Positions 1 through 64,000 of a stretch of DNA of 64,000 nucleotides are shown piece after piece. The position numbers and the translations under genes were made by a program. This DNA is from Oleomonas cavernae (lineage in GTDB: Bacteria > Pseudomonadota > Alphaproteobacteria > Zavarziniales > Zavarziniaceae): contig NZ_QYUK01000011.1 of the NCBI RefSeq assembly GCF_003590945.1, positions 4,124,909-4,188,908 on the forward strand. The letters are read 5' to 3'. Under the pieces are notes generated by a model that saw only the letters and a program-made list of their open reading frames with translations, did not search any database and was not told where the DNA came from. How positions within the stretch are numbered: the first letter of the stretch is position 1; the number at the start of each line of letters is the position of its first letter.

Positions 1-727
1 CCAGGGCTTCGTCGGCCCGGCCGATCAGCACGACCGCCCGGTTGTGCCTGCCCTGGGCATGGTCGATCAGCTTGTGGCGCACCGCGCCGACCAGGGTCTC
101 CTCGGCCGCGTGCCATTCGCCCAGGGCCGCCTGCAGGCCGAACAGCTCGCTCGCCACCCAGGGCGCGCCCGGGCGCAGGGCCTGGGCCTCACGCGCCAGG
201 CTCAGGGCGGTGGTGCTGTCGCCCTGGCGCTGGGCCAGCACGATCAGGCCGCGCAGGCCCAGGAAGCGGGTCTCGTCGTCGGTCAGCATCAGATTGTAGG
301 CGCGCTCGGCGGCGGCGGTGTCGCCGTTCAACTGCGCCGCCTGGGCCGCCAGCAGGAGGGCGAGGGGCGAGCCGTCGGTCAAGCCCTCGGCGGCGATGGC
401 CTGGCGCTTGGCATCCTTGGCGTCGCCCGCGGCGACGGCGACGAGGCCGCGCACCAGGGACAGTTCGCCCTGGCGCCGCTTGCGCCGCCGGCGCAGTTCG
501 GCGAACAGGCGGGGGCCGCGCAGGGCCATCACGATCAGGCGCGCCAGGGCCGCCAGGATGGCCCCCAGCAGCACCAGCGCCGCGATCAGCACCCCGACCG
601 TGGTCTCGATCCGGTAGCCCAGCCAGTCGACCGCGATGGTGCCCGGCCGATCCGCCAGCCAGGCGGCGAGCCCGGCGACGACGGCGATGGCGACGAACCA
701 GAGGGCAACGCGAAGGGTGGCGCGCAT
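1..727 (-). CDS. hemY: HemY N-terminal domain protein (3' end outside window)
   Basis: The reading frame starts at the ATG at 727 and runs off the left edge, so only about 242 residues are visible. Two hydrophobic segments near the N-terminus (VALWFVAIAVVAGLAAWLA, then VGVLIAALVLLGAILAALA) are followed by an arginine-rich stretch and TPR-like helices containing LMLTDDETRFLGLRGL. This is the layout of the alphaproteobacterial HemY-like inner-membrane protein that closes the hemC-hemD operon. Its biochemical role is poorly defined; it is named from its linkage to haem synthesis. The start lies 3 bp beyond the TGA of the upstream mitofilin-like gene, so translation is probably coupled. The frame was read directly on the minus strand. 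Confidence 0.85.
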   Translation of the reverse strand, partial: MRATLRVALWFVAIAVVAGLAAWLADRPGTIAVDWLGYRIETTVGVLIAALVLLGAILAALARLIVMALRGPRLFAELRRRRKRRQGELSLVRGLVAVAAGDAKDAKRQAIAAEGLTDGSPLALLLAAQAAQLNGDTAAAERAYNLMLTDDETRFLGLRGLIVLAQRQGDSTTALSLAREAQALRPGAPWVASELFGLQAALGEWHAAEETLVGAVRHKLIDHAQGRHNRAVVLIGRADEAL

Positions 728-730
728 CGC

Positions 731-2043
731 TCAGTTCGCCTCGGCAAAGCGGGCGGAAACCTCGCCATCCAGCAGTTCCACGGCACTCTCGGCGGCGAGG
801 CGCGCCTCGGCCTGGACGCGCCAGGGTGCCAGGGCCGCGGCCGCGCCGCCCTCCAGCGCCTTGACCTCGCCCAGCGCCCCGTCGAGATCGCCGCGGGCCA
901 GGCGCAGCTCGGCCGGGCGACGCGGGCGGCGACGTCGTTGCCTTGAACGTCACCGACCGGGCGCACCGTGACCAGGTTGCCGGCTTCGGCCAGCAGGCGG
1001 TCGACCAGATCGCCGTCGGCCGGCACGTTGCTGGCCTGGACCGCGGCCCGGGCCAGCGGGCCAAAGCCGGCGGCAAGGTCGGCGCGGGTCGGCAGGCCCT
1101 CCTTGGCATGGGCGCCCAAGGTTTCCAGCGCCTTGCCGATAGCCGGTTCGCGCAGCAGGTCCAAGGCCTCGAAATGGCCGCGCACGGTGTCCAGCGCCCC
1201 GGCATAGGGGACGCTGCCGGCGACGGCGCCGCGCAGCCGGCCGATGGCATAGACCAGCGACACGCCGCGGCCCACGGCCTTCAGGCGATCGATCTCAGCA
1301 CTGACGCGCTGGGCGGTTTCGGCGCCTTGGGCCTTCAGCGCGGCCATCTCGCGCTGCAGGGCGGCGAATTCGGCCGGATCGACGGCCGGGACCGCGGGCG
1401 AAAGCTCGGCCAGTTTCGCTTCCAGCGAGGCCAAGCGGGAGGACAGGGCAGCTTCGCCGATGGTGCCGCCGCCCGGCGCCGGGGCGGGTTCGGCCGTATC
1501 GGGCGGCTGGTCGACGGCGGCGAAGGATTCTTCCAGCACGCCCTGGCGCTCGCGCAGTTCGGCGATGGCAGTGCGCAGTTCCTCGAGGGCCTCGTCCACC
1601 GGGGCGGCGGCTTCGCTCGGCAATTCGGCAACACGGCCTTCCAGGGCTTCGAGCTTGCGGTCGAGGCCGGCCACGGCACGTTCGACCGCCGACAGGCGGG
1701 TATCGTCCGCAGCGGCGGGGGCCGGGATGCTGGGGGCGGCGATCGGGGCGGTGACGGTGCCGCTGACCGCGTCGCCGTAACGGTGCCACAGGACGGCGCC
1801 GGCGCCGATCAGAACGATGGCGCCGACCCCCAGCCACAGGCTGCGGCGGAAGCCGCGGGCGGGCGGCGGGGCGACATAGGGCGCATCCAGCCGCGGCGGA
1901 TCCTCCAGGGGCTTGTCGACAATCGGCGGCTCGGACCCCTCGGGCCGAGCCTGGGCGGCCGCCGGGTCCACTTCAACCTCGAGATCGACCGGATCCGGCC
2001 GCGGTTCGGGTGGGGTGCCCGGCTGGTCGGGGCGCTCGGTCAT
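731..2043 (-). CDS. Mitofilin-like membrane protein of the hem operon (COG4223 type), frame broken once
   Basis: The N-terminus is proline- and acid-rich and cytoplasmic-looking. One membrane segment follows at about residues 70-90 (SLWLGVGAIVLIGAGAVLW). After it comes a long Ala/Glu/Leu-rich coiled-coil region (DRKLEALEGRVAELPSEAA and similar). The C-terminal domain contains RGAVAGSVPYAGALDTVRGH, typical of the alphaproteobacterial protein encoded between hemD and hemY. The frame is lost near 911-916. Adding one base restores it through to the TGA at 731-733 and gives 437 residues, a normal length. It starts 1 bp after hemD stops. The role is unproven; family knowledge suggests a membrane scaffold. 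The break is more likely a sequence error than decay because the downstream codons remain coding-like. Confidence 0.8.
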
Positions 2044-2044
2044 C

Positions 2045-2745
2045 TCATGCTCCGTCGATCAGCGCGATCAGGTCGGCTTGGGTGGGGCGGGCGGCGACCA
2101 GAACCCGGCCGAAGCCGAGGGGCGCCACCGCCGCCGCCACCGCCGCCGAAAGGCAGTAGGCCGTCCCCGTGGCCAAATCGGCACCCGCGGACCGGGCGAG
2201 GGTAACAAACGTCGCCGCGGTGCGGGGAGAGAAAAACAGAATCCCGTCAAATGCCCGTGCAGCCAGGCCTTGTGCCGCGGCGGCGGCAAGGACGTGGCAG
2301 TGACCGAATCATAAAGGGTGATGCAGTCGACGCTAAAACCGGCGCCGCGCAGCCGCCCGGCGAGGTCGCCGGCCAGGGTCGCCGCGGCGGCATGGACCAG
2401 CCGGCCGTCCCGGGGCCGCGCCGTTGCGGCAACCAGGGCGGCCAGCGCCTCGACATCGCCGTCGGCGCTGTGTACGGGCACGAAACCCAGATCGGCGGCA
2501 CAGCGGGCGCTGGCATCACCCACGGCGTAGACGGGCAGGTCGCGCCGCGCCGTGGCCCGGCTCAAGGCGCGGGCACCATTGGCGCTGGTCACCAGGAAGC
2601 CCTGGACCCCCGTGGTATCGATGGCGACGCCGGGCCGGGGCACGATCTCGATCAGCGGCGCCACCAGGCAGTCATGGCCCTTGGCGCCCAGCAGCGTTGC
2701 CAGGCTGTCCGCCTCCTCGGCGCTGCGGGTGATCAGCAGGCGCAT
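2045..2745 (-). CDS. hemD: Uroporphyrinogen-III synthase, frame broken once
   Basis: HemD cyclises hydroxymethylbilane to uroporphyrinogen III, following HemC. The N-terminus [16 protein letters not shown] and the internal [13 protein letters not shown] and VYAVGDASA segments are typical of the family. The ATG at 2745 overlaps the hemC stop (ATGA), which sets the start. The frame breaks in a GGC-rich run at about 2279-2288. Adding one base restores a C-terminal half with [15 protein letters not shown] and [11 protein letters not shown], ending at the TGA at 2045-2047. The repaired length of 233 residues is normal. As written, the sequence would read into a nonsense tail. The intact downstream half argues for a sequencing deletion. 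Confidence 0.85.
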
Positions 2746-3695
2746 CAGCCCCGGCCGAGCAGCGCGCCGGCCCCCCGGGCCAGCAGTTCCTGCGCCGCTT
2801 GCGTGCCGATCTGTGCGGCCTGCGCGGCCAGGCCGCGCCGTTCGACGGTCAGGTGGGCGCTGCCGTCGGGGGCGAGGGTTTCGCCCAGGAAATGCAGGCC
2901 GCCGGCGCCGTCGAGACGGGCGAGGCCGGCGATCGGCGTGCGGCAGGAACCGTCCAGCCCGCGCAGGAAGGCCCGCTCGCAGGCCGCCACCGCCGCGCTG
3001 GGGGCGTGGTTCAAGGGGGCGAGCAGGGCGGCGGCGCGATGATCGTCGCTGCGCCGCTGGATGCCGATGATGCCCTGGGCAATGGCCGGCAGCATGACCT
3101 CGGGTTCGATCACGGCGTCGGCACGGTCGGCCAACCCCAAGCGCTTCAGGCCGGCCAGGGCCAGGAAGGTGGCGTCGAAGGCCCCTTCGGCGATACGGGC
3201 CAGCCTCGTGCCGACATTGCCGCGCAGGGAGGAGACGACCAGATCGGGCCGGCGCAGCCTGACCTGGGCACCCCGGCGCAGCGAGGCGCTGCCCACCCGG
3301 GCGCCCGGCTTCAAGGCGTCCAGGCTGGCGGCGCCGATCAGGGCGTCGCGCGGGTCTTCCCGCTCCAGGAAACAGTCGATGGTCAGCGTGCGCGGGGGCA
3401 TGGTCGCCACGTCCTTCATCGAATGCACGGCGACGTCGACCGAGCCGGCCAGCAGGGCTTCCTCGATCTCCTTGGTGAACAGGCCCTTGCCGCCGATTTC
3501 CGCCAGCGGGCGGTCCTGCACCTTGTCGCCCGTGGTCTTGATGATCACGATCTCGACCGTGCCGAGGCCCGGATGGCTGGCAATCAGCAGGTCGCGCACC
3601 ATATTGGCCTGAGCCAGGGCGAGCGGGCTGCCGCGGGTACCGATTTTCAAGGCTGCTTGCAAGGGACATGGTTCCGGTGTTACCGCACGCCACAT
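2745..3695 (-). CDS. hemC: Porphobilinogen deaminase (hydroxymethylbilane synthase)
   Basis: HemC polymerises four porphobilinogen molecules into hydroxymethylbilane in haem synthesis. [16 protein letters not shown] opens the conserved fold. [13 protein letters not shown] is a family signature. [13 protein letters not shown] contains the cysteine that carries the dipyrromethane cofactor. The ATG at 3695 gives 316 residues but lies only 18 bp from the divergent tsaD start. The TTG at about 3650, just before KIGTRG, is a plausible alternative that would free space for promoters. It is first in the hemC-hemD-mitofilin-hemY operon; its stop overlaps hemD by 1 bp. Confidence 0.93.
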
Positions 3696-3713
3696 AACAT
3701 TCTGTCAGGTGCC

Positions 3714-4775
3714 ATGGAAACCCCTGGAATGGCCGCACCCCTTCTGGTGCTGGGCCTCGAGACTTCCTGCGACGAGACCGCGGCGGCGGTGGTCGACGGT
3801 GACAAGCGCATTCGCTCCAACGTGGTGCTGTCGCAGCTCGACGATCACCGCGCCTATGGCGGGGTCGTGCCCGAAATCGCCGCGCGCGCCCATGTCAGCC
3901 ACCTGGACCGCCTGATTCGCCGCGCCCTGGACGAGGCGGGGGTGGGTCTGGGCGACCTCTCGGCGATCGCCGCGACCGCCGGGCCTGGCCTGATCGGCGG
4001 CGTCATCGTCGGCCTGACCACCGCCAAGGCCCTGGCCCTGGGTGCTGGCAAGCCGCTGATTGGGGTCAATCACCTGGAAGGCCATGCCCTGACCCCGCGC
4101 CTGGTCGCCGATGTGCCCTTCCCCTATCTGCTGCTGCTGGTCTCGGGCGGGCACTGCCAGTTGCTGGCGGTGGAGGGCGTCGGCCGCTATCGCCGGCTGG
4201 GCACCACCATCGACGACGCGGTGGGCGAAGCCTTCGACAAGACGGCGAAACTCTTGAACCTCGGCTATCCCGGCGGCCCGGCGGTGGAAGCGACAGCCAA
4301 GGCGGGCGATCCCTCGCGTTTCACCCTGCCCCGGCCGATGATCGGCCGGCCCGGCTGCGATTTCTCCTTCTCAGGCCTCAAGACCGCGGTGCGGGACCTG
4401 GCCGCCAGCCTGCCCAAGCCGCTGTCCGACCGGGACAAGGCCGACATCGCCGCCGCCTTCCAGCAGGTGGTGGGCGCCGTCATGGTCGACCGCACGCGCC
4501 GGGCCCTGGCCCTGATGCCGGCCGGCGCACCCCTGGTGGTGGCCGGCGGCGTCGCCGCCAATGTCCATCTGCGCACCCGCCTCGAAGCGCTGGCGGCCAG
4601 CCACGGCACCGCCTTCATCGCCCCGCCGATCCGCCTGTGTACCGACAACGCGGCGATGATCGCCTGGGCCGGCCTCGAACATTTCCGCCTGGGCCGCAGC
4701 GATCCCCTGGACCTGAAACCCCGCGCCCGCTGGCCCCTCGACGCCGCTGCCGCGGCGCCGGGGGCCAAGGCCTGA
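3714..4775 (+). CDS. tsaD: tRNA N6-adenosine threonylcarbamoyltransferase
   Basis: TsaD transfers the threonylcarbamoyl group to A37 of ANN-decoding tRNAs, working with TsaB, TsaE and TsaC-type proteins. The N-terminal nucleotide-binding motif is [23 protein letters not shown] holds the metal-binding histidines, and [19 protein letters not shown] and [10 protein letters not shown] are family signatures. It has about 353 residues, a normal length. The ATG at 3714 was chosen; a second ATG at 3729 is possible. It is divergent from hemC, an arrangement known in other alphaproteobacteria. Confidence 0.95.
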
Positions 4776-4788
4776 GGCCGGGCAACCG

Positions 4789-6164
4789 CTAGCGACCCAG
4801 GTCCTGGGCGGTGAGGTCCAGGCACTTGGCCGCCATCGAAACCAGGTCGTCGATCTGCGCCTTGGTGATCGACAGGGGCGGCGCCAGCACCATGACGTCG
4901 CGGCAGGCCCGCATCACCAGGCCGTTGGCGAAGCAATGGTTGCGGCAGGTCAGGCCGACGTTGCGCTTGGGGTCGAAGAAGGCGCGGCTGGGCTTGTGCT
5001 CGACCAGTTCCATGGCCGCGATCATGCCAACGCCGCGCACCTCGCCCACCAGCCGGTGGTCGGCGAGGGTCGCCAGGCGTTCCTGGAAATAGGCGCCGAT
5101 CTCGCCGCCCGCGGCGTCGACCAGATGCTCCTCCTCCATGATCTCGATATTGCGCAGGGCGACGGCGGCGGCGACGGGGTGGCCGGAATAGGTGAAGCCG
5201 TGGGCCAGATCCTCGCCCGCGGTGCGGAAGGCGTCCGAGACCCGCCCCCCATCATGATCCCGGCCATTGGGATGTAGCCCGAGGTCAGGCCCTTGGCCAT
5301 GGTCATGAAGTCGGGCTCGATGCCGAAGGTCTGGCTGCCGAACCAGTTGCCGGTCCGCCCGAAGCCGCAGATCACCTCGTCGGCAATCACCAGCACGTCG
5401 TACCGGCGGCAGATGCGCATGATCTCGGGCCAGTAGGTGCCGGGCGGAATGATCACGCCGCCGGCGCCCTGGATCGGCTCGCCGATGAAGGCGCCCACAT
5501 TTTCAGGCCCCAGTTCCAGGATCTTGCGCTCGACCGCGCGGGCCGCCTTCAGGCCGAATTCGTCGGGGCTCAGGTTGCCGCCATGGGCATACCAATAGGG
5601 CGCCTCGACATGGACCACGCCGGGCAGGGGCAGGTCGAACTGCTGATACATGCCGCCCAGGCTGGAGAGCGACGCCGACTGCACCGTGACGCCGTGGTAG
5701 GCATACTGCCGGCTGATGATGGTCTTCTTCTTGGGTTTGCCCTGCAGGTTCCAGAAATAGCGCACCAGCTTGGCGATCGAATCATTCGCCTCGGAGCCGG
5801 AGCCGGCATAGGTGACCATGTCCATGCCCGCGGGCGCGATCTGGGCCAGTTTCTCGCTGAGCGCCACCACCGGCGGGTGGGTGGTCTGGAAGAAGGTGTT
5901 GTAATAGGGCAGTTCCAGCATCTGCTGCTGTGCCACATGGGCCAGTTCCGGCCGGCCGTAGCCGACGTTCACGCACCACAGGCCCGACATGCCGTCGAGC
6001 AGCTTGTTGCCTTCGGAATCCCACAGGTGGACGCCCGACGCCTTGGTGATCACCCGGGCGCCCTTGGCGGCCAGGCCGGCGTGATCGGTGAAGGGGTGTA
6101 GATGGTGGCGGGCGTCGCTTTCCTGCCAGGCTTTGGTGGAATTGCGCAAGGGTTGAACGGTCAT
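4789..6164 (-). CDS. Class III aminotransferase, putrescine/beta-alanine-pyruvate type (SpuC-like), frame broken once
   Basis: This is a PLP-dependent omega-amino-group transaminase. The N-terminal half carries GLWCVNVGYGRPEL, YAGSGSEANDS, FIGEPIQGAGGV and VIADEVICGFGRTG; the PLP lysine is about residue 291 in MTMAKGLTSGYIP. The pattern matches putrescine-pyruvate aminotransferases of the SpuC type, but the substrate is inferred. The frame breaks in a run of cytosines at 5245-5250 (plus strand). One extra base restores HGFTYSGHPVAAAVAL and the C-terminal domain to the TAG at 4789, giving 458 residues. The ATG at 6164 begins MTVQPLRNSTKAW. No neighbouring polyamine genes are visible. Confidence 0.85.
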
Positions 6165-6396
6165 GATGATCGGCCTCGTCGGGTAAGAAATACAAGATGA
6201 CGACAAGTGGCCCGCGCCGGCGGATGCCGGGCGGCCAGGACGATCAATAGGGCGGTGTGTAACCGATGCGGGCGCAATGAATCAGCAGCACGCGCTTGCG
6301 CGTGAGAGAGCTTGCGGAGCGGCGGATCGTGGCCATGCGGCCACTATAGCGCAAGCTGCCCGCCCCCCGGAAGGGGCGGCGGCAGCGTTCGTCGAA
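6165..6396. other. Intergenic region with two GC-rich hairpins
   Basis: The stretch between the aminotransferase start and the XRE gene end has a short perfect hairpin at 6289-6304 (CACGCGC/GCGCGTG). A second, longer GC-rich stem lies at about 6355-6386. Neither has a clear T-tract. A 30-codon minus-strand frame at 6244-6336 is discussed among the findings. No recognisable RNA gene is present. Confidence 0.4.
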
Positions 6397-6783
6397 TCAA
6401 TCCTCGGCCGGAACCTCGCGGCCCAGGGTGCGGAGAAGCTCGATCACCTTGCGGCGCACGGCATCGTCGTCGATCGAGTAATAGGCGCGCACCAGGTTGA
6501 TGGTCTCGGCCCGGGACATCATGTCGAGATCGCCCGAATCGGAATCCCGCTTGGCACCTTCGACACCATCAAAGAAAAACGAGATCGGCACATCCAGCAC
6601 TTCGGCCATCTTGTGCAGCTTGGACGCCGAAATGCGATTGGTGCCCTTTTCATATTTCTGGACCTGCTGGAAAGTAAGGTCCAGAGCATTACCCAGTTCG
6701 GTCTGGCTGAAGCCGAGAAGTTGACGGCGCAGCTTGACCCGCGCACCAACATGAATGTCGACCGGGTTTGCCTTGGTTGGCAT
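6397..6783 (-). CDS. XRE-family helix-turn-helix regulator
   Basis: A 128-residue DNA-binding protein with a Cro/CI-type helix-turn-helix at about residues 18-55. It includes GFSQTELGNALDLTFQQVQ and KYEKGTNRISASKL. A C-terminal tail with RAYYSIDDDAVRRKVIELLR follows. Small XRE regulators of this architecture are very common in alphaproteobacteria. The start at 6783 is supported by a strong AAGGAG ribosome site 7-8 bases upstream; longer in-frame upstream sequence lacks such support. It is divergent from the dioxygenase-like gene across an AT-rich stretch. The targets are unknown. Confidence 0.85.
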   Translation of the reverse strand: MPTKANPVDIHVGARVKLRRQLLGFSQTELGNALDLTFQQVQKYEKGTNRISASKLHKMAEVLDVPISFFFDGVEGAKRDSDSGDLDMMSRAETINLVRAYYSIDDDAVRRKVIELLRTLGREVPAED

Positions 6784-6992
6784 CGAGTATTCTCCTTGAG
6801 TTCCTTCGGCGCCGGCTTTGGCTGTCACACCACGCAAGCCACCAACAAACTGCCAAAAATGACGCCCCCACACGATAGCTAGCATGCCATGATCATATTG
6901 CAAATAGTATCAAGAATTGACTCCACTTCCTTGCGTTGCGGTCCCGGATGCGCATTTTGTTGCCGCACACCGACAATTTTCCCGTTTGTGCC

Positions 6993-8066
6993 ATGACCCA
7001 GATCAACCCTGAGACAACACGTCGCATCCGCACAATCCTGCGGTTGCCGGTCGATATCCTGGCGCTGGGCACCGGCGCCAAGTCGTTTATTGGGAATGCG
7101 GCAATCGGCAGCGTGCTCCTGAACCGCCTGGGCCTTCATGTCGTGCGCCTGATTCTCGCCGATCGAATCATGTGGCTGCGCCGCGCCATGCTCGCCCCGC
7201 TGGTAGGGGCGGCCGATCGGCGGGCCTTCCAACGTGACGGCTTCATCCTGAAGGGCGATTTCCTGCCGGCCGAGGCCTTCGCCGCGCTGGAGGCCGAGGT
7301 TCGCGCCCTGCGCGCGCCGGGCCGGGAATGTCACCAGGGCGACACCATCACCCACCGCATCCTGCTCGACGGTGAGGCGCTGGCCCGGCTGCCGGCCACC
7401 GCCGCCCTGCTGCGGGACCGCCGCTACCGCCGCCTGCTGGGCTATGTCGCCGGGCGCCTGCGGGTGCCGGGCCAGTGGGTGCAGACCATCCGCACCGGCG
7501 TGCTGCCCGGCCAGCCCGACCCGCAGCGCAACCTGCATGCCGACACCTTCCAGCCGACCATGAAGGCCTGGCTGTTCCTCGACGACGTCGACACGCGCAA
7601 CGGCCCGTTCACCTACGTGCCCGGGTCGCACCGGCTGACCCTTAAGCGCATGGCCTGGGAATGGCGGCGCAGCATCGCGGCCTCGACCTTGGCCGATCGC
7701 TATTCCGCCAAGGGTTCGTTCCGGGCGCAGGAAGATGAATTGGCGGCCCTAGGCCTGCCGCCGCCCAAAGCCTTCGCGGTCAGGCGCAACACCCTGGTGG
7801 TGGCCGATACCCGCGGCCTGCATCGCCGGGGCGAGGCCACCGACCGGCCGGCCAGCCGGCTGGAAATCTGGTCGATGGCCCGCACCAATCCTTTCAACCC
7901 GCTGCCCGGCCTGCCCTTCCGCTTCCTCGACCGGATCGAACTGGCCGCCTATCGGGGCTGGCTCGCGCTCCTGGACCGGCGCGCGCAAAAGCGCGGCAGC
8001 CAGCCCATGTGGCGGGCGGTGCCGCCCGGGGGTGACGGGGCCGTGGGTGACGAGGCCGGCGACTAG
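6993..8066 (+). CDS. Phytanoyl-CoA dioxygenase (PhyH) family protein
   Basis: Probable Fe(II)/2-oxoglutarate-dependent oxygenase. The central part has RNLHADTFQP, where HxD would supply two iron ligands (about residues 181-183). It continues WLFLDDVDTRNGPFTYVPGSH, and a distal histidine lies in RGLHRRGEA near residue 275. These features and the about 357-residue length fit the PhyH superfamily. The ATG at 6993 (MTQINPET) is preferred to an upstream in-frame ATG at 6936 because the added residues look non-coding. Substrate unknown. The C-terminus is Gly/Asp-rich and poorly conserved-looking. Confidence 0.8.
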   Translation: MTQINPETTRRIRTILRLPVDILALGTGAKSFIGNAAIGSVLLNRLGLHVVRLILADRIMWLRRAMLAPLVGAADRRAFQRDGFILKGDFLPAEAFAALEAEVRALRAPGRECHQGDTITHRILLDGEALARLPATAALLRDRRYRRLLGYVAGRLRVPGQWVQTIRTGVLPGQPDPQRNLHADTFQPTMKAWLFLDDVDTRNGPFTYVPGSHRLTLKRMAWEWRRSIAASTLADRYSAKGSFRAQEDELAALGLPPPKAFAVRRNTLVVADTRGLHRRGEATDRPASRLEIWSMARTNPFNPLPGLPFRFLDRIELAAYRGWLALLDRRAQKRGSQPMWRAVPPGGDGAVGDEAGD

Positions 8067-8075
8067 GCGGCAGGC

Positions 8076-8348
8076 TCAGTCGGGTGCCACCACTTCCTGC
8101 TCGCTGACAAAGGGTTCGATCCGCACCACGCCGGCGGCGGCCAGCGCGATCCGGCGCAGGGGGGCCTGGCGAATCGCCCCGTCGGGGCCGCGCTGGGCCG
8201 CGTATTGCCAGACCACGACATGGCCCGCGGCGAACAGGCGGGCAGCCAGCGTATCGAGCGGGATCCCGTGGATGGGCTCGGACGCGGCCTCGGCCGGCAC
8301 GCCGATCACGACCTCGTCCCGCGCCGTGACAACCTTGAACAGATTCAT
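8076..8348 (-). CDS. Small hypothetical protein
   Basis: A 90-residue protein starting MNLFKVVTARDEVVIGVPAE and ending VRIEPFVSEQEVVAPD. No transmembrane segment or cysteine pair is visible. It contains HVVVWQYAAQRGPDGAIRQ and looks like a compact alpha/beta protein. It is convergent with the PhyH-like gene (9 bp apart) and divergent from the glutamate dehydrogenase gene. Codon usage matches the neighbours, so it is probably real. No function can be assigned. Confidence 0.6.
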   Translation of the reverse strand: MNLFKVVTARDEVVIGVPAEAASEPIHGIPLDTLAARLFAAGHVVVWQYAAQRGPDGAIRQAPLRRIALAAAGVVRIEPFVSEQEVVAPD

Positions 8349-8520
8349 GATCGGTCCCATCCCTTGGCCGTTTGCCGCAGTCTAGTCCTCAAACCCGGCT
8401 TTAGAAATCGCCCGCCGAATTCGGCCCTGACGCAACGTCAGCCGCCCTGATCGGCCTTGGCCCCGCCATGATGCTCGGCTAGGCTCCGGCCAACCGAGGG
8501 CACAAGCGGGGCACATAATC

Positions 8521-11500
8521 ATGGGCGAAAGCAAGGCGGCGCAGGCGCGGCGCGACCAGATGACGGCGCTGATCGACCATGTCCGCGAGCGAATGGGCGA
8601 CCGGGCCGAGGCGATCGTGCCCATGGTCGAGCGCTACTTCGACCGCCTGGCCACCGACGACCTGACCGCCCGCACCCCCGATGCCCTGTTCGGGACCGCC
8701 CTGGGCCATTGGCGTTTCGCCGAGGAGCGCCTGCCCGGCCATCACAAGGTGCGCGTCTTCAATCCAAGGCTCGACGTCCACGGCTGGCAAAGCGCCCATA
8801 CCGTGGTCGAGACCGTCACCGACGACATGCCCTTTCTGGTCGATTCGATCGCCGCCGAACTGGCCCGCCAGGGCCGCGGCGTACACCTGATCGCCCATCC
8901 GGTGCTGGCGGTCGAGCGGCGCGCCGACGGCAGCCGCGGCGCCCTGCTGGCCCCGGACGCGCCCGGCGCTGTGCTCGAATCGATGATCCATATCGAAATC
9001 GACGAGGATGGCGACGCCGCCTCGCGCGATGCCCTGGCGGCCACCCTGGACAAGATCCTGGGCGACGTGCGGGCGGCGGTCGAAGACTGGCGGGCCATGC
9101 GGGCGCTGCTCGAATCGGCGATCGCCGGCCTCGCCGCCGCGCCCGAGGACGAGGCCCAGCGCGCCGAATACGGCGAATTCCTGCGCTGGCTGGCGGCCGA
9201 CAATTTCGTCCTGCTGGGGGCCCGCGACTATGTCGTCAAGGATGGGGCGCTGGTCCAGGCGGCCGGCCTGGGCCTGCTGCGCGATGCCGATCGCCACGGC
9301 ATGGGGCGCCAGGACCTGACCGGCGGGATTCACCAGGTCCTGGACCTGCCCGATTCCCTGATCATCACCAAGGCCAACATCGAATCGACCGTGCATCGCC
9401 GGGCGGTGATGGATTTCGTCGGCGTGAAGCAGTTCGATGCCGCGGGCGCAGCCGTGGGCGAGCGCCGCTTCTACGGCCTGTTCACCTCGACCGCCTATCA
9501 GTTGCGGCCGCGCGATATCCCGCTGCTGCGCGGCAAGGTCGCCCGCGTCGTCGCCCGGGCCGGCTTCGCCCCGGGCAGCCACGACGGCAAAGCCCTGGTC
9601 AATGCCCTGGAAAACTATCCCCGCGACGAGCTGTTCCAGCTTTCCGAGGACGAGCTGTCCGGCATCGCCCTGGGCATCCTGCGCCTGGAGGAGCGGCCGC
9701 GCACCGGCCTGTTCCTGCGCGTCGATCCCTTCGGGCGCTGGATCTCGGCCCTGGTCTACCTGCCGCGCGACCGCTTCGACACGGCGCTGCGCCAGGCCAT
9801 CGAGGTGATCTTGATGCGTGCCGCGGGCGGCGAGGTGATGTCGCGCACCAGCCTGGTCGGCCAGGGCGACCTGGCCCGGGTCCATCTGGTGGTGCATGCG
9901 ACGGCCGAGAAGGTGCCGGCCCTGGACGCTGCCGCGATCGAGGCAGAAATCACCCTGGCCGCGCGCGGCTGGACCGACCGCCTGCGCGAGGCCCTGATCG
10001 GCGCCCAGGGCGAGGATCAGGGCCTGCGCCTGAACCGGCGCTGGCAGAATGCCTTTCCCGCCGGCTATCGCGAGATCCAGGGGCCCGACGCGGCCCTGGC
10101 CGATATCGCCCGGGCCGAGCCGCTGGTCGCCCGCGGCGAGCTGGGTGCCGTCACCCAGGCGGTCTATCGCCGGCTCGAGGACGACCAGTCCGTCCTGCGC
10201 TTCAAGCTGTATCGCCTGGGCCTGCCCGTCCCCTTGTCCGACTGCCTGCCGCTGCTCGAGCACATGGGCCTCAAGGTGATGGACGAGATCCCCTATGCCC
10301 TGCGCCTGGCCGACGGGCTGATCGTGTGGATGCTCGACTTCCGCCTGATCGAGCCCAATGGCGGCAAGCTGACCCTCGATGCCCTGGGCCCCCTGCTGGA
10401 GGACGCCTTCGCCCAGGCCTGGGCCGGCAGCACCGAGGACGACCGTTTCAACCGCCTGGTGGTCCTGGCGGCGATGCCGGCACGCGACGTCATGATCCTG
10501 CGCGCCGTCGCCAAGTACCTGCGCCAGATCGGCATCGCCTTCAGCCAGGAATACATGGAGGAGACCCTGGCCCATTGGCCGGCGATCGCCCGGGAACTGG
10601 TCGCCCTGTTCCGCCTGCGCCACGATCCGCGGCTGGCCGGCGATCGCGCCGCCCTCTATGCCGCCCGGCGCGAGGCCATCGTCGCGGCCCTCGACGAGGT
10701 CGCCAGCCTCGACGAAGACCGCATCCTGCGGCGTTTCCTGAACATCATCGATGCCAGCCTGCGCACCAACCTGTTCCAGGCCGGCCCCAAGGGCGCGGCC
10801 AAGCCCTGCCTGGCGATCAAGCTCGACTCGCGCCAGGTCGAGGGCCTGCCCAAGCCCAAGCCGCTGGTCGAGATCTGGATCTTCAGCCCGCGCGTCGAGG
10901 GCATCCACCTGCGCGGCGGCCGGGTGGCGCGCGGCGGCATCCGCTGGTCCGACCGGCGCGAGGATTTCCGCACCGAGGTGCTGGGCCTGGTGAAGGCCCA
11001 GATGGTCAAGAACGCGGTGATCGTGCCGACCGGCTCGAAGGGCGGCTTCTACCCCAAGCGCATGCCCGCGGCCGGCAGCCGCGAGGCGGTCCAGGCCGAA
11101 GCGATCGAATGCTACAAGATCTTCATCGGCGGCCTGCTGGATGTAACCGATGACATCAAGGCGGGCGCCATCGTGCCCCCGCGCGACGTGGTGCGTCACG
11201 ACCAGGACGACCCCTATCTGGTGGTCGCGGCCGACAAGGGCACCGCCACCTTCTCGGACATCGCCAACGGCATCGCCCAGGAGCGCGGCTTCTGGCTGGA
11301 CGACGCCTTCGCCTCGGGCGGCTCGGCCGGCTATGACCACAAGGTCATGGGCATCACCGCCAAGGGCGCCTGGGAGGCGGTGAAGCGCCACTTCCGGGAG
11401 TTGGGCCACGACACCCAGGTGACGCCCTTCACCGTGGCCGGCATCGGCGACATGTCGGGCGACGTCTTCGGCAACGGCATGCTGCTGTCGCCGGTGATCC

Positions 11501-13302
11501 GGCTGGTCGCCGCCTTCGACCACCGCCACATCTTCCTGGACCCCGACCCGGACGTGGCCAGGACCTTTGCCGAGCGTCAGCGCCTGTTCGCCCTGCCGCG
11601 CTCGTCCTGGGACGATTTCGACAAGGGCCTGATCTCGGCCGGCGGCGGGGTGTTTTCGCGCAACCTCAAATCGATCCCGCTCAGCGAACCGGTCCGGGCC
11701 ATGCTCGACCTCACCGCCGCGCAGGTCACGCCGCAGGAATTGATGCAGGCGATCCTGAAGGCGCGGGTCGACCTCCTGTGGTTCGGCGGCATCGGCACCT
11801 ATGTGAAGGCCCAGGGCGAGACCAACCTGCAGGCCGGCGACAAGGCCAACGACGCCATCCGCATCGACGGCCGCGACCTACGGGCACGGGTGGTGGGCGA
11901 GGGCGCCAATCTGGGCACCACCCAGCGCGGGCGCATCGAATACGCCCTGGCCGGCGGGCGCATCAACACCGACGCGATCGACAATTCCGCCGGCGTCGAC
12001 TGCTCGGACCACGAGGTCAACATCAAGATCCTGCTGAACGGCGTCATGGCCGACGGCGACCTGACCCGCAAGCAACGCGACAGCCTGCTCAAGGAAATGA
12101 CCGGCGACGTCGCCGACCTGGTGCTGCGCGACAACTACCTGCAGACCCAGGCGATCAGCATGATCGAGGCGCGCGGCCACAAGGCGCTCGAGTCCCAGTC
12201 GCGCCTGATGCGCATGCTGGAGGCCGACGGCATGCTCGACCGGGCGGTCGAGTTCCTGCCCGGGGAGGAGGAAATGACCGCCCGCGCCCGGGCCCGCCAG
12301 GGCCTGACCCGGCCGGAGCTGGCCGTGCTGCTGGCCTATGCCAAGATGTACCTGCAGGAAGCCCTGCTCGAGGGCGATGCGCCCGAGGATTCCTATCTCT
12401 CGTCGCACCTGCTGCGTTACTTCCCCGAGCTGCTGCAAGCGCGCTTTGCCGCCGGCATCGAGAAGCATCGCCTGCGGCGCGAGATCATCGCCACGCAACT
12501 GGCTAATTCGATCGTCAACTGGGTGGGGCCGACCTTCATCAGCCGGATCCAGGAATCGACCGGCTTCGATGTCGGCACCATCGCAAGGGCCTATACCGCC
12601 GCCCGCGCCATCTTCGACCTGCGCGGGGTATGCCAGGCCATCGACGCCCTGGACGGCAGGGTGCCGGCGGCGACCCAGACCGCGATGCTGCTGGGCACCG
12701 GCGACGCCACCAGGCAGGCCACCATGTGGCTGCTGCACAACGAGGTGCAGCCCATGGCCATCGGCAACACGGTGGACCGCTTCCAGGGCGGCATGGCCGC
12801 CCTTTCGGCCGCCCTGGGCGAGCTGCTGCCGCAACGCCCGGCTCAGCGCCTGGCCGCCGCCCGCGACAGCCTGGTCGCCACCGGCGTGCCGGCCGACCTG
12901 GCCCAGGCCATCGCCGCCCTGCCGTCGCTGGCCGGCGGCCTCGACATCGTTGCCGCCGCCACCGGCACCCAGACCGCGGTGATCGCCATGGGCGGGACCT
13001 ATTTCCGCCTGGGCGATGTCATCGGCCTCGACGCCCTGCGCGACGCGGCCGCTTCCATCGATCCGGCCGACCATTGGGAACGCCTGGCCCTCAACGCCCT
13101 GGTCGACGACCTCTATACCCAGCAGCGCCTGCTGGCCGCGGCCGCCAGTGCCGCGCCCGGCGGGGTCGACGGCTGGGTCGAGGTCAATGCGGCGGGCATC
13201 GGCCGCACCCAGGCCCTGGTCAACGAATTGTCGACAGGCGGCGCCAGCCTCGCCAAGCTGACCTTCGCCGGCCGCCACCTGCGCGGCCAGTTCTCGGTGT
13301 AG
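8521..13302 (+). CDS. gdhB: NAD-specific glutamate dehydrogenase, large (about 180 kDa) class
   Basis: This 1593-residue protein belongs to the large NAD-dependent glutamate dehydrogenases, which oxidatively deaminate glutamate to 2-oxoglutarate and ammonia. The long N-terminal regulatory part includes DDMPFLVDSIAAELARQG. The catalytic core lies in the second half: RGGIRWSDRREDFRTEVLGL, GSKGGFYPKR at about residues 838-847, and GSAGYDHKVMGITAKGAWE. DVFGNGMLLS, FGGIGTYVK and RVVGEGANLG follow. The length is normal for the class. It stands alone, without glutamate synthase genes. The symbol follows usage for this class and could be written gdh. Confidence 0.95.
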   Translation: MGESKAAQARRDQMTALIDHVRERMGDRAEAIVPMVERYFDRLATDDLTARTPDALFGTALGHWRFAEERLPGHHKVRVFNPRLDVHGWQSAHTVVETVTDDMPFLVDSIAAELARQGRGVHLIAHPVLAVERRADGSRGALLAPDAPGAVLESMIHIEIDEDGDAASRDALAATLDKILGDVRAAVEDWRAMRALLESAIAGLAAAPEDEAQRAEYGEFLRWLAADNFVLLGARDYVVKDGALVQAAGLGLLRDADRHGMGRQDLTGGIHQVLDLPDSLIITKANIESTVHRRAVMDFVGVKQFDAAGAAVGERRFYGLFTSTAYQLRPRDIPLLRGKVARVVARAGFAPGSHDGKALVNALENYPRDELFQLSEDELSGIALGILRLEERPRTGLFLRVDPFGRWISALVYLPRDRFDTALRQAIEVILMRAAGGEVMSRTSLVGQGDLARVHLVVHATAEKVPALDAAAIEAEITLAARGWTDRLREALIGAQGEDQGLRLNRRWQNAFPAGYREIQGPDAALADIARAEPLVARGELGAVTQAVYRRLEDDQSVLRFKLYRLGLPVPLSDCLPLLEHMGLKVMDEIPYALRLADGLIVWMLDFRLIEPNGGKLTLDALGPLLEDAFAQAWAGSTEDDRFNRLVVLAAMPARDVMILRAVAKYLRQIGIAFSQEYMEETLAHWPAIARELVALFRLRHDPRLAGDRAALYAARREAIVAALDEVASLDEDRILRRFLNIIDASLRTNLFQAGPKGAAKPCLAIKLDSRQVEGLPKPKPLVEIWIFSPRVEGIHLRGGRVARGGIRWSDRREDFRTEVLGLVKAQMVKNAVIVPTGSKGGFYPKRMPAAGSREAVQAEAIECYKIFIGGLLDVTDDIKAGAIVPPRDVVRHDQDDPYLVVAADKGTATFSDIANGIAQERGFWLDDAFASGGSAGYDHKVMGITAKGAWEAVKRHFRELGHDTQVTPFTVAGIGDMSGDVFGNGMLLSPVIRLVAAFDHRHIFLDPDPDVARTFAERQRLFALPRSSWDDFDKGLISAGGGVFSRNLKSIPLSEPVRAMLDLTAAQVTPQELMQAILKARVDLLWFGGIGTYVKAQGETNLQAGDKANDAIRIDGRDLRARVVGEGANLGTTQRGRIEYALAGGRINTDAIDNSAGVDCSDHEVNIKILLNGVMADGDLTRKQRDSLLKEMTGDVADLVLRDNYLQTQAISMIEARGHKALESQSRLMRMLEADGMLDRAVEFLPGEEEMTARARARQGLTRPELAVLLAYAKMYLQEALLEGDAPEDSYLSSHLLRYFPELLQARFAAGIEKHRLRREIIATQLANSIVNWVGPTFISRIQESTGFDVGTIARAYTAARAIFDLRGVCQAIDALDGRVPAATQTAMLLGTGDATRQATMWLLHNEVQPMAIGNTVDRFQGGMAALSAALGELLPQRPAQRLAAARDSLVATGVPADLAQAIAALPSLAGGLDIVAAATGTQTAVIAMGGTYFRLGDVIGLDALRDAAASIDPADHWERLALNALVDDLYTQQRLLAAAASAAPGGVDGWVEVNAAGIGRTQALVNELSTGGASLAKLTFAGRHLRGQFSV

Positions 13303-13325
13303 CGGACCGACGGCATTCCGTGGTT

Positions 13326-13412
13326 CCCTCCTCACACAACCCTCTCCTCCCAGGAGGAGAGGGCTCGATGACGCCCCTCTGCCCTTGAGGGCGGAGGGGT
13401 TGGGGGAGGGGG
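13326..13412. repeat. Intergenic GC-rich palindromic repeat, family A
   Basis: Two adjacent hairpins occupy the gap between the glutamate dehydrogenase and MFS genes. One arm set is built on CCCTCTCCT...AGGAGAGGG, the other on CCCCTCTGCCCTTGAGGGCGGAGGGG. Close relatives occur at 16.9, 23.4, 23.8, 28.1 and 45.3 kb, always between genes or at gene ends. There is no coding content and no terminal direct repeats. Confidence 0.75.
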
Positions 13413-13420
13413 ATAGCGCA

Positions 13421-14752
13421 GTGGCTTCCAAATTGGCGCAGGCGTCCTGGACGACCTTCGACTGGGCGTTCCAGCCCTTTTTCACCCTGGTCACCACCTT
13501 CATCTTCGCCCCCTACTTCACCAGCGCCGTCGTCGCCGATCCGGTGACCGGCCAGGCCTATTGGGGTTACACCCAGACCGTGGCGGGGATTGCCATCGCC
13601 CTGCTGTCGCCGGTGCTGGGCGCCATTGCCGATGCGGCCGGCCCGCGCAAGCCGTGGATCTTCGCCCTGGCCTGCCTGACCTTTGCCGGCTGCGCCGTGC
13701 TGTGGTGGGCAGTGCCGGGGATCGACGGCGGCATGCTGTTCGGGATCCTGGCGGCGATTACCATCGCCACCATCGGCGCCGAATTCGCCATCGTCTTCAA
13801 CAATGCCATGCTGCCCAGCCTGGTGCCGCCCGAGCGCATCGGCGTGCTCTCGGCCATCGGCTGGGGCATTGGCTATGTCGGCGGGCTGATCTCGCTGGGC
13901 CTGGTGCTGGGCCTGTTCGTCCTGCCGCAGGTGCCGGCCTTCGGCCTGGACAAGGCGACATTCGATGCCGAACGGATGGTGGGGCCCCTGTCCGCGCTCT
14001 GGCTGGCCGTCTTCATCCTGCCCATGTTCGCCTTCGTGCCCGACCAGAAATCACGCGGCGTCGCGATCGGGGCCGCGGTCGGTGCGGGCCTGCGGCAACT
14101 GGGCGAGACGCTGCGCGGGCTGAAGCACTACCGCAATGTGGTGCGTTACCTGCTGGCCCACATGATCTATGGCGATGCCCTGCTCGCCATCTTCGCCTTC
14201 GGCGGCATCTATGCCCGTGCCACCTTCGGCTGGGACCTGCTGACCATCGGCATCTTCGGCATCCTCTTGAACGTGCTGGCCATGACCGGCTCGTTCATCG
14301 GCGGCGTGCTGGAGCCGCGCATCGGCTCCAAGCGCACCATCGCCCTGGCGATCGTGATGATGATCGTCGGCATCCTTGGCATCCTGTCGATCGGCCCCGA
14401 GCGGATATTCTTCGTGATCGAGGTGGCGGCCCCCGCCCCTGATCGCGGCCTGTTCGCGAGCCCGGCCGAGCATGCCTTCCTGGCCTGCACCCTGATCTTA
14501 GGCCTGCCCTTCGGCCCGGCCCAGGCCTCCAGCCGCAGCCTGATGGCCAGGCTGGCACCGCCGGGGATGGTCACGGAGTTCTTCGGCCTGTTCGCCCTGT
14601 CGGGCAAGGCGACCGCCTTCCTGGCCCCGTTCATGATCGGCCTGGTCACCGACCTGACCCACAGCCAGCGCTGGGGCCTGGCCGTGGTCCTGCCGTTCCT
14701 CGCCCTGGGCCTGTGGCTGCTCTCAGGCGTCAAAGAACCCAAGGCGCATTGA
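13421..14752 (+). CDS. MFS transporter, UMF1/Atg22-like
   Basis: A 443-residue polytopic membrane protein with about twelve hydrophobic segments. The opening ASWTTFDWAFQPFFTLVTTFIF resembles UMF1-type transporters (ASxxYDWA-like motif). Other features are LGAIADAAGPRKPW, a typical loop 2-3 motif, and SLVPPERIGVLSAIGWGIGY. The C-terminal half has LPFGPAQASSRSLMARLAP. The GTG at 13421 is the preferred start. The family is often annotated as vacuole effluxer-like or permease; the substrate is unknown. The gene begins just after a palindromic repeat. Confidence 0.8.
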   Translation: MASKLAQASWTTFDWAFQPFFTLVTTFIFAPYFTSAVVADPVTGQAYWGYTQTVAGIAIALLSPVLGAIADAAGPRKPWIFALACLTFAGCAVLWWAVPGIDGGMLFGILAAITIATIGAEFAIVFNNAMLPSLVPPERIGVLSAIGWGIGYVGGLISLGLVLGLFVLPQVPAFGLDKATFDAERMVGPLSALWLAVFILPMFAFVPDQKSRGVAIGAAVGAGLRQLGETLRGLKHYRNVVRYLLAHMIYGDALLAIFAFGGIYARATFGWDLLTIGIFGILLNVLAMTGSFIGGVLEPRIGSKRTIALAIVMMIVGILGILSIGPERIFFVIEVAAPAPDRGLFASPAEHAFLACTLILGLPFGPAQASSRSLMARLAPPGMVTEFFGLFALSGKATAFLAPFMIGLVTDLTHSQRWGLAVVLPFLALGLWLLSGVKEPKAH

Positions 14753-14764
14753 GCGCCGGAGGGC

Positions 14765-16339
14765 TTAGTGCCTGAAATGCCGTTCGCCGGTGAAGACCAT
14801 GGCGAGGCCCGCGGCGTCGGCCGCGGCGATCACCTCGCCGTCGCGGATCGAGCCGCCCGGCTGGGCGACCGCCGTGGCGCCCGCCTCGACCAGCACGTCC
14901 AACCCGTCGGCGAAGGGGAAGAAGGCGTCGGAGGCGGCGACGGAGCCCTTGGTCAGCGGCTCTTCCAGCCCGGCCGCCTTGGCCGCGTCCTGGGCCTTGC
15001 GGAAGGCGATGCGGGCGCTGTCGACCCGGCTCATCTGGCCGGCGCCGATGCCCACCGTGGCGCCGTTCCGGGCAAAGACGATGGTGTTTGACTTCACGTG
15101 CTTGGCGACCTTGATCGCGAAGGCCATGTCGGCGGTTTCCTGGGGGCTGGGTACCCGCGCGGTCTTCACCTCGAAGCGGCTGGCGTCGGCGCCCACCGTG
15201 TCGCGGGTCTGGACCAGCAGGCCGCCGGCCAGGGTCTTGGCGATCAGGCCGGGCGACTTGGCATCGGGCAGGCCGCCGGTGACCAGCACCCGCAGGTTCT
15301 TCTTGGCGGCCAGCACCGCGCGGGCGGCCCCGTCGGCTTCCGGCGCCACGATGACCTCGGTGAAGATCTGGGCGATCGCCTCGGCGGTTTCGCCGTCCAA
15401 GGGACGGTTGGTGGCGACGATGCCGCCGAAGGCCGAGACCGGATCGCACAGCAGGGCCTTCTTCCAGGCTTCGATCAGGGTCGGCGCCGTGGCCACGCCG
15501 CAGGGGTTGGCATGCTTCACGATCACCACGGCGGCCGCTTCCGCCGGGTCGAACTCCGCCACCAGCTCGAAGGCCGCGTCTGTGTCGTTCAGATTGTTGT
15601 AGGACAGTCCCTTGCCCTGGAGCTGCTGGGCCGTGGCAACGCCGGGGCGCTTCTCCGCCGTGGCATAGAAGGCGGCCGACTGGTGCGGGTTCTCGCCATA
15701 GCGCAAGGTCGCGACACGGCTGCCGGCCAGGGTCAGGCGTTCGGGGAAGGTGTCGTCCAGTTGCCTGGCGAACCAGCCCGAGATCGCCGAGTCGTAGGCG
15801 GCCGTGCGGGCATAGGCCTTGGCCGCCAGGCGCCGGCGCAGCGTGAGCGTGGTCGCCCCGCCGTGGGTGGCGAGATCGTCCAGCACCGCCTTGTAGTCGG
15901 CCGGCTCGACCACCACGGTCACATGGTCATGGTTCTTGGCGGCCGAGCGGATCATGGCCGGGCCGCCGATATCGATGTTCTCGATCGTCTCGTCCCAATC
16001 GGCACCGCGCGCCACCGTCGCCTCGAACGGGTAGAGGTTGACCACCACCAGGTCGATATTGGCGATGCCGTGGGCCGCCATCTGGGCGACATGGTCGGGC
16101 ACGTCGCGCCGGCCCAGCAGGCCGCCATGGACCTTGGGGTGCAGGGTCTTCACCCGGCCGTCGAGGATTTCCGGGCTGCCGGTGTGGTCCGCCACCTCGA
16201 CCACCTTCAGGCCCGCATCGCGCAGCGCCTTGGCGGTGCCCCCGGTCGAGAGCAGTTCGACGCCACGCTCGGCCAGGGCAAAGGCGAATTCGACGAGGCC
16301 GGTCTTGTCCGAGACCGAGAGGAGGGCGCGGGCGATCAT
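14765..16339 (-). CDS. purH: Bifunctional AICAR formyltransferase / IMP cyclohydrolase
   Basis: PurH performs the last two steps of inosinate synthesis. The N-terminal cyclohydrolase domain begins [15 protein letters not shown] and contains [16 protein letters not shown] and [19 protein letters not shown]. The C-terminal transformylase domain carries [10 protein letters not shown] and [16 protein letters not shown] and ends with [14 protein letters not shown]. The length of 524 residues is normal. It is convergent with the MFS gene (12 bp gap) and divergent from the nuclease gene. Confidence 0.96.
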
Positions 16340-16453
16340 GGGGAACCTGAAATCTGTGGGCAGGACGAATTTGCGTGTCTCTTAGCATCGGGTGGCACAG
16401 GCCGCCACTGCGCCGCTTGCCGGCCTGCCATTCGTTCTCTTATTGTTCGCGCC

Positions 16454-16933
16454 ATGGCCCACGGACTTCGCCCGATTCTGATTCTTCTGGCCCTGGCCGT
16501 CGTCGGCGCGCTGGGGATCGGCGCCTGGGCCACCAGCCCGGACCGCCTTGGCGCGCGCCTGGCCGATGCCATGCCCGGCCCCTTCACCGCCGATGTCCTC
16601 GAGGTGGTGGACGGCGACACGCTGGAAGTGCGGGTGATGATCTGGCTGGGCCAGGAAGTGGTCACCCGGGTACGCCTGGTCGGGATCGATACCCCTGAAC
16701 TGCGCGGCGACTGCGACGATGAAAAGCGCAAGGCCGCCGCCGCCCGCGACCTGCTGGCTCGGCTGGTGGCCGGCGGCACCGTCACCCTGCGCGATGTCCG
16801 CTACGACAAATACGGCGGCCGCGTCCTGGCCCTGGTCTCGACCGCCGACGGCCGGGCCCTGACCGACCAGCTCATCGCCGCAGGCCTCGCCCGTCCTTAC
16901 GACGGCAAGGCGCGGGTCGGGTGGTGCGGCTGA
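16454..16933 (+). CDS. Secreted or membrane-anchored thermonuclease-like protein (SNase domain)
   Basis: A 159-residue protein with an N-terminal signal or anchor segment (ILILLALAVVGALGIGAWA). A staphylococcal-nuclease fold follows. Active-site-like elements are VVDGDTLEVRV, RLVGIDTPELRGDCDDEKR and RYDKYGGRVLALV; the Arg, Glu and Asp positions expected for the family are present. It is probably exported to the periplasm. The ATG at 16454 was chosen because it precedes a normal signal sequence. Its stop abuts a palindromic repeat that may act as a terminator. Confidence 0.82.
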   Translation: MAHGLRPILILLALAVVGALGIGAWATSPDRLGARLADAMPGPFTADVLEVVDGDTLEVRVMIWLGQEVVTRVRLVGIDTPELRGDCDDEKRKAAAARDLLARLVAGGTVTLRDVRYDKYGGRVLALVSTADGRALTDQLIAAGLARPYDGKARVGWCG

Positions 16934-17022
16934 CCCCCCTCCCCCAACCCCTCCGCCCTGAAGGGCAGAGGGGGTTACAGAGCCCTCTCCTCTGAGAGGA
17001 GAGGGTTGGGTGAGGAGGGGTG
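16934..17022. repeat. Intergenic GC-rich palindromic repeat, family A
   Basis: The sequence is an inverted version of the 13.3 kb element. Hairpins are built on CCCCTCCGCCCTGAAGGGCAGAGGGGG and CCCTCTCCTCTGAGAGGAGAGGG. It separates the convergent nuclease and acetyl-CoA synthetase genes and may act as a bidirectional terminator, although it lacks a T-tract. Confidence 0.75.
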
Positions 17023-17029
17023 CTAGGTC

Positions 17030-18975
<1,946 letters not shown>

Positions 18976-19083
18976 GAGGCATCCTCCCGGTTGGCCTTTT
19001 GTGGGCCGGATTATGCGAAGCAGGCCCCGGCGGCGCAAGTTGACCGAAGGATGTAGACGGCGCGAAAGTTTTGGGCGCGGGCA

Positions 19084-19114
19084 CAAAAAAAGGGGGCGGA
19101 AACCGCCCCCTTTT
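19084..19114 (-). terminator. Rho-independent terminator of porin 1
   Basis: On the minus strand, GGGGGCGG and CCGCCCCC form an 8-bp stem with a TTT loop, followed by a run of seven T. It lies 20-50 bases after the first porin stop. The same design recurs after the second porin. Confidence 0.9.
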
Positions 19115-19134
19115 CCCGCAGGTTCCGTTCTGAA

Positions 19135-20229
19135 TTAGAACGAGAGACCCGTGCCGAGGATGAACACGTCCGAGGTCGTGTCGTCGATCGTGTCGGTGGT
19201 CACAGCGGCCTCGCGGTCGTAGTGGATGTAGCCCAGCGACACGTCGAGGCCCGGGGCGACCTGATAGCCGCCGCCGGCCGACACGCCCCACATCGAACCA
19301 TCGCTGGTCGGGGTGCCAAACAGGGTCGAGTAGTCTTCGTTGATGTAGCTGATGCCGACGGTCCACGGACCCTGGGCGTACTGGACGCCAGCGTCGAAGG
19401 ATTCGGTATCCAGGAAGGTATCGTCCGAGTCGTACTGAGCGTACGACCCACCGACGGTCAGGGTGCCGACGCCGACGCCGAAGCCCACGTTGCCACCGAA
19501 GCCGAAGTAGGTCAGATCTTCCGGAGCCAACTCGGCTTCGTACCAGCTATAGGTAGCCGACAGGCCGAGGGTGACACCCGAGAACTCCTTGTTGAAGTTC
19601 AGGCCGACCGCGACGTTCGAACCGTAGGCCAGATCGTCGTCGAGGTTGAAGTCGCTGTCAGCGCCGACGCTGCCGGCGTTGTTGTTGTAGCTGATGTCCG
19701 GCGAGTAGGACACGCCGAGCTGGAAGCCACCCATACGCGGGGTGAAATAGATCAGCTTGGCAGAGTCATTGTCGACGAAATCGTAGGTCTGGGCGGTCGA
19801 ACCACCCCAGGCGTAGTTCGGCGAGTTCACGCCGAGCAGGCCGAGCGCGTCAGGCGAGGGCGCCTGATAGTGCATCTGGTTGGCGACGTTGTCGTTGTAG
19901 CCGACTTCGAGACGACCGAAACCGCCCTGGAAGAACAGGTAGCTCTCGTCGATCTGGTTGCCGGTGGTGTTGCCTTCCAGCTCGATGCGCGCGCCATAGG
20001 TCAGGCCGTTGTCGGCAACGCCCTTGGCCTCGAAGCGGATTTCCGAATCCCAGCTCTTCACGGCCACGTTGCGCGCGTCCGTGACGCCGTTGTCGCCGGC
20101 AGCGATCAGGCCCTTGAAATAGCCGCTGACGGTCAGCTTCACGGGCTCGGCAGCCGCCTGGGCGGCACCGGCGGAAAGCAGAGCAGCGGTGGCAAGCGCC
20201 GTCGTGCCAAGTAGAATCTTCTTCATCAT
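19135..20229 (-). CDS. Alphaproteobacterial outer-membrane porin (copy 1)
   Basis: A Sec signal peptide (MKKILLGTTALATAALLSAG...AQA) is followed by about 340 residues of alternating beta-strand sequence ending in a terminal phenylalanine (ILGTGLSF), as expected for BAM recognition. Strand and loop features include SGYFKGLIAAG, YGARIELEGNTTGNQIDESY, GRLEVGYND, FTPRMGGFQLGVSYSPD and YSWYEAELAPEDLTY. It is about 60-70% similar by eye to the porin at 21.4 kb. Gram-negative trimeric porins of this kind are general diffusion channels; specificity is unknown. Two ATG codons (20229, 20226) are possible starts. Confidence 0.88.
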   Translation of the reverse strand: MMKKILLGTTALATAALLSAGAAQAAAEPVKLTVSGYFKGLIAAGDNGVTDARNVAVKSWDSEIRFEAKGVADNGLTYGARIELEGNTTGNQIDESYLFFQGGFGRLEVGYNDNVANQMHYQAPSPDALGLLGVNSPNYAWGGSTAQTYDFVDNDSAKLIYFTPRMGGFQLGVSYSPDISYNNNAGSVGADSDFNLDDDLAYGSNVAVGLNFNKEFSGVTLGLSATYSWYEAELAPEDLTYFGFGGNVGFGVGVGTLTVGGSYAQYDSDDTFLDTESFDAGVQYAQGPWTVGISYINEDYSTLFGTPTSDGSMWGVSAGGGYQVAPGLDVSLGYIHYDREAAVTTDTIDDTTSDVFILGTGLSF

Positions 20230-20257
20230 CCCCTCATTCGGTCAATGCAGCCGGGAG

Positions 20258-20275
20258 TGGCCCCCGGACGATCCG
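20258..20275 (-). promoter_or_regulatory. Shared porin leader element (copy 1)
   Basis: An 18-base string (CGGATCGTCCGGGGGCCA on the minus strand) occurs 28 bases upstream of porin 1 and is identical 32 bases upstream of porin 2. In both leaders it can pair locally into a GC hairpin. It may be a conserved 5' UTR structure or regulatory-RNA target; function is inferred only from conservation between paralogues. Confidence 0.45.
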
Positions 20276-20479
20276 GATGTGGATCGCTACTGGGCGATAG
20301 AATTTCCATCCCACCCCCCGGGTCAAGCGAAAGGCGCCGCAGCGCAGCACTGGCCGCCGACATTGTGACGGCCCTGTGGCCGTGGGGTAACACATCGGAG
20401 AGCCGACTTGCTGCCGGAAACCGGCACCAAAGCCGCGCCGCGCCTGCCCGCGGACCGCAAAAACCGGGGAGAGTCGGGC

Positions 20480-21319
20480 CTAGAGGTAACCGAAACGGCG
20501 CATCTGCTCGCCGTGGTCGGCTTCGATCCGCGCCACCTGGGCCGGCGTCAGCGTCGCCTTCCACTGCCCCGACTTGCCGACGCGGAAAAACCGCTGCGAA
20601 TGGCCGCTGCGCTCCTGGAAGCCGTGCTTGGCTTCCTGGTTCTGAACCACCTTGAACGAGGAAAACTTGATCGCCCGGTCGAGCCGGTCGCGCGGCGGCT
20701 TCAGCCCCAGGAAGCGGGCGATGCCGCCGAAGGTCTTGAACGGCGCTTGTTCCATGTCCTCGTAGCGCACAACGTGGAATTGCGGCAGCGGCTGCGCGGT
20801 CCAACTGATGACATGCTGGCTCCAGCTCGACACATGGGTGACCACATGCTTGACGTCGCCGCCGGCGATCGCCCGCGTATCCGCCATCTTGTCGATCATC
20901 TCGTCGATCGACAGGCCGAAGTGGTCGGCGCCCGAGATGGCGACGTCGCGCGGATCGCGCACGACATAGATCCCGCCGGCTGTCACCGCCTCGGAGATCA
21001 GCGGCGTGCCGTCGCGTTCGCCAAGCATCGAGTGGGTCTTGACGAAGACGGAATCGGGAAAGGCGCCGGTCATCGAGGCCTGCACGCGCGGCCGCAAGGC
21101 CGCGATTTCAGCCTCTGTCATGCCCTGGGTCGGCTTGCCGGCGACCTTGTCGTACCAGACGCGCATGGAATCCCCGACCGTGAAGCGGATCAACTGGTCC
21201 GGCGGCAGGGGGGCGGGCGGATTGATCAACAGGTGGTGCAGGAAGGTTCGCAGCCAGGTATTTCCCGATTTGGGAAAGGACGCGAGCCAGATCAGTTGGC
21301 CCAAACCCGGACCCTCCAT
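20480..21319 (-). CDS. Sulfotransferase family protein
   Basis: A 279-residue cytosolic-type protein. The N-terminus LIWLASFPKSGNTWLRTFLH is the 5'-phosphosulfate-binding loop of PAPS-dependent sulfotransferases. YVVRDPRDVAISGADHFGLS matches the 3'-phosphate-binding region. HVVRYEDMEQAPFKTFGGIA and the terminal GQWKATLTPAQVARIE also fit. It probably transfers sulfate from PAPS to a hydroxyl or amino group; the acceptor is unknown. It sits between two paralogous porin genes on the same strand. The ATG at 21319 is the best start. Confidence 0.88.
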   Translation of the reverse strand: MEGPGLGQLIWLASFPKSGNTWLRTFLHHLLINPPAPLPPDQLIRFTVGDSMRVWYDKVAGKPTQGMTEAEIAALRPRVQASMTGAFPDSVFVKTHSMLGERDGTPLISEAVTAGGIYVVRDPRDVAISGADHFGLSIDEMIDKMADTRAIAGGDVKHVVTHVSSWSQHVISWTAQPLPQFHVVRYEDMEQAPFKTFGGIARFLGLKPPRDRLDRAIKFSSFKVVQNQEAKHGFQERSGHSQRFFRVGKSGQWKATLTPAQVARIEADHGEQMRRFGYL

Positions 21320-21355
21320 CAAGCGACGACGGCACCTATATACGCGCGCCGCCCA

Positions 21356-21383
21356 AGAAAAAAGAGGGCGGAAACCGCCCTCT
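21356..21383 (-). terminator. Rho-independent terminator of porin 2
   Basis: Minus strand: GAGGGCGG, loop TTT, CCGCCCTC, then TTTTTTC. The core GGGCGGTTTCCGCCC is shared with the terminator of porin 1, so the duplicated unit included the terminator. Confidence 0.9.
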
Positions 21384-21410
21384 TCTTCTTGGTCGACGCT
21401 TTGTCGCAGA

Positions 21411-22499
21411 TCAGAACGACAGGCCCGTGCCCAGGACGAAGACGTCCGCGCTGGCGTCGCCGTCCGCGGGGACCGTGGTCAGGGAGGCATCGCGGTCGTA
21501 GTGGATGTAGCCCGCCGACAGCTCGAGGCCCGGCGCCAGCGTATAGCCGCCGCCGACCGAAGCGCCCCACATCTCGTCGTCGCTGCTACGCCCGTAGTCC
21601 TGCCAGATGTAGTTGGCGCCGAGGCTCCACGGGCCCATGGCGTACTTGACGCCCACATCGTAGGCCTGGGTGTCGGCGAGGACGCCGCTGGCGAAGCGGT
21701 CGTTGTTCTCGGCGTAGGAGCCGCCGACGGTGAGGGTGCCTTCGCCGATGCCGAAGCCCAAGCTGGCGCCGAGGCCCCAGTAGCTCGCATCGTCGGGTGC
21801 CAGTTCCGCTTCGTACCAGCTGTAGGTTGCCGACAGGCCCACAGTGACTGTCGAGAGCTTCTGGTTGTAGTTCAAGCCGACCGAAGTGCCCTGGCCGTAG
21901 GCGGCGTCGTTGTCGAGCGTGAAGTCGGCATCGGAGCCGATGCTGGTGGCGTTGTTGTTATAGTTGACGTCCGGCGCATAGGAGACGCCGAGCTGGAAAC
22001 CGGCGAGCCGCGGCGTGAAATAGATCAGCTTGGCGGCGTCGTTGTTGAACAGCGCATCCAGGGTCTGCGCGGTCGCGCCGCCCCAGGCGTAGTTCGGCGT
22101 GTTGAGGGCGAGCATGCCGAGCTTGTCGGGCGCCGGCGAGGTATTGAGCATCTGGTAGGCGACCGAGTCGTCGTAGCCGACCTCGATCTTGCCGAAGCCG
22201 CCTTCGAAGAACAGGAAGGCCTCATCGATCTGGTTGCCGGTGGTGTTGCCTTCCAGCTCGATGCGCGCACCGTAGGTCAAGCCGTTGTCGGCCACGCCCT
22301 TGGCCGTGAAGTGGACTTCGGAGTCCCAGCTCTTCACCGCGACGTTGCGGGCGTCGGTGACGCCGTTGTCGCCGAAAGCCACCAAGCCCTTGAAATAGCC
22401 GCTGATCTTCAGCGAGACCGGTTCCGCAGCAGCCTGCGCGCCGGCGGAGATCAAAACGGCGGTGGCAAGCGCCGTCGTGCCCAACAGAATCTTCTTCAT
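21411..22499 (-). CDS. Alphaproteobacterial outer-membrane porin (copy 2)
   Basis: Paralogue of the 19.1 kb porin, 362 residues. It shares the signal peptide (MKKILLGTTALATAVLISAG), SGYFKGLVAFGDNGVTDARN, YGARIELEGNTTGNQIDEAF and the terminal VLGTGLSF. The middle part differs (DALFNNDAAKLIYFTPRLAG, VSYAPDVNYNNNATSIGSD), especially in the loops, suggesting changed exposed regions or pore lining. The start is the ATG at 22499 with a GGGGG ribosome site. The two porins may be differently regulated: only this copy has a GGATAA/TTATCC palindrome in its leader. Confidence 0.88.
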   Translation of the reverse strand: MKKILLGTTALATAVLISAGAQAAAEPVSLKISGYFKGLVAFGDNGVTDARNVAVKSWDSEVHFTAKGVADNGLTYGARIELEGNTTGNQIDEAFLFFEGGFGKIEVGYDDSVAYQMLNTSPAPDKLGMLALNTPNYAWGGATAQTLDALFNNDAAKLIYFTPRLAGFQLGVSYAPDVNYNNNATSIGSDADFTLDNDAAYGQGTSVGLNYNQKLSTVTVGLSATYSWYEAELAPDDASYWGLGASLGFGIGEGTLTVGGSYAENNDRFASGVLADTQAYDVGVKYAMGPWSLGANYIWQDYGRSSDDEMWGASVGGGYTLAPGLELSAGYIHYDRDASLTTVPADGDASADVFVLGTGLSF

Positions 22500-22512
22500 A
22501 AAACCCCCTGAG

Positions 22513-22527
22513 GGATAAGTGTTATCC
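22513..22527. promoter_or_regulatory. Perfect 6-3-6 palindrome in the porin 2 leader
   Basis: GGATAA, spacer GTG, TTATCC: a perfect inverted repeat 14 bases upstream of the porin 2 ATG. It could be an operator or a small hairpin next to the ribosome site. Porin 1 has no equivalent. Confidence 0.4.
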
Positions 22528-22531
22528 GGAA

Positions 22532-22549
22532 TGGCCCCCGGACGATCCG
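22532..22549 (-). promoter_or_regulatory. Shared porin leader element (copy 2)
   Basis: Identical over 18 bases to the element upstream of porin 1. Conservation in a non-coding leader, where the flanking sequence differs, suggests function at the RNA or DNA level. Confidence 0.45.
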
Positions 22550-22825
22550 ACCTTGCGGTCGTTACCCGGGCATAGGGAGGCCCACGGCGCGCGGCGGGTC
22601 AAGCTGAATGCCCGATGGTGCGGCGCGTCACGAAGACAATGCGTGGCGGCTGTTGCATCAATGAAACAACTTGTGACCGCCCGTTAACGAAACCGAGAAC
22701 TTGTTTTCTGGCATTCTAGCCCCGCCGCCGTCGCGGGCCGCCATTGCCTTGGCGGGCCGCATCCCTTATTCAAAGGCCTTCGCACAGGTGCGTCAGCCCG
22801 TGTGTCAAGGCGCGAGGAATCATTG
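22550..22825. other. Divergent intergenic region between porin 2 and the DUF3576 lipoprotein
   Basis: Together with the porin leader this gap is about 326 bases. The part at 22640-22725 is AT-richer than its surroundings and probably holds divergent promoters. TGTTGCATCAATGAAACAA at 22652-22670 is an imperfect inverted repeat. No RNA gene or additional reading frame is convincing. Confidence 0.4.
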
Positions 22826-23380
22826 ATGATCGGTCTGCGTTTGCGTGCAGCGCTCGTTTTTCTATCGGTTGGGTTGGGTCTGGCGGGCTGCGAGAGCGCC
22901 GGTGAGCCGGTCCAGCAGTATCCCTCGCAGTCGACCTACAGCGGCCGCTCCATCCCCGCGCCCGACCCCAACGCCCCGCAAGGCGGCATTCTGGGGCCTG
23001 ACGGCCTGACCCTGTTCGATGGCGGTAAGAACCGGGACGACGGGGCGACCAGCGGCATCGGCGTTAACGCCCTGCTGTGGCGCGCGTCGCTCGACACCCT
23101 GTCGTTCATGCCCCTGGCCTCGGCCGACCCCTTTGGCGGGGTCATCATCACCGACTGGTATTCCTCGCCCGATCGCCCGTCCGAGCGCATGAAGGCCACG
23201 GTCTACATCCTCGACCGGCGCCTGCGCGCCGATGGCCTGAAGGTCGCGCTGTTCCGCCAGCAGATCGGGCCGGAACGGCAGTGGCTGGACGTGCCGGTCT
23301 CGGCCGAGACCGTCGCCCAGCTCGAGAATGCCATCCTGACCCGCGCCCGCCAGCTTCGCGTCCAGAGCATCGGGCAGTAG
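22826..23380 (+). CDS. DUF3576 lipoprotein
   Basis: A 184-residue exported protein. The signal sequence ends in a lipobox (GLGLAGCES), so the cysteine should be lipidated. The mature part contains GIGVNALLWRASLDTLSFMP and FGGVIITDWYSSPDRPSER, hallmarks of the alphaproteobacterial DUF3576 family. The family commonly precedes leuS-lptE-holA, as here with one gene between. Function unknown; an outer-membrane or periplasmic role is inferred. The ATG at 22826 was chosen as it begins a proper signal peptide. Confidence 0.85.
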   Translation: MIGLRLRAALVFLSVGLGLAGCESAGEPVQQYPSQSTYSGRSIPAPDPNAPQGGILGPDGLTLFDGGKNRDDGATSGIGVNALLWRASLDTLSFMPLASADPFGGVIITDWYSSPDRPSERMKATVYILDRRLRADGLKVALFRQQIGPERQWLDVPVSAETVAQLENAILTRARQLRVQSIGQ

Positions 23381-23391
23381 CAGGCACCGCC

Positions 23392-23761
23392 TCACTCCCT
23401 CGCCCCGCTTGCGGGGAGAGGGCCGGGGTGAGGGGCCTCCAGGGCTGCGACGATCGCCGCCAGGACCCCTCGGGATTTTCCAGGACCTCGTTGTTCCAGA
23501 AGCGGAGGACACGCCAGCCCGCGCCCCGGAGCGCCACCGTTCGTCGCTCGTCTGCATCGCTCCCGGCATGTTGTCCGCCGTCGATCTCCACGATCAGCCG
23601 GGGCTGGTAAAGGCGAAATCGGCAAAATAGCCGGCCACCGGATGCTGCCGCCGCGCCCGCAAGGGCAACGGCGCCTCCCGCAGCAGCCGCCAGAGCAGCC
23701 GCTCCGCCTCGGTGGCGTCGCGGCGCAGGCGCCTGGCGCGAGCAATGGCTGGATCGGGCAT
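23392..23761 (-). CDS. DUF559 endonuclease-like protein, frame broken twice
   Basis: Start MPDPAIARARRLRRDATEAE is typical of DUF559 proteins, which have a very-short-patch-repair/restriction-like fold. Adding one base in the A run at 23609-23611 (plus strand) restores YQPRLIVEIDGGQH. This contains the conserved acidic motif. Adding another in the C run at 23466-23469 restores VLRFWNNEVLENPEGVLAAI. The result is 123 residues, the normal family length, ending at 23392. The last 14 or so residues (APHPGPLPASGARE) are encoded by a palindromic repeat. Two defects could mean decay, but both look like homopolymer deletions. Confidence 0.7.
23393..23441. repeat. Palindromic repeat, family A (overlaps DUF559 3' end)
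   Basis: CTCGCCCCGCTTGCGGGGAGAGGGCCGGGGTGAG-type hairpin. It overlaps the end of the DUF559 frame and follows the DUF3576 stop by 12 bases. Confidence 0.65.
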
Positions 23762-23788
23762 GGATTTCTGCTTCCGCGTGTGTGATCC

Positions 23789-23842
23789 ACACCCCCTCAC
23801 CCTAGCCCTCTCCCCCGTCGGGGGCGAGGGAACTTGTTACTG
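23789..23842. repeat. Palindromic repeat, family A
   Basis: CCCTCACCCTAGCCCTCTCCC and the following CCGTCGGGGGCGAGGG lie just upstream of the DUF559 start. They pair with, and match, the copy downstream of the gene, so the DUF559 gene is bracketed by inverted copies. Confidence 0.65.
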
Positions 23843-23938
23843 GGCCGGGTGAGGGATGTCCGGCAATATTCCATTGTCAGCGTGGAAGCCCTCGCCCTAT
23901 ATCTCTGTCTCCCGCCAGAAAGCCGATAGTTCCCCCTG

Positions 23939-26509
23939 ATGTCGAACGAGCGTTACAATCCCCGGTCGGCGGAAGTGAAGTGGCAGGCCGCCTGGGAGGC
24001 GGCCGATGCCTTCCGTGCGGGCGACGACAAGAGCAAGCCCAAGTATTACGTCCTGGAGATGTTCCCCTATCCGTCGGGGCGCATCCACATGGGCCATGTG
24101 CGCAACTACGCCATGGGCGACGTGGTGGCGCGCTACAAGCGGGCGCGGGGCTACAACGTGCTGCACCCCATGGGCTGGGACGCCTTCGGCATGCCGGCCG
24201 AAAACGCCGCGATGGAGCGCAAGGTTCACCCGGCGGACTGGACCTACAAGAACATCGATGCGATGCGCACCCAGCTCAAGTCCATGGGCCTGTCCCTAGA
24301 CTGGAGCCGCGAGATCGCCACCTGCCACCCCGAGTATTACCGCCACGAGCAGAAGCTGTTCCTGGATTTCCTCAAGGCCGGCCTGGTCTATCGCAAGGAA
24401 TCCTGGGTCAACTGGGACCCGGTGGACAATACCGTGCTGGCCAACGAGCAGGTCATCGACGGCCGCGGCTGGCGCTCGGGCGCGGTGGTCGAGCGGCGCA
24501 AGCTGTCGCAGTGGTTCCTGAAGATCACCGCCTTCGCCGACGAACTGAAAGAGGGCCTGGAGACCCTGGACCGCTGGCCGCCCAAGGTGCGCCTGATGCA
24601 GGAGAACTGGATCGGCAAGTCGGAAGGCGCCAACCTGAGCTTCAAGTTCAAGGGCGGCGCGCCGGCGGATTCGGTCGAGGTCTATACCACCAGGCCCGAT
24701 ACCCTGTTCGGCGCGGCTTTCGTCGCCATCGCCGCCGACCACCCGGTGGCCGCCGCCCTGGCCAAGGCCGACCCGGTGCTGACCAAGTTCATCGAGGAAT
24801 GCCGCAAGGGCGGCACCTCGCAGGAAGAGATCGAGCGCGCCGAGAAGCTGGGCTTCGACACCGGCCTGGAAGTGCAGCACCCGTTCCTGCCCGAAGAGAC
24901 CCTGCCGGTCTACGTCGCCAATTTCGTGCTGATGGAATACGGCACCGGCGCCATCTTCGGCTGCCCGGCCCATGACCAGCGCGACCTGGACTTCGCCCGC
25001 AAATACGGCCTGGAGGTCACCCCCGTGGTGCTGCCGCCCGGCGCCGACCCGGCGACCTTCGATGTCGAGACCGAGGCCTATACCGGCGACGGCACGATCT
25101 ATCATTCGGACTTCCTGAACGGGCTGGGCGTCGTCGAGGCCAAGAGCGCCGCGATCGCCAGGATCGAGGAACTCCAGGCCGGCAAGGGCACCACCACCTA
25201 CCGCCTGCGCGACTGGGGCGTCTCGCGCCAGCGCTATTGGGGCGCGCCGATCCCGGTCATCCATTGTGCCACCTGCGACATCGTGCCGGTGCCGGCAGAC
25301 CAGTTGCCGGTCACCCTGCCCGACGACGTGACCTTCGACGTGCCGGGCAATCCGCTGGACCGCCATCCGACCTGGAAGCACGTGACCTGCCCGCAATGCG
25401 GCGGCGAGGCCCGGCGCGAGACCGACACCTTCGACACCTTCATCGATTCGTCGTGGTATTTCGCGCGCTTCTGCTCGCCGCGCAGCGATGCACCCTTCGA
25501 TCGTGACGCGGTCGATTACTGGCTGCCGGTCGACCAGTACATCGGTGGCATCGAGCATGCGATCCTGCACCTGCTCTATTCCCGCTTCTTCGTCCGCGCC
25601 CTGCAGGTGACCGGGCACTTGGGGATCGCCGAGCCCTTCGCCGGCCTGTTCACCCAGGGCATGGTCAACCACGAGACCTACAAGTCGGCCGATGGCGAGT
25701 GGCTGACCCCGGCCGAGGTCGGCAAGAGCGAGAGCGGTGCCCTGGTGCGTCTGGCGACCGGCGAAGCGGTGACTTCGGGCCGGGTCGAGAAGATGTCGAA
25801 GTCGAAGAAGAATGTCGTCGACCCCGACGACATCATCGACCGCTACGGCGCCGACACCGCCCGCTGGTTCATGCTGTCCGACAGCCCGCCCGAGCGCGAC
25901 CTGGAATGGACCGAGGGCGGCATCGAAGGCGCCTGGCGCTTCACCCAGCGCCTGTGGCGCATGGTGACCGAGGCGATGGGCCGCCTGGGCCCCGTCGGCG
26001 ATAGCGCCTACGGGCCCGAGGATGCGCCCCTGCGCCGCGCCACCCACAAGACCATCGTCGGCGTCACCGCCGACATCGAGGCCTTCCACTTCAACAAGGC
26101 CGTCGCCCGCCTCTACGAGTTCGCCAACGCGGCCCAGGATGCCGCCCTGGGCAAGACCGGCGCCAGCCCCGCCGCCACCCGCGAGGCGCTGGAGACCATC
26201 GTCCAGCTGGTCGCGCCGATGATGCCGCACCTGGCCGAGGAATTGTGGTCCCTGCTGGGCGCCAAGACCCTGCTGACGGCCACCCCCTGGCCGGTCGCCG
26301 ACCCCGCCCTGTCGGCGGACGACGAGATCACCATCGCGGTCCAGGTCCAGGGCAAGCTGCGCGGCACCCTGCTGGTGCCGGCCGCGACCGACCGCGAGAC
26401 ACTGGAGAAGCTGGCCCTCGACCTCGACCCGGTGCAGAAAGCGATTGACGGGCGCCCGGTGCGCAAGGTCATCGTGGTGCCCGGTCGCATCGTCAACCTG
26501 GTGGTTTGA
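23939..26509 (+). CDS. leuS: Leucyl-tRNA synthetase
   Basis: Class I synthetase of 856 residues. The HIGH-type motif is in [15 protein letters not shown]. The CP1 editing domain contains [20 protein letters not shown]. The signature KMSKS occurs in [16 protein letters not shown]. The length is normal and no residue anomaly was noted. It begins the leuS-lptE-holA operon (3 bp to lptE), a standard arrangement in this class. Confidence 0.97.
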
Positions 26510-26512
26510 GTC

Positions 26513-27028
26513 ATGGCAGTTGCCCGCATCGCCGCCGTCCTCGTCCTTGGCCTCGGCCTTGGCCTGTCCGCCTGCGGCTTTCGGCCGATGTACGGCAGCG
26601 AGTCGACCTCCGCCGAGGCGGAGGCCCTGCTGGGCAGCGTCGCCATCGCCCCGATCGGCGACGACCGGATTTCCCAGGTCCTGCGCAACGACCTGATCGA
26701 CCGGATTTCGGCCGGCCGCTCGGCCAGCAACCCGCGTTACCGCCTGGATGTGAAGCTCGAGCGCAGCGAACTGGGCGGCCTGGTCCAGACCGACGCCTCG
26801 ATCACCCGCTATGTCGTCACCCTGCGCGGCAATTTCCGCCTGGTCGATGTCGCGACTGGCAACTCGGTGATGACCGAGGCCGCGCGCACCACCGCCGCCT
26901 ACAACGTGCCGGAATCCGAATATGCCGCGATCTCGGCCCAGTCGGACGCCTATAACCGGGCTTCCGGCGCCCTGGCCGACGAGATCCGCGCCCGCGTGGC
27001 CAGCTTCCTCGAAACCCACCGGAGCTGA
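26513..27028 (+). CDS. lptE: LPS-assembly lipoprotein LptE
   Basis: A 171-residue lipoprotein that plugs the LptD barrel for lipopolysaccharide export. The signal sequence ends with a lipobox in LGLSACGFRPMYG, a combination typical of alphaproteobacterial LptE. It continues VAIAPIGDDRISQVLRNDL and RYRLDVKLERSELGG. It is immediately after leuS and before holA, the expected context. Confidence 0.93.
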   Translation: MAVARIAAVLVLGLGLGLSACGFRPMYGSESTSAEAEALLGSVAIAPIGDDRISQVLRNDLIDRISAGRSASNPRYRLDVKLERSELGGLVQTDASITRYVVTLRGNFRLVDVATGNSVMTEAARTTAAYNVPESEYAAISAQSDAYNRASGALADEIRARVASFLETHRS

Positions 27029-27049
27029 GGCGCGCGTGCGGCCTGCGCC

Positions 27050-28087
27050 ATGAAGCTGACCGGCCCGTCGATCGAGCGCTTCCTGGCCAGACCGGACCCG
27101 GCGGTGCGCCTGGCCCTGGTCTTCGGGCCCGACGGCGGGCTGGTGCGCGAGCGGGCAACCGCCATCGCCCGCGCCGTGGTGCCCGACCTCAACGATCCCT
27201 TCCGCGTTGCCGAGCTGACCGGGGCATCCCTGGACGAGGATCCGGCGCGCCTGGCCGACGAAGCGGCCGCCATTTCCATGATCGGCGGGCGCCGGGTGAT
27301 CCGCCTGCGCGATTTGAGCGACAAGCACGCCAAGGCGATCGCCGGCTTCCTCGACGATCCCGCCGGCGATGCCATGATCGTCGCCGAGGCCGGCGACCTG
27401 CCGGGCAAGCGCAGTGCCCTGCGCACCGCCGTCGAGGAGGCCGCCAATGGCGCCGCCATCGCCTGCTACGCCGACGATTCCGCGAGCCTCGACGACCTGA
27501 TCGACGCGGTCCTGCGCAAGGCCAGGCTGGACATCGACCCGGGCGCCCAGTCCTGGCTGATCGAGCGGCTGGGTGCCGACCGGGCCTTGTCGCGCGGCGA
27601 GCTCGACAAGCTGGTGCTCTACATGGGCGAGGGGGCGAAGCGGGTAACGCTGGAGGATGTCCGCGCGGCCGTGGGCGACGCTTCCGATATCGGCATCGAC
27701 GACGTGGTCGAGGCTGCCTTGAGCGGCGACATGCCGCGTCTCGAACGCAGCCTGGAGCGGTGCCGCCAGGCGGGCGAGAATGCGGTCGTGATCCTGCGCA
27801 GCGTCAGCCGCCAGGTGCTGCAACTGCAATTGGCGCGCAGCCTGGTCGACAGCGGCACCCCGGCCGAGCGGGCCCTGATGCAGCTTCGCCCGCCGGTCCG
27901 CTTTCCCCGCGACCGCGCCTTCAAGGCCCAGCTCAACCGCTGGAGCGGGCGGCACCTGAACGATGCCGTCGACCTGCTGATCGAGGCCGAGCTCGACTGC
28001 AAGACCACCGGCAACCCGACCGACGCCCTGACCGCCCGCGCCCTGATGCGGATCGCCGGCGTCGCCGCCCGCGCCGGCCGGCGATAG
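27050..28087 (+). CDS. holA: DNA polymerase III subunit delta
   Basis: Clamp-loader subunit that opens the beta clamp. Its 345 residues start MKLTGPSIERFLARPDPAV, followed by ALVFGPDGGLVRERA and the central VIRLRDLSDKHAKAI. The C-terminal collar domain is RFPRDRAFKAQLNRWS. The weak P-loop-like FGPDGG without a functional Walker A is normal for delta. Third gene of the leuS-lptE-holA operon; it ends at a palindromic repeat. Confidence 0.92.
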   Translation: MKLTGPSIERFLARPDPAVRLALVFGPDGGLVRERATAIARAVVPDLNDPFRVAELTGASLDEDPARLADEAAAISMIGGRRVIRLRDLSDKHAKAIAGFLDDPAGDAMIVAEAGDLPGKRSALRTAVEEAANGAAIACYADDSASLDDLIDAVLRKARLDIDPGAQSWLIERLGADRALSRGELDKLVLYMGEGAKRVTLEDVRAAVGDASDIGIDDVVEAALSGDMPRLERSLERCRQAGENAVVILRSVSRQVLQLQLARSLVDSGTPAERALMQLRPPVRFPRDRAFKAQLNRWSGRHLNDAVDLLIEAELDCKTTGNPTDALTARALMRIAGVAARAGRR

Positions 28088-28094
28088 CCTCTGA

Positions 28095-28205
28095 CTCCCT
28101 CGCCCCGCAAGCGGGGAGAGGGTTGGGGTGAGGGGTTGCTGGAGCCACGACGATTGCCCGACACCCCCTCACCCTAGCCCTCTCCCCCGCTGGGGGCGAG
28201 GGAAC
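28095..28205. repeat. Two palindromic repeats, family A, between convergent genes
   Basis: A first hairpin (CTCCCTCGCCCCGCAAGCGG...GAGAGGG) and an inverted second copy (CCCTCACCCTAGCCCTCTCC...GGGGGCGAGGG) face each other. They lie between holA and the quinone oxidoreductase gene. Together they form a long imperfect inverted repeat that could stop transcription from both sides. Confidence 0.75.
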
Positions 28206-29185
28206 TCAGGGCAGAAGCACCGTCGAGCCCACCGTCTGCCGGGCTTCCAACTGCCGGTGTGCCTCGGCCGCTTCGGCCAGGGCATAGCGCTGGCGGACGT
28301 TGGTCTTGATAATGCCGCGGCCGACCAGGTCGAACAGTTCGGCCGCCGCCGTTGCCCGTTCCGCCTTGTCGGCGATGTAGTGGTACAGGGTCGGGCGGGT
28401 CAGGAACAGCGAGCCCTTGGCCGACAGGATGCCGGGATTGAAGGCCGGCACGGCGCCGCTGGCATTGCCGAAGCTGACCATCAGGCCGCGTGGGCTGAGG
28501 CTGTCGAGCGAGCCTTCCCAGGTATCCTTGCCGACACCGTCATAGACCACCGGCACGCCCTTGCCCCAGTCAGCTCGCGCACCCGGGCCGCCACATCCTG
28601 CTGGCGGTAGAGGATCACCTCGGCCGCGCCATGGGCCCGGGCCAGGGCCGCCTTTTCCGGGCTGCCGGCGGTGCCGATCAGGCGTACCCCTAAGTGCCGC
28701 GCCCACTGGCAGGCGATCAGGCCGACCCCGCCGGCGGCGGCATGGAACAGCACGGTCTCGCCCGCCTTCACGGCATAGGTGCGACGCAGCAGATACCACG
28801 CGGTCAGGCCCTGGAGCATGATCGAGGCCGCCTGCTCGTCCTCGACCGTGTCGGGGATCTTGAACAGCATCTCGGCCGGGAAGTTGCGCCAGGTGGCATA
28901 GGCGCCGATCGGCGCCGTGCAATAGGCCACCCGGTCGCCGACCGCGACACCCTCGACGCCCGGGCCGACCATCTTCACCACGCCGGCCGCCTCCAGCCCG
29001 ATGCCCGACGGCAGGGGCACGGGATAGAGGCCAGTGCGGTGATAGGTATCGATGTAATTGACCCCGACCGCGGTCTGGCGCAGGCGCACCTCGCCGAAGC
29101 CGGGATCGGGCAGGTCGACCGGCTCCAGCCGCAGGACATCGGGCCCGCCGGGGGCGTGGAAGCGGATCGCCTGGCTGTTCACCAT
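28206..29185 (-). CDS. Quinone oxidoreductase (zinc-free MDR family), frame broken once
   Basis: NADPH:quinone-reductase-like protein. The N-terminus RFHAPGGPDVLRLEPVDLP is followed by QTAVGVNYIDTYHRTGLYP and the nucleotide-binding HAAAGGVGLIACQWAR. The frame is lost in the G/C run at 28564-28567. One added base gives VRELTGGKGVPVVYDGVGKD, and the chain continues to VGSTVLLP. The repaired length of 326 residues is typical of the QOR class. The start at 29185 (or the adjacent ATG at 29188) is 14 bp downstream of the dienelactone hydrolase stop, suggesting an operon. Confidence 0.87.
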
Positions 29186-29201
29186 CATGCGCCGCCTCGC
29201 C

Positions 29202-29906
29202 TCAGGCCAGATGGGTCTTGAAGAAGTCGAGGGTGCGGCTGTTGGCCAGTTTCGCCGCTGCCGCGTCGTAGTGCTCGCCGCCTTCGCGGGCGAAGGCATG
29301 GTCCTGGCCGGCATAGTTGTGGAGGGTGACCAGCGGGTTGGCGCCCAGCGCCGCCGCCACCTTGGCCTGCGCTTCGGGCGGCACGAAGGCATCCTTCTCG
29401 GCGACGTGCAGCATCAAGGGCTTGCTGATGCCGCCGGCCACGTCCAGCGCATCGTTGATGCCGACGCCGTAATAGCCGACCGAGGCATCGATCACCGTCT
29501 GGGCCGCGGTGCGATAGGCCATGTGGCCGCCCAGGCAATAGCCGACGGCACCCACCTTGCCGGTGCAGCCGGGCAGCGTCGCCGCCACGGCGCGGGTCGT
29601 CTCGATATCGGCGATGCCATGGGCGCGGTCGAAGGCCGAGAACAGCGAGAAGGCCTTGTCCCATTCTGCCTTGGACTTGTCGGTGATGTCGATACCGGGC
29701 TCGATACGCCAGAACAGGTCGGGGCAGACGGCGATGTAGCCTTCGCCGGCCAGCCAGTCGCAGATATCGCGCATCACCTGGTTGACGCCGAAAATCTCCT
29801 GGATGACGACGATCGCCGGCGCGGGCGCCGCCCCGGCGGGACGGGCCACATAGGCCGAGAAACTGCCGCCGTCGTTGGCGCCGATGGTGATGGTCGAACC
29901 GGTCAT
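29202..29906 (-). CDS. Dienelactone hydrolase family protein
   Basis: An alpha/beta hydrolase of 234 residues. VVIQEIFGVN supplies the conserved Glu, GAVGYCLGGHMAYR holds the nucleophile Cys, VAEKDAFVP has the acid Asp, and GQDHAFAREGG has the catalytic His. This Cys-His-Asp set defines the family. Substrate unknown; dienelactone itself is only one possibility. The ATG at 29906 fits the family start. Upstream sequence carries the FNR-type box shared with the divergent monooxygenase. Confidence 0.87.
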   Translation of the reverse strand: MTGSTITIGANDGGSFSAYVARPAGAAPAPAIVVIQEIFGVNQVMRDICDWLAGEGYIAVCPDLFWRIEPGIDITDKSKAEWDKAFSLFSAFDRAHGIADIETTRAVAATLPGCTGKVGAVGYCLGGHMAYRTAAQTVIDASVGYYGVGINDALDVAGGISKPLMLHVAEKDAFVPPEAQAKVAAALGANPLVTLHNYAGQDHAFAREGGEHYDAAAAKLANSRTLDFFKTHLA

Positions 29907-29997
29907 GGGCTTTGGCCTCCCTGTCTCTAGGGGGTGGATGCTAGCGGCAAGAAATGGCGTTGTCATGGCATAGCGGCCAGGAAGCCGGATCACCCGA

Positions 29998-30011
29998 TTG
30001 ATCTCGATCAA
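29998..30011. promoter_or_regulatory. FNR/FixK-type binding site
   Basis: TTGATCTCGATCAA matches TTGAT-N4-ATCAA exactly. It lies between the divergent hydrolase and monooxygenase starts. Its centre is 92 bases upstream of the monooxygenase ATG, and a GATAAA element at 30031-30036 is placed as a -10 would be for a class II site (centre at about -41.5). This suggests oxygen-responsive control of the monooxygenase. Confidence 0.7.
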
Positions 30012-30095
30012 GGCGGCGGGGCGCCTTGTCGATAAAAGTTGACGCAGGCGTCATTTTCGGCACCATCAACAAAAACAACGGGAGGAAGAACAATC

Positions 30096-31594
30096 ATGGC
30101 GGCGACAGCACTGGCGCGGGAGACCGAGCCCCAACCGGCCGAGCATTTCGACGTGGTGATCGTGGGGGCGGGGATCTCCGGCGTGGGCGGGGCCTATCAC
30201 CTGACGACGCAATGCCCGGGTACCCGCTTCGTCGTATTGGAAGCCCTGGAGAGTTTCGGCGGCACCTGGCAGATGCATCGCTATCCCGGCATCCGTTCGG
30301 ACAGCGACCTCTATACCTTCGGCTATCGCTTCAAGCCCTGGACCGGCACGCCCATCGCCACGGGACAGGAAATCCTGGCCTATATGGGCGAGGTGATCGC
30401 CGACAACGACCTGGCGCGGCACATCCGCTACCAGCGTAAGATCACCCGGGCCACCTGGTCCAGCGCCGACAACCTGTGGACCCTGGAGGTTACCGCCGGC
30501 GACACGGGCGAAACCTCCCTTATCACCACCGGCTTCCTGTGGATGTGCCAGGGCTATTACCGCCACGCCCAGGGCTATACGCCCGAGTGGCCGGGCATGG
30601 AGACCTACCAGGGGCGGATCGTGCACCCGCAGACCTGGCCGGAAGACCTGGACTACAAGGACAAGAATGTCCTCGTCATCGGCTCGGGCGCGACCGCGGC
30701 GACCCTGGTACCCGCCATCGCCGGCGATTGCCGGCATGTCACGCTGCTGCAGCGCTCGCCCACCTATTTCATCCCGGCGCGCAACGCCAACGACCTGGCC
30801 GACACGCTGCGCCAGCTCGAGGTCGACGAGGCCTGGATCCACGAGATCACCCGGCGCAAGATCCTCCAGGAGCAGGCGGAGTTCACCCGGCGCTCGTTCG
30901 AGGAGCCCGAGGCGGTGACCAAGGAACTGCTCGACGCCGCCCGCCTGTTCCTGGACGAGGACGACGTGGTCAAGCATTTCACGCCGCGCTACCGCCCCTG
31001 GCGCCAGCGTATCGCCTTCATCCCGACGGCGACCTGTTCCAGGGCATCCGTGCCGGCAAGGCCTCGGTCGTCACCGACGAGATCGAGCGCTTTACCGCCA
31101 AGGGCATCCTGCTGAAATCGGGCCTCGAGCTGGAGGCCGACATCATCGTCACCGCCACCGGCTTCAACCTCAACGTCCTGGGCGACATCGCCTTCACCGT
31201 CGACGGCAAGCCGCTGAACTTTGCCGACACGGTGACCTATCGCGGCATGATGTTCACCGGCATGCCCAACCTGGTCTGGGTCTTCGGCTATTTCCGCGCC
31301 AGTTGGACCCTGCGGGCCGACCTGATCGGCGATTTCGTCTGCCGCCTGCTCAACCACATGAAGGCCAAGGGGGCCAGTCGCGTGGAGGTGGCGCTGCGGC
31401 CGCAGGACCGCGACATGCCGCTGCTGCCCTGGATCGACCCGGAGAATTTCAACCCCGGCTACCTGATGCGCGGCATGCACCTGCTGCCCAAGCGGGGCGA
31501 CAAGCCCGAATGGCAGCACACCCAGGACTATTGGGCCGAGCGAAAGGAGCTGCCCGCGATCGACCTCGACGACGAGGCCTTCGTCTACGCCTGA
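30096..31594 (+). CDS. EthA-like flavin monooxygenase (Baeyer-Villiger type), frame broken once
   Basis: FAD-binding VVIVGAGISGVGGAYHL, then GGTWQMHRYPGIRSDSDLYT and a Baeyer-Villiger fingerprint variant YQGRIVHPQTWP (about residues 171-182). NADPH-binding VLVIGSGATAATLVPA follows. The sequence closely follows mycobacterial EthA throughout. The frame breaks in the CCC at 31022-31024. One added base restores IAFIPDGDLFQGIRAGK and IVTATGFNLNVLG to the end, giving 499 residues. A GGAGG site precedes the ATG at 30096. Probably oxidises ketones or sulfur compounds; substrate unknown. Confidence 0.88.
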
Positions 31595-31695
31595 GCGGCC
31601 GCTCTCGCCGGCGATAGCGGGCGTCGACAGGCGCCCGCCGCGCGGATACCATCGCGACGGGACAGGCGGGCAGCATACAATTTCAAGAGGCGTCC

Positions 31696-32865
31696 ATGAC
31701 CGGCGCATACCGCGCGATTTCGTGGCCCATCCTGGCCCTGCTCGCCAGCGCCGCCCTGGCCGGGTGCAGCTCCTCGCCCCGTACCGAGGTCGCCGCGACC
31801 GGCGGCATCGCGGCAATCACCGCCGGGGGCCAGCCCACCATCCCGCGCGACGAGGTCGATGCCCACCGGGAGGGGCCCGATCCCTTCATCTTCATCCGGG
31901 ACGCGACCCAGGACGACCTGTTCGAGAGCATCTCGCTGACCGTCGCCGTCGACGCCCGGGGCCAGGTGACCGAGGCCAAGGTGATCGGCGGCAAGACCAA
32001 CTACTACGCGGCGGCCGAGGAGGCCGTGCGCCGCACCCGCTACAAGCCCTTCCTGCGCGAGGGCAAGGCGGTGCCCGCCGTCTTCGTCGACTATGTCCAG
32101 GTCCTGCCGCGGGAGCGCCCGCCGGCGCGCACCCTGCCCATGCCGGCGGGCAGCCCCGCCACGGCCCAGGTGACGATGACACGCACCGCGTGCTATGGCA
32201 CCTGCCCGGTCTACAAGGTCACGCTGGAGGGCAGCGGCCACGTCACCTGGCAGGGCCAATCCCATGTCGCGATCCCCGGCGCCGTGATCTACCAGGTGCC
32301 GCCGCAGGACGTCTCTGGCCTGGTCGAGCGGTTCGGCCAGGCCGGCTTCTTCTCGCTCGACGACAGCTACCGCGCGCAGATCACCGACGGCCCGACCACC
32401 ACGCTCACCCTCAGCCTCGGCGGCAAGACCAAGTCGGTGAAGGATTACATCGGTTACGCCGTGGGCATGCCGATGAGTGTCGAGCAGTTGGAGAAGGCGG
32501 TCGACCAGGCCGCCATGACCGAGCTGTGGATCAAGGGCACGCCCGAGACCATCCCGGCGCTGAAGCGCGCCGGCTGGCGCTTCGAATCCCCCGACGCCGC
32601 CCAGATGCTCGCCTGCGGCATCCAGCGCATGCCCGAGAGATTGATCGCCGACCTGCTCGCCGCCGGCGTCGGCCCCAACGGCGCCTGCGACGGCATCAGC
32701 ACCTTGGCCCTGGCCGCCGAAGCCAGCCGCCGCGACACCGTGAAAGCCCTGATCATCGCCGGCGCCGACGTCCACGTGAAAGACCCCGGCGGCCGAACGA
32801 TTGCCCAGATCGCCCAGGAACAGAAATGGCGCGATGTGAGCGAGCTGGTTGCAAAGCAGCGGTAG
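31696..32865 (+). CDS. Lipoprotein A: TonB-C-like + DUF6438-like + ankyrin-like domains
   Basis: A 389-residue protein with lipobox LAGC (Cys 24). At about residues 75-138 is a TonB C-terminal-like fold (LTVAVDARGQVTEAKVIGG, AVRRTRYKPFLREG). At 158-255 is a DUF6438-like domain with ACYGTCPVYKVTLEGSGHV, where the C-x3-C pair is conserved in the next two genes. The end (from about 297) has two ankyrin-like repeats, including GADVHVKDPGGRT. It is the only member of the trio with the TonB-like part. Function unknown; the lipid anchor and domains suggest a periplasmic envelope sensor or adaptor. Confidence 0.8.
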   Translation: MTGAYRAISWPILALLASAALAGCSSSPRTEVAATGGIAAITAGGQPTIPRDEVDAHREGPDPFIFIRDATQDDLFESISLTVAVDARGQVTEAKVIGGKTNYYAAAEEAVRRTRYKPFLREGKAVPAVFVDYVQVLPRERPPARTLPMPAGSPATAQVTMTRTACYGTCPVYKVTLEGSGHVTWQGQSHVAIPGAVIYQVPPQDVSGLVERFGQAGFFSLDDSYRAQITDGPTTTLTLSLGGKTKSVKDYIGYAVGMPMSVEQLEKAVDQAAMTELWIKGTPETIPALKRAGWRFESPDAAQMLACGIQRMPERLIADLLAAGVGPNGACDGISTLALAAEASRRDTVKALIIAGADVHVKDPGGRTIAQIAQEQKWRDVSELVAKQR

Positions 32866-32871
32866 GGAAAA

Positions 32872-34127
32872 ATGACCGCCCGGTTGCTTGTCTTTGTGTT
32901 GCTTGCCCTCCCGATGTTCTTGACCGGTTGCGGTACGCCGGAGCCGGCAGCCTCCCTGTCGCCGGCGGCGCCCCAGGGGCGCAAGACGGACTTTCCCGAG
33001 AACGACCTGGCTTCGACCGAGATCACCCTGCGACGCGGTAGTTGCTACGGCCCCTGCCCGATCTATGGCGTAACGATACGCGGCACGGGCGACGTGACCT
33101 GGAGCGGTTATCGCTATGTCGCCTTTGCAGGGACCCTCGACTATCGCGTGGCCCCGAAGAGGTCGCCGCCTTGGTCGAACGGTTCAGGGCCGCGGGCTTC
33201 TTCTCGCTCGCAGACAAGTACGAAGCAACCGTAACGGACAGTCCGACCTACGAGGTATCCATCAAGATCGGCGATGCCGTGAAAACAGTAACCGACTATA
33301 TCGGCCAATCGGTCGGCATGCCGGCAACGGTAACGGCGATCGAAGTCGCGATTGACCGCGCAGCAAAGGTGGAGCGGTGGATCAGCGGCACCGACGAGAC
33401 CATGCCCATGCTGCGCGCCGCCAACTGGGATTTCCGCTCCAGGCAGGCCGCGGATGTGCTGGCCTGCAGCGCCACTGGTGCCCCCGGATGGTTGGTATCG
33501 GAAATGCTGGCGGCAGGTGTCCCCACCAATGGCACCTGCGATGACCACAGCGCTGTCGAAAATGCTGCGTATGCCGCCCGTGCCGGGGCATTCAAGGTCC
33601 TTGTCGAGGCGGGGGGCGCAGAAGGCGCCAGCCAGAGATCGAGAAATAACTTTCTGATATCCGGCATCATGTGGTGCGAGCCCGATCTGGTAGCCGCCGC
33701 GCTTACATTGAAGCCTGATCTTGAAGTGTCGAGCGAGCCTGACTTCATTCCGCCGCTGGGCCTGGCGCTGGGAGCTTGCGAAGCTCGAGAATCTGATGGC
33801 CGGGACAAGACTATCCGAATCCTGCGTCTGCTCATCGCGGCGGGTATTGATCTCAACCGCCGCTTCGCCGACGGCGGCACGATAGCCTTTAACCGCTCGG
33901 ACGCGGCAAGTGTCAAAGCCCTCGTCGCTGTGGGCGCAGACATCAACCTGCGAAACACCTTCGGCAGGACGCCGCTGCTCTCAGCCAAATCGGAAGATGC
34001 TGCCATCGCTCTGATCGAGGCGGGCGCGGATACGACGGCCCGCTCGAATTCGGGTCAGTCCGTGCTCGACTATGCCCGTGAAAACCAGTGGTCGAAGGTG
34101 GTGCAGATCCTGGAGCGACAGCCATGA
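32872..34127 (+). CDS. Lipoprotein B: DUF6438-like domain + ankyrin-like repeats, frame broken once
   Basis: Starts 6 bp after gene A. Lipobox LTGC (Cys 20). The DUF6438-like domain contains SCYGPCPIYGVTIRGTGDV. The frame breaks in CCCC at 33152-33155. One added base restores VAPEEVAALVERFRAAGFFS. A long C-terminal region of roughly five or six ankyrin-like repeats follows (LIAAGIDLNRRFADGG, LVAVGADINLRNTFGRTPLL, LIEAGADTTARSNSGQS). The repaired length is 418 residues. Base composition is visibly more AT-rich than the housekeeping genes. The stop overlaps the gene C start by 4 bp. Confidence 0.77.
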
Positions 34128-35056
34128 ACATGTTGCGGTCAGCCATTCTCTCCATCGTTCTGCTCGCATTGCTTGGCGCCTGTACATCGGAGCCTGTCGA
34201 CGATCCCTCCGCGTCTAACACGGTTATCACACTGCGGCGGGGGGTCTGTATGGGGAGCTGTCCCGTCTATGAGGTAACGATTGATGGGGACGGAAAGGTT
34301 ACATTTGATGGCGGATACTTTGTCGCAGTGGCAACATCCATTGACTACCGAATTTCCACGCGAGACGTCGCTGATCTCCTGGAAAAGTTCAAGGCGGCCG
34401 ACTTTTTCTCGCTGGAAGATCGGTATGATGCCGGGGTTGATGATGCGCCGACCTACGAGATTTCGTTACAGATCGATGGTAGGAAGAAGACTGTGATCGA
34501 CAGTATGGGGTCCCATGTCGGGGCGCCGGCCGGCCTGCAAGATCTGGAACGGGAAATTGACAGGGTTGCAGGCACACGCCGATGGATTGTGCTGGGGCCG
34601 GATACGGTCGAAGGCCTAAAGGAGCAAGACATTTCCGCGGATTCGCAGATACTTGCTGACGGCTTCGCCTGTTCACTGGAAAGCATTTCTGACGATCAGG
34701 CTTTCGCCCTGTTGCAAGCCGGTATCCGTGCGAATGGCACCTGCCCCGCCATGGGAAGCGAACGATCGTCCGTCGAAGTTGCCGCGGCAGGCGGACGACT
34801 GGCGCTGATGCGCAAGCTCCTGTCCCTGGGCGGTATGAGGGATGCCAGCGCCGAAGTGAAGCGCGGCGTCTTATGCGCCGCCGTCCTGTCTGGCGAGCCG
34901 GAAATTCTTGCTGAAATCCTGGCCCTCCACCCCGACCTTCAAAGCCGCTGCTGGGGTATTCCCCTGATCGACATTGCCCGAACAGCGGGCCGGCCGGGGA
35001 CGCCAAAGATCGTAGAAATGCTGAAGGCCGCCAGCGCAGAATCGCCTAGGCCTTGA
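34124..35056 (+). CDS. Lipoprotein C: DUF6438-like domain with degenerate repeat region
   Basis: A 310-residue paralogue of the two preceding genes. The ATG at 34124 overlaps the stop of gene B. Lipobox LLGAC (Cys 20). The domain VCMGSCPVYEVTIDGDGKV keeps the C-x3-C-P-x-Y core. The C-terminal part (SVEVAAAGGRLALMRKLLSL, LSGEPEILAEILALHPDLQ) resembles weak ankyrin repeats. It is the most AT-rich of the three. The string A-B-C is probably one transcript. No function known. Confidence 0.75.
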   Translation: MNMLRSAILSIVLLALLGACTSEPVDDPSASNTVITLRRGVCMGSCPVYEVTIDGDGKVTFDGGYFVAVATSIDYRISTRDVADLLEKFKAADFFSLEDRYDAGVDDAPTYEISLQIDGRKKTVIDSMGSHVGAPAGLQDLEREIDRVAGTRRWIVLGPDTVEGLKEQDISADSQILADGFACSLESISDDQAFALLQAGIRANGTCPAMGSERSSVEVAAAGGRLALMRKLLSLGGMRDASAEVKRGVLCAAVLSGEPEILAEILALHPDLQSRCWGIPLIDIARTAGRPGTPKIVEMLKAASAESPRP

Positions 35057-35102
35057 TGTGGCCCTGCCACCGCCATGGTGGCCCGGCTCAAGGCCGCCAA
35101 CA

Positions 35103-36170
35103 TCAATCACCGTCACTTTTCGGTTTCCTGGCACGGCGGGGCTTCTCCACTTTTGCGCGGGCGATCGCCTGTGTCGCCTCGCGCTCGAAGTCGCTTTCGA
35201 AATTCGCGTCCTGGATCACGCGGAAGGATTCATACGCCTGCTCGGCCAATGCCTTGGCAACCTCATGGGATACCTTGCCTGCGTCCTTCAAGATCTCATA
35301 CTCGTTGAAGGTGAGGAAGGCGTCCAGCTTCTGGACCCAATCGTTCATCTTCATGGGGATCTGCCGCCGGGCCTGATTCTCGGCATAGTCGAGGTACATG
35401 CTGACGATGCGTTCGAGATCCTTCATTTCGGTCTCGGACATGTAATTCTTCGCGACCGCCACGTCCGATTTCAGGATTTTGCCGCCCGGCGCATTCTTCC
35501 AGGTCTGCAATCCCATGTTGGGTTTGGCGGCGTCGGCGCGAGCACTGATGATCTCGGCGGCCGTGTTGCCCGTGATCGCCCAATGCAGCTTGTTCTGTAC
35601 GACCTTGAAGAACCGCTGGGTTACTTCCGCGTCCCTGGCGTAGTCGATGCTGCACTGCTCGTAAATGTCGGTGATCTTCAGGTAGAAGCGCCGCTCGCTC
35701 GCCCGGATTTCGCGGATGCGCTCGAGCAGTTCGTCGAAATAGTCTTTGCCGAAGCGTTTGGCCAGCTTCATGCGCTCGTCGTCGAGGGCGAAGCCCTTGA
35801 CGATGAATTCCCGCAGCACCGAGGTCGCCCAGATGCGGAACTGCGTCGCCTGCCGGCTGTTGACGCGGTAGCCCACGGCGATGATGGCATCGACGTTGTA
35901 GAACTCGATTTCACGGCTAACCTCGCGGTCGCCTTCAACTCGAACCGTTAGAAATTTTCGAACAGTTGACTCCCGCTGGAGTTCGCCTGAATCGAATATC
36001 TCTTTGAGGTGATAGCTGATCGTTGGAACGCTCACCTCGAAGAGCTCCGCCATGCGCTTCTGGGTGAGCCAGAAGCTTTCTTCCTCGAACAGAACCTCGA
36101 CCCGGACATGCCCGCCGGCGCCGGTATAGAGGAGGATTTCACCTTCGCGAGGCAAGCCCTTGTCCGCCAT
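35103..36170 (-). CDS. RhuM-family protein
   Basis: A 355-residue cytosolic protein. The N-terminal part ESFWLTQKRMAELFEVSVPT is a helix-turn-helix-like segment. It is followed by FLTVRVEGDREVSREIEFYN and VDAIIAVGYRVNSRQATQFR, the signature of the RhuM family. First named in a Salmonella pathogenicity island, the family is scattered in bacterial mobile or defence-type regions. Biochemistry unproven. The C-terminus is very basic (KPRRARKPKS). The ATG at 36170 is preferred; a GTG at 36176 is in frame. It is convergent with the lipoprotein trio. Confidence 0.85.
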   Translation of the reverse strand: MADKGLPREGEILLYTGAGGHVRVEVLFEEESFWLTQKRMAELFEVSVPTISYHLKEIFDSGELQRESTVRKFLTVRVEGDREVSREIEFYNVDAIIAVGYRVNSRQATQFRIWATSVLREFIVKGFALDDERMKLAKRFGKDYFDELLERIREIRASERRFYLKITDIYEQCSIDYARDAEVTQRFFKVVQNKLHWAITGNTAAEIISARADAAKPNMGLQTWKNAPGGKILKSDVAVAKNYMSETEMKDLERIVSMYLDYAENQARRQIPMKMNDWVQKLDAFLTFNEYEILKDAGKVSHEVAKALAEQAYESFRVIQDANFESDFEREATQAIARAKVEKPRRARKPKSDGD

Positions 36171-36264
36171 GGTCACGACCCTCCGAGGGGGCAGAAGTCT
36201 GAACGCCGATCATAGCAGTGGCCGGGCACCGCCTACCACTTTTCGCTGTATCTGCAGCGCGCCG

Positions 36265-36738
36265 CTACACCCCGATCCCCGTGATCCCCTCGTGTTCCAG
36301 CAGCCAGGCCTTGATGTGGCCGTCGCCGCCGTAGCCGCCGAGCCGGGGGCCGGCGGCCAGCACCCGGTGGCAGGGGACCAGGAGACCGACGGGGTTGCGG
36401 CTGCAGGCCTGGCCCACCGCCTGGGCGGCAACGTCGTCGAGATCGCGGGCGAGGACGCCATAGGTCTCGTAGCGGCCCCAGGGGATCTGGGCGATGCGGC
36501 GCCAGACCTTGCGCTGGAACGGCGTGCCGTGGGGCGCGATGGCTAAGTCGAAGGCCTGGCGGCGGCCGGCGAAGTAGTCCTCCACCTGGGCCTGGGCCAG
36601 GCGCAGCAGGATGGCGTCGTCGCTCTTGGGCTTGGGCTTCACATCGCCGCCGGGCGACCAGCCGGCGCGGGTGATCGCCTCGGCCTGGACCATAATGTAG
36701 AAGGTGCCGAGCGGCGTCTTCACCCCGGCTTCAGCCAT
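36265..36738 (-). CDS. ogt: Methylated-DNA--protein-cysteine methyltransferase
   Basis: Repairs O6-methylguanine by transferring the methyl group to its own cysteine. The C-terminal domain has GTPFQRKVWRRIAQIPWGRY and the active site VGLLVPCHRVLAAGPRLGGY, with Cys in PCHRV. It is 157 residues, the Ogt-type size with no Ada regulatory domain. The start at 36738 overlaps the end of the thioredoxin-domain gene by 8 bp, so the two are probably translated together. Confidence 0.93.
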   Translation of the reverse strand: MAEAGVKTPLGTFYIMVQAEAITRAGWSPGGDVKPKPKSDDAILLRLAQAQVEDYFAGRRQAFDLAIAPHGTPFQRKVWRRIAQIPWGRYETYGVLARDLDDVAAQAVGQACSRNPVGLLVPCHRVLAAGPRLGGYGGDGHIKAWLLEHEGITGIGV

Positions 36739-38761
36739 GGTGCCTGCCCGCAACTTCAGCGGTTACCGCTGCTGCCTGCTCGAGCGGCAGGGAACAGGTG
36801 CGGCCGCGGCAGACATAGGCGGTCGGCCGCGTGACCCCGGTGCGGCCGTGGGCGGGATGGCCGGCGGGCAGGTCGGTGCCGGGCTCGACCGTCAGCACCA
36901 CCCGGTCCGGGTGGCCGGCGAGATAGGCGGCGCGGCGCAGTCGGGCGGTCGCCGGGTCCGCCTTGGCGCCGACCACCACCACCTCGACTGGGTCGGCGAG
37001 GAGGTCGTGGGCGGTCATCAGGGTGGTGAGGGGGACGAAGTTGCGCGTCACCTCGCCGGCGAAGGCGCGGACCAGGGCTTCTGCCTTGTCCATAGAGGAC
37101 CGTTCGCCGGTCAGCAGGCCGATCCTGGCATAGACATGGACCATGGTGCCGTTGCCGCTGGGCGTCGCGTTGTCGTGGGCGTTGCGGGTGCGCACGATCA
37201 GCGCCTCGGCATCGTCGGCGGTGAGGAAGAAGCCGCCCTTGGCGGTGTCCGCGTAATGCGCCTCCGCCTCCGCCACCAGGCTGCGGGCGGCATCGAGGAA
37301 GCGGGCCTCGCCGGTCGCCTCGAACAGGGCCAGGGCCGCGCGCGCCATGTCGGCGACGGCATCGATGGTGCCGCGCACGGGCGAGAGGGTGTTGCGCCAG
37401 GATTGGTGCAGCCGGCCGCCGGGCCGCATCGCGGTCATGACGAAGTCGAAGGCGCCGATTGCCGCGTCCAGCCAGTCGGTGCGGTCGAACACCGGGGTGG
37501 CATGGGCGAGTGCTGCGATCATCAGGCCGTTCCAGTCCGACAGCACCTTGTCGTCGAAGCCGGGGCGCACCCGCTTGTTCCGTGCCGCCAGCAGGCGGGC
37601 GCGGCAATCGGCCAGGCGCGCCTCCGCCGCCGCGTCGACCAGTTCAGACCAGCGCAGGCGGTTGAGGATCGTATGACCCTCCCAGTTGCCGCCTTGGGTA
37701 ACGTCATAGATTACGCCGAAGAATTCGGCGTCGGCCGCCCCCAGCACCCCCGCCACCTCGGCCTTGGTCCAGACATAGAAGCGGCCTTCCTCGCCTTCCG
37801 AATCCGCGTCCAGGCTGGCAGCAAAGCCGCCCTCGGGCCGGCGCATCTCGGCCAGGGCCCAGCCGATGGTCTCCTCCACCCGCTGGGCATAGAGCCTCTC
37901 GCCCGTGGCGGCGTGGACTTGGGTGTAGAGATCGATCAGCAGGGCATTGTCGTAGAGCATCTTTTCGAAATGCGGCGCCAGCCAGCGATCGTCGGTCGAA
38001 TAGCGGGCGAAGCCGCCGCGCAGGTGATCATAGATGCCGCCCTGGGCCATGTTGACCAGGGTCACCTCGACCAGTTGGCGATAGACCTCCAGGCCGGTGC
38101 GGCGATGGGCGCGCCACAGGAAATCAAAGACGAAGGGCTGCGGGAACTTCGGCGCGCCGCTCAAGCCGCCATGGCGCGGGTCGACGGCCCGGCCAAGCTG
38201 TTCGGCCCCGGTGTCGAGGAGCGCCCGGGTCAGCTCGCCGGGATGGGCCTTGGCCGAGAGCTCGGCCAGGATCTGGGCGAGCGCCTGGCGGTTCTTGTCG
38301 ATCGCTTCCTTGTCGTTGGCATAGGCGTCCGACAGGGCGCGCAGCACCGCGGGGAAACCGGGGTGGCCGTGGCGATCCTCGGGCGGGAAATAGGTGCCGC
38401 CCCAGAACGGCTCGCCCGACGGGGTGAGGAACATGGTGAGCGGCCAGCCGCCCTGCTGGCCCAGGGCGGCGAGGGCGGTCTGGTAGATCGTGTCGATATC
38501 CGGGCGTTCCTCGCGGTCGACCTTCACATTGACGAAGAGCGTGTTCATCAGGGCCGCGATCTCGGCGTTCTCGAAGCTTTCATGGGCCATGACATGGCAC
38601 CAGTGGCAGGCGGCGTAACCGACCGAGAGGAGTATCGGCTTGTCCTGCCGGGCGGCCAGGCGCAACGTATCGGGACCCCAGGGCTGCCAGTGCACGGGGT
38701 TCTCGGCGTGCTGCAAAAGATAGGGGCTGGTCTCGCGGCCCAGCACGTTGGAAAGGGTCAT
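36731..38761 (-). CDS. Thioredoxin-domain protein of the YyaL/DUF255 family
   Basis: A 676-residue protein. The N-terminal thioredoxin-like domain contains [20 protein letters not shown], with a CxxC motif, and [17 protein letters not shown] six-hairpin glycosidase-like alpha/alpha toroid follows ([41 protein letters not shown]-type segments). This architecture matches the widespread YyaL / SSP411 family, whose enzymatic role is not settled. It is co-oriented with and overlaps ogt. Confidence 0.9.
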
Positions 38762-38840
38762 GTTGCGTCACAGTCCTGCTGATCTACACTCAACCTTGTT
38801 CCACGAGGCCGCGGGCCGGTCGAGCGCAAAGAGGGTCCCC

Positions 38841-39122
38841 ATGAAGATCAATATCGAGTTCGATATCACGCCCGAGGAAGCCCGCAAGGCCCTGGGCCTG
38901 CCGGACCTCGAGCCGGTGCAGCAGCGCATCATCGCCGAGCTGGAAGGGCGCATGATGCAGTACCTGAACGTGATCGATCCCGAGACGATCTTCAAGCAAT
39001 GGCTGCCCATGGGTATCCAGGGCGGCTTGCAGGGCTTCGAGAAATTGCAGGACATGCTGTGGTCGGCGGCAAGTAGTGTGCGCGGCAAGAAGCGAACCGA
39101 CGCCAAGGAAGAGACCAAGTGA
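38841..39122 (+). CDS. DUF6489 family small protein
   Basis: A 93-residue acidic-to-basic protein starting MKINIEFDITPEEARKALGL. The middle contains EGRMMQYLNVIDPETIFKQW, and GLQGFEKLQDMLW precedes a Lys-rich tail. It is a conserved alphaproteobacterial protein of unknown function. Its stop overlaps the GTG start of the ferredoxin gene, forming an operon with it and perhaps mnmE. Confidence 0.8.
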   Translation: MKINIEFDITPEEARKALGLPDLEPVQQRIIAELEGRMMQYLNVIDPETIFKQWLPMGIQGGLQGFEKLQDMLWSAASSVRGKKRTDAKEETK

Positions 39123-39484
39123 ATGATCGGCAACGGCCGGGTGATCCCGCGCCCTATTACGAAGCCCATGTCTTTGCCTGTGTGAACGAGCGTCCCGAAG
39201 GCCACCCCCGCGGCTCGTGCAAGGCGCGCGGCGCCATTCCCTTGCGCAATTACATGAAGATCCGCGCGGGCGAGCTGGGGCTGACCCATGTCCGCATCAA
39301 CCAGGCCGGCTGCCTGGACCGCTGCGAACTGGGGCCGGTGGTGGTGATCTATCCCGAGGGCATCTGGTATGCCCCGCGCACCCATGACGACATCGACGAA
39401 ATCCTCGACAGCCACCTGAAGCAGGGTCGGCGGGTCGAGCGCTTGATGCTGCTGCCGGAGCAGAAGCAGCCGGCCGCCGAATAG
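39119..39484 (+). CDS. Thioredoxin-like [2Fe-2S] ferredoxin domain protein
   Basis: A 121-residue protein with four cysteines in the pattern FACVN...GSCKARG...GCLDRCELGPVVVIYPEG. This is the arrangement of the shethna/NuoE-like thioredoxin-fold ferredoxin family. It probably carries a [2Fe-2S] cluster for electron transfer. The GTG at 39119 overlaps the preceding stop (GTGA). The next gene, mnmE, starts 3 bp later, so co-transcription is likely. Confidence 0.87.
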   Translation: MNDRQRPGDPAPYYEAHVFACVNERPEGHPRGSCKARGAIPLRNYMKIRAGELGLTHVRINQAGCLDRCELGPVVVIYPEGIWYAPRTHDDIDEILDSHLKQGRRVERLMLLPEQKQPAAE

Positions 39485-39487
39485 GCC

Positions 39488-40777
39488 ATGGCCGGCGACA
39501 CCATCTTCGCCGTCGCCAGCGGCCGCGGCCGGGCCGGCATCGCCGTGCTGCGCCTGTCGGGGCCGCAGGCGGGGCCGGCGCTGGAAACCCTGGCCGGCCG
39601 GAGGCCCACGGCCCGCACCGCCCACCTGACCGCTTTGCGCGACCCCGACGATGGCGAGACCATCGACCGCGGCCTGGTCCTGTGGTTTCCCGGGCCGGCC
39701 AGTTTCACCGGCGAAGATGTGGTCGAGCTCCATGTCCACGGCGGCCGGGCGATCCTGCAGCGCCTGTCAGGCGTCCTCCTGGCCCTGGGGCTGCGCCCGG
39801 CCGAGGCGGGGGAATTCACCCGCCGCGCCTTCGAGGCCGGCAAGCTGGACTTATCACAAGCCGAGGCCATCGCCGACCTTGTCGATGCCGAGACCCAGGC
39901 CCAGCGCCGCCAGGCCCTGCGTCAGCTCGACGGCGCCTTGGGCCAGCTCTACGAGGGCTGGCGCGACCGGCTGAAGGTGCTGCTGGCGCGCCTGGAGGCC
40001 CTGATCGATTTCCCTGACGAGGGCCTGGACGAGGCGATCGAGGGCGAGGTGATCGCCGGCGCCCGGGTGCTGCTGGCCGAAATCGGCGCCCATCTGGCCG
40101 ATGGCGGCAAGGGCGAGCGCCTGCGCGACGGCTTCGAGATCGCCATCGCGGGCGCCCCCAATGTCGGCAAGTCCAGCCTGCTGAACCGCCTGGCCAATTC
40201 CGATGTCGCCATCGTGTCCGACATTCCCGGCACCACGCGCGACACCATCGAGGTGGCGCTGGACCTGGGCGGCTACCGCGTCCTGCTGATCGACACCGCC
40301 GGCCTGCGCGAGACGCAAGACCCGGTAGAGCGGGAAGGGGTGCGCCGCGCCCGCGCCCGGGCCCAGGCCGCCGACCTGCGCCTGCAGGTATTTGCCCCCG
40401 GCGAGGCGCCGCCCCCGGCCGATACCGGCACCATCCTGGTGATGAACAAGGCCGACCTGGGCGCGGCACCCGATGGCGCCATGCCCGTTTCCGCCCTGAC
40501 CGGGGCCGGCATCGAGCAACTGCTGGCGCAGATCACCGCCCGGGTCGCCGCCCAGTTGGAGCCAGGCGAGACCCCGGCCCTGACCCGCGCCCGCCACCGG
40601 CTGGCGGTGGAAGCGGCGGCGGATGCGCTGGGCCGGGCACTGGCCAGCGATCTGCCGCCGGAATTGCGGGCGGAAGACTTGCGCCTGGGGCTGCGCGCGC
40701 TGGGCCGGATTGTCGGCACGGTGGATGTCGAAGACCTGCTCGACGTGATCTTCCTGGAATTCTGCATCGGCAAGTGA
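39488..40777 (+). CDS. mnmE: tRNA modification GTPase MnmE
   Basis: With MnmG it installs the (carboxymethyl)aminomethyl group on U34 of certain tRNAs. The N-terminal formyl-THF-binding domain begins DTIFAVASGRGRAGIAVLRL. G1 is GAPNVGKSSLLN (about residue 222), G3 is DTAGLRET, G4 is NKAD, and the C-terminus is the conserved CIGK. The length of 429 is normal. The stop is directly followed by the first parS site. Partner gene mnmG lies 249 bp downstream. Confidence 0.97.
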   Translation: MAGDTIFAVASGRGRAGIAVLRLSGPQAGPALETLAGRRPTARTAHLTALRDPDDGETIDRGLVLWFPGPASFTGEDVVELHVHGGRAILQRLSGVLLALGLRPAEAGEFTRRAFEAGKLDLSQAEAIADLVDAETQAQRRQALRQLDGALGQLYEGWRDRLKVLLARLEALIDFPDEGLDEAIEGEVIAGARVLLAEIGAHLADGGKGERLRDGFEIAIAGAPNVGKSSLLNRLANSDVAIVSDIPGTTRDTIEVALDLGGYRVLLIDTAGLRETQDPVEREGVRRARARAQAADLRLQVFAPGEAPPPADTGTILVMNKADLGAAPDGAMPVSALTGAGIEQLLAQITARVAAQLEPGETPALTRARHRLAVEAAADALGRALASDLPPELRAEDLRLGLRALGRIVGTVDVEDLLDVIFLEFCIGK

Positions 40778-40793
40778 TGTTTCACGTGAAACA
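40778..40793. promoter_or_regulatory. parS: parS site 1 (perfect)
   Basis: TGTTTCACGTGAAACA, 16/16 to the bacterial parS consensus and fully palindromic. It begins at the first base after the mnmE TGA. ParB encoded at 44.3 kb should bind it and spread. Confidence 0.96.
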
Positions 40794-40810
40794 TGGCTTG
40801 GGGTGAGTGG

Positions 40811-40925
40811 GGTGCGTCCTTCGAGACGCCACCTTCGGTGGCTCCTCAGGATGAGGACAATTTTAATGCCACAAAGATTCCCCTCATCCTGAGGAGGCCC
40901 GCAGGGCCGTCTCGAAGGACGCACC
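40811..40925. repeat. Long imperfect inverted repeat between two parS sites
   Basis: Outer arms GGTGCGTCCTTCGAGACG (40811-40828) and CGTCTCGAAGGACGCACC (40908-40925) are perfect complements over 18 bases. Inner arms CTCCTCAGGATGAGG (40842-40856) and CCTCATCCTGAGGAG (40882-40896) also pair exactly. The AT-rich loop is at 40857-40881. This looks like a mobile palindromic repeat (family B). No coding. Confidence 0.85.
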
Positions 40926-40943
40926 CTGCGCCCGCCATGCCAC

Positions 40944-40959
40944 TGTTTCACGTGAAACG
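40944..40959. promoter_or_regulatory. parS: parS site 2 (15/16)
   Basis: TGTTTCACGTGAAACG differs from consensus only at the last base. It lies 68 bases upstream of the mnmG start. Confidence 0.9.
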
Positions 40960-41026
40960 CACGGCACCCCCTGGATGACACATCTCCGTGTTTGACTGGC
41001 GCCGGCTTATCCATAAAGTGCGCGCC

Positions 41027-42898
41027 ATGATGGACTTCGATGTGATTGTGATCGGCGGCGGGCACGCCGGCTGCGAGGCTGCTGGTGCCGCGGCCCGCTT
41101 CGGCGCGCGCACCCTGCTGCTGACCCATAAGATCGAGACCATCGGTGAGATGTCCTGCAACCCGGCCATCGGCGGCCTGGCCAAGGGCCATCTGGTGCGC
41201 GAGATCGATGCGCTGGACGGCATCATGGCCCGCGCCATCGACCGGGGCGGCATCCAGTTTCGTGTCCTGAACCAGTCCAAGGGCCCGGCCGTGCGCGGTC
41301 CGCGCGCCCAGGCCGACCGCAAGCTCTACCGCCAGGCCGTCCAATCCCTGTTGGCGGAACAGCCGAATCTGACGATCAAGGCCGCCGCGGCCGAGGATCT
41401 GGTCATCCGGGACGGTCGCATCGCCGGCGTCGTGCTGGCCGATGGCAGCACAATCACCGCCCAAGCCGTGGTGCTGACCACCGGCACTTTCCTGCGCGGC
41501 GTGATCCACATCGGCGAGGAAACCGTCGCCGCCGGCCGGGTGGGCGAGGCCCCCTCCATCGGCCTGTCCGCCACCCTGTCCCGGCTGGGCTTCGCCCTGG
41601 GCCGCCTGAAGACCGGCACGCCCCCGCGCCTGGACGGCAAGACCATCGATTGGGCCGGCCTGGACATGCAGCCGGGCGACAACCCGCCCCAGCCGTTCTC
41701 CTTCCTGACCCGCACCATCACCACGCCCCAGATCGCCTGCGGCATCACCTATACCAGCGCCGCCAGCCACGACCTGATCCGCGCCAACATCCATCGCGCG
41801 CCGATGTATTCCGGCAAGATCGAGAGCGTCGGCCCGCGCTATTGCCCCTCGGTCGAGGACAAGGTGGTGCGCTTCGCCGATAAGGAACGTCACCAGATCT
41901 TCTTGGAGCCGGAAGGCCTGGACGACGACACGGTCTATCCCAACGGCATTTCCACCTCGCTGCCGCGCGATGTGCAGTTGGACCTGCTCAAGACCATCCC
42001 CGGCCTGGAGCGGGCGGTGATGCTGCGCCCCGGCTATGCCATCGAATACGACTTTGTCGACCCCCGCGAATTGAGCCACCTGCTGGAGACCCGGCGCTGC
42101 CCCGGCCTGTTCCTGGCCGGCCAGATCAACGGCACCACCGGCTATGAGGAAGCGGCGGCCCAGGGCCTGATGGCCGGCCTCAATGCTGCCCGCATGGCCG
42201 GCGGGGGCGAGGGGGTCTCGCTCGATCGGGCCGATGCCTATATCGGCGTGATGATCGACGACCTGGTGACCAAGGGCACCAGCGAACCCTACCGCATGTT
42301 CACCAGCCGGGCGGAATACCGCCTGCTGCTGCGCGCCGACAATGCCGACCGCCGTCTGACCGACAAGGGGCTGTCCTGGGGCTGCATCGGCTCGGCGCGT
42401 CAGACCGCCTTCACCGCCAAGCGCGACGCGGTCGAGGCCGCCCTGGCCCATGCCCGCGCCACGCAGATCACGCCCAGCGACGCCGCCAGGCAGGGCCTGC
42501 CGGTGAACCAGGATGGCCAACGCCGCTCGCTGCTGGACCTGCTGCGCCTGCCCGGCGTCACCCTCGGCCGCCTTGCCGGGCTCTGGCCCGGCCTCGAGAC
42601 CCTGGATGCCGAAGTGGCCGAGCAGGTGGAAATCGAGGCGCTCTATGCTGGCTACCTCGATCGGGCCGAGGCGGATATCCGCGCCTTCCGCCGGGACGAG
42701 GGCCTGGCCCTGCCGGCCGATCTCGACTACGGGGTGGTCGGCGGGCTGTCGGCGGAGGCGCGCCTGAAGCTCGGCACCGCCCGGCCGCCGACCCTGGGCT
42801 CGGCCGCCCGCATCCCCGGCATCACGCCGGCGGCGCTCACCGCCTTGCTGGCCCACGTGAAAAAGCGCGCTGCTGCCGACACTGCCAAGGTGGCATGA
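41027..42898 (+). CDS. mnmG: tRNA uridine 5-carboxymethylaminomethyl modification enzyme MnmG (GidA)
   Basis: FAD protein that works with MnmE on U34 of tRNA. The FAD-binding motif is [19 protein letters not shown]. It continues [29 protein letters not shown], and [15 protein letters not shown], all typical. The ATG at 41027 (or 41030) gives about 623 residues. An upstream in-frame GTG at 40988 would add 13 residues after parS site 2 and is less likely. Confidence 0.96.
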
Positions 42899-42901
42899 CC
42901 C

Positions 42902-43528
42902 ATGCGCTTGCCCCGTGCCATGACCCGCGAGGACTTCGCGGCTGCCACCGGTGTTTCACGTGAAACACTGGACAGGCTCACCGCCTATGCCGATCTCCTG
43001 GCCAAGTGGCAGGCCAAGATCAACCTGGTCGGCCCGGCCACGCTGCCGGATCTCTGGCGTCGCCACATGCTGGACTCGGCGCAACTCGCCACCCTGATCG
43101 AACCGGCCAAGCCGCGGCGCTGGGTCGACTTGGGCTCTGGCGCCGGTTTTCCCGGCCTGGTCCTGGGCATCCTGGGGGTGGGGGAGGTCCATCTGGTCGA
43201 GAGCGATCAGCGCAAGTGCGCCTTCCTGCGCGAGGCCGCCCGAATCACCGGCGCCGAGGTCAAGATCCACGCCTTGCGGATCGAGACCCTGGCGCCGTTG
43301 GAAGCGGACGTGATTACCGCCCGGGCCCTTGCCCCGCTGGAAAAACTGCTCGATTGGGCGGCACCGCACAGAACTGCCCACACTATTCACCTTATCCCCA
43401 AGGGTAAGGAGGCAGAGGCTGAATTGACCCAGGCCGCTCGGCGCTACACACTGGACGTCAAACGGCACGAGAGTCGAACCGATAACTCGGCCACCATCTT
43501 CCAGATCAGAGTGACCGACCATGACTGA
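42902..43528 (+). CDS. rsmG: 16S rRNA (guanine527-N7)-methyltransferase
   Basis: RsmG methylates G527 of 16S rRNA. The 208-residue protein contains NLVGPATLPDLWRRHMLDSA and the SAM-binding WVDLGSGAGFPGLVLGIL. ITARALAPLEKLLDWA and LIPKGKEAEAEL follow. Three bases follow the mnmG stop, and the gene overlaps parA by 8 bp. A perfect parS lies inside its 5' coding part and is read as VSRET. Confidence 0.95.
   Translation: MRLPRAMTREDFAAATGVSRETLDRLTAYADLLAKWQAKINLVGPATLPDLWRRHMLDSAQLATLIEPAKPRRWVDLGSGAGFPGLVLGILGVGEVHLVESDQRKCAFLREAARITGAEVKIHALRIETLAPLEADVITARALAPLEKLLDWAAPHRTAHTIHLIPKGKEAEAELTQAARRYTLDVKRHESRTDNSATIFQIRVTDHD
42952..42967. promoter_or_regulatory. parS: parS site 3 (perfect, inside rsmG)
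   Basis: TGTTTCACGTGAAACA again, 16/16, within codons 17-22 of rsmG. The encoded residues VSRET are therefore constrained by both protein and ParB binding. Confidence 0.95.
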
Positions 43529-44327
43529 CGCCGCCGAGGCCGGGGTGCGTATCATCGCCGTCGCCAACCAGAAAGGTGGCGTCGGCAAGACCACCACCGC
43601 CATCAACCTGGGAACGGCCTTGGCCGCCGTGGGGCGCCGGGTGATGATCCTGGACCTCGACCCCCAGGGCAACGCCTCCACCGGGCTGGGGATCGAGCGC
43701 GCCAATCGCGCCGTCACCAGCTATGAAGCCCTGATGGGCGAGGCGACCCTGGCCGAAGCCCTGGTCGACACGGCGATTCCCAACCTGTCCCTGGTGCCCT
43801 CCACCATCGACCTGTCGGGTGCCGAGCTCGAACTGGTCGACCAGCCCCGCCGCGCGCACCGCCTGAAGGAAGCCCTGTCGGCGCCCGCCATTGTCGACAA
43901 CTTCGACTATGTCCTGATCGATTGCCCGCCGTCCCTGAACCTGCTGACCCTGAATTCCATGGTCGCCGCCCATTCGGTGCTGGTGCCGCTGCAATGCGAA
44001 TTCTTCGCCCTGGAAGGCCTCAGCCTGCTGTTGCGGACCATCGACCAGGTGCGCGAGAGCTTCAACCCTGCGCTGGAAATCCAGGGCATCGTGCTCACCA
44101 TGTACGACGCCCGCAACAACCTGTCGGACCAGGTCGCGGCCGACGTCCGCGGCTTCTTAGGGACGAAGGTCTATGACACGGTGATCCCGCGCAACGTGCG
44201 CATCTCGGAAGCGCCATCCCATGGCCAGCCGGCCCTGATCTATGATCACCGTTGTGCCGGCAGCCAGGCCTATATCAAGCTGGCCAGCGAATTGCTGCGC
44301 CGTGAAGAAGCGCGCATCGCCGCCTGA
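43521..44327 (+). CDS. parA: Chromosome partitioning ATPase ParA
   Basis: Deviant Walker A ATPase of 268 residues. VANQKGGVGKTTTAINLG is the Walker A region, LDLDPQGNASTGLG the A' box, and VLIDCPPSLNLLTLNSM Walker B. It moves ParB-parS complexes in chromosome segregation. Chromosomal rather than plasmid type is indicated by the mnmG-rsmG-parA-parB order. It lacks the N-terminal helix-turn-helix of plasmid type Ia ParA. Confidence 0.95.
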   Translation: MTDAAEAGVRIIAVANQKGGVGKTTTAINLGTALAAVGRRVMILDLDPQGNASTGLGIERANRAVTSYEALMGEATLAEALVDTAIPNLSLVPSTIDLSGAELELVDQPRRAHRLKEALSAPAIVDNFDYVLIDCPPSLNLLTLNSMVAAHSVLVPLQCEFFALEGLSLLLRTIDQVRESFNPALEIQGIVLTMYDARNNLSDQVAADVRGFLGTKVYDTVIPRNVRISEAPSHGQPALIYDHRCAGSQAYIKLASELLRREEARIAA

Positions 44328-44350
44328 CACACCAGAAAGATCGCACGAAC

Positions 44351-45262
44351 ATGGCAGACGAGGGCCGGAAGAAGGGGCTGGGGCGGGGTCTATCCGCCCT
44401 GATGGGCGAGGTCCGCGAGGCAGTTACCCCCGCGGCGGCGGCGATCGGCGAAAAGCCGCGCGGCCTGCGCGAGCTGCCGATCGAACAGGTCCAGGCCAAC
44501 CCCAACCAGCCGCGCAAGCGCTTCACCCCCGAAGCCCTGGAAGAACTGGTCGCCTCGGTCAAGACCCACGGCATCCTGCAGCCCATCCTGGTGAGGCGCC
44601 TGGGCCCTGGCGAGCGCTATGAGATCATCGCCGGTGAACGGCGCTGGCGCGCCGCCCAGGCCGCCCAGCTCCACACCGTGCCGGTGGTGGTGAAGGACTT
44701 CACCGATACCGAGGTGATGGAAGTCGCCCTGGTCGAAAACATCCAGCGCGCCGACCTGACCCCGATCGAGGAAGCCGCCGGCTATCAGCGCCTGATCGAC
44801 GAATTCGGCCAGACCCAGGATGTCATCGCCCAACTGGTGGGCAAGTCGCGCAGCCATATCGCCAACACCGTGCGCCTGCTCACCCTGCCGGCCCCGGTGC
44901 GCGACTTCGTCGACCAGGGCAGGCTCTCGGCCGGTCACGCCCGCACCCTGATCGGCCTGCCCAATGCCGTGGCCCTGGCGGCCAAGGCGGTGGAACAGGG
45001 CCTGACCGTGCGCCAGATGGAAGACCTCGCCAAGAAGGCCAAGGCCCCGGCCGCGGCCGTGCCGGGCAAGCCCGGCGCACCGGAAAAGGATCGCGACACC
45101 GTGCTGCTGGAAGGCGACCTGTCGGCCGCCGTCGGCCTGCCCGTCGCCATCGCCCACAAGGGCGAGACCGGCGGCGCGGTCACCATCCACTACCGCACTT
45201 TGGACGAACTCGACGCCCTGTGCCGCCGCCTCAGCCGCCCGGACGACTTCCCGCCGATGTGA
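44351..45262 (+). CDS. parB: Chromosome partitioning protein ParB
   Basis: A CTP-dependent parS-binding clamp of 303 residues. The CTPase/N-terminal box is in YEIIAGERRWRAAQ, preceded by NPNQPRKRF. The helix-turn-helix is QDVIAQLVGKSRSHIANTVR. The C-terminal dimerisation region ends with HYRTLDELDALCRRLSRP. Three matching parS sites lie within 4 kb upstream. Confidence 0.95.
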   Translation: MADEGRKKGLGRGLSALMGEVREAVTPAAAAIGEKPRGLRELPIEQVQANPNQPRKRFTPEALEELVASVKTHGILQPILVRRLGPGERYEIIAGERRWRAAQAAQLHTVPVVVKDFTDTEVMEVALVENIQRADLTPIEEAAGYQRLIDEFGQTQDVIAQLVGKSRSHIANTVRLLTLPAPVRDFVDQGRLSAGHARTLIGLPNAVALAAKAVEQGLTVRQMEDLAKKAKAPAAAVPGKPGAPEKDRDTVLLEGDLSAAVGLPVAIAHKGETGGAVTIHYRTLDELDALCRRLSRPDDFPPM

Positions 45263-45275
45263 ATTCGAAGATTAC

Positions 45276-45420
45276 ACCTCTCCGCCGCTTGCGGGGAGAG
45301 GGAGGGGCCCGTCGCTCGAAGAGCGATGGGAGGGTGAGGTGGTGTGTGATCGAGACCGCGCTTTGTGCCGCCGACTCACCTCTCCCAACCCTCTCCCCCC
45401 TGAAGGGCGGAGAGGGCCAG
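45276..45420. repeat. Palindromic repeats, family A, between parB and rho
   Basis: Two hairpin units (CTCTCCGCCGCTTGCGGGGAGAGG and TCTCCCAACCCTCTCCCCCC...GGGCGGAGAGGG) flank a short spacer. They separate the convergent parB and rho genes and may act as a transcription barrier. Confidence 0.7.
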
Positions 45421-45440
45421 AATGAGCGCAACCAATCCGG

Positions 45441-46697
45441 TTACGAGTTCATCGAGTCGAAGAACTCGCCGTTGGTCTTGGTGTGCTTGAGCTTGTCGAG
45501 CAGGAACTCGATGGCGTCGACCGGGCCCATGGGCATCAGGATGCGGCGCAGGACCCACATCTTGGACAGGGTGCCCTTGTCGACCAGCAGCTCTTCCTTG
45601 CGGGTGCCCGACTTGGTGATATCGATGGCCGGGAAGGTGCGCTTGTCCGAGATCTTGCGGTCGAGGATGATTTCCGAGTTACCGGTGCCCTTGAACTCTT
45701 CGAAGATCACTTCGTCCATGCGGCTGCCGGTATCGATCAGCGCGGTGGCGATGATGGTCAGCGAACCGCCTTCCTCGATATTGCGGGCGGCACCGAAGAA
45801 GCGCTTGGGACGCTGCAGGGCATTGGCGTCGACACCGCCGGTCAGCACCTTGCCCGATGACGGCACCACGGTGTTGTAGGCACGGGCGAGGCGGGTGATC
45901 GAGTCGAGCAGGATGACCACGTCGCGCTTGTGCTCGACCAGGCGCTTGGCCTTCTCGATGACCATTTCCGCGACCTGGACGTGACGCACCGCCGGCTCGT
46001 CGAAGGTCGAGGAGATGACCTCGCCCTTCACCGAACGGCTCATGTCGGTCACTTCTTCCGGCCGTTCGTCGATCAGCAGGACGATCAGGTAGACTTCCGG
46101 GTGGTTGCCGGTGATGGCATGGGCGATGTTCTGCAGCAGCACGGTCTTGCCGGTCCGCGGCGGCGCCACGATCAGGGCGCGCTGGCCCTTGCCCAGGGGC
46201 GAGATCAGGTCGATCACCCGGGCCGAGCGATCCTTGATGGTCGGATCATGGGGCTCGAGGTTCAGGCGCTGGTTGGGATAGAGCGGGGTGAGGTTATCGA
46301 AGTGGACCTTGTGGCGGATCGCCTCTGGGTCTTCGAAATTGATGGTGTTGACCTTCAGCAGGGCGAAATAGCGCTCGCCATCCTTGGGCGCGCGGATCTG
46401 GCCGTCCACCGTGTCGCCGGTGCGCAGGCCGAAGCGGCGGATCTGGCTGGGGCTGACATAGATGTCGTCAGGGCCGGGCAGGTAGTTCGCCTCCGGCGCA
46501 CGCAGGAAGCCGAAGCCGTCCTGCAGGATTTCCAGCACCCCGCCGCCGGTGATCTCCAGGTCACGGTCCGCGAGTTGCTTGAGGATCGCGAACATCATGT
46601 CCTGCTTGCGCAGGGTCGATGCGTTCTCGACCTCGAGCTCCTCGGCATAGGCCAGGAGTTCGGTCGGGGATTTTTCTTTGAGTTCTTGGAGATTCAT
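45441..46697 (-). CDS. rho: Transcription termination factor Rho
   Basis: RNA-dependent ATPase hexamer of 418 residues. The start [20 protein letters not shown] is the family N-terminus. The RNA-binding cold-shock domain contains [16 protein letters not shown]. Walker A is [12 protein letters not shown], with [14 protein letters not shown] and [13 protein letters not shown] downstream. The ATG at 46697 is preferred; the upstream leader of about 210 bases to hemJ is non-coding and may hold autoregulatory sequence. It is the first gene after the convergent junction with parB. Confidence 0.97.
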
Positions 46698-46910
46698 GCG
46701 TTTCACCGACGCCTGAGGCGGGGATAAGGGGGGAGGATTCGGACGGGCGGTGCCGGCTGCAGGAACTGCAAAGCCGAACCGGATGGGCCAGTTGCCGCGA
46801 TCAGGTCCGAAGAGGAGGAAAGGTCCGATGGATGCCCGCAACAGGCCAAGGTCAAGGCCACCGGCATGCCCAGACGGTCGCACCTTGCGCTGCAACCGCC
46901 CGGCTGTCAA

Positions 46911-47354
46911 CTAGAACGGCTTCAGAACCACCAGCAGGACGATGACGATGAACAGCACCGTCGGCACCTCGTTCAGGATCCGGTAGAAGCGTGACCCATG
47001 CGGCCGCTCGTCCCGGCCAAAGCGCCTGACCTGGCCCACCAGCATGCCGTGAATGCCCGACATGATGACGACCAGCAGAAACTTGGCATGGAACCAGCCG
47101 CCGGAGCCCCAAGCCTCGGTCGCGACCGCAAGGCACAGCCCCAGGATCCAGGTCACGATCATCGACGGGTTGATGATCGCCTTGAGCAGGCGGCGTTCCA
47201 TAACCTTGAAGGTCTCGGAGGCATCGGAGCCGGGCGCCTTGCCGACATGGTAGACGAACAGCCGGGGCAGATAGAACATGCCCGCCATCCAGGTCGTCAC
47301 CGCGATGATGTGCAATGCCTTGATGAGATCGTAGTTGTTACGAATGAAATCCAT
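46911..47354 (-). CDS. hemJ: Protoporphyrinogen oxidase HemJ
   Basis: A 147-residue membrane protein that oxidises protoporphyrinogen IX to protoporphyrin IX. ALHIIAVTTWMAGMFYLPRL has the conserved His. ERRLLKAIINPSMIVTWILG and GGWFHAKFLLVVIMSGIHG supply further helices. About four helices are predicted. It is 5 bp after hemH in the cluster hemE-hemH-hemJ. No HemG or HemY-type oxidase gene is obvious in the window. Confidence 0.94.
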   Translation of the reverse strand: MDFIRNNYDLIKALHIIAVTTWMAGMFYLPRLFVYHVGKAPGSDASETFKVMERRLLKAIINPSMIVTWILGLCLAVATEAWGSGGWFHAKFLLVVIMSGIHGMLVGQVRRFGRDERPHGSRFYRILNEVPTVLFIVIVLLVVLKPF

Positions 47355-47359
47355 CACGT

Positions 47360-48334
47360 CTACTCCGCGGGCGTCGCCAGCCTTGTCTCGACCAGCCGGG
47401 CAAGGCCCGCAATGAAGGCAGGTTCGGTACCAACCGCCGGCACCCGTATATATGCCGGCACGCCACAGGTCTCGGCCAGGTGGCGATATTCGATATCGAG
47501 CTCGACCAGGGTTTCCGAATGTTCGGACACGAAGGCGATCGGCAGCACCACCAGGGCGATGCCCTCGCTGCCGGCGCGCCTGATCTCCGCCTCGGTATAG
47601 GGCTTGATCCATTCCATCGGCCCGACCCGGCTTTGATAGGACACGACCCAGTCGAGGCCCGGCCGGCTGACCGCCCTTGCCACCGCCTCGGCCGTCTGCT
47701 GCACCTGGCGCTGATAGGGATCGCCCGCATCGATCACCTTCTGCGGCAGGCCGTGGGCGGAAAAGAGCACCCGCACCGGCGAGCGGACCTCGTCCAGCGC
47801 CTTGCCCAGCAGCAGGGCCTGGGCCTGGATCAGGCCCTGGTCTGTGGGATAGCTCTCGATCACCCGGGTCGGCGCCGCAATCCCGGCCTTGGCCGCGGCA
47901 AGGTGCCATTCCTGCAACGAGGATTGCGTCGTCGTGGTCGAGAACTGCGGATAAAGCGGCAGGAGGACGATATCGTCAGGCGCGAAGGCCGCCACCGCTG
48001 CTGCCGTCTCGGCCGCCCGGGGATGCCAATAGCGCATGGCAATGAAGGTCTTCACCGTGACCCCCAGACCAAGCCCCTCGATTGCCTGTTCCAGTGCGCA
48101 CGCCTGGTCCTGGGTCAGCGGCAGAATGGGCGAGCGGCCGCCGATGCGGTTATAGATCTCGATTGCCGTTTTCGTCCGCCGCCCGGCAATCAGCTTGGCC
48201 ACCAGCCAGCGCAGGGGCTGGGGCAGGCGAATGATCGCCGGATCGGAAAACAGGTTGAACAGGAACGGCTTCACCGCCGCCGCCGAATCCGGTCCGCCCA
48301 GGTTGAACAGGACGACGGCCAGCTTGCGCGTCAT
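47360..48334 (-). CDS. hemH: Ferrochelatase
   Basis: Inserts Fe(II) into protoporphyrin IX, the last step of protohaem synthesis. It has 324 residues. The N-terminus is VVLFNLGGPDSAAAVKPFL. The catalytic His is in VLFSAHGLPQKVIDAGDPY, and the Glu-rich motif is AFVSEHSETLVELDIEY. Its start overlaps the hemE stop by 4 bp. The three hem genes run away from the putative origin. Confidence 0.96.
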   Translation of the reverse strand: MTRKLAVVLFNLGGPDSAAAVKPFLFNLFSDPAIIRLPQPLRWLVAKLIAGRRTKTAIEIYNRIGGRSPILPLTQDQACALEQAIEGLGLGVTVKTFIAMRYWHPRAAETAAAVAAFAPDDIVLLPLYPQFSTTTTQSSLQEWHLAAAKAGIAAPTRVIESYPTDQGLIQAQALLLGKALDEVRSPVRVLFSAHGLPQKVIDAGDPYQRQVQQTAEAVARAVSRPGLDWVVSYQSRVGPMEWIKPYTEAEIRRAGSEGIALVVLPIAFVSEHSETLVELDIEYRHLAETCGVPAYIRVPAVGTEPAFIAGLARLVETRLATPAE

Positions 48335-49404
48335 GCACGCCAGTTCCGGATCTGCGCCGACAGGGCCGCGACATGCTCAGGCGGGGTTTCCGGCACCACG
48401 CCGTGGCCCAGGTTGAAGACGAAGCGCCCGGGCCCCAGGGTCGACAGGATCGTCTCGACCCGTGCCGCCATGGCCGCACCGCCCGCCACCAGCAGCAGCG
48501 GATCGAGGTTGCCCTGGACCACCGCCGCGGGCTGCACCGCGTCACGCGCAAAGGCCAGCGGCACGGTCGGGTCCAGGCCCACCGCCTCGACACCCGTCGC
48601 CGGCGCGAACTCGGCCAGCATCGGCCCGATCCCCTTGGCAAAGCCGATCACCGGGACATTCGGGTAGCGCTGCTTCAGCTCGGTCCTGATCCGTGCGATC
48701 GGCGCAAACACCCAGCGCTGCAATTCATCATCGGCCAGCGAACCGGCCCAGGTATCGAAGATCTGGATGACTTCCGCCCCGGCCTCGATCTGCGCCGCCA
48801 GATAGTCGATCGTCGCCGTCGTGACCAGGTCGATCAGTTGGCCGAAACCGACCGGATCGCGGTAGGCCCACAGCTTGGCCGGCTTCTGGTCGCTGGTGCC
48901 CTCACCAGCCACCATATAGGTCGCCACCGTCCAGGGCGCCCCGGCAAAGCCGATCAGGGTGACATCGCCGGGCAGTTGCCGGCTCAGCAGGCGCACGGTT
49001 TCGTAAACCGCACCGACCCGTTCATGGAAACGCTCGAAGGAGAGGGGCTTCAATCCCTCCAGGTCGGTCACCGGGTCCAGCCGGGGGCCTTCGCCTTCGA
49101 CGAAGCGCACGCCTTGGCCCAGGCCGTGAGGCACAAGCAGGATGTCGGCGAACAGGATGGCGGCATCCATGCCGAAGCGTTCGATGGGCTGCAGCGTCAC
49201 CGCACAGGCCTTCTCGGGGTCCAGGCAGAACGAGACGAAGTCGCGTGTCGTCGCCCGCACCGCCCGGTATTCCGGCAGGTAGCGCCCCGCCTGGCGCATC
49301 AGCCAGAACGGCGGTCGCACCACCGGCTCACCCTTCAGGGCGGTCAGGAACAGCTTGCTCTTGGCAGGGATCGGCGCGGGCGTTGCCGGCTTGGGCTCTG
49401 ACAA
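48331..49404 (-). CDS. hemE: Uroporphyrinogen decarboxylase
   Basis: Decarboxylates uroporphyrinogen III to coproporphyrinogen III. The 357-residue protein contains PPFWLMRQAGRYLPEYR, the signature near the N-terminus, FADILLVPHGLGQGV and GFAGAPWTVATYMVAG. The ATG at 49404 lies at the edge of an AT-rich stretch that may also hold its promoter. hemE next to the origin is a hallmark of this class (for example Caulobacter and Rickettsia). Confidence 0.96.
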   Translation of the reverse strand: MSEPKPATPAPIPAKSKLFLTALKGEPVVRPPFWLMRQAGRYLPEYRAVRATTRDFVSFCLDPEKACAVTLQPIERFGMDAAILFADILLVPHGLGQGVRFVEGEGPRLDPVTDLEGLKPLSFERFHERVGAVYETVRLLSRQLPGDVTLIGFAGAPWTVATYMVAGEGTSDQKPAKLWAYRDPVGFGQLIDLVTTATIDYLAAQIEAGAEVIQIFDTWAGSLADDELQRWVFAPIARIRTELKQRYPNVPVIGFAKGIGPMLAEFAPATGVEAVGLDPTVPLAFARDAVQPAAVVQGNLDPLLLVAGGAAMAARVETILSTLGPGRFVFNLGHGVVPETPPEHVAALSAQIRNWRA

Positions 49405-49765
49405 CTTCTATACCTTTATATAAATAGAAAAAGGTAGTGGAGGTGGTGGGTGCCTGTGGATCACGGTATTCCCCAGGGCCACCCGATCTTGTCCCCAGAA
49501 CAGCCGTTGGGCGACCGGTTGCCCCTTCAGTAGTGGTTAAAGCCGGGAGAGTCGAGGGGCGCCTTGACGCGTAGGATTGGGGATCACGGGGATAAATCTG
49601 CTAGCGTCGTCGCAAGAAGCAAGGGCTGCGTTCCTGTCCACAGGCTGGTAGAAAAAAGCCCCTCAAGGGAGCGTTACGTTGACCGAAAAGCCCATCGAAT
49701 CCGTCCTGGCCGAGGTTTTGGCGGAGTCACCCGACTTATCCCAGGAACCCCCGTTATCCACAGCG
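49405..49765. other. oriC: Putative chromosomal replication origin (oriC)
   Basis: The gap between hemE and the PPDK-regulator gene is the position of oriC in Caulobacter and relatives. An AT-rich unwinding candidate is at 49406-49432. A perfect DnaA box TTATCCACA lies at 49754-49762. Weaker boxes are TGTGGATCA (49455-49463), CTGTCCACA (49634-49642), GGGGATAAA (49588-49596) and TTATCCCAG (49736-49744). GANTC sites for CcrM-type methylation are at 49549, 49697 and 49724. The right part overlaps the annotated 5' end of the next gene. Confidence 0.75.
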
Positions 49766-50587
49766 ACGAGCGCGCGGCGGCTGCACCTCTATCTGGTCTC
49801 GGACGCGACCGGCGAAACCCTGTCTTCAGTCGCCAAGGCGGCGATGTCGCAGTTCCCCGATGTGGCCGCCCTGCTGCACGTCACCTTCATGGCGCGGACC
49901 AAGACCCAGATCGAACGCGCCCTGGACATGGCCCGGGAAAGCGGCGGCATCATCCTCTATACCCTGGTCAACGCCGGCCTGCGCCAGGCGATGGACGAAG
50001 GCGCGCTGGAACGCCATGTGCCGGTGATCAACGTGCTCGATCCGATCATCCAGAACCTGGCGACCTATCTCGGCGTGCCGGCGCGGGCGATGCCGGGGCG
50101 CCAGCATGTGCTGGATGCCGAGTATTTCCGCCGGATCGAGGCGATGAATTTCACCCTGGCCCATGACGACGGGCAGAGCTCGCCCGGCCTGTTCGAGGCC
50201 GACGTGATCCTGGTCGGCGTCTCCCGCACCTCCAAGACGCCGACCGCGGTCTATCTCGCCAATCGCGGGATCAAGACCGCCAATATCCCGGTGGTGCCGA
50301 ATTGCCCGCTGCCGGTCGAACTGTTCGAGGCGACAGGCCCGCTGGTGGTCGGCCTGACCACTTCGGCCGACCGGCTGCTGCAGATCCGCCGCCACCGCAT
50401 GCTGGTGCTGGGCCAGAGCGAGCAGACCGACTATGTCGATGTCGAGGCGATCGAGCGCGAGCTGACCGATGCCCGCCGCCTGTTCGTGAAGCACGGCTGG
50501 CCGGTCATCGATGTCTCGCGCCGCTCGATCGAGGAAACCGCCGCGGCCATCCTCAACCTCTACTACGACCGCCTCAACCTGATGTGA
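49679..50587 (+). CDS. ppsR: Pyruvate,phosphate dikinase / PEP synthase regulatory protein (DUF299)
   Basis: A bifunctional ADP-dependent kinase and phosphorylase controlling pyruvate,phosphate dikinase or PEP synthase. The conserved start LHLYLVSDATGETLSSVAKA is followed by the P-loop-like VGVSRTSKTPTAVYLANRG and QIRRHRMLVLGQSEQTDYVD. The TTG at 49679 gives 302 residues but adds about 35 residues before the conserved part, including a DnaA box. A downstream start is possible. It is the right-hand neighbour of oriC as in Caulobacter. Confidence 0.9.
   Translation: MTEKPIESVLAEVLAESPDLSQEPPLSTATSARRLHLYLVSDATGETLSSVAKAAMSQFPDVAALLHVTFMARTKTQIERALDMARESGGIILYTLVNAGLRQAMDEGALERHVPVINVLDPIIQNLATYLGVPARAMPGRQHVLDAEYFRRIEAMNFTLAHDDGQSSPGLFEADVILVGVSRTSKTPTAVYLANRGIKTANIPVVPNCPLPVELFEATGPLVVGLTTSADRLLQIRRHRMLVLGQSEQTDYVDVEAIERELTDARRLFVKHGWPVIDVSRRSIEETAAAILNLYYDRLNLM
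49754..49762 (+). promoter_or_regulatory. Perfect DnaA box
   Basis: TTATCCACA, 9/9, inside the N-terminal extension of the PPDK-regulator frame. Confidence 0.8.
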
Positions 50588-50609
50588 AGGCCGCGGGCCG
50601 GCGCGCCGA

Positions 50610-51044
50610 TCAGTAGTACTTGGGCGGCATCCGGGGCAGGATCGGCACGTCGATGCCGTGGACCTTGGCATCGGTCTCGCCGTCCTTGATGCCTTTGGCC
50701 TGGAAGGCGATCTGCATCGCCGACAGGGGCGTGGTGGGCTTGTTCTTGTTGTGCCGCGGGGTGAGGTTCAGCATCTTGCCGGCATCGTAGAGCAGCACCA
50801 GATCGGTGACCTGCCAGGCCGGGAAATGGCCGTTGCCGACCCAGCCGCGACACAGGAAGTAATGCTCGACCGAGGCCAACACTTCGTCGTCGGGGTCGAG
50901 CAGGTGGGGCGGGTAGGTGCCGATGCCGTTGCGGACATTGTAGAGGTCCTGGCGCAGCGTGTCGTACCGGCCGGGTTCGGTCTCGCCGTTGCGATAGACT
51001 TTCCAGGCCTCGATCAGTTCGTTGACCCGCGCTACTTTACTCAT
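50610..51044 (-). CDS. Hypothetical protein
   Basis: A 144-residue protein starting MSKVARVNELIEAWKVYRNG and ending ILPRMPPKYY. It contains LDPDDEVLASVEHYFLCRGW and FPAWQVTDLVLLYDAGKML. It has no signal peptide or obvious membrane helix and seems soluble, with one Cys. Codon usage is like the neighbours. I do not recognise a family. It sits within the origin-proximal block, convergent with the PPDK-regulator gene, where most alphaproteobacteria have other genes. Confidence 0.6.
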   Translation of the reverse strand: MSKVARVNELIEAWKVYRNGETEPGRYDTLRQDLYNVRNGIGTYPPHLLDPDDEVLASVEHYFLCRGWVGNGHFPAWQVTDLVLLYDAGKMLNLTPRHNKNKPTTPLSAMQIAFQAKGIKDGETDAKVHGIDVPILPRMPPKYY

Positions 51045-51136
51045 CTCAAACTCCCAGGCTGATGGGGGAGACAAGAACCCGGCGGGCCGTTCCAGGATGT
51101 GCCCGCGGTCACACGCCGCTCAAAGGATGCCAGCCG

Positions 51137-51478
51137 ATGCGCCAAGGTAGCTGCCACTGCGGAAAAATCGCCTTCACCCTGGCGGCCGAGCCGACCGAGG
51201 CGATCGAATGCAATTGCTCCCACTGCTCGCGCAAGGGCTACCTGCTGGCGTTCTTCCCGCACGATACCCTGGTCCTGACGACGCCCCGGGAAAACCTCGC
51301 GACCTACACCTTCAACCGCCATGTCCTGCAACATCACTTCTGCCCGGCCTGCGGCTGCGCGCCGTTCGCCGAAGGGCAGGGGCCCAAGGGCCCGATGGTC
51401 GCGGTCAACCTGCGCTGCGTCGAAGGGATCGATCGCGGTGCACTGACGGTCAAACAGGTCGACGGCAAGAGCTTTTAG
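51137..51478 (+). CDS. GFA-family zinc-binding protein (formaldehyde-activating enzyme-like)
   Basis: A 113-residue protein with the zinc-binding cysteine pattern: GSCHCGKIAF, CNCSHCSRKGY and HFCPACGCAPF. These are the hallmarks of the GFA / DUF636 fold. Members were first linked to glutathione-dependent formaldehyde activation, but most are uncharacterised. The ATG at 51137 matches the family start. Followed by a palindromic repeat. Confidence 0.87.
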   Translation: MRQGSCHCGKIAFTLAAEPTEAIECNCSHCSRKGYLLAFFPHDTLVLTTPRENLATYTFNRHVLQHHFCPACGCAPFAEGQGPKGPMVAVNLRCVEGIDRGALTVKQVDGKSF

Positions 51479-51491
51479 GTTCTCCTCGCTT

Positions 51492-51590
51492 CGTCATCCC
51501 GGACGAAGCGCAGCGCAGATCCGGGATCTCAGGACCAGTGGTTTCGGTCTCCATCCGGCACAAGATCCCGGCTCTGCGGCCGGGATGACG
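51492..51590. repeat. Palindromic repeat pair, family C
   Basis: CGTCATCCCGGACGAAGCGC...GATCCGGGAT at 51492-51528 faces AAGATCCCGG...GCGGCCGGGATGACG at 51562-51590. It is an inverted intergenic repeat between convergent genes. Similar GTCAT-bounded units recur at 55.6 and 63.5 kb. Confidence 0.8.
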
Positions 51591-51593
51591 CTC

Positions 51594-52688
51594 TTATGGC
51601 AACCGCGCCCAGACGAAGGGCAGGGCGACGGGCAGGCCGGCGGCGGAATCGTCGGTGCCTTCGACATGTTCGGCGGTCGGGACGCGCAGGATCCATTCGT
51701 CGACGATTTCGAGCCAGGGTTCGCGCAGCAGCCGGTCGGCATCGGAGCGGCGGGCGCCGCGGGCCGGGGCGGCGCGGGCGAAGTCGACCCGGTAGAGCAC
51801 GATCGGCGCATTGCGGCCGTCGCGGATGACCGTGTAGGGGCCGGCGTCGGCCGCACCGAAGGCCCGGGCGGTGCGCAGCAATTGCGCGGTATCGTCGCGG
51901 TCCAGCCGGATCAGCATGTACTGGGTGATGATGGCGCCGTCGTCGAGCACGGTGATCCGGCAATCGTCCTGGTTGGCCAGCAGCACGGTGAAGCGGGCGC
52001 CGGCCTTGGCCAGCATCTGGGCCGCCATGGCCGCGGCCGACTTGCGGCCCGAGGCATTGCCGGGGAAGCCGTAGTACTCATAGAACTTGGCCTCGAGCGC
52101 ATCGACATAGTCTTCGCCGCGCTCGAACAGGCGCCGCTCGATATAGCCGAGGTCGAGGCCCAGCTCGCGGATCGCGTTGTCGGTCAGGCGCTCGATCTTC
52201 ACATGGCAATTGGAGAGTTGCAGCGGCCCGCCCGGGTGGCCGCGTTCCGCCAGGATGGCATAGTCCAGGGGCAACAGGCGGCGCAGCAGGTCGTCGCTTT
52301 CGGGCGAGGCCAGGTCCAGCGCCTGCGGGTCGATCTGGTCGATGACCAGGTCGGCCGAGAACTGGCGCAGGTTCTGCACCGTCACCCGGTTCGATTTGCG
52401 CAGGCGGAAATGCTTGATCAGGGGTGAGGGCAGCGGCGCGTCGAGCAGGATCAGGAAGGCCGTGTTCTGGTGCCGGTGTTCGCCCCGCGGCACCGCGCTG
52501 CCGGGGACGACGCTGGTCTTGGGCAGGAAGGGATAGGCCTTGCGCGCCCGCACGAACGAGAAATAACTCTCGATCAGGGAGTAGCCCAGCAGGAACTCGA
52601 TCAGGCGGTCCCGGGCCGACAGAAACTGGTCGCCGCCGGCGCTGGCGGGGCCGGCGAAGTGACGGTCGAGTTCGGAAAAGTCACTCAT
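51594..52688 (-). CDS. Hypothetical protein, 364 residues
   Basis: Begins MSDFSELDRHFAGPASAGGD. It contains LIEFLLGYSLIESYFSFVRA, LQLSNCHVKIERLTDNAIRE, YVDALEAKFYEYYGFPGNAS and FVWARLP at the end. No signal peptide is evident. GRKSAAAMAAQMLAKAGARFT and the overall alpha/beta pattern do not identify a family for me. Divergent from maf, with starts 60 bp apart. Codon usage supports a real gene. Confidence 0.6.
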   Translation of the reverse strand: MSDFSELDRHFAGPASAGGDQFLSARDRLIEFLLGYSLIESYFSFVRARKAYPFLPKTSVVPGSAVPRGEHRHQNTAFLILLDAPLPSPLIKHFRLRKSNRVTVQNLRQFSADLVIDQIDPQALDLASPESDDLLRRLLPLDYAILAERGHPGGPLQLSNCHVKIERLTDNAIRELGLDLGYIERRLFERGEDYVDALEAKFYEYYGFPGNASGRKSAAAMAAQMLAKAGARFTVLLANQDDCRITVLDDGAIITQYMLIRLDRDDTAQLLRTARAFGAADAGPYTVIRDGRNAPIVLYRVDFARAAPARGARRSDADRLLREPWLEIVDEWILRVPTAEHVEGTDDSAAGLPVALPFVWARLP

Positions 52689-52748
52689 CTGGCGGCCGGT
52701 TCCCGTCAACCCGTTGCGTCGATCCGCGAAACTGTCCATAGAGATAGC

Positions 52749-53396
52749 ATGTCCCCGACCACCGCCCCAAGCGCCGAAGCCATGTCCTCCCTGCCGGTCG
52801 CCCGCGCCGTGGTGCTGGCCTCGGGCAGCACCACCCGCCGCGCCATGTTCGAGGCCGCCGGCATCCCCATCGGCATCGATCCCGCCCATGTCGACGAGGC
52901 GGAACTAAAACGCAGCATGCTGGCCGACGCGGTGCCGCCGCGCGACATCGCCGACTTCCTGGCGGAACTGAAAGCGGTGCGCGTCTCCAACCGCTGGAAC
53001 GGCGCCCTGGTGATCGGTGCCGACCAGGTGCTGGTGCAGAACGGCGTGGTGTTCGACAAACCGGCCGATCTCGATCATGCCAGGGCTCATCTCCAGGCCT
53101 TGCGCGGCCGCCGCCACGAGCTGATCTCGGCGGTGGTCATCGCGGAAAACGGGGCCGTGGTCTGGCGTCATATGGCCACCGCTAAACTGGAAATGCGGCC
53201 GTTTAGCGACCAGTTTCTCGATGCCTATCTGGCGGCGGCGGGCGAGCGGGTTCTTGCCTCGGTCAGCGCCTATCAGGTGGAGGGGCTGGGCCTGCAATTG
53301 TTCAATCGCATCGAGGGCGATCACTTCACGATTCTGGGCCTGCCCCTGCTCGCGGTGCTCGACTATCTGCGCCTGCGCGGCGTGCTGGCGTCATGA
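52749..53396 (+). CDS. maf: Maf-family nucleotide pyrophosphatase
   Basis: Maf proteins hydrolyse non-canonical or modified nucleoside triphosphates. Here VVLASGSTTRRAMFEAAGI replaces the usual LASxSPRR, so the class is atypical. LVIGADQVLVQNGVVFDKP carries the conserved Asp. SVSAYQVEGLGLQLFNRIEG is the usual C-terminal motif. The ATG at 52749 was used; one at 52782 is also possible. It begins a maf-aroE-coaE-dnaQ operon, with 4 bp overlap to aroE. Confidence 0.88.
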   Translation: MSPTTAPSAEAMSSLPVARAVVLASGSTTRRAMFEAAGIPIGIDPAHVDEAELKRSMLADAVPPRDIADFLAELKAVRVSNRWNGALVIGADQVLVQNGVVFDKPADLDHARAHLQALRGRRHELISAVVIAENGAVVWRHMATAKLEMRPFSDQFLDAYLAAAGERVLASVSAYQVEGLGLQLFNRIEGDHFTILGLPLLAVLDYLRLRGVLAS

Positions 53397-54232
53397 CCAT
53401 TTCGGGCAAGGCCAAACTGGCGGGGGTGATGGGCTGGCCGGTCGGCCATTCCCGCTCGCCCCGGCTGCACGGCTACTGGCTGGAGCAGCACGGTATCGAC
53501 GGCGCCTATGTGCCGCTGGCGGTCCGGCCGGACGACCTGGCCGCGGCCCTGCGCGCCCTGCCCAAGCTGGGCTTCCGCGGCTGTAACCTGACCGTTCCCC
53601 ACAAGGAGGCGGCGCTGGCCGTCGTCGACCGGGTCGATGCGGCGGCCCGGCGCATCGGCGCCATGAACACCGTGGTGGTCGAGGCCGACGGCACCTTGAG
53701 CGGCAGCAACACCGATGCCCCGGGCTTCATCGCCAATCTGCGCCAGGGTGCGCCGGGCCTGGACCTTGCGGGCAAGACCGCCGTCGTCATCGGCGCCGGC
53801 GGGGCCGCCCGGGCGGTGGTGGTCGGCCTGATCGATGCCGGCGTGGCCGGCATCCGCCTGGCCAACCGCAGTGCTGAGCGGACGCAGGCCCTGGTCGAGG
53901 CTTTCGCGCCGGTGGTCGGCGCCGTTGCCTGGGACGCGCGGGCGCAGGCGCTGGCGGGCGCCGACCTGCTGGTGAACACCACCAGCCTCGGCATGGTGGG
54001 CGAACCGGCGCTGGACCTGCCCCTCGACGCCCTGCCCGCGACCGCCACGGTTACCGACATCGTCTATGCCCCGCTGGAGACGGCGCTGCTGGCGGCGGCG
54101 CGGGCGCGGGGCAATGTCGCGGTCGACGGCCTGGGCATGCTGCTGCACCAGGCGGTGCCAGGCTTTGCCGCCTGGTTCGGCACCACCCCGACAGTCACCG
54201 CGGAGTTGCGTGCCCATGTCCTTGGCGCCTGA
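53393..54232 (+). CDS. aroE: Shikimate dehydrogenase (NADP+)
   Basis: Reduces 3-dehydroshikimate in aromatic amino acid synthesis. The substrate-binding start [20 protein letters not shown] is followed by [14 protein letters not shown] with the catalytic Lys. The nucleotide-binding loop is [17 protein letters not shown]-terminal [11 protein letters not shown] is typical. It has 279 residues. Overlaps maf by 4 bp and coaE by 17 bp. Confidence 0.96.
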
Positions 54233-54866
54233 CCCCTATACCAGGCCGATCCTACTGGCGCTGACCGGCTCGATCGGCATGGGCAAGAGCGAGACGGCCA
54301 GGATGTTCGCCGCCCTGGGCGTGCCGGTCTATGACGCCGATGCCGCGGTTCATGCCCTCTACGCCCCCGGCGGCAAGGCGGTCGGGCCGATCGGCGCGGC
54401 CTTTCCCGGCGTGGTCGCCGACGGCGCCGTCGACCGCGCCGCCCTGTCCCGCCACCTGGCCGGCGATCCGGCGGCGTGGAAGCGGCTGGAAGCGGTGATC
54501 CACCCCCTGGTGGCCGAGGCGCAGCGGGATTTCCTGATGGCCCAGATGGCGGCCCAGGCCCGGCTGGTCCTGCTCGATATCCCCCTGCTGTTCGAAACCG
54601 GGGGCGAGGCCCGGGTGGACTATGTCGCCGTGGTGTCCGCGCCGGCGCAAGTGCAGCGCCGCCGGGTGCTGGAGCGCCCGGGCATGACGCCGCAAAAGCT
54701 CGACGAGATCCTCAGCCGCCAGGTGCCCGACGCGCAGAAGCGCGCAGGCGCCGATTTCGTCATCCCGACCGACCAGGGCTTGCAGGTCGCGCGCGACCAT
54801 GTGCGCGCGATCGTCGACCGCCTGATCCTGACTCCGCCCCCGAAGATGCCCGGAAGGCTGCCCTGA
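54216..54866 (+). CDS. coaE: Dephospho-CoA kinase
   Basis: Last step of coenzyme A synthesis. Walker [48 protein letters not shown] and [17 protein letters not shown] are family motifs. The ATG at 54216 gives 216 residues. It overlaps the aroE end and shares its TGA with the dnaQ ATG (ATGA-type overlap). Confidence 0.95.
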
Positions 54867-55534
54867 TGCGCGAAATCGTCCTCGATACCGAAACCACGGG
54901 CTTCGACTTCGCCGGCGAGGACCGCATCGTCGAAATCGCCTGCCTGGAACTGATGAACCATGTGCCCACCGGCCAGTTCTACCAGGCCTATGTCAATCCC
55001 GGCCGGGCGATGTCGGAAGGGGCGTTGCAGGTTACCGGCATCACCGACGACTTCCTGCTCGACAAGCCGCCGATCGGCGACGTGGCCGATGAGTTCCTGG
55101 CCTTCATCGGCGACAGCCCCTTCGTCATCCACAACGCGGCCTTCGACATCGGCTTCCTGAACGCCGAATTCGCGCGGCTGGCGCGCGTGCCGTTCCCGAT
55201 CGAGCGGGCGACCGACACGGTGCTGATCGCCAGGCGCAAATTCCCCGGCGCCCCGGCCAGCCTGGACGCCCTGTGCAAGCGCTTCGACATCGACCTGTCC
55301 AAGCGCGGCAAGCACGGCGCCCTGCTCGACTGCGAATTGCTGGCGGCGGTCTATCTGGAGCTGGTGGGCGGCCGGCAGCAGGGCTTCTCCCTGGTCCGCT
55401 CGGCCTCCGCCAGGGCGGAAAGCCGCCAGCGCGAAGCCCGCCCGGCCCGGCCCCACGCCCCCAGCGACACCGAACTGGCCGCCCACGCGACGCTGATCGC
55501 CGAGATCAAGGGCGCGATCTGGACAGCGGAGTAG
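54866..55534 (+). CDS. dnaQ: DNA polymerase III subunit epsilon (proofreading exonuclease)
   Basis: DEDDh-type 3'-5' exonuclease of 222 residues. ExoI: EIVLDTETTGFD. ExoII: FVIHNAAFDIGFLNAEF. ExoIII: KHGALLDCELLAAVYLEL, with His and Asp. The C-terminus, richer in Arg and Pro, likely binds the alpha subunit. Translationally coupled to coaE by 1 bp overlap, a common alphaproteobacterial order. Confidence 0.96.
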   Translation: MREIVLDTETTGFDFAGEDRIVEIACLELMNHVPTGQFYQAYVNPGRAMSEGALQVTGITDDFLLDKPPIGDVADEFLAFIGDSPFVIHNAAFDIGFLNAEFARLARVPFPIERATDTVLIARRKFPGAPASLDALCKRFDIDLSKRGKHGALLDCELLAAVYLELVGGRQQGFSLVRSASARAESRQREARPARPHAPSDTELAAHATLIAEIKGAIWTAE

Positions 55535-55556
55535 GCTGGAATCACCTTCATAGTCC

Positions 55557-55650
55557 GTCATCCCCGCGAAGGCGGGGATCCACCGTGATGGCGATACGGG
55601 TCTGCCCGTGCACTTCCCCAGCGTGGATCCCCGCCTTCGCGGGGATGACG
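55557..55650. repeat. Palindromic repeat pair, family C
   Basis: CGTCATCCCCGCGAAGGCGG at 55557-55576, extending to GGATCCAC, is inverted at 55621-55650 (GTGGATCC...CGCGGGGATGACG). It separates the convergent dnaQ and secB genes. Confidence 0.85.
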
Positions 55651-55669
55651 AACGAGTTTGTTGGCGATA

Positions 55670-56155
55670 CTACTGCTGAACCGCCTGCTGGGCCTGGGCC
55701 TGGCTGCGGGCGACGTGCTGGCGGTACAGTGCCACGAAGTCGATCGGCTCGAGCATCAGGGGCGGGAAGCCGCCGTCGCGGGTGACGTCGGCGACGATGC
55801 GGCGGGCGAAGGGGAACAGCACGCGCGGGCATTCGATCAGGCACAGCGGCTGCAAGGCATCGTCGGGCGCATTGCGGATCAGGAACAGGCCGGAATAGAC
55901 CAGCTCGGCCACGAACACCGGCTTGGCCTCGCCGTCGGCGGCGCTGGCGCGGATGCGCAGCTCGACCTCGTAACGGTCTTCCGGCAGGCGGCGGGCCTGG
56001 ACGTCGACGCCGATGTCGATCTTGGGCTGGCTCTGAAGCTGCAGGCTGCCGGGCGCGCCGGGATTCTCGAACGAGAGGTCGCGCACATATTGCGCCAGGA
56101 TCGAGAATTGGAGCTGGGGCGCCTGGTCGGTGCCGCCCGGATTGGTGTCGGTCAT
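55670..56155 (-). CDS. secB: Protein-export chaperone SecB
   Basis: Cytosolic tetrameric chaperone that delivers unfolded preproteins to SecA. The 161-residue chain contains FSILAQYVRDLSFENPGAP, a SecB signature, and LCLIECPRVLFPFARRIVAD. It ends with GGFPPLMLEPIDFVALYRQH, also typical. The ATG at 56155 begins MTDTNPGGTD. Divergent from the Tim44-like gene, as in most alphaproteobacteria. Confidence 0.96.
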   Translation of the reverse strand: MTDTNPGGTDQAPQLQFSILAQYVRDLSFENPGAPGSLQLQSQPKIDIGVDVQARRLPEDRYEVELRIRASAADGEAKPVFVAELVYSGLFLIRNAPDDALQPLCLIECPRVLFPFARRIVADVTRDGGFPPLMLEPIDFVALYRQHVARSQAQAQQAVQQ

Positions 56156-56343
56156 GATGATGGTCCTGAAGAAAAGCGCCCCTCCGCTACCACAAGGGAC
56201 CCAGGGCAACAAGCGGCGCCTTGGCATTGCCATGTTTAGACCCTATGTGAAGGGAGTAGCGCGTGGCCGGCATTGCTGGATTCAGGCCGGCCCTGCCGGT
56301 ATGCTGGTTCGACTCCCTCCATGAAAGCGACGTGAAAGCCACC

Positions 56344-57000
56344 ATGGGCAACGGCTTTGAATATCTCGACATCGTGTTCCTGGCCCTGATTGCCGGTTTC
56401 ATAGGCTTTCGCCTGTGGAGCGTGCTGGGCCAGCGGACCGGTCACGAGCAAAGCCAGGATCCCTTGGCGCGCCCCAAGACCAATCCGGGCGACGACAATG
56501 TGGTGCCGCTGCCCGGCCGGGCCGATCCGGTCGCCTTTCCAGGCGACGAGAACATCCCGGGCCTGACCGCGGTGCAACTGGCCGATCGCGGCTTCGAGCC
56601 CGCCCAATTCATCGAGGGCGCCCGCTGGGCCTATGAGCTCATCGTCGGGGCCTTTGCCAAGGGCGATGAAGCCGCCCTGCGCCCGCTGGTGGCGCCTGAT
56701 GTCTTCGCCGGCTTCTCGAGCGTGATCGCCAGGCGCAAGGCTGCCGGCCACACCGTCGAGGAGACGATCGTGGCGCTGCGGGAAGCCAAGATCGAAAGGG
56801 CCGCCATGGTCGGGCGCAACGCGGAAATCACCGTGCGCTTCGTCGCCGATGTCATCGCCGTGACCCGGGATGGCGGCGGCAACGTGGTCGATGGCCACCC
56901 GACGGCCGTGCGCGAACTCTCCGACGTCTGGACCTTCGCCCGCGATACCCGCAGCCGCGACCCCAACTGGACGCTGATCGCGACCGCGCCCACGACCTGA
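56344..57000 (+). CDS. Tim44-like domain protein (TimA)
   Basis: A 218-residue protein with one N-terminal membrane helix (YLDIVFLALIAGFIGFRLWS). A low-complexity linker and a Tim44-like domain follow (FIEGARWAYELIVGAFAKGD, ALRPLVAPDVFAGFSSVI, SDVWTFARDTRSRDPNWTLI). Bacterial homologues are thought to be ancestral to mitochondrial Tim44; function in bacteria is not settled. The start at 56344 gives the conserved MGNGFEYLD. Next to mltA, as usual. Confidence 0.9.
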   Translation: MGNGFEYLDIVFLALIAGFIGFRLWSVLGQRTGHEQSQDPLARPKTNPGDDNVVPLPGRADPVAFPGDENIPGLTAVQLADRGFEPAQFIEGARWAYELIVGAFAKGDEAALRPLVAPDVFAGFSSVIARRKAAGHTVEETIVALREAKIERAAMVGRNAEITVRFVADVIAVTRDGGGNVVDGHPTAVRELSDVWTFARDTRSRDPNWTLIATAPTT

Positions 57001-57024
57001 CCATCGCAGGCCGGACAGCTCATC

Positions 57025-58241
57025 GTGCGTCGATCCTCCGCCTTCGGCCTGCTCACCTTCCTGCTCGGCGCCGGCGCTGCAGCACTTGCGGTGGTCATGG
57101 TCCCCGGCCGGCCCCGCCGCCGCCGGCCCCGCCCAAGCTGGTCCTCGAAGTCGCCCGCTTCGCCGACCTGCCCGGCTGGACGCAGGATGCCCAGGACCAG
57201 GCCTGGCCCGCCCTGCGCCTGTCGTGCGAACGGGTGATGAAGCGCAAGCCCGAGACCGACCTGGGGATCGGCGGCACGGCCGCCGACTGGACCGGCGTCT
57301 GTACCGAGGTGCTGGCCCTGGCGGCGCCCGATGCCGCGGCCGTGCGCGCCTTCATCGAAGACCGCTTCACCCCGGTCGCCGCCACCAACAATGGTGACGC
57401 GCAAGGCCTGTTCACCGGCTATTACGAGCCTGAACTGCTGGGCGCCATGGCACCGGATGCGACCTATGCCACGCCGCTCTACCGCCGGCCGGACGATCTG
57501 GTGCAGGTCGACCTGGGCGACTTCCGCGAGGAACTGAAGGGCCAGCGTATCGCCGGCCGGGTCCAGGACGGCCGCCTGAAACCCTTCGAGGACCGGGCGA
57601 AGATCGTCGAGGGTGCCCTGGGCAGCAAGGGCCTGGAGCTGATCTGGGTCGCCTCGCCGGTCGATGCCTTTTTCCTGGAAATCCAGGGGTCGGGCCGGGT
57701 GCGCATGGCCGACGGCACGATCATGCGCGTCGGCTTCGACGGCCAGAACGGCCACCCTTACGTGGCCCTGGGCAAGGTGATGCTGGAGGACGGCCTGCTG
57801 GAGCGCGGGCGGGTTTCCATGCAGTCGATCAAGGCCTGGCTGAACGCCCATCCGGGCGAGGCCCAGGCCCTGATGAACCGCAACCCGTCCTACGTCTTCT
57901 TTCGCGATCTGGGCCCTGGTCCCGGCCCGCTGGGTGCCCAGGGCGTGGCCCTGACCCCCGGCCGCTCGCTCGCCGTCGATCGCAAGTTCTATCCGCTGGG
58001 GCTGCCGATCTGGCTGGACGCCACCCTGCCCGCGGCGGCGGAGGGGGCGACACCCGTGCCGTTGCACCGGCTGATGGTGGGCCAGGACACCGGCGGCGCC
58101 ATTCGCGGCCCGGTGCGCGGCGACGTCTTCTTCGGCCCCGGCGCGGAAGCCGAGCGCCTGGCGGGGGCGATGAAGCAGCCCGGCCGCTGGTGGCTGCTGC
58201 TGCCCAATGCCGTCGCCGCACGCCTGCCCGCGGCGGGGTGA
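57025..58241 (+). CDS. mltA: Membrane-bound lytic murein transglycosylase A, frame broken once
   Basis: Cleaves peptidoglycan glycan strands. The GTG at 57025 gives a signal-like segment (FGLLTFLLGAGAAALAVV). One added base near 57098-57115 restores LEVARFADLPGWTQDAQDQ, and LSCERVMKRKPETDLG continues to 58241. GLFTGYYEPELLGA and the 3D-domain VGQDTGGAIRGPVRGDVFFG carry the catalytic Asp region. The repaired length of 405 is normal. Without repair, only a truncated form from about 57234 would be read. No lipobox is clear. Confidence 0.88.
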
Positions 58242-58244
58242 GCG

Positions 58245-58826
58245 GTGGCCAAGACGCGCGACCCCAAGGCGCCCAAGGTCAGGGGCATGTTTCCCGGCCG
58301 GCCGCCCACGCCTGAGGAGAAGGCCGCACTGGAGAATGCCATGACCGGGGTGAAGCGCCTCGCGGCGGCGAAAGCCGTGGTCGCGCCGCCGCTGGCACCC
58401 CTGCCCGGTGCCCGGCCGCGCCGCATCGTCACCTCGATCGACTACCTGCCCCTGTCGGGCGAGGCCCCGGCCCCCGCCCAACGCATCGAGGGCATGGACG
58501 GGGCCAAGCAGAAGCGCTTCATTCGCGGCGAGCTGCCGATCGAAGGCCGCCTGGATCTGCACGGCCTGACCCAGGAACGCGCTCATCGCGCGCTCGATCG
58601 CTTTCTGGCCTCGGCCCACGGCGCGGGGCTGCGCTGCGTGATCGTTATCACGGGTCGTGGGCGCGGGCCGATTGATGAAGCCCCCAATGGTGTGCTGTAT
58701 CAGATGGTGCCGCGCTGGCTGAACGCGCCGGACCATGCCCACCGGGTGCTGGGCTGGCACCCGGCCCAGCGCAAGGACGGCGGCGAAGGGGCGCTCTATG
58801 TGCTGCTGCGCCGCGCACGCGAATAA
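58245..58826 (+). CDS. Smr domain protein
   Basis: A 193-residue protein with a C-terminal Smr nuclease-like domain. It contains GRLDLHGLTQERAHRALDRF and VIVITGRGRGPIDEAP, the LDxHG and GxG motifs. The N-terminal part is basic and probably disordered. Starts at a GTG 3 bp after mltA. Smr domains bind or cut nucleic acids; the exact role of this class is unknown. The mltA-smr pair is conserved near alphaproteobacterial origins. Confidence 0.9.
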   Translation: MAKTRDPKAPKVRGMFPGRPPTPEEKAALENAMTGVKRLAAAKAVVAPPLAPLPGARPRRIVTSIDYLPLSGEAPAPAQRIEGMDGAKQKRFIRGELPIEGRLDLHGLTQERAHRALDRFLASAHGAGLRCVIVITGRGRGPIDEAPNGVLYQMVPRWLNAPDHAHRVLGWHPAQRKDGGEGALYVLLRRARE

Positions 58827-58858
58827 GAACACCAATAAGAACAGACGGAGAGCAACGC

Positions 58859-59740
58859 ATGTCAGGCCTGGGCCCCACCTCGCACCGTTATTTCAGCCAG
58901 GGGCTCCGCCTCCATTACGTCGACTGGGGCAATGATGCGGCGCCGCCGCTGATCCTGGTCCATGGCGGCAACGACCATTGCCGGAGCTGGGACTGGGTGG
59001 CCCAGGCGCTGTGCGACCGCTTCCATGTCATCGCCCTCGACCTGCGCGGCCATGGCGACAGCGACCACGCCCCGGGCAGCCACTATCCCACCCACAGCTT
59101 CGTGCTCGACCTGGCGCAACTGATCGCCCAGCGCCAGCTCGCCCCGGTGAACATCCTGGCCCATAGCTGGGGCGGCGCCGTCTCCACCATCTATGCCGGC
59201 ACCTACCCCGAGAATGTCGCCCGGCTGATGGTGATCGAAGGCTGGGGCCCCTCGCCCGCGATGGAGGCGACACAGGCGGGCCTTGCCCCGCACGAGCGCC
59301 TGCGCCAATGGATCGAGAATACCCGCGCGGTCGCCCACAAGCGCCCGCCGCGCTATGCCGGGATCGAGGAATGCGTCACCCGGATGAAGGCCGCCAATAC
59401 CCGCCTGACCGACGAGCAGGCCCGCCACCTCACCGTCCACGCCGCGACCCAGAACGAGGACGGCACCTATTCCTGGAAATACGACCCCTATGTCCGGGTG
59501 CTGGCGCCGATCTGGCATGGCAGCGCGGAAATGGCCGGATTCTGGGGGCGCATCGCCTGCCCGGTCCTGCTGGTGCGCGGGACCGAGAGCTGGGCCGTCG
59601 ACCCGGTCGGCACGGGCAGGGCGGCGCATTTCAAGGATGTCCGCGTCGAGGCCCTGGAACGGGCCGGCCACTGGGTCCACCACGACCGGCTGGAGACGGT
59701 GATCGAGCTGGCTGAAGCCTTCTTTCCACACGCGCAATAA
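58859..59740 (+). CDS. Alpha/beta hydrolase
   Basis: A 293-residue hydrolase. The oxyanion HG is in LILVHGGNDHCRSWDWVAQA; nucleophile Ser in ILAHSWGGAVSTIYAG; general acid Asp in TESWAVDPVG; and His in ERAGHWVHHDRLET. LDLRGHGDSDHAPG is typical of epoxide- or ester-hydrolase-like members. Substrate unknown. Starts 32 bp after smr but could be independently transcribed. Downstream is an AT-richer region leading to the micropeptide cassette. Confidence 0.87.
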   Translation: MSGLGPTSHRYFSQGLRLHYVDWGNDAAPPLILVHGGNDHCRSWDWVAQALCDRFHVIALDLRGHGDSDHAPGSHYPTHSFVLDLAQLIAQRQLAPVNILAHSWGGAVSTIYAGTYPENVARLMVIEGWGPSPAMEATQAGLAPHERLRQWIENTRAVAHKRPPRYAGIEECVTRMKAANTRLTDEQARHLTVHAATQNEDGTYSWKYDPYVRVLAPIWHGSAEMAGFWGRIACPVLLVRGTESWAVDPVGTGRAAHFKDVRVEALERAGHWVHHDRLETVIELAEAFFPHAQ

Positions 59741-59947
59741 GTTATTCAGATTGTGCATGGGTTCGATCATGTAAAACATGCTTGAACCACGAACGCTTAT
59801 TGGCTAAATCTTATCCAGCCCTCGGGACGAGGCGCCTAGTCCCGTGACGGACCCGCGGCATTTGACGGGAGCAGCTTGCACCGCGTTACCCCAGCTAAAG
59901 CGCCACGACGGTGGTCGTGGTTCCCCCTGATATGAAGGAGTGGACCG
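59741..59947. other. AT-richer intergenic region upstream of the micropeptide
   Basis: The first 80 bases are clearly AT-richer than the genome average (TTATTCAG, GTAAAACATG, GCTTATTGGCTAAATCTTAT). This is likely the promoter region of the following small genes. No other frame is convincing. Confidence 0.45.
59903..59920 (+). promoter_or_regulatory. Hairpin before the micropeptide ribosome site
   Basis: CCACGAC, loop GGTG, GTCGTGG: a perfect 7-bp stem ending about 15 bases upstream of the GAAGGAG ribosome site. A possible 5' UTR stabiliser or regulatory element. Confidence 0.5.
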
Positions 59948-60028
59948 ATGAACAAGTATTTCGAGCCGACCGCCGGGCTCTTCTCCTGTGGCATGGCGCC
60001 CTGCGCCGCCTGTTGTCGCTGCGGCTGA
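59948..60028 (+). CDS. Cys-rich 26-residue micropeptide
   Basis: The frame MNKYFEPTAGLF then SCGMAPCAACCRCG stops at the TGA at 60026. Five of the last 13 residues are Cys. A strong GAAGGAG site precedes the ATG by 6-7 bases, which is the main support for translation. It might be a metal-binding peptide, a modified-peptide precursor, or a cysteine-sensing leader for the next gene. No maturase gene lies next to it. The family is not recognised. Confidence 0.5.
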   Translation: MNKYFEPTAGLFSCGMAPCAACCRCG

Positions 60029-60061
60029 CCCCACCCCCGCACGTTACATCCCGCAGATAGA

Positions 60062-60090
60062 GCCGGCCCCGGGCAAAACGCCTGGCCGGC
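60062..60090 (+). promoter_or_regulatory. Strong hairpin immediately before the next ribosome site
   Basis: GCCGGCC (60062-60068) pairs perfectly with GGCCGGC (60084-60090). Inner bases extend the stem around an AAAA loop. The AGGAGA ribosome site of the 76-residue frame starts 2 bases later. The placement would suit translational control by ribosome position on the micropeptide. Confidence 0.55.
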
Positions 60091-60103
60091 CAGGAGAGCA
60101 CCC

Positions 60104-60334
60104 ATGTCCATCGCCATTCCGGGCCTCGAGGCCACGCCCGCCTTCACCATCGAAGTCGACGACATCGCCGCCGGTGTCGCCCTGCGCGAGCGCACCGGCT
60201 TCCGCTTCGTCGCCGCCGATCCCCGCTTCCGCCTGCTCGACGGCAGCCACTTCCGCCGCCTGGGCCAGATCGAGGCGGCGGCGCGTAATCTCGCCCGTGC
60301 CAACCTGCCGGTGCGCCGCCTGCACTTCGCCTGA
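60104..60334 (+). CDS. Small hypothetical protein (76 residues)
   Basis: Begins MSIAIPGLEATPAFTIEVDD and contains GFRFVAADPRFRLLDGSHF and RRLGQIEAAARNLARANLPV. It has an AGGAGA site 7 bases upstream, no Cys and no membrane segment. A strong terminator follows at 60388. It is probably co-transcribed with the Cys-rich micropeptide. No function recognised. Confidence 0.6.
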   Translation: MSIAIPGLEATPAFTIEVDDIAAGVALRERTGFRFVAADPRFRLLDGSHFRRLGQIEAAARNLARANLPVRRLHFA

Positions 60335-60387
60335 AGGGCAGCACCAGTTCCTCCCACCGGGTGAGCTCATCCCCCATTCGGTGACCT

Positions 60388-60419
60388 GGGCGACGGGGCA
60401 ACCCGTCGCCCTATTTTTT
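60388..60419 (+). terminator. Rho-independent terminator
   Basis: GGGCGACGGG, loop GCAA, CCCGTCGCCC, then TATTTTTT. A 10-bp GC stem and T-tract on the plus strand close the micropeptide/76-residue cassette. Confidence 0.93.
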
Positions 60420-60432
60420 GCGCTCTATGCCG

Positions 60433-60810
60433 TCATCCCGGCCGATAGGGATTGATCCCTTCGCGCCGCAGCGCCGACCAGGTCCACATCGCGCCCAGGA
60501 AATCGGGCACCACGAACAGGAACACGATCGGTTGCATGTCGAAGACCAGGATCAGGGCGATGAAGACCGGCACGATGGCGGTGCGCATCTGGACCGACCA
60601 GCAGAAGAAGGCGGTGACGTTGGCGCGCGCCAGGTTGAAGTAGTAGTAGCCGACGATCAGCACGACGACGCCTAAGAACCGGATCCAGTCCAGGCCTTCC
60701 ACGGGAAAGCCCATGACCTGAAGGATCAGGGCCGGTGCCAGGATCATCGGCACGCCGGCGGCGAAGATGTAGAGCGAGAACCAGAAGATGGTGCGGGCGG
60801 CGGGGGTCAT
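60433..60810 (-). CDS. Small four-helix membrane protein
   Basis: A 125-residue protein with four hydrophobic segments: FWFSLYIFAAGVPMILAPAL, FLGVVVLIVGYYYF, AIVPVFIALILVF and PIVFLFVVPDFLGAMW. The topology resembles the partial protein at 63.7 kb, suggesting the same broad membrane family. It follows the DUF1295 gene by 31 bp on the same strand, so they are probably one operon. Function unknown. Confidence 0.7.
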   Translation of the reverse strand: MTPAARTIFWFSLYIFAAGVPMILAPALILQVMGFPVEGLDWIRFLGVVVLIVGYYYFNLARANVTAFFCWSVQMRTAIVPVFIALILVFDMQPIVFLFVVPDFLGAMWTWSALRREGINPYRPG

Positions 60811-60841
60811 CTCGTATCCCTCGGGTTCACAACAGGGGGGT

Positions 60842-61606
60842 TCACAGCAGGTGGGGGATCACGGCCCGGCGGTTCTTGGGATAATCGGGGAACCGGGTGC
60901 GGTACCAGCGGTGGTGGGCGACCGCCCGGGGCATCAGGTTGGCCATGGAGAACAGGGCGAAGACCAGCCCGGCGGGGGTCCAGCTCATGATCGCCCAGCC
61001 CCACCAGAACACGATCTCGCCGAAGTAATTGGCCGACGAGACCCAGCGGAAGGCGCCGCCGTGGGGGATGCGATAGCCGGTGAAGCCGTCGCCGCGCAAG
61101 GACAGCAGGATATTGTCGGCCTGGAAATTCACCACCCAGCCGAAGGCGGCGACGGCGAGCCCGACGATGAAGCGCGGGTCGCCCAGCCACGCGGTGTCCA
61201 TCAGGTGCGCGGCATGGCCGACCGCATAGGCATTGGCAAAGCCGTTGCACAGGTTGAAGACGAAGCCGAAGCAGACCGCGACGATGGGAAAGCTCTTGTG
61301 CCGGTCCCGCATCCGCAAGGGATAGATCAGCCCGCGATAGAAGTAGTGGGCCTGCCACAGGCCGAACAGGAACAGCATCACGCTCGACGGGCCGGCTTCG
61401 GGCGGCGCCACCAGCCAGAAGGTCAGGGCGAAGGCGAACCATTGCGGGCTTTCGAACAGCAGCCAGGCGGCCCGGGCCGGCATGGTGCCGGTCTGGCCCG
61501 CCGTCATGTGCCGGCCGTAAGGCCCGGCCTGGCGCAGGGTGGCGCCCAGGGTGCTGAGCCCCAGCAGCCCGATGATGCCGAGCGCGGCGAGATAGGCGGT
61601 TTCCAT
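60842..61606 (-). CDS. DUF1295 / steroid 5-alpha-reductase-like membrane protein
   Basis: A 254-residue membrane protein. The C-terminal half has GYRIPHGGAFRWVSSANYFG and FWWGWAIMSWTPAGLVFALF. It ends with RAVAHHRWYRTRFPDYPKNR, the 3-oxo-5-alpha-steroid 4-dehydrogenase C-terminal signature. Six or so membrane segments are visible. The substrate in bacteria is unknown; the family reduces enone double bonds in eukaryotes. The ATG at 61606 has a GGGGGA site upstream. Confidence 0.87.
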   Translation of the reverse strand: METAYLAALGIIGLLGLSTLGATLRQAGPYGRHMTAGQTGTMPARAAWLLFESPQWFAFALTFWLVAPPEAGPSSVMLFLFGLWQAHYFYRGLIYPLRMRDRHKSFPIVAVCFGFVFNLCNGFANAYAVGHAAHLMDTAWLGDPRFIVGLAVAAFGWVVNFQADNILLSLRGDGFTGYRIPHGGAFRWVSSANYFGEIVFWWGWAIMSWTPAGLVFALFSMANLMPRAVAHHRWYRTRFPDYPKNRRAVIPHLL

Positions 61607-61853
61607 CGACTGTCCCCCATCCGGGCCTTGTGGCCGACCCATGCTCCTATTCCTCCTCGGGTATCGGTCGGCCCGCATCCCCAATTTGGACTACACCGCA
61701 CACGCGCGGGGAGGTAATTGCCGGATCCGGCGCATCCATCGGTGGCTCGCCGGCCCGGCCGGGTATATATTGCGGCCGGGGATGTCGCGCCATCCGGGGG
61801 ACCAGGGGCGCGGCGCCAGTACGACATTGACGCGTGTCCCGTTGGAAGAAGCG

Positions 61854-63395
61854 ATGACCCAGCTTATCTCCAGGCGAGGCTTTCTGGCCTCGACCAGTTC
61901 GACCGTCGTCTTCCTGGCGGCCGGCGCCTCCCTGGCGGCGGCCAATCAGGCCTTTCAGGTCATCGTCTACGGCGCCACCTCGGCCGGGGTCTTCGCGGCC
62001 TATGCGGCGGCGCGCGAAGGCATGAAGGTTGCCCTGGTGGTCGGCCCCAACCCGATCGGCGGCATGACCGCCAATGGCCTGAGCCGGGCCGATGCCAACG
62101 AAAAGCAGCCGATCGGCGGCCTCACCGGCGCCTTCTTCAGGGCCATGGGTGCCCATTACGGCCTGCCCTCGGCCTTCCGCTTCGAACCCCATGTCGCCGA
62201 GGCGCATTTCCGCGGCCTGCTCACGGAAGCCGGGATCACCGTCTACGCCCAGGACCTGCTCGAAACCCGGCCGCTGATGATGGAAGGCAACCGCATCCGG
62301 TTCGTGAAGCTCGAGGACGGGGTACAGTTGACCGCCCCGGTCTATGTCGATTGCAGCTACGAGGGCGACCTGATGGTGGCCGCCGGGGTCTCCTACGAGA
62401 CCGGCCGCGACGGCCAGGCCGAGTATGGCGAGCCGACGGCCGGCTTCGGCCTGGCCCAGTCGCTGCGGACCTCGGTCGACGTGCTCACCGCGGCGGGCAA
62501 GCTCATTCCCCTGGTCAAGCCGTTCCCGAGCACCGTCGTGGGCGCCGCCGACCGGGCCGTCATGGGTTACAACTTCCGCCTCTGCCTGACCAACGACCCG
62601 GCCGACCGCCGCCCCTGGACCAGGCCGCCCAATTACAATTCCAACTGGTACCTGATCGACCTGGAGCGCAGCTTCCCCTCGGACGGGCTGCACGCGGGCG
62701 GTGAACTGCTCGACCTGCCCAAGGTCGACCGCAACAATGACGAGCCGGTGGGCGAGAACTGGGGCTATCCCAACGGCACCCGGGCCCGGCGCAAGAGCAT
62801 CGTCGATTTCCATCGGACCTATCAGGCCGGCCGACTCTATTTCTTCGCGACCGACCCGCGCGTGCCCCAGTTCTACCGCGACTCGACGAACGAATGGGGC
62901 CTGGCGCTCAGCGAGTTCACCGACAACGACAACTGGCCGCGCCAGCTCTATGTCCGTGAAACGCGGCGCATGAAGGGCGTCTACAAGCTGCGCCAGCAGG
63001 AGACCAGCGCCGGCGCCCGCTTCGACGACGGCGTCCTGATCTGGGGCTACGACTACGACAGCCACCCGGTGCAATATCTGGCAAGTCCCGAGGGCAAACT
63101 GATCATCGAGGGCAGCAATACCGCCGCAACCCCGGGCATGGGCGCCAAGCGCTATCACCTGCCGCTGCGGGCCATGCTGCCGCTGGAGCGGCAGTGCCGT
63201 AACCTGATCGTGCCGGTCTGCGCCTCGGTCACCCGCGTGGTCGATTGCAGCTACCGGATGGAGCCGGCCTATATGATGGCCGGCGAGGCGGCCGGGATCT
63301 GCGCCGCCCATGCCGTGCTCGACAAGGTCGCGGTCCAGGGTGTCGACAGTGCCGGTGTCGTGCAGGCCCTGAAGGATCGCGGGGCGATCCTTTGA
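61854..63395 (+). CDS. Tat-exported FAD-dependent oxidoreductase
   Basis: Starts MTQLISRRGFLASTSSTVVF, a twin-arginine-type signal (SRRGFLA) followed by a hydrophobic run. After export the FAD motif is VIVYGATSAGVFAAYAAARE. Later YVDCSYEGDLMVAAGVSYET and SVTRVVDCSYRMEPAYMMAG fit the FAD-dependent oxidoreductase family PF12831. It has 513 residues. Substrate unknown. The ATG at 61854 was chosen over an upstream frame that would place the signal internally. Divergent from the DUF1295 gene. Confidence 0.82.
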   Translation: MTQLISRRGFLASTSSTVVFLAAGASLAAANQAFQVIVYGATSAGVFAAYAAAREGMKVALVVGPNPIGGMTANGLSRADANEKQPIGGLTGAFFRAMGAHYGLPSAFRFEPHVAEAHFRGLLTEAGITVYAQDLLETRPLMMEGNRIRFVKLEDGVQLTAPVYVDCSYEGDLMVAAGVSYETGRDGQAEYGEPTAGFGLAQSLRTSVDVLTAAGKLIPLVKPFPSTVVGAADRAVMGYNFRLCLTNDPADRRPWTRPPNYNSNWYLIDLERSFPSDGLHAGGELLDLPKVDRNNDEPVGENWGYPNGTRARRKSIVDFHRTYQAGRLYFFATDPRVPQFYRDSTNEWGLALSEFTDNDNWPRQLYVRETRRMKGVYKLRQQETSAGARFDDGVLIWGYDYDSHPVQYLASPEGKLIIEGSNTAATPGMGAKRYHLPLRAMLPLERQCRNLIVPVCASVTRVVDCSYRMEPAYMMAGEAAGICAAHAVLDKVAVQGVDSAGVVQALKDRGAIL

Positions 63396-63709
63396 GCGTC
63401 TCGCGCCTGATCGGCGACATCGCCTGCCGCTAGACCAACGCCCTTCCTGGTTGACGTGCGATACTCCAGCCGTCATGGCCGGGCGAAGTCCCGGCCATCC
63501 ACGTCGGCAAGCTGCCTATGCTGTCAACGGATGTGGCTCGTCCCGACGTGGATGACCGGGACAAGCCCGGTCATGACGAAATTTGTGGGTGACGAAGCGC
63601 TTCCTATCAAATGCACGATGCGCTGGCGGCCTGGCGCGCCGCGTCGTTTTGCCCAGGGGTCGATCCGCCGGCGCGGGCCGATGATGGGCAAAACAGCGGA
63701 GGGGAACCC
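63396..63709. repeat. Gap with palindromic repeat pair, family C
   Basis: The 314-base gap holds GTCATGGCCGGGCGAAGTCC (63472-63491), continuing to CCACGTCGG. It is inverted at about 63543-63578 (CCGACGTGGATGACCGGG...CCGGTCATGAC). Outside the repeat no gene or clear promoter is seen. A GGAGGGG site just before 63710 belongs to the next gene. Confidence 0.75.
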
Positions 63710-64000
63710 ATGAGCGACCGGCATTGGCGTAGCTTTTTCTGGATCGCCGCCGCCTACAACATGCTGGCCGGCCTGCCGCCGCTGCTGGTGCCGGCCCAGG
63801 GCGGCGCGCTTTTCGGCCTGGTCGATCCGGCCCCTGTCGTGGCCGTGCTGCTGCAGATGGTCGGGCTGCTGGTGATCAATTTCGGGCTGGGCTATGCCAT
63901 GGTCGCGCGCAACCTGGAGGCCGCCCGCTATATCCTGCCCTTAGGGATTTTCGGCAAGCTGGGCGTCGTCGTCCTGATCGGCTGGCACTTCGCTGCCGGC
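63710..64000 (+). CDS. Membrane protein, 3' end outside window
   Basis: Ninety-seven residues are visible, starting MSDRHWRSFFWIAAAYNMLA. Further hydrophobic segments are VVAVLLQMVGLLVINFGLGY and ILPLGIFGKLGVVVLIGW. The frame runs off the right edge. GGAGGGG precedes the ATG by 7 bases. Its layout recalls the four-helix protein at 60.4 kb. Function unknown. Confidence 0.65.
   Translation, partial: MSDRHWRSFFWIAAAYNMLAGLPPLLVPAQGGALFGLVDPAPVVAVLLQMVGLLVINFGLGYAMVARNLEAARYILPLGIFGKLGVVVLIGWHFAAG

Follow-up and report, generated by a model that had tools for sequence, protein, structure and literature searches.

A very probable chromosomal origin between hemE and ppsR in a Zavarzinia-genus alphaproteobacterium, with a candidate DnaA-trio-like array beside its AT-rich run

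Does the gap between the divergent genes hemE and ppsR hold the chromosomal replication origin, and which of its parts might DnaA use to open it? The gap lies in a window of 64,000 nucleotides (the whole stretch analysed, C11:4124909-4188908; positions given without a contig name count from its first letter), on contig C11 of 4.374 Mb in a 5.64-Mb assembly of 29 contigs. The genes on either side, and the par loci nearby, are as follows.

40778 to 40793, plus strand: parS site, perfect
40944 to 40959, plus strand: parS site with one mismatch
42952 to 42967, plus strand: parS site, perfect
43521 to 44327, plus strand: parA (Pfam AAA_31, CbiA)
44351 to 45262, plus strand: parB (Pfam ParB_N, HTH_ParB, ParB_C)
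48331 to 49404, minus strand: hemE, uroporphyrinogen decarboxylase (from the open reading frame list; Pfam URO-D, E = 1.2e-113)
49679 to 50587, plus strand: ppsR, PPDK regulatory protein, COG1806/DUF299 (Pfam Kinase-PPPase, E = 6.7e-91, residues 37-292)

As the sequence-only reading had proposed, the segment 49405-49770 between hemE and ppsR very probably serves as the origin of the chromosome (oriC) in this alphaproteobacterium of the genus Zavarzinia: the cluster of DnaA boxes, the conservation within the genus and the gene order agree, and GC skew speaks for the neighbourhood only. By their Pfam matches, hemE and the COG1806 (DUF299) gene diverge around the gap, as they do in origins of the hemE/COG1806 type. 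The same divergent gap was found at 105 of the 110 loci of our first set and at 88 of 100 loci from the class, with a median of 428 bp between the protein matches; the remaining 12 class loci show no hemE in the 1.5 kb covered. The class loci were located via ppsR, and the 65 of 212 genomes without a ppsR match stand outside these counts. The gap had no match when compared with plasmids. Nearby parS sites and parAB had also been cited in favour of an origin, and they are present, with two perfect parS sites and one carrying a single mismatch where 0.06 sites with up to three mismatches are expected by chance, and with parA and parB of these types according to Pfam.

The elements of the gap are listed below; invariant columns refer to an alignment of six Zavarzinia sequences, namely the window and five relatives.

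49405 to 49431, no strand assigned: AT-rich run, proposed unwinding element (83% AT in a 30-bp window; 56% of columns invariant)
49432 to 49449, plus strand: trinucleotide array AGG TAG TGG AGG TGG TGG, DnaA-trio-like by sequence, with a degenerate middle base
49450 to 49454, plus strand: short GC-rich spacer GTGCC (the five relatives read ATGCC)
49455 to 49463, minus strand: DnaA box TGATCCACA, pointing at the array and hemE (one mismatch; 7 of 9 columns invariant)
49489 to 49497, plus strand: weak DnaA box TTGTCCCCA (two mismatches; 7 of 9)
49532 to 49540, minus strand: degenerate DnaA box TTAACCACT (two mismatches; 8 of 9)
49578 to 49586, minus strand: weak DnaA box TGATCCCCA, not conserved (two mismatches; 3 of 9)
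49587 to 49595, minus strand: weak DnaA box TTATCCCCG (two mismatches; 7 of 9)
49634 to 49642, plus strand: weak DnaA box CTGTCCACA (two mismatches; 6 of 9)
49754 to 49762, plus strand: perfect DnaA box TTATCCACA, within the N-terminal extension of ppsR (exact match; 6 of 9)

Allowing up to two mismatches, we thus count seven DnaA-like 9-mers in 366 bp. For background we took 74 stretches from elsewhere on the contig (1.436 Mb, 366-bp windows in 20-bp steps); the mean there is 0.32 and the largest count five, and none of the 70,469 windows reaches seven. A box cluster of this kind is a mark of hemE/COG1806 origins. When at most one mismatch is allowed, two boxes are left, a number matched by 22 of the 70,469 windows, at four places. 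The sequence-only reading had called the density of boxes low, which is wrong for relaxed boxes. It was right about the single perfect box and about the several degenerate ones, of which there are six with one or two mismatches, and also in placing the perfect box inside coding sequence, where it falls in the ppsR reading frame ahead of the Pfam domain. The word TTATCCACA has only six exact copies in the 5.64-Mb assembly, compared with 23 for the reversed control word. We note that the highest background count, of five weak 9-mers in 366 bp, comes from AT-rich intergenic DNA at about C11 4344.4 kb.

The boxes are also more conserved than their surroundings. Across the six sequences, invariant columns make up 44 of 63 within boxes and 56 of 245 between them (Fisher p = 6.6e-12); between boxes the figure is 34 of 170 when the intergenic part alone is taken. 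The box count takes in the perfect box, even though this lies within the ppsR extension that precedes the Pfam domain (residues 37-292), a variable region in which 29% of columns are invariant. The box at 49532 sits inside a longer conserved block, TTCA(G/C)TAGTGG(C/T)TAAA. This block was considered as a separate novel element and rejected, since it overlaps the degenerate box.

The AT content of the gap is 44.2%, compared with 32.2% for the window, and an AT content above that of the genome is a further feature of hemE/COG1806 origins. The AT-rich run that had been noticed beside the hemE start, to whose TTG start codon it adjoins, stands out on measurement: its best 30-bp window, from 49403, is 83% AT, and only 113 of 1,433,854 sampled positions on the same contig are as rich or richer. 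The run may contain the hemE promoter as well. GANTC sites had likewise been pointed out, and there are three, at 49549, 49697 and 49724, where 0.56 are expected per 421 bp. The alignment, judged by eye, does not keep the site at 49549 in all six species, and GANTC as a conserved origin element was set aside on this ground: the sites are present and are not kept across species. In the hemE-side gaps of many other families (for example loci L012, L096 and L106), AGAATCTT, which contains GANTC, lies beside the AT-rich run; it was not seen in the Zavarzinia gaps.

As an origin, the locus is unremarkable among those of the hemE type and was to be expected. The more useful part is the trinucleotide array, which the sequence-only reading had overlooked. 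Reading from the AT-rich run, the array at 49432-49449 is followed by GTGCC and then by TGTGGATCA. In the basal unwinding system described in the available parts of PMC8287927 and PMC8235120, a DnaA-box, a short GC-rich spacer, a trinucleotide array and AT-rich DNA follow one another, and the locus resembles this system, with its DnaA-trios in Bacillus subtilis and other bacteria, in order, strand and spacing. The box with one mismatch stands 5 bp from the end of the array, where the published system has a box in the same orientation within 16 bp. The pattern of the array is (T/A)-(not C)-G, which has the position and orientation of DnaA-trios without their conserved middle A. Nowhere else in the 1.436 Mb sampled, both strands included, does such an array stand beside a box with one mismatch or fewer. 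The relatives from the genus have a shorter array, with runs of three or four, or one whose register slips. The published trio rule, as given in the accessible text of PMC8287927, calls for at least three NAN triplets. A search of 49396-49480 for these beside a box with two mismatches or fewer gave no hit, and the same combination occurs at 130 sites in the sampled 1.436 Mb. Because the NAN feature is absent on this test, we do not class the locus as a member of the DnaA-trio basal unwinding systems; the array would make it a variant of that system.

We then asked how widely such arrays occur, using one genome per family (n = 68) and calling an array when four or more (T/A)(A/G/T)G triplets follow one another directly in the hemE-side 220 bp. 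Arrays are present on the predicted strand in 36 of 68 families and on the opposite strand in 5 of 68, compared with 2.3% in dinucleotide shuffles; 32 families fall below the threshold, and the ppsR side has none in any of the 68 on either strand. In second genomes from the same families the counts are 16 of 37 on the predicted strand and 1 of 37 on the opposite one; as the rule was set after similar loci had been viewed, this second set is the nearest to a fresh test, with families that are not independent. Runs of NAN behave differently, with 37 of 68 on the predicted strand versus 47 of 68 on the opposite (shuffles 42.6%), and 22 of 37 versus 28 of 37 in the second set. Strict NAN trios were therefore rejected, there being no enrichment over the opposite strand or the shuffles.

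The middle base of the 196 triplets in 38 arrays, which were chosen by first and third base, is G in 72, A in 61, T in 61 and C in 2, and in the second set T in 34, A in 30, G in 16 and C in 1. When arrays are anchored on G alone, the counts become G 73, A 51, T 46 and C 18 in 28 arrays, and T 26, A 23, G 13 and C 8 in 11 arrays of the second set. Middle C is thus depleted, though not absent under the looser choice by G only. A test of 3-nt spacing that uses no motif gave z values of 14.2 for G, 3.7 for T, 2.6 for A and 0.3 for C in the first set, and 7.5, 1.0, 1.6 and 0.8, respectively, in the second. A box with at most two mismatches lies within 26 nt 3' of the array in 15 of 38 cases against 14.6% in the control, and is therefore enriched there but not general.

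The cryo-EM structure of B. subtilis DnaA, as described in parts of PMC10721633, shows Arg202 and Glu228 binding the guanine of the trio and Asn187 binding its middle adenine. We aligned DnaA sequences to the B. subtilis chain 8btg. Among 84 alphaproteobacterial genomes the Asn187 position holds Tyr in 65, Phe in 12, Asn in 2, His in 2, Ser in 2 and Arg in 1, so that Tyr or Phe is found in 77 of 84, as against none of 30 genomes taken from the phylum outside this class, where the residue is Asn in 8, Ala in 7, Thr in 7, Gln in 5, Ser in 2 and Leu in 1. The Ala and Thr seen elsewhere indicate that Asn is not universal. The Arg202 position is Lys and the Glu228 position Glu in all 84 alphaproteobacteria; in the 30 others the former is Lys in 22, Arg in 7 and Ser in 1, and the latter is Glu in all 30. 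According to this alignment, protein and DNA differ at the same predicted contact point, and the guanine contact stays. It may be, with chances a little below even, that the relaxed middle base goes with the replacement of Asn187 by Tyr or Phe. Inside the class, arrays accompany an aromatic residue in 34 of 61 cases and other residues in 2 of 7 (p 0.24, not significant), and an association at that level was dropped as unsupported; the contrast between protein and DNA is one between clades. Stop codons were seen within long dnaA-frame matches (L292, L296 and others), and probably lie ahead of the gene, because the query began upstream of the likely start.

On these grounds we propose that the gap is an oriC whose array probably takes part in unwinding. 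DnaA would bind the clustered boxes, one of them perfect and several weak; starting at the hemE-directed box at 49455, a DnaA oligomer would extend onto one strand of the array at 49432-49449; and the AT-rich run adjoining hemE would then open for helicase loading. That DnaA reads the array as a single strand seems a reasonably likely part of this scheme, judging from the sequence. For the class as a whole we suggest, tentatively and at somewhat less than even chances, that origins open via DnaA-trios of a deviant code, (T/A)-(not C)-G: the guanine would be held by Lys and Glu, and the aromatic residue at the Asn187 position would take A, G or T and not C.

The alternative that survives best accepts the origin and takes the array to be unread by DnaA, as an element of the hemE promoter or leader or a mere companion of the unwinding region. 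The AT-rich run directly upstream of the hemE start is where a promoter would be expected, with the array in the same upstream region; moreover, about half of the families have no run of four triplets, and the array does not follow the NAN rule. Against this, the array is confined to a single strand and to the hemE side of the gap, keeps a three-base register, and has a DnaA-box next to it, just like the array of the published basal unwinding system. Nor is it the N-terminus of hemE in the annotated frame, where an in-frame TAG stop is found at 49410-49408 on the minus strand. We consider this alternative unlikely, although it deserves to be kept in mind beside an array that participates in unwinding.

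A further question is whether the origin lies elsewhere on the chromosome, a GC-skew minimum far from the gap having been named in advance as evidence against the locus. Computed coarsely, from the window together with 58 samples of 20 kb, the cumulative skew climbs to about 1.43 Mb and then drops to its minimum at the window, in agreement with the proposal. The finer curve (3.99-4.37 Mb) agrees less well: its lowest point, at C11 4.098 Mb, misses the gap (4.174 Mb) by 76 kb and lies within a broad trough that stays low until about 4.21 Mb. A change-point fit to fourfold-degenerate sites in 971 predicted genes is best at 4.095 Mb (rss 2531), with the gap close behind (rss 2537) and the absence of any switch worst (rss 2628). 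Bootstrap quantiles from 2.5 to 50% are all 4.09 Mb, followed by 4.19 (75%), 4.27 (90%) and 4.69 Mb (97.5%), the last of which exceeds the contig end; with the 28 other contigs, 1.27 Mb in all, unplaced, arm lengths are uncertain. The best change point is about 80 kb off and the gap fits nearly equally well, and therefore the skew supports the neighbourhood to roughly 100 kb and not the exact gap.

A strong local positive GC skew at about C11 4.095-4.110 Mb displaces the fine minimum; Rfam, searched over 4.100-4.120 Mb at the gathering threshold, gave no match. The raw minimum at 4.098 Mb was considered as the exact origin and rejected: it adjoins this locally positive stretch and was judged to be noise in the broad trough.

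The same fit bears on the possibility that replication starts in the dnaA region, as it does in many other bacteria, the hemE gap being no more than a divergent promoter under DnaA control. The dnaA gene lies on the same contig:

C11:3996207-3998216, minus strand: dnaA open frame

One of the six exact boxes, at C11:3999029, is about 0.8 kb past the 5' end of this frame. However, a switch at the dnaA locus (3.997 Mb) fits worse, with an rss of 2583 compared with that of the gap, the dnaA stretch was itself part of the background, where every window holds fewer than seven boxes, and hemE-side origins are established in Caulobacter (PMC1914354, in the sections available), all of which makes an origin at dnaA very improbable. 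The exact box at C11:3999029 may serve dnaA regulation. That boxes and array are by-products of base or coding composition is hardly credible, for although the weak boxes carry two mismatches and such words are abundant in the genome (0.32 per 366 bp), the box cluster, the conservation and the strand-specific array each stand above their controls.

The preferred reading, an oriC with an array that probably participates in unwinding, can be set beside known systems. As far as the accessible text of PMC1914354 and PMC4468827 describes them, the Cori of Caulobacter crescentus and the oriC of Rickettsia prowazekii share with our locus the divergent hemE/COG1806 gap, an AT-rich stretch and mostly weak DnaA boxes. 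It had been suggested that the layout may differ from that of Caulobacter, and it does. Cori has five CtrA sites of the form TTAA-N7-TTAA (PMC1914354, same sections), whereas the whole window has none and 49381-49800 has one TTAA half-site; our locus further differs in its one perfect box inside ppsR and in its trinucleotide array. A Caulobacter sp. locus (L129) has a run of only three triplets.

Compared with the basal unwinding system, the differences are that the middle adenine is not conserved and that the Asn187 position is mostly Tyr or Phe. In B. subtilis, cytosine substitutes well for the middle adenine, and guanine and thymine do so poorly (PMC10721633, in the parts available), which is the reverse of the alphaproteobacterial arrays. 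For some of the 15% of genomes that yielded no trios, Pelliciari et al. (2021) raised the suspicion that trios of a deviant kind, lacking the middle adenine, might be the explanation (PMC8287927, in the portion available). Among the matches listed for DnaA-trio with alphaproteobacteria, Caulobacter or five genera of the class, in main texts, there was no report of a deviant trio code in alphaproteobacteria, nor is one reported in the available parts of PMC8235120, PMC10797057 and PMC10225481; the absence of such a code from print is weakly shown.

For these origins, the NAN rule does not discriminate between the predicted strand and the other. The class-wide candidate array coincides with a change at the residue predicted to read the middle base. 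If the proposed code is true, the deviant trio suspected by the authors of the trio rule (PMC8287927, in the text available) would be spread over the whole class.
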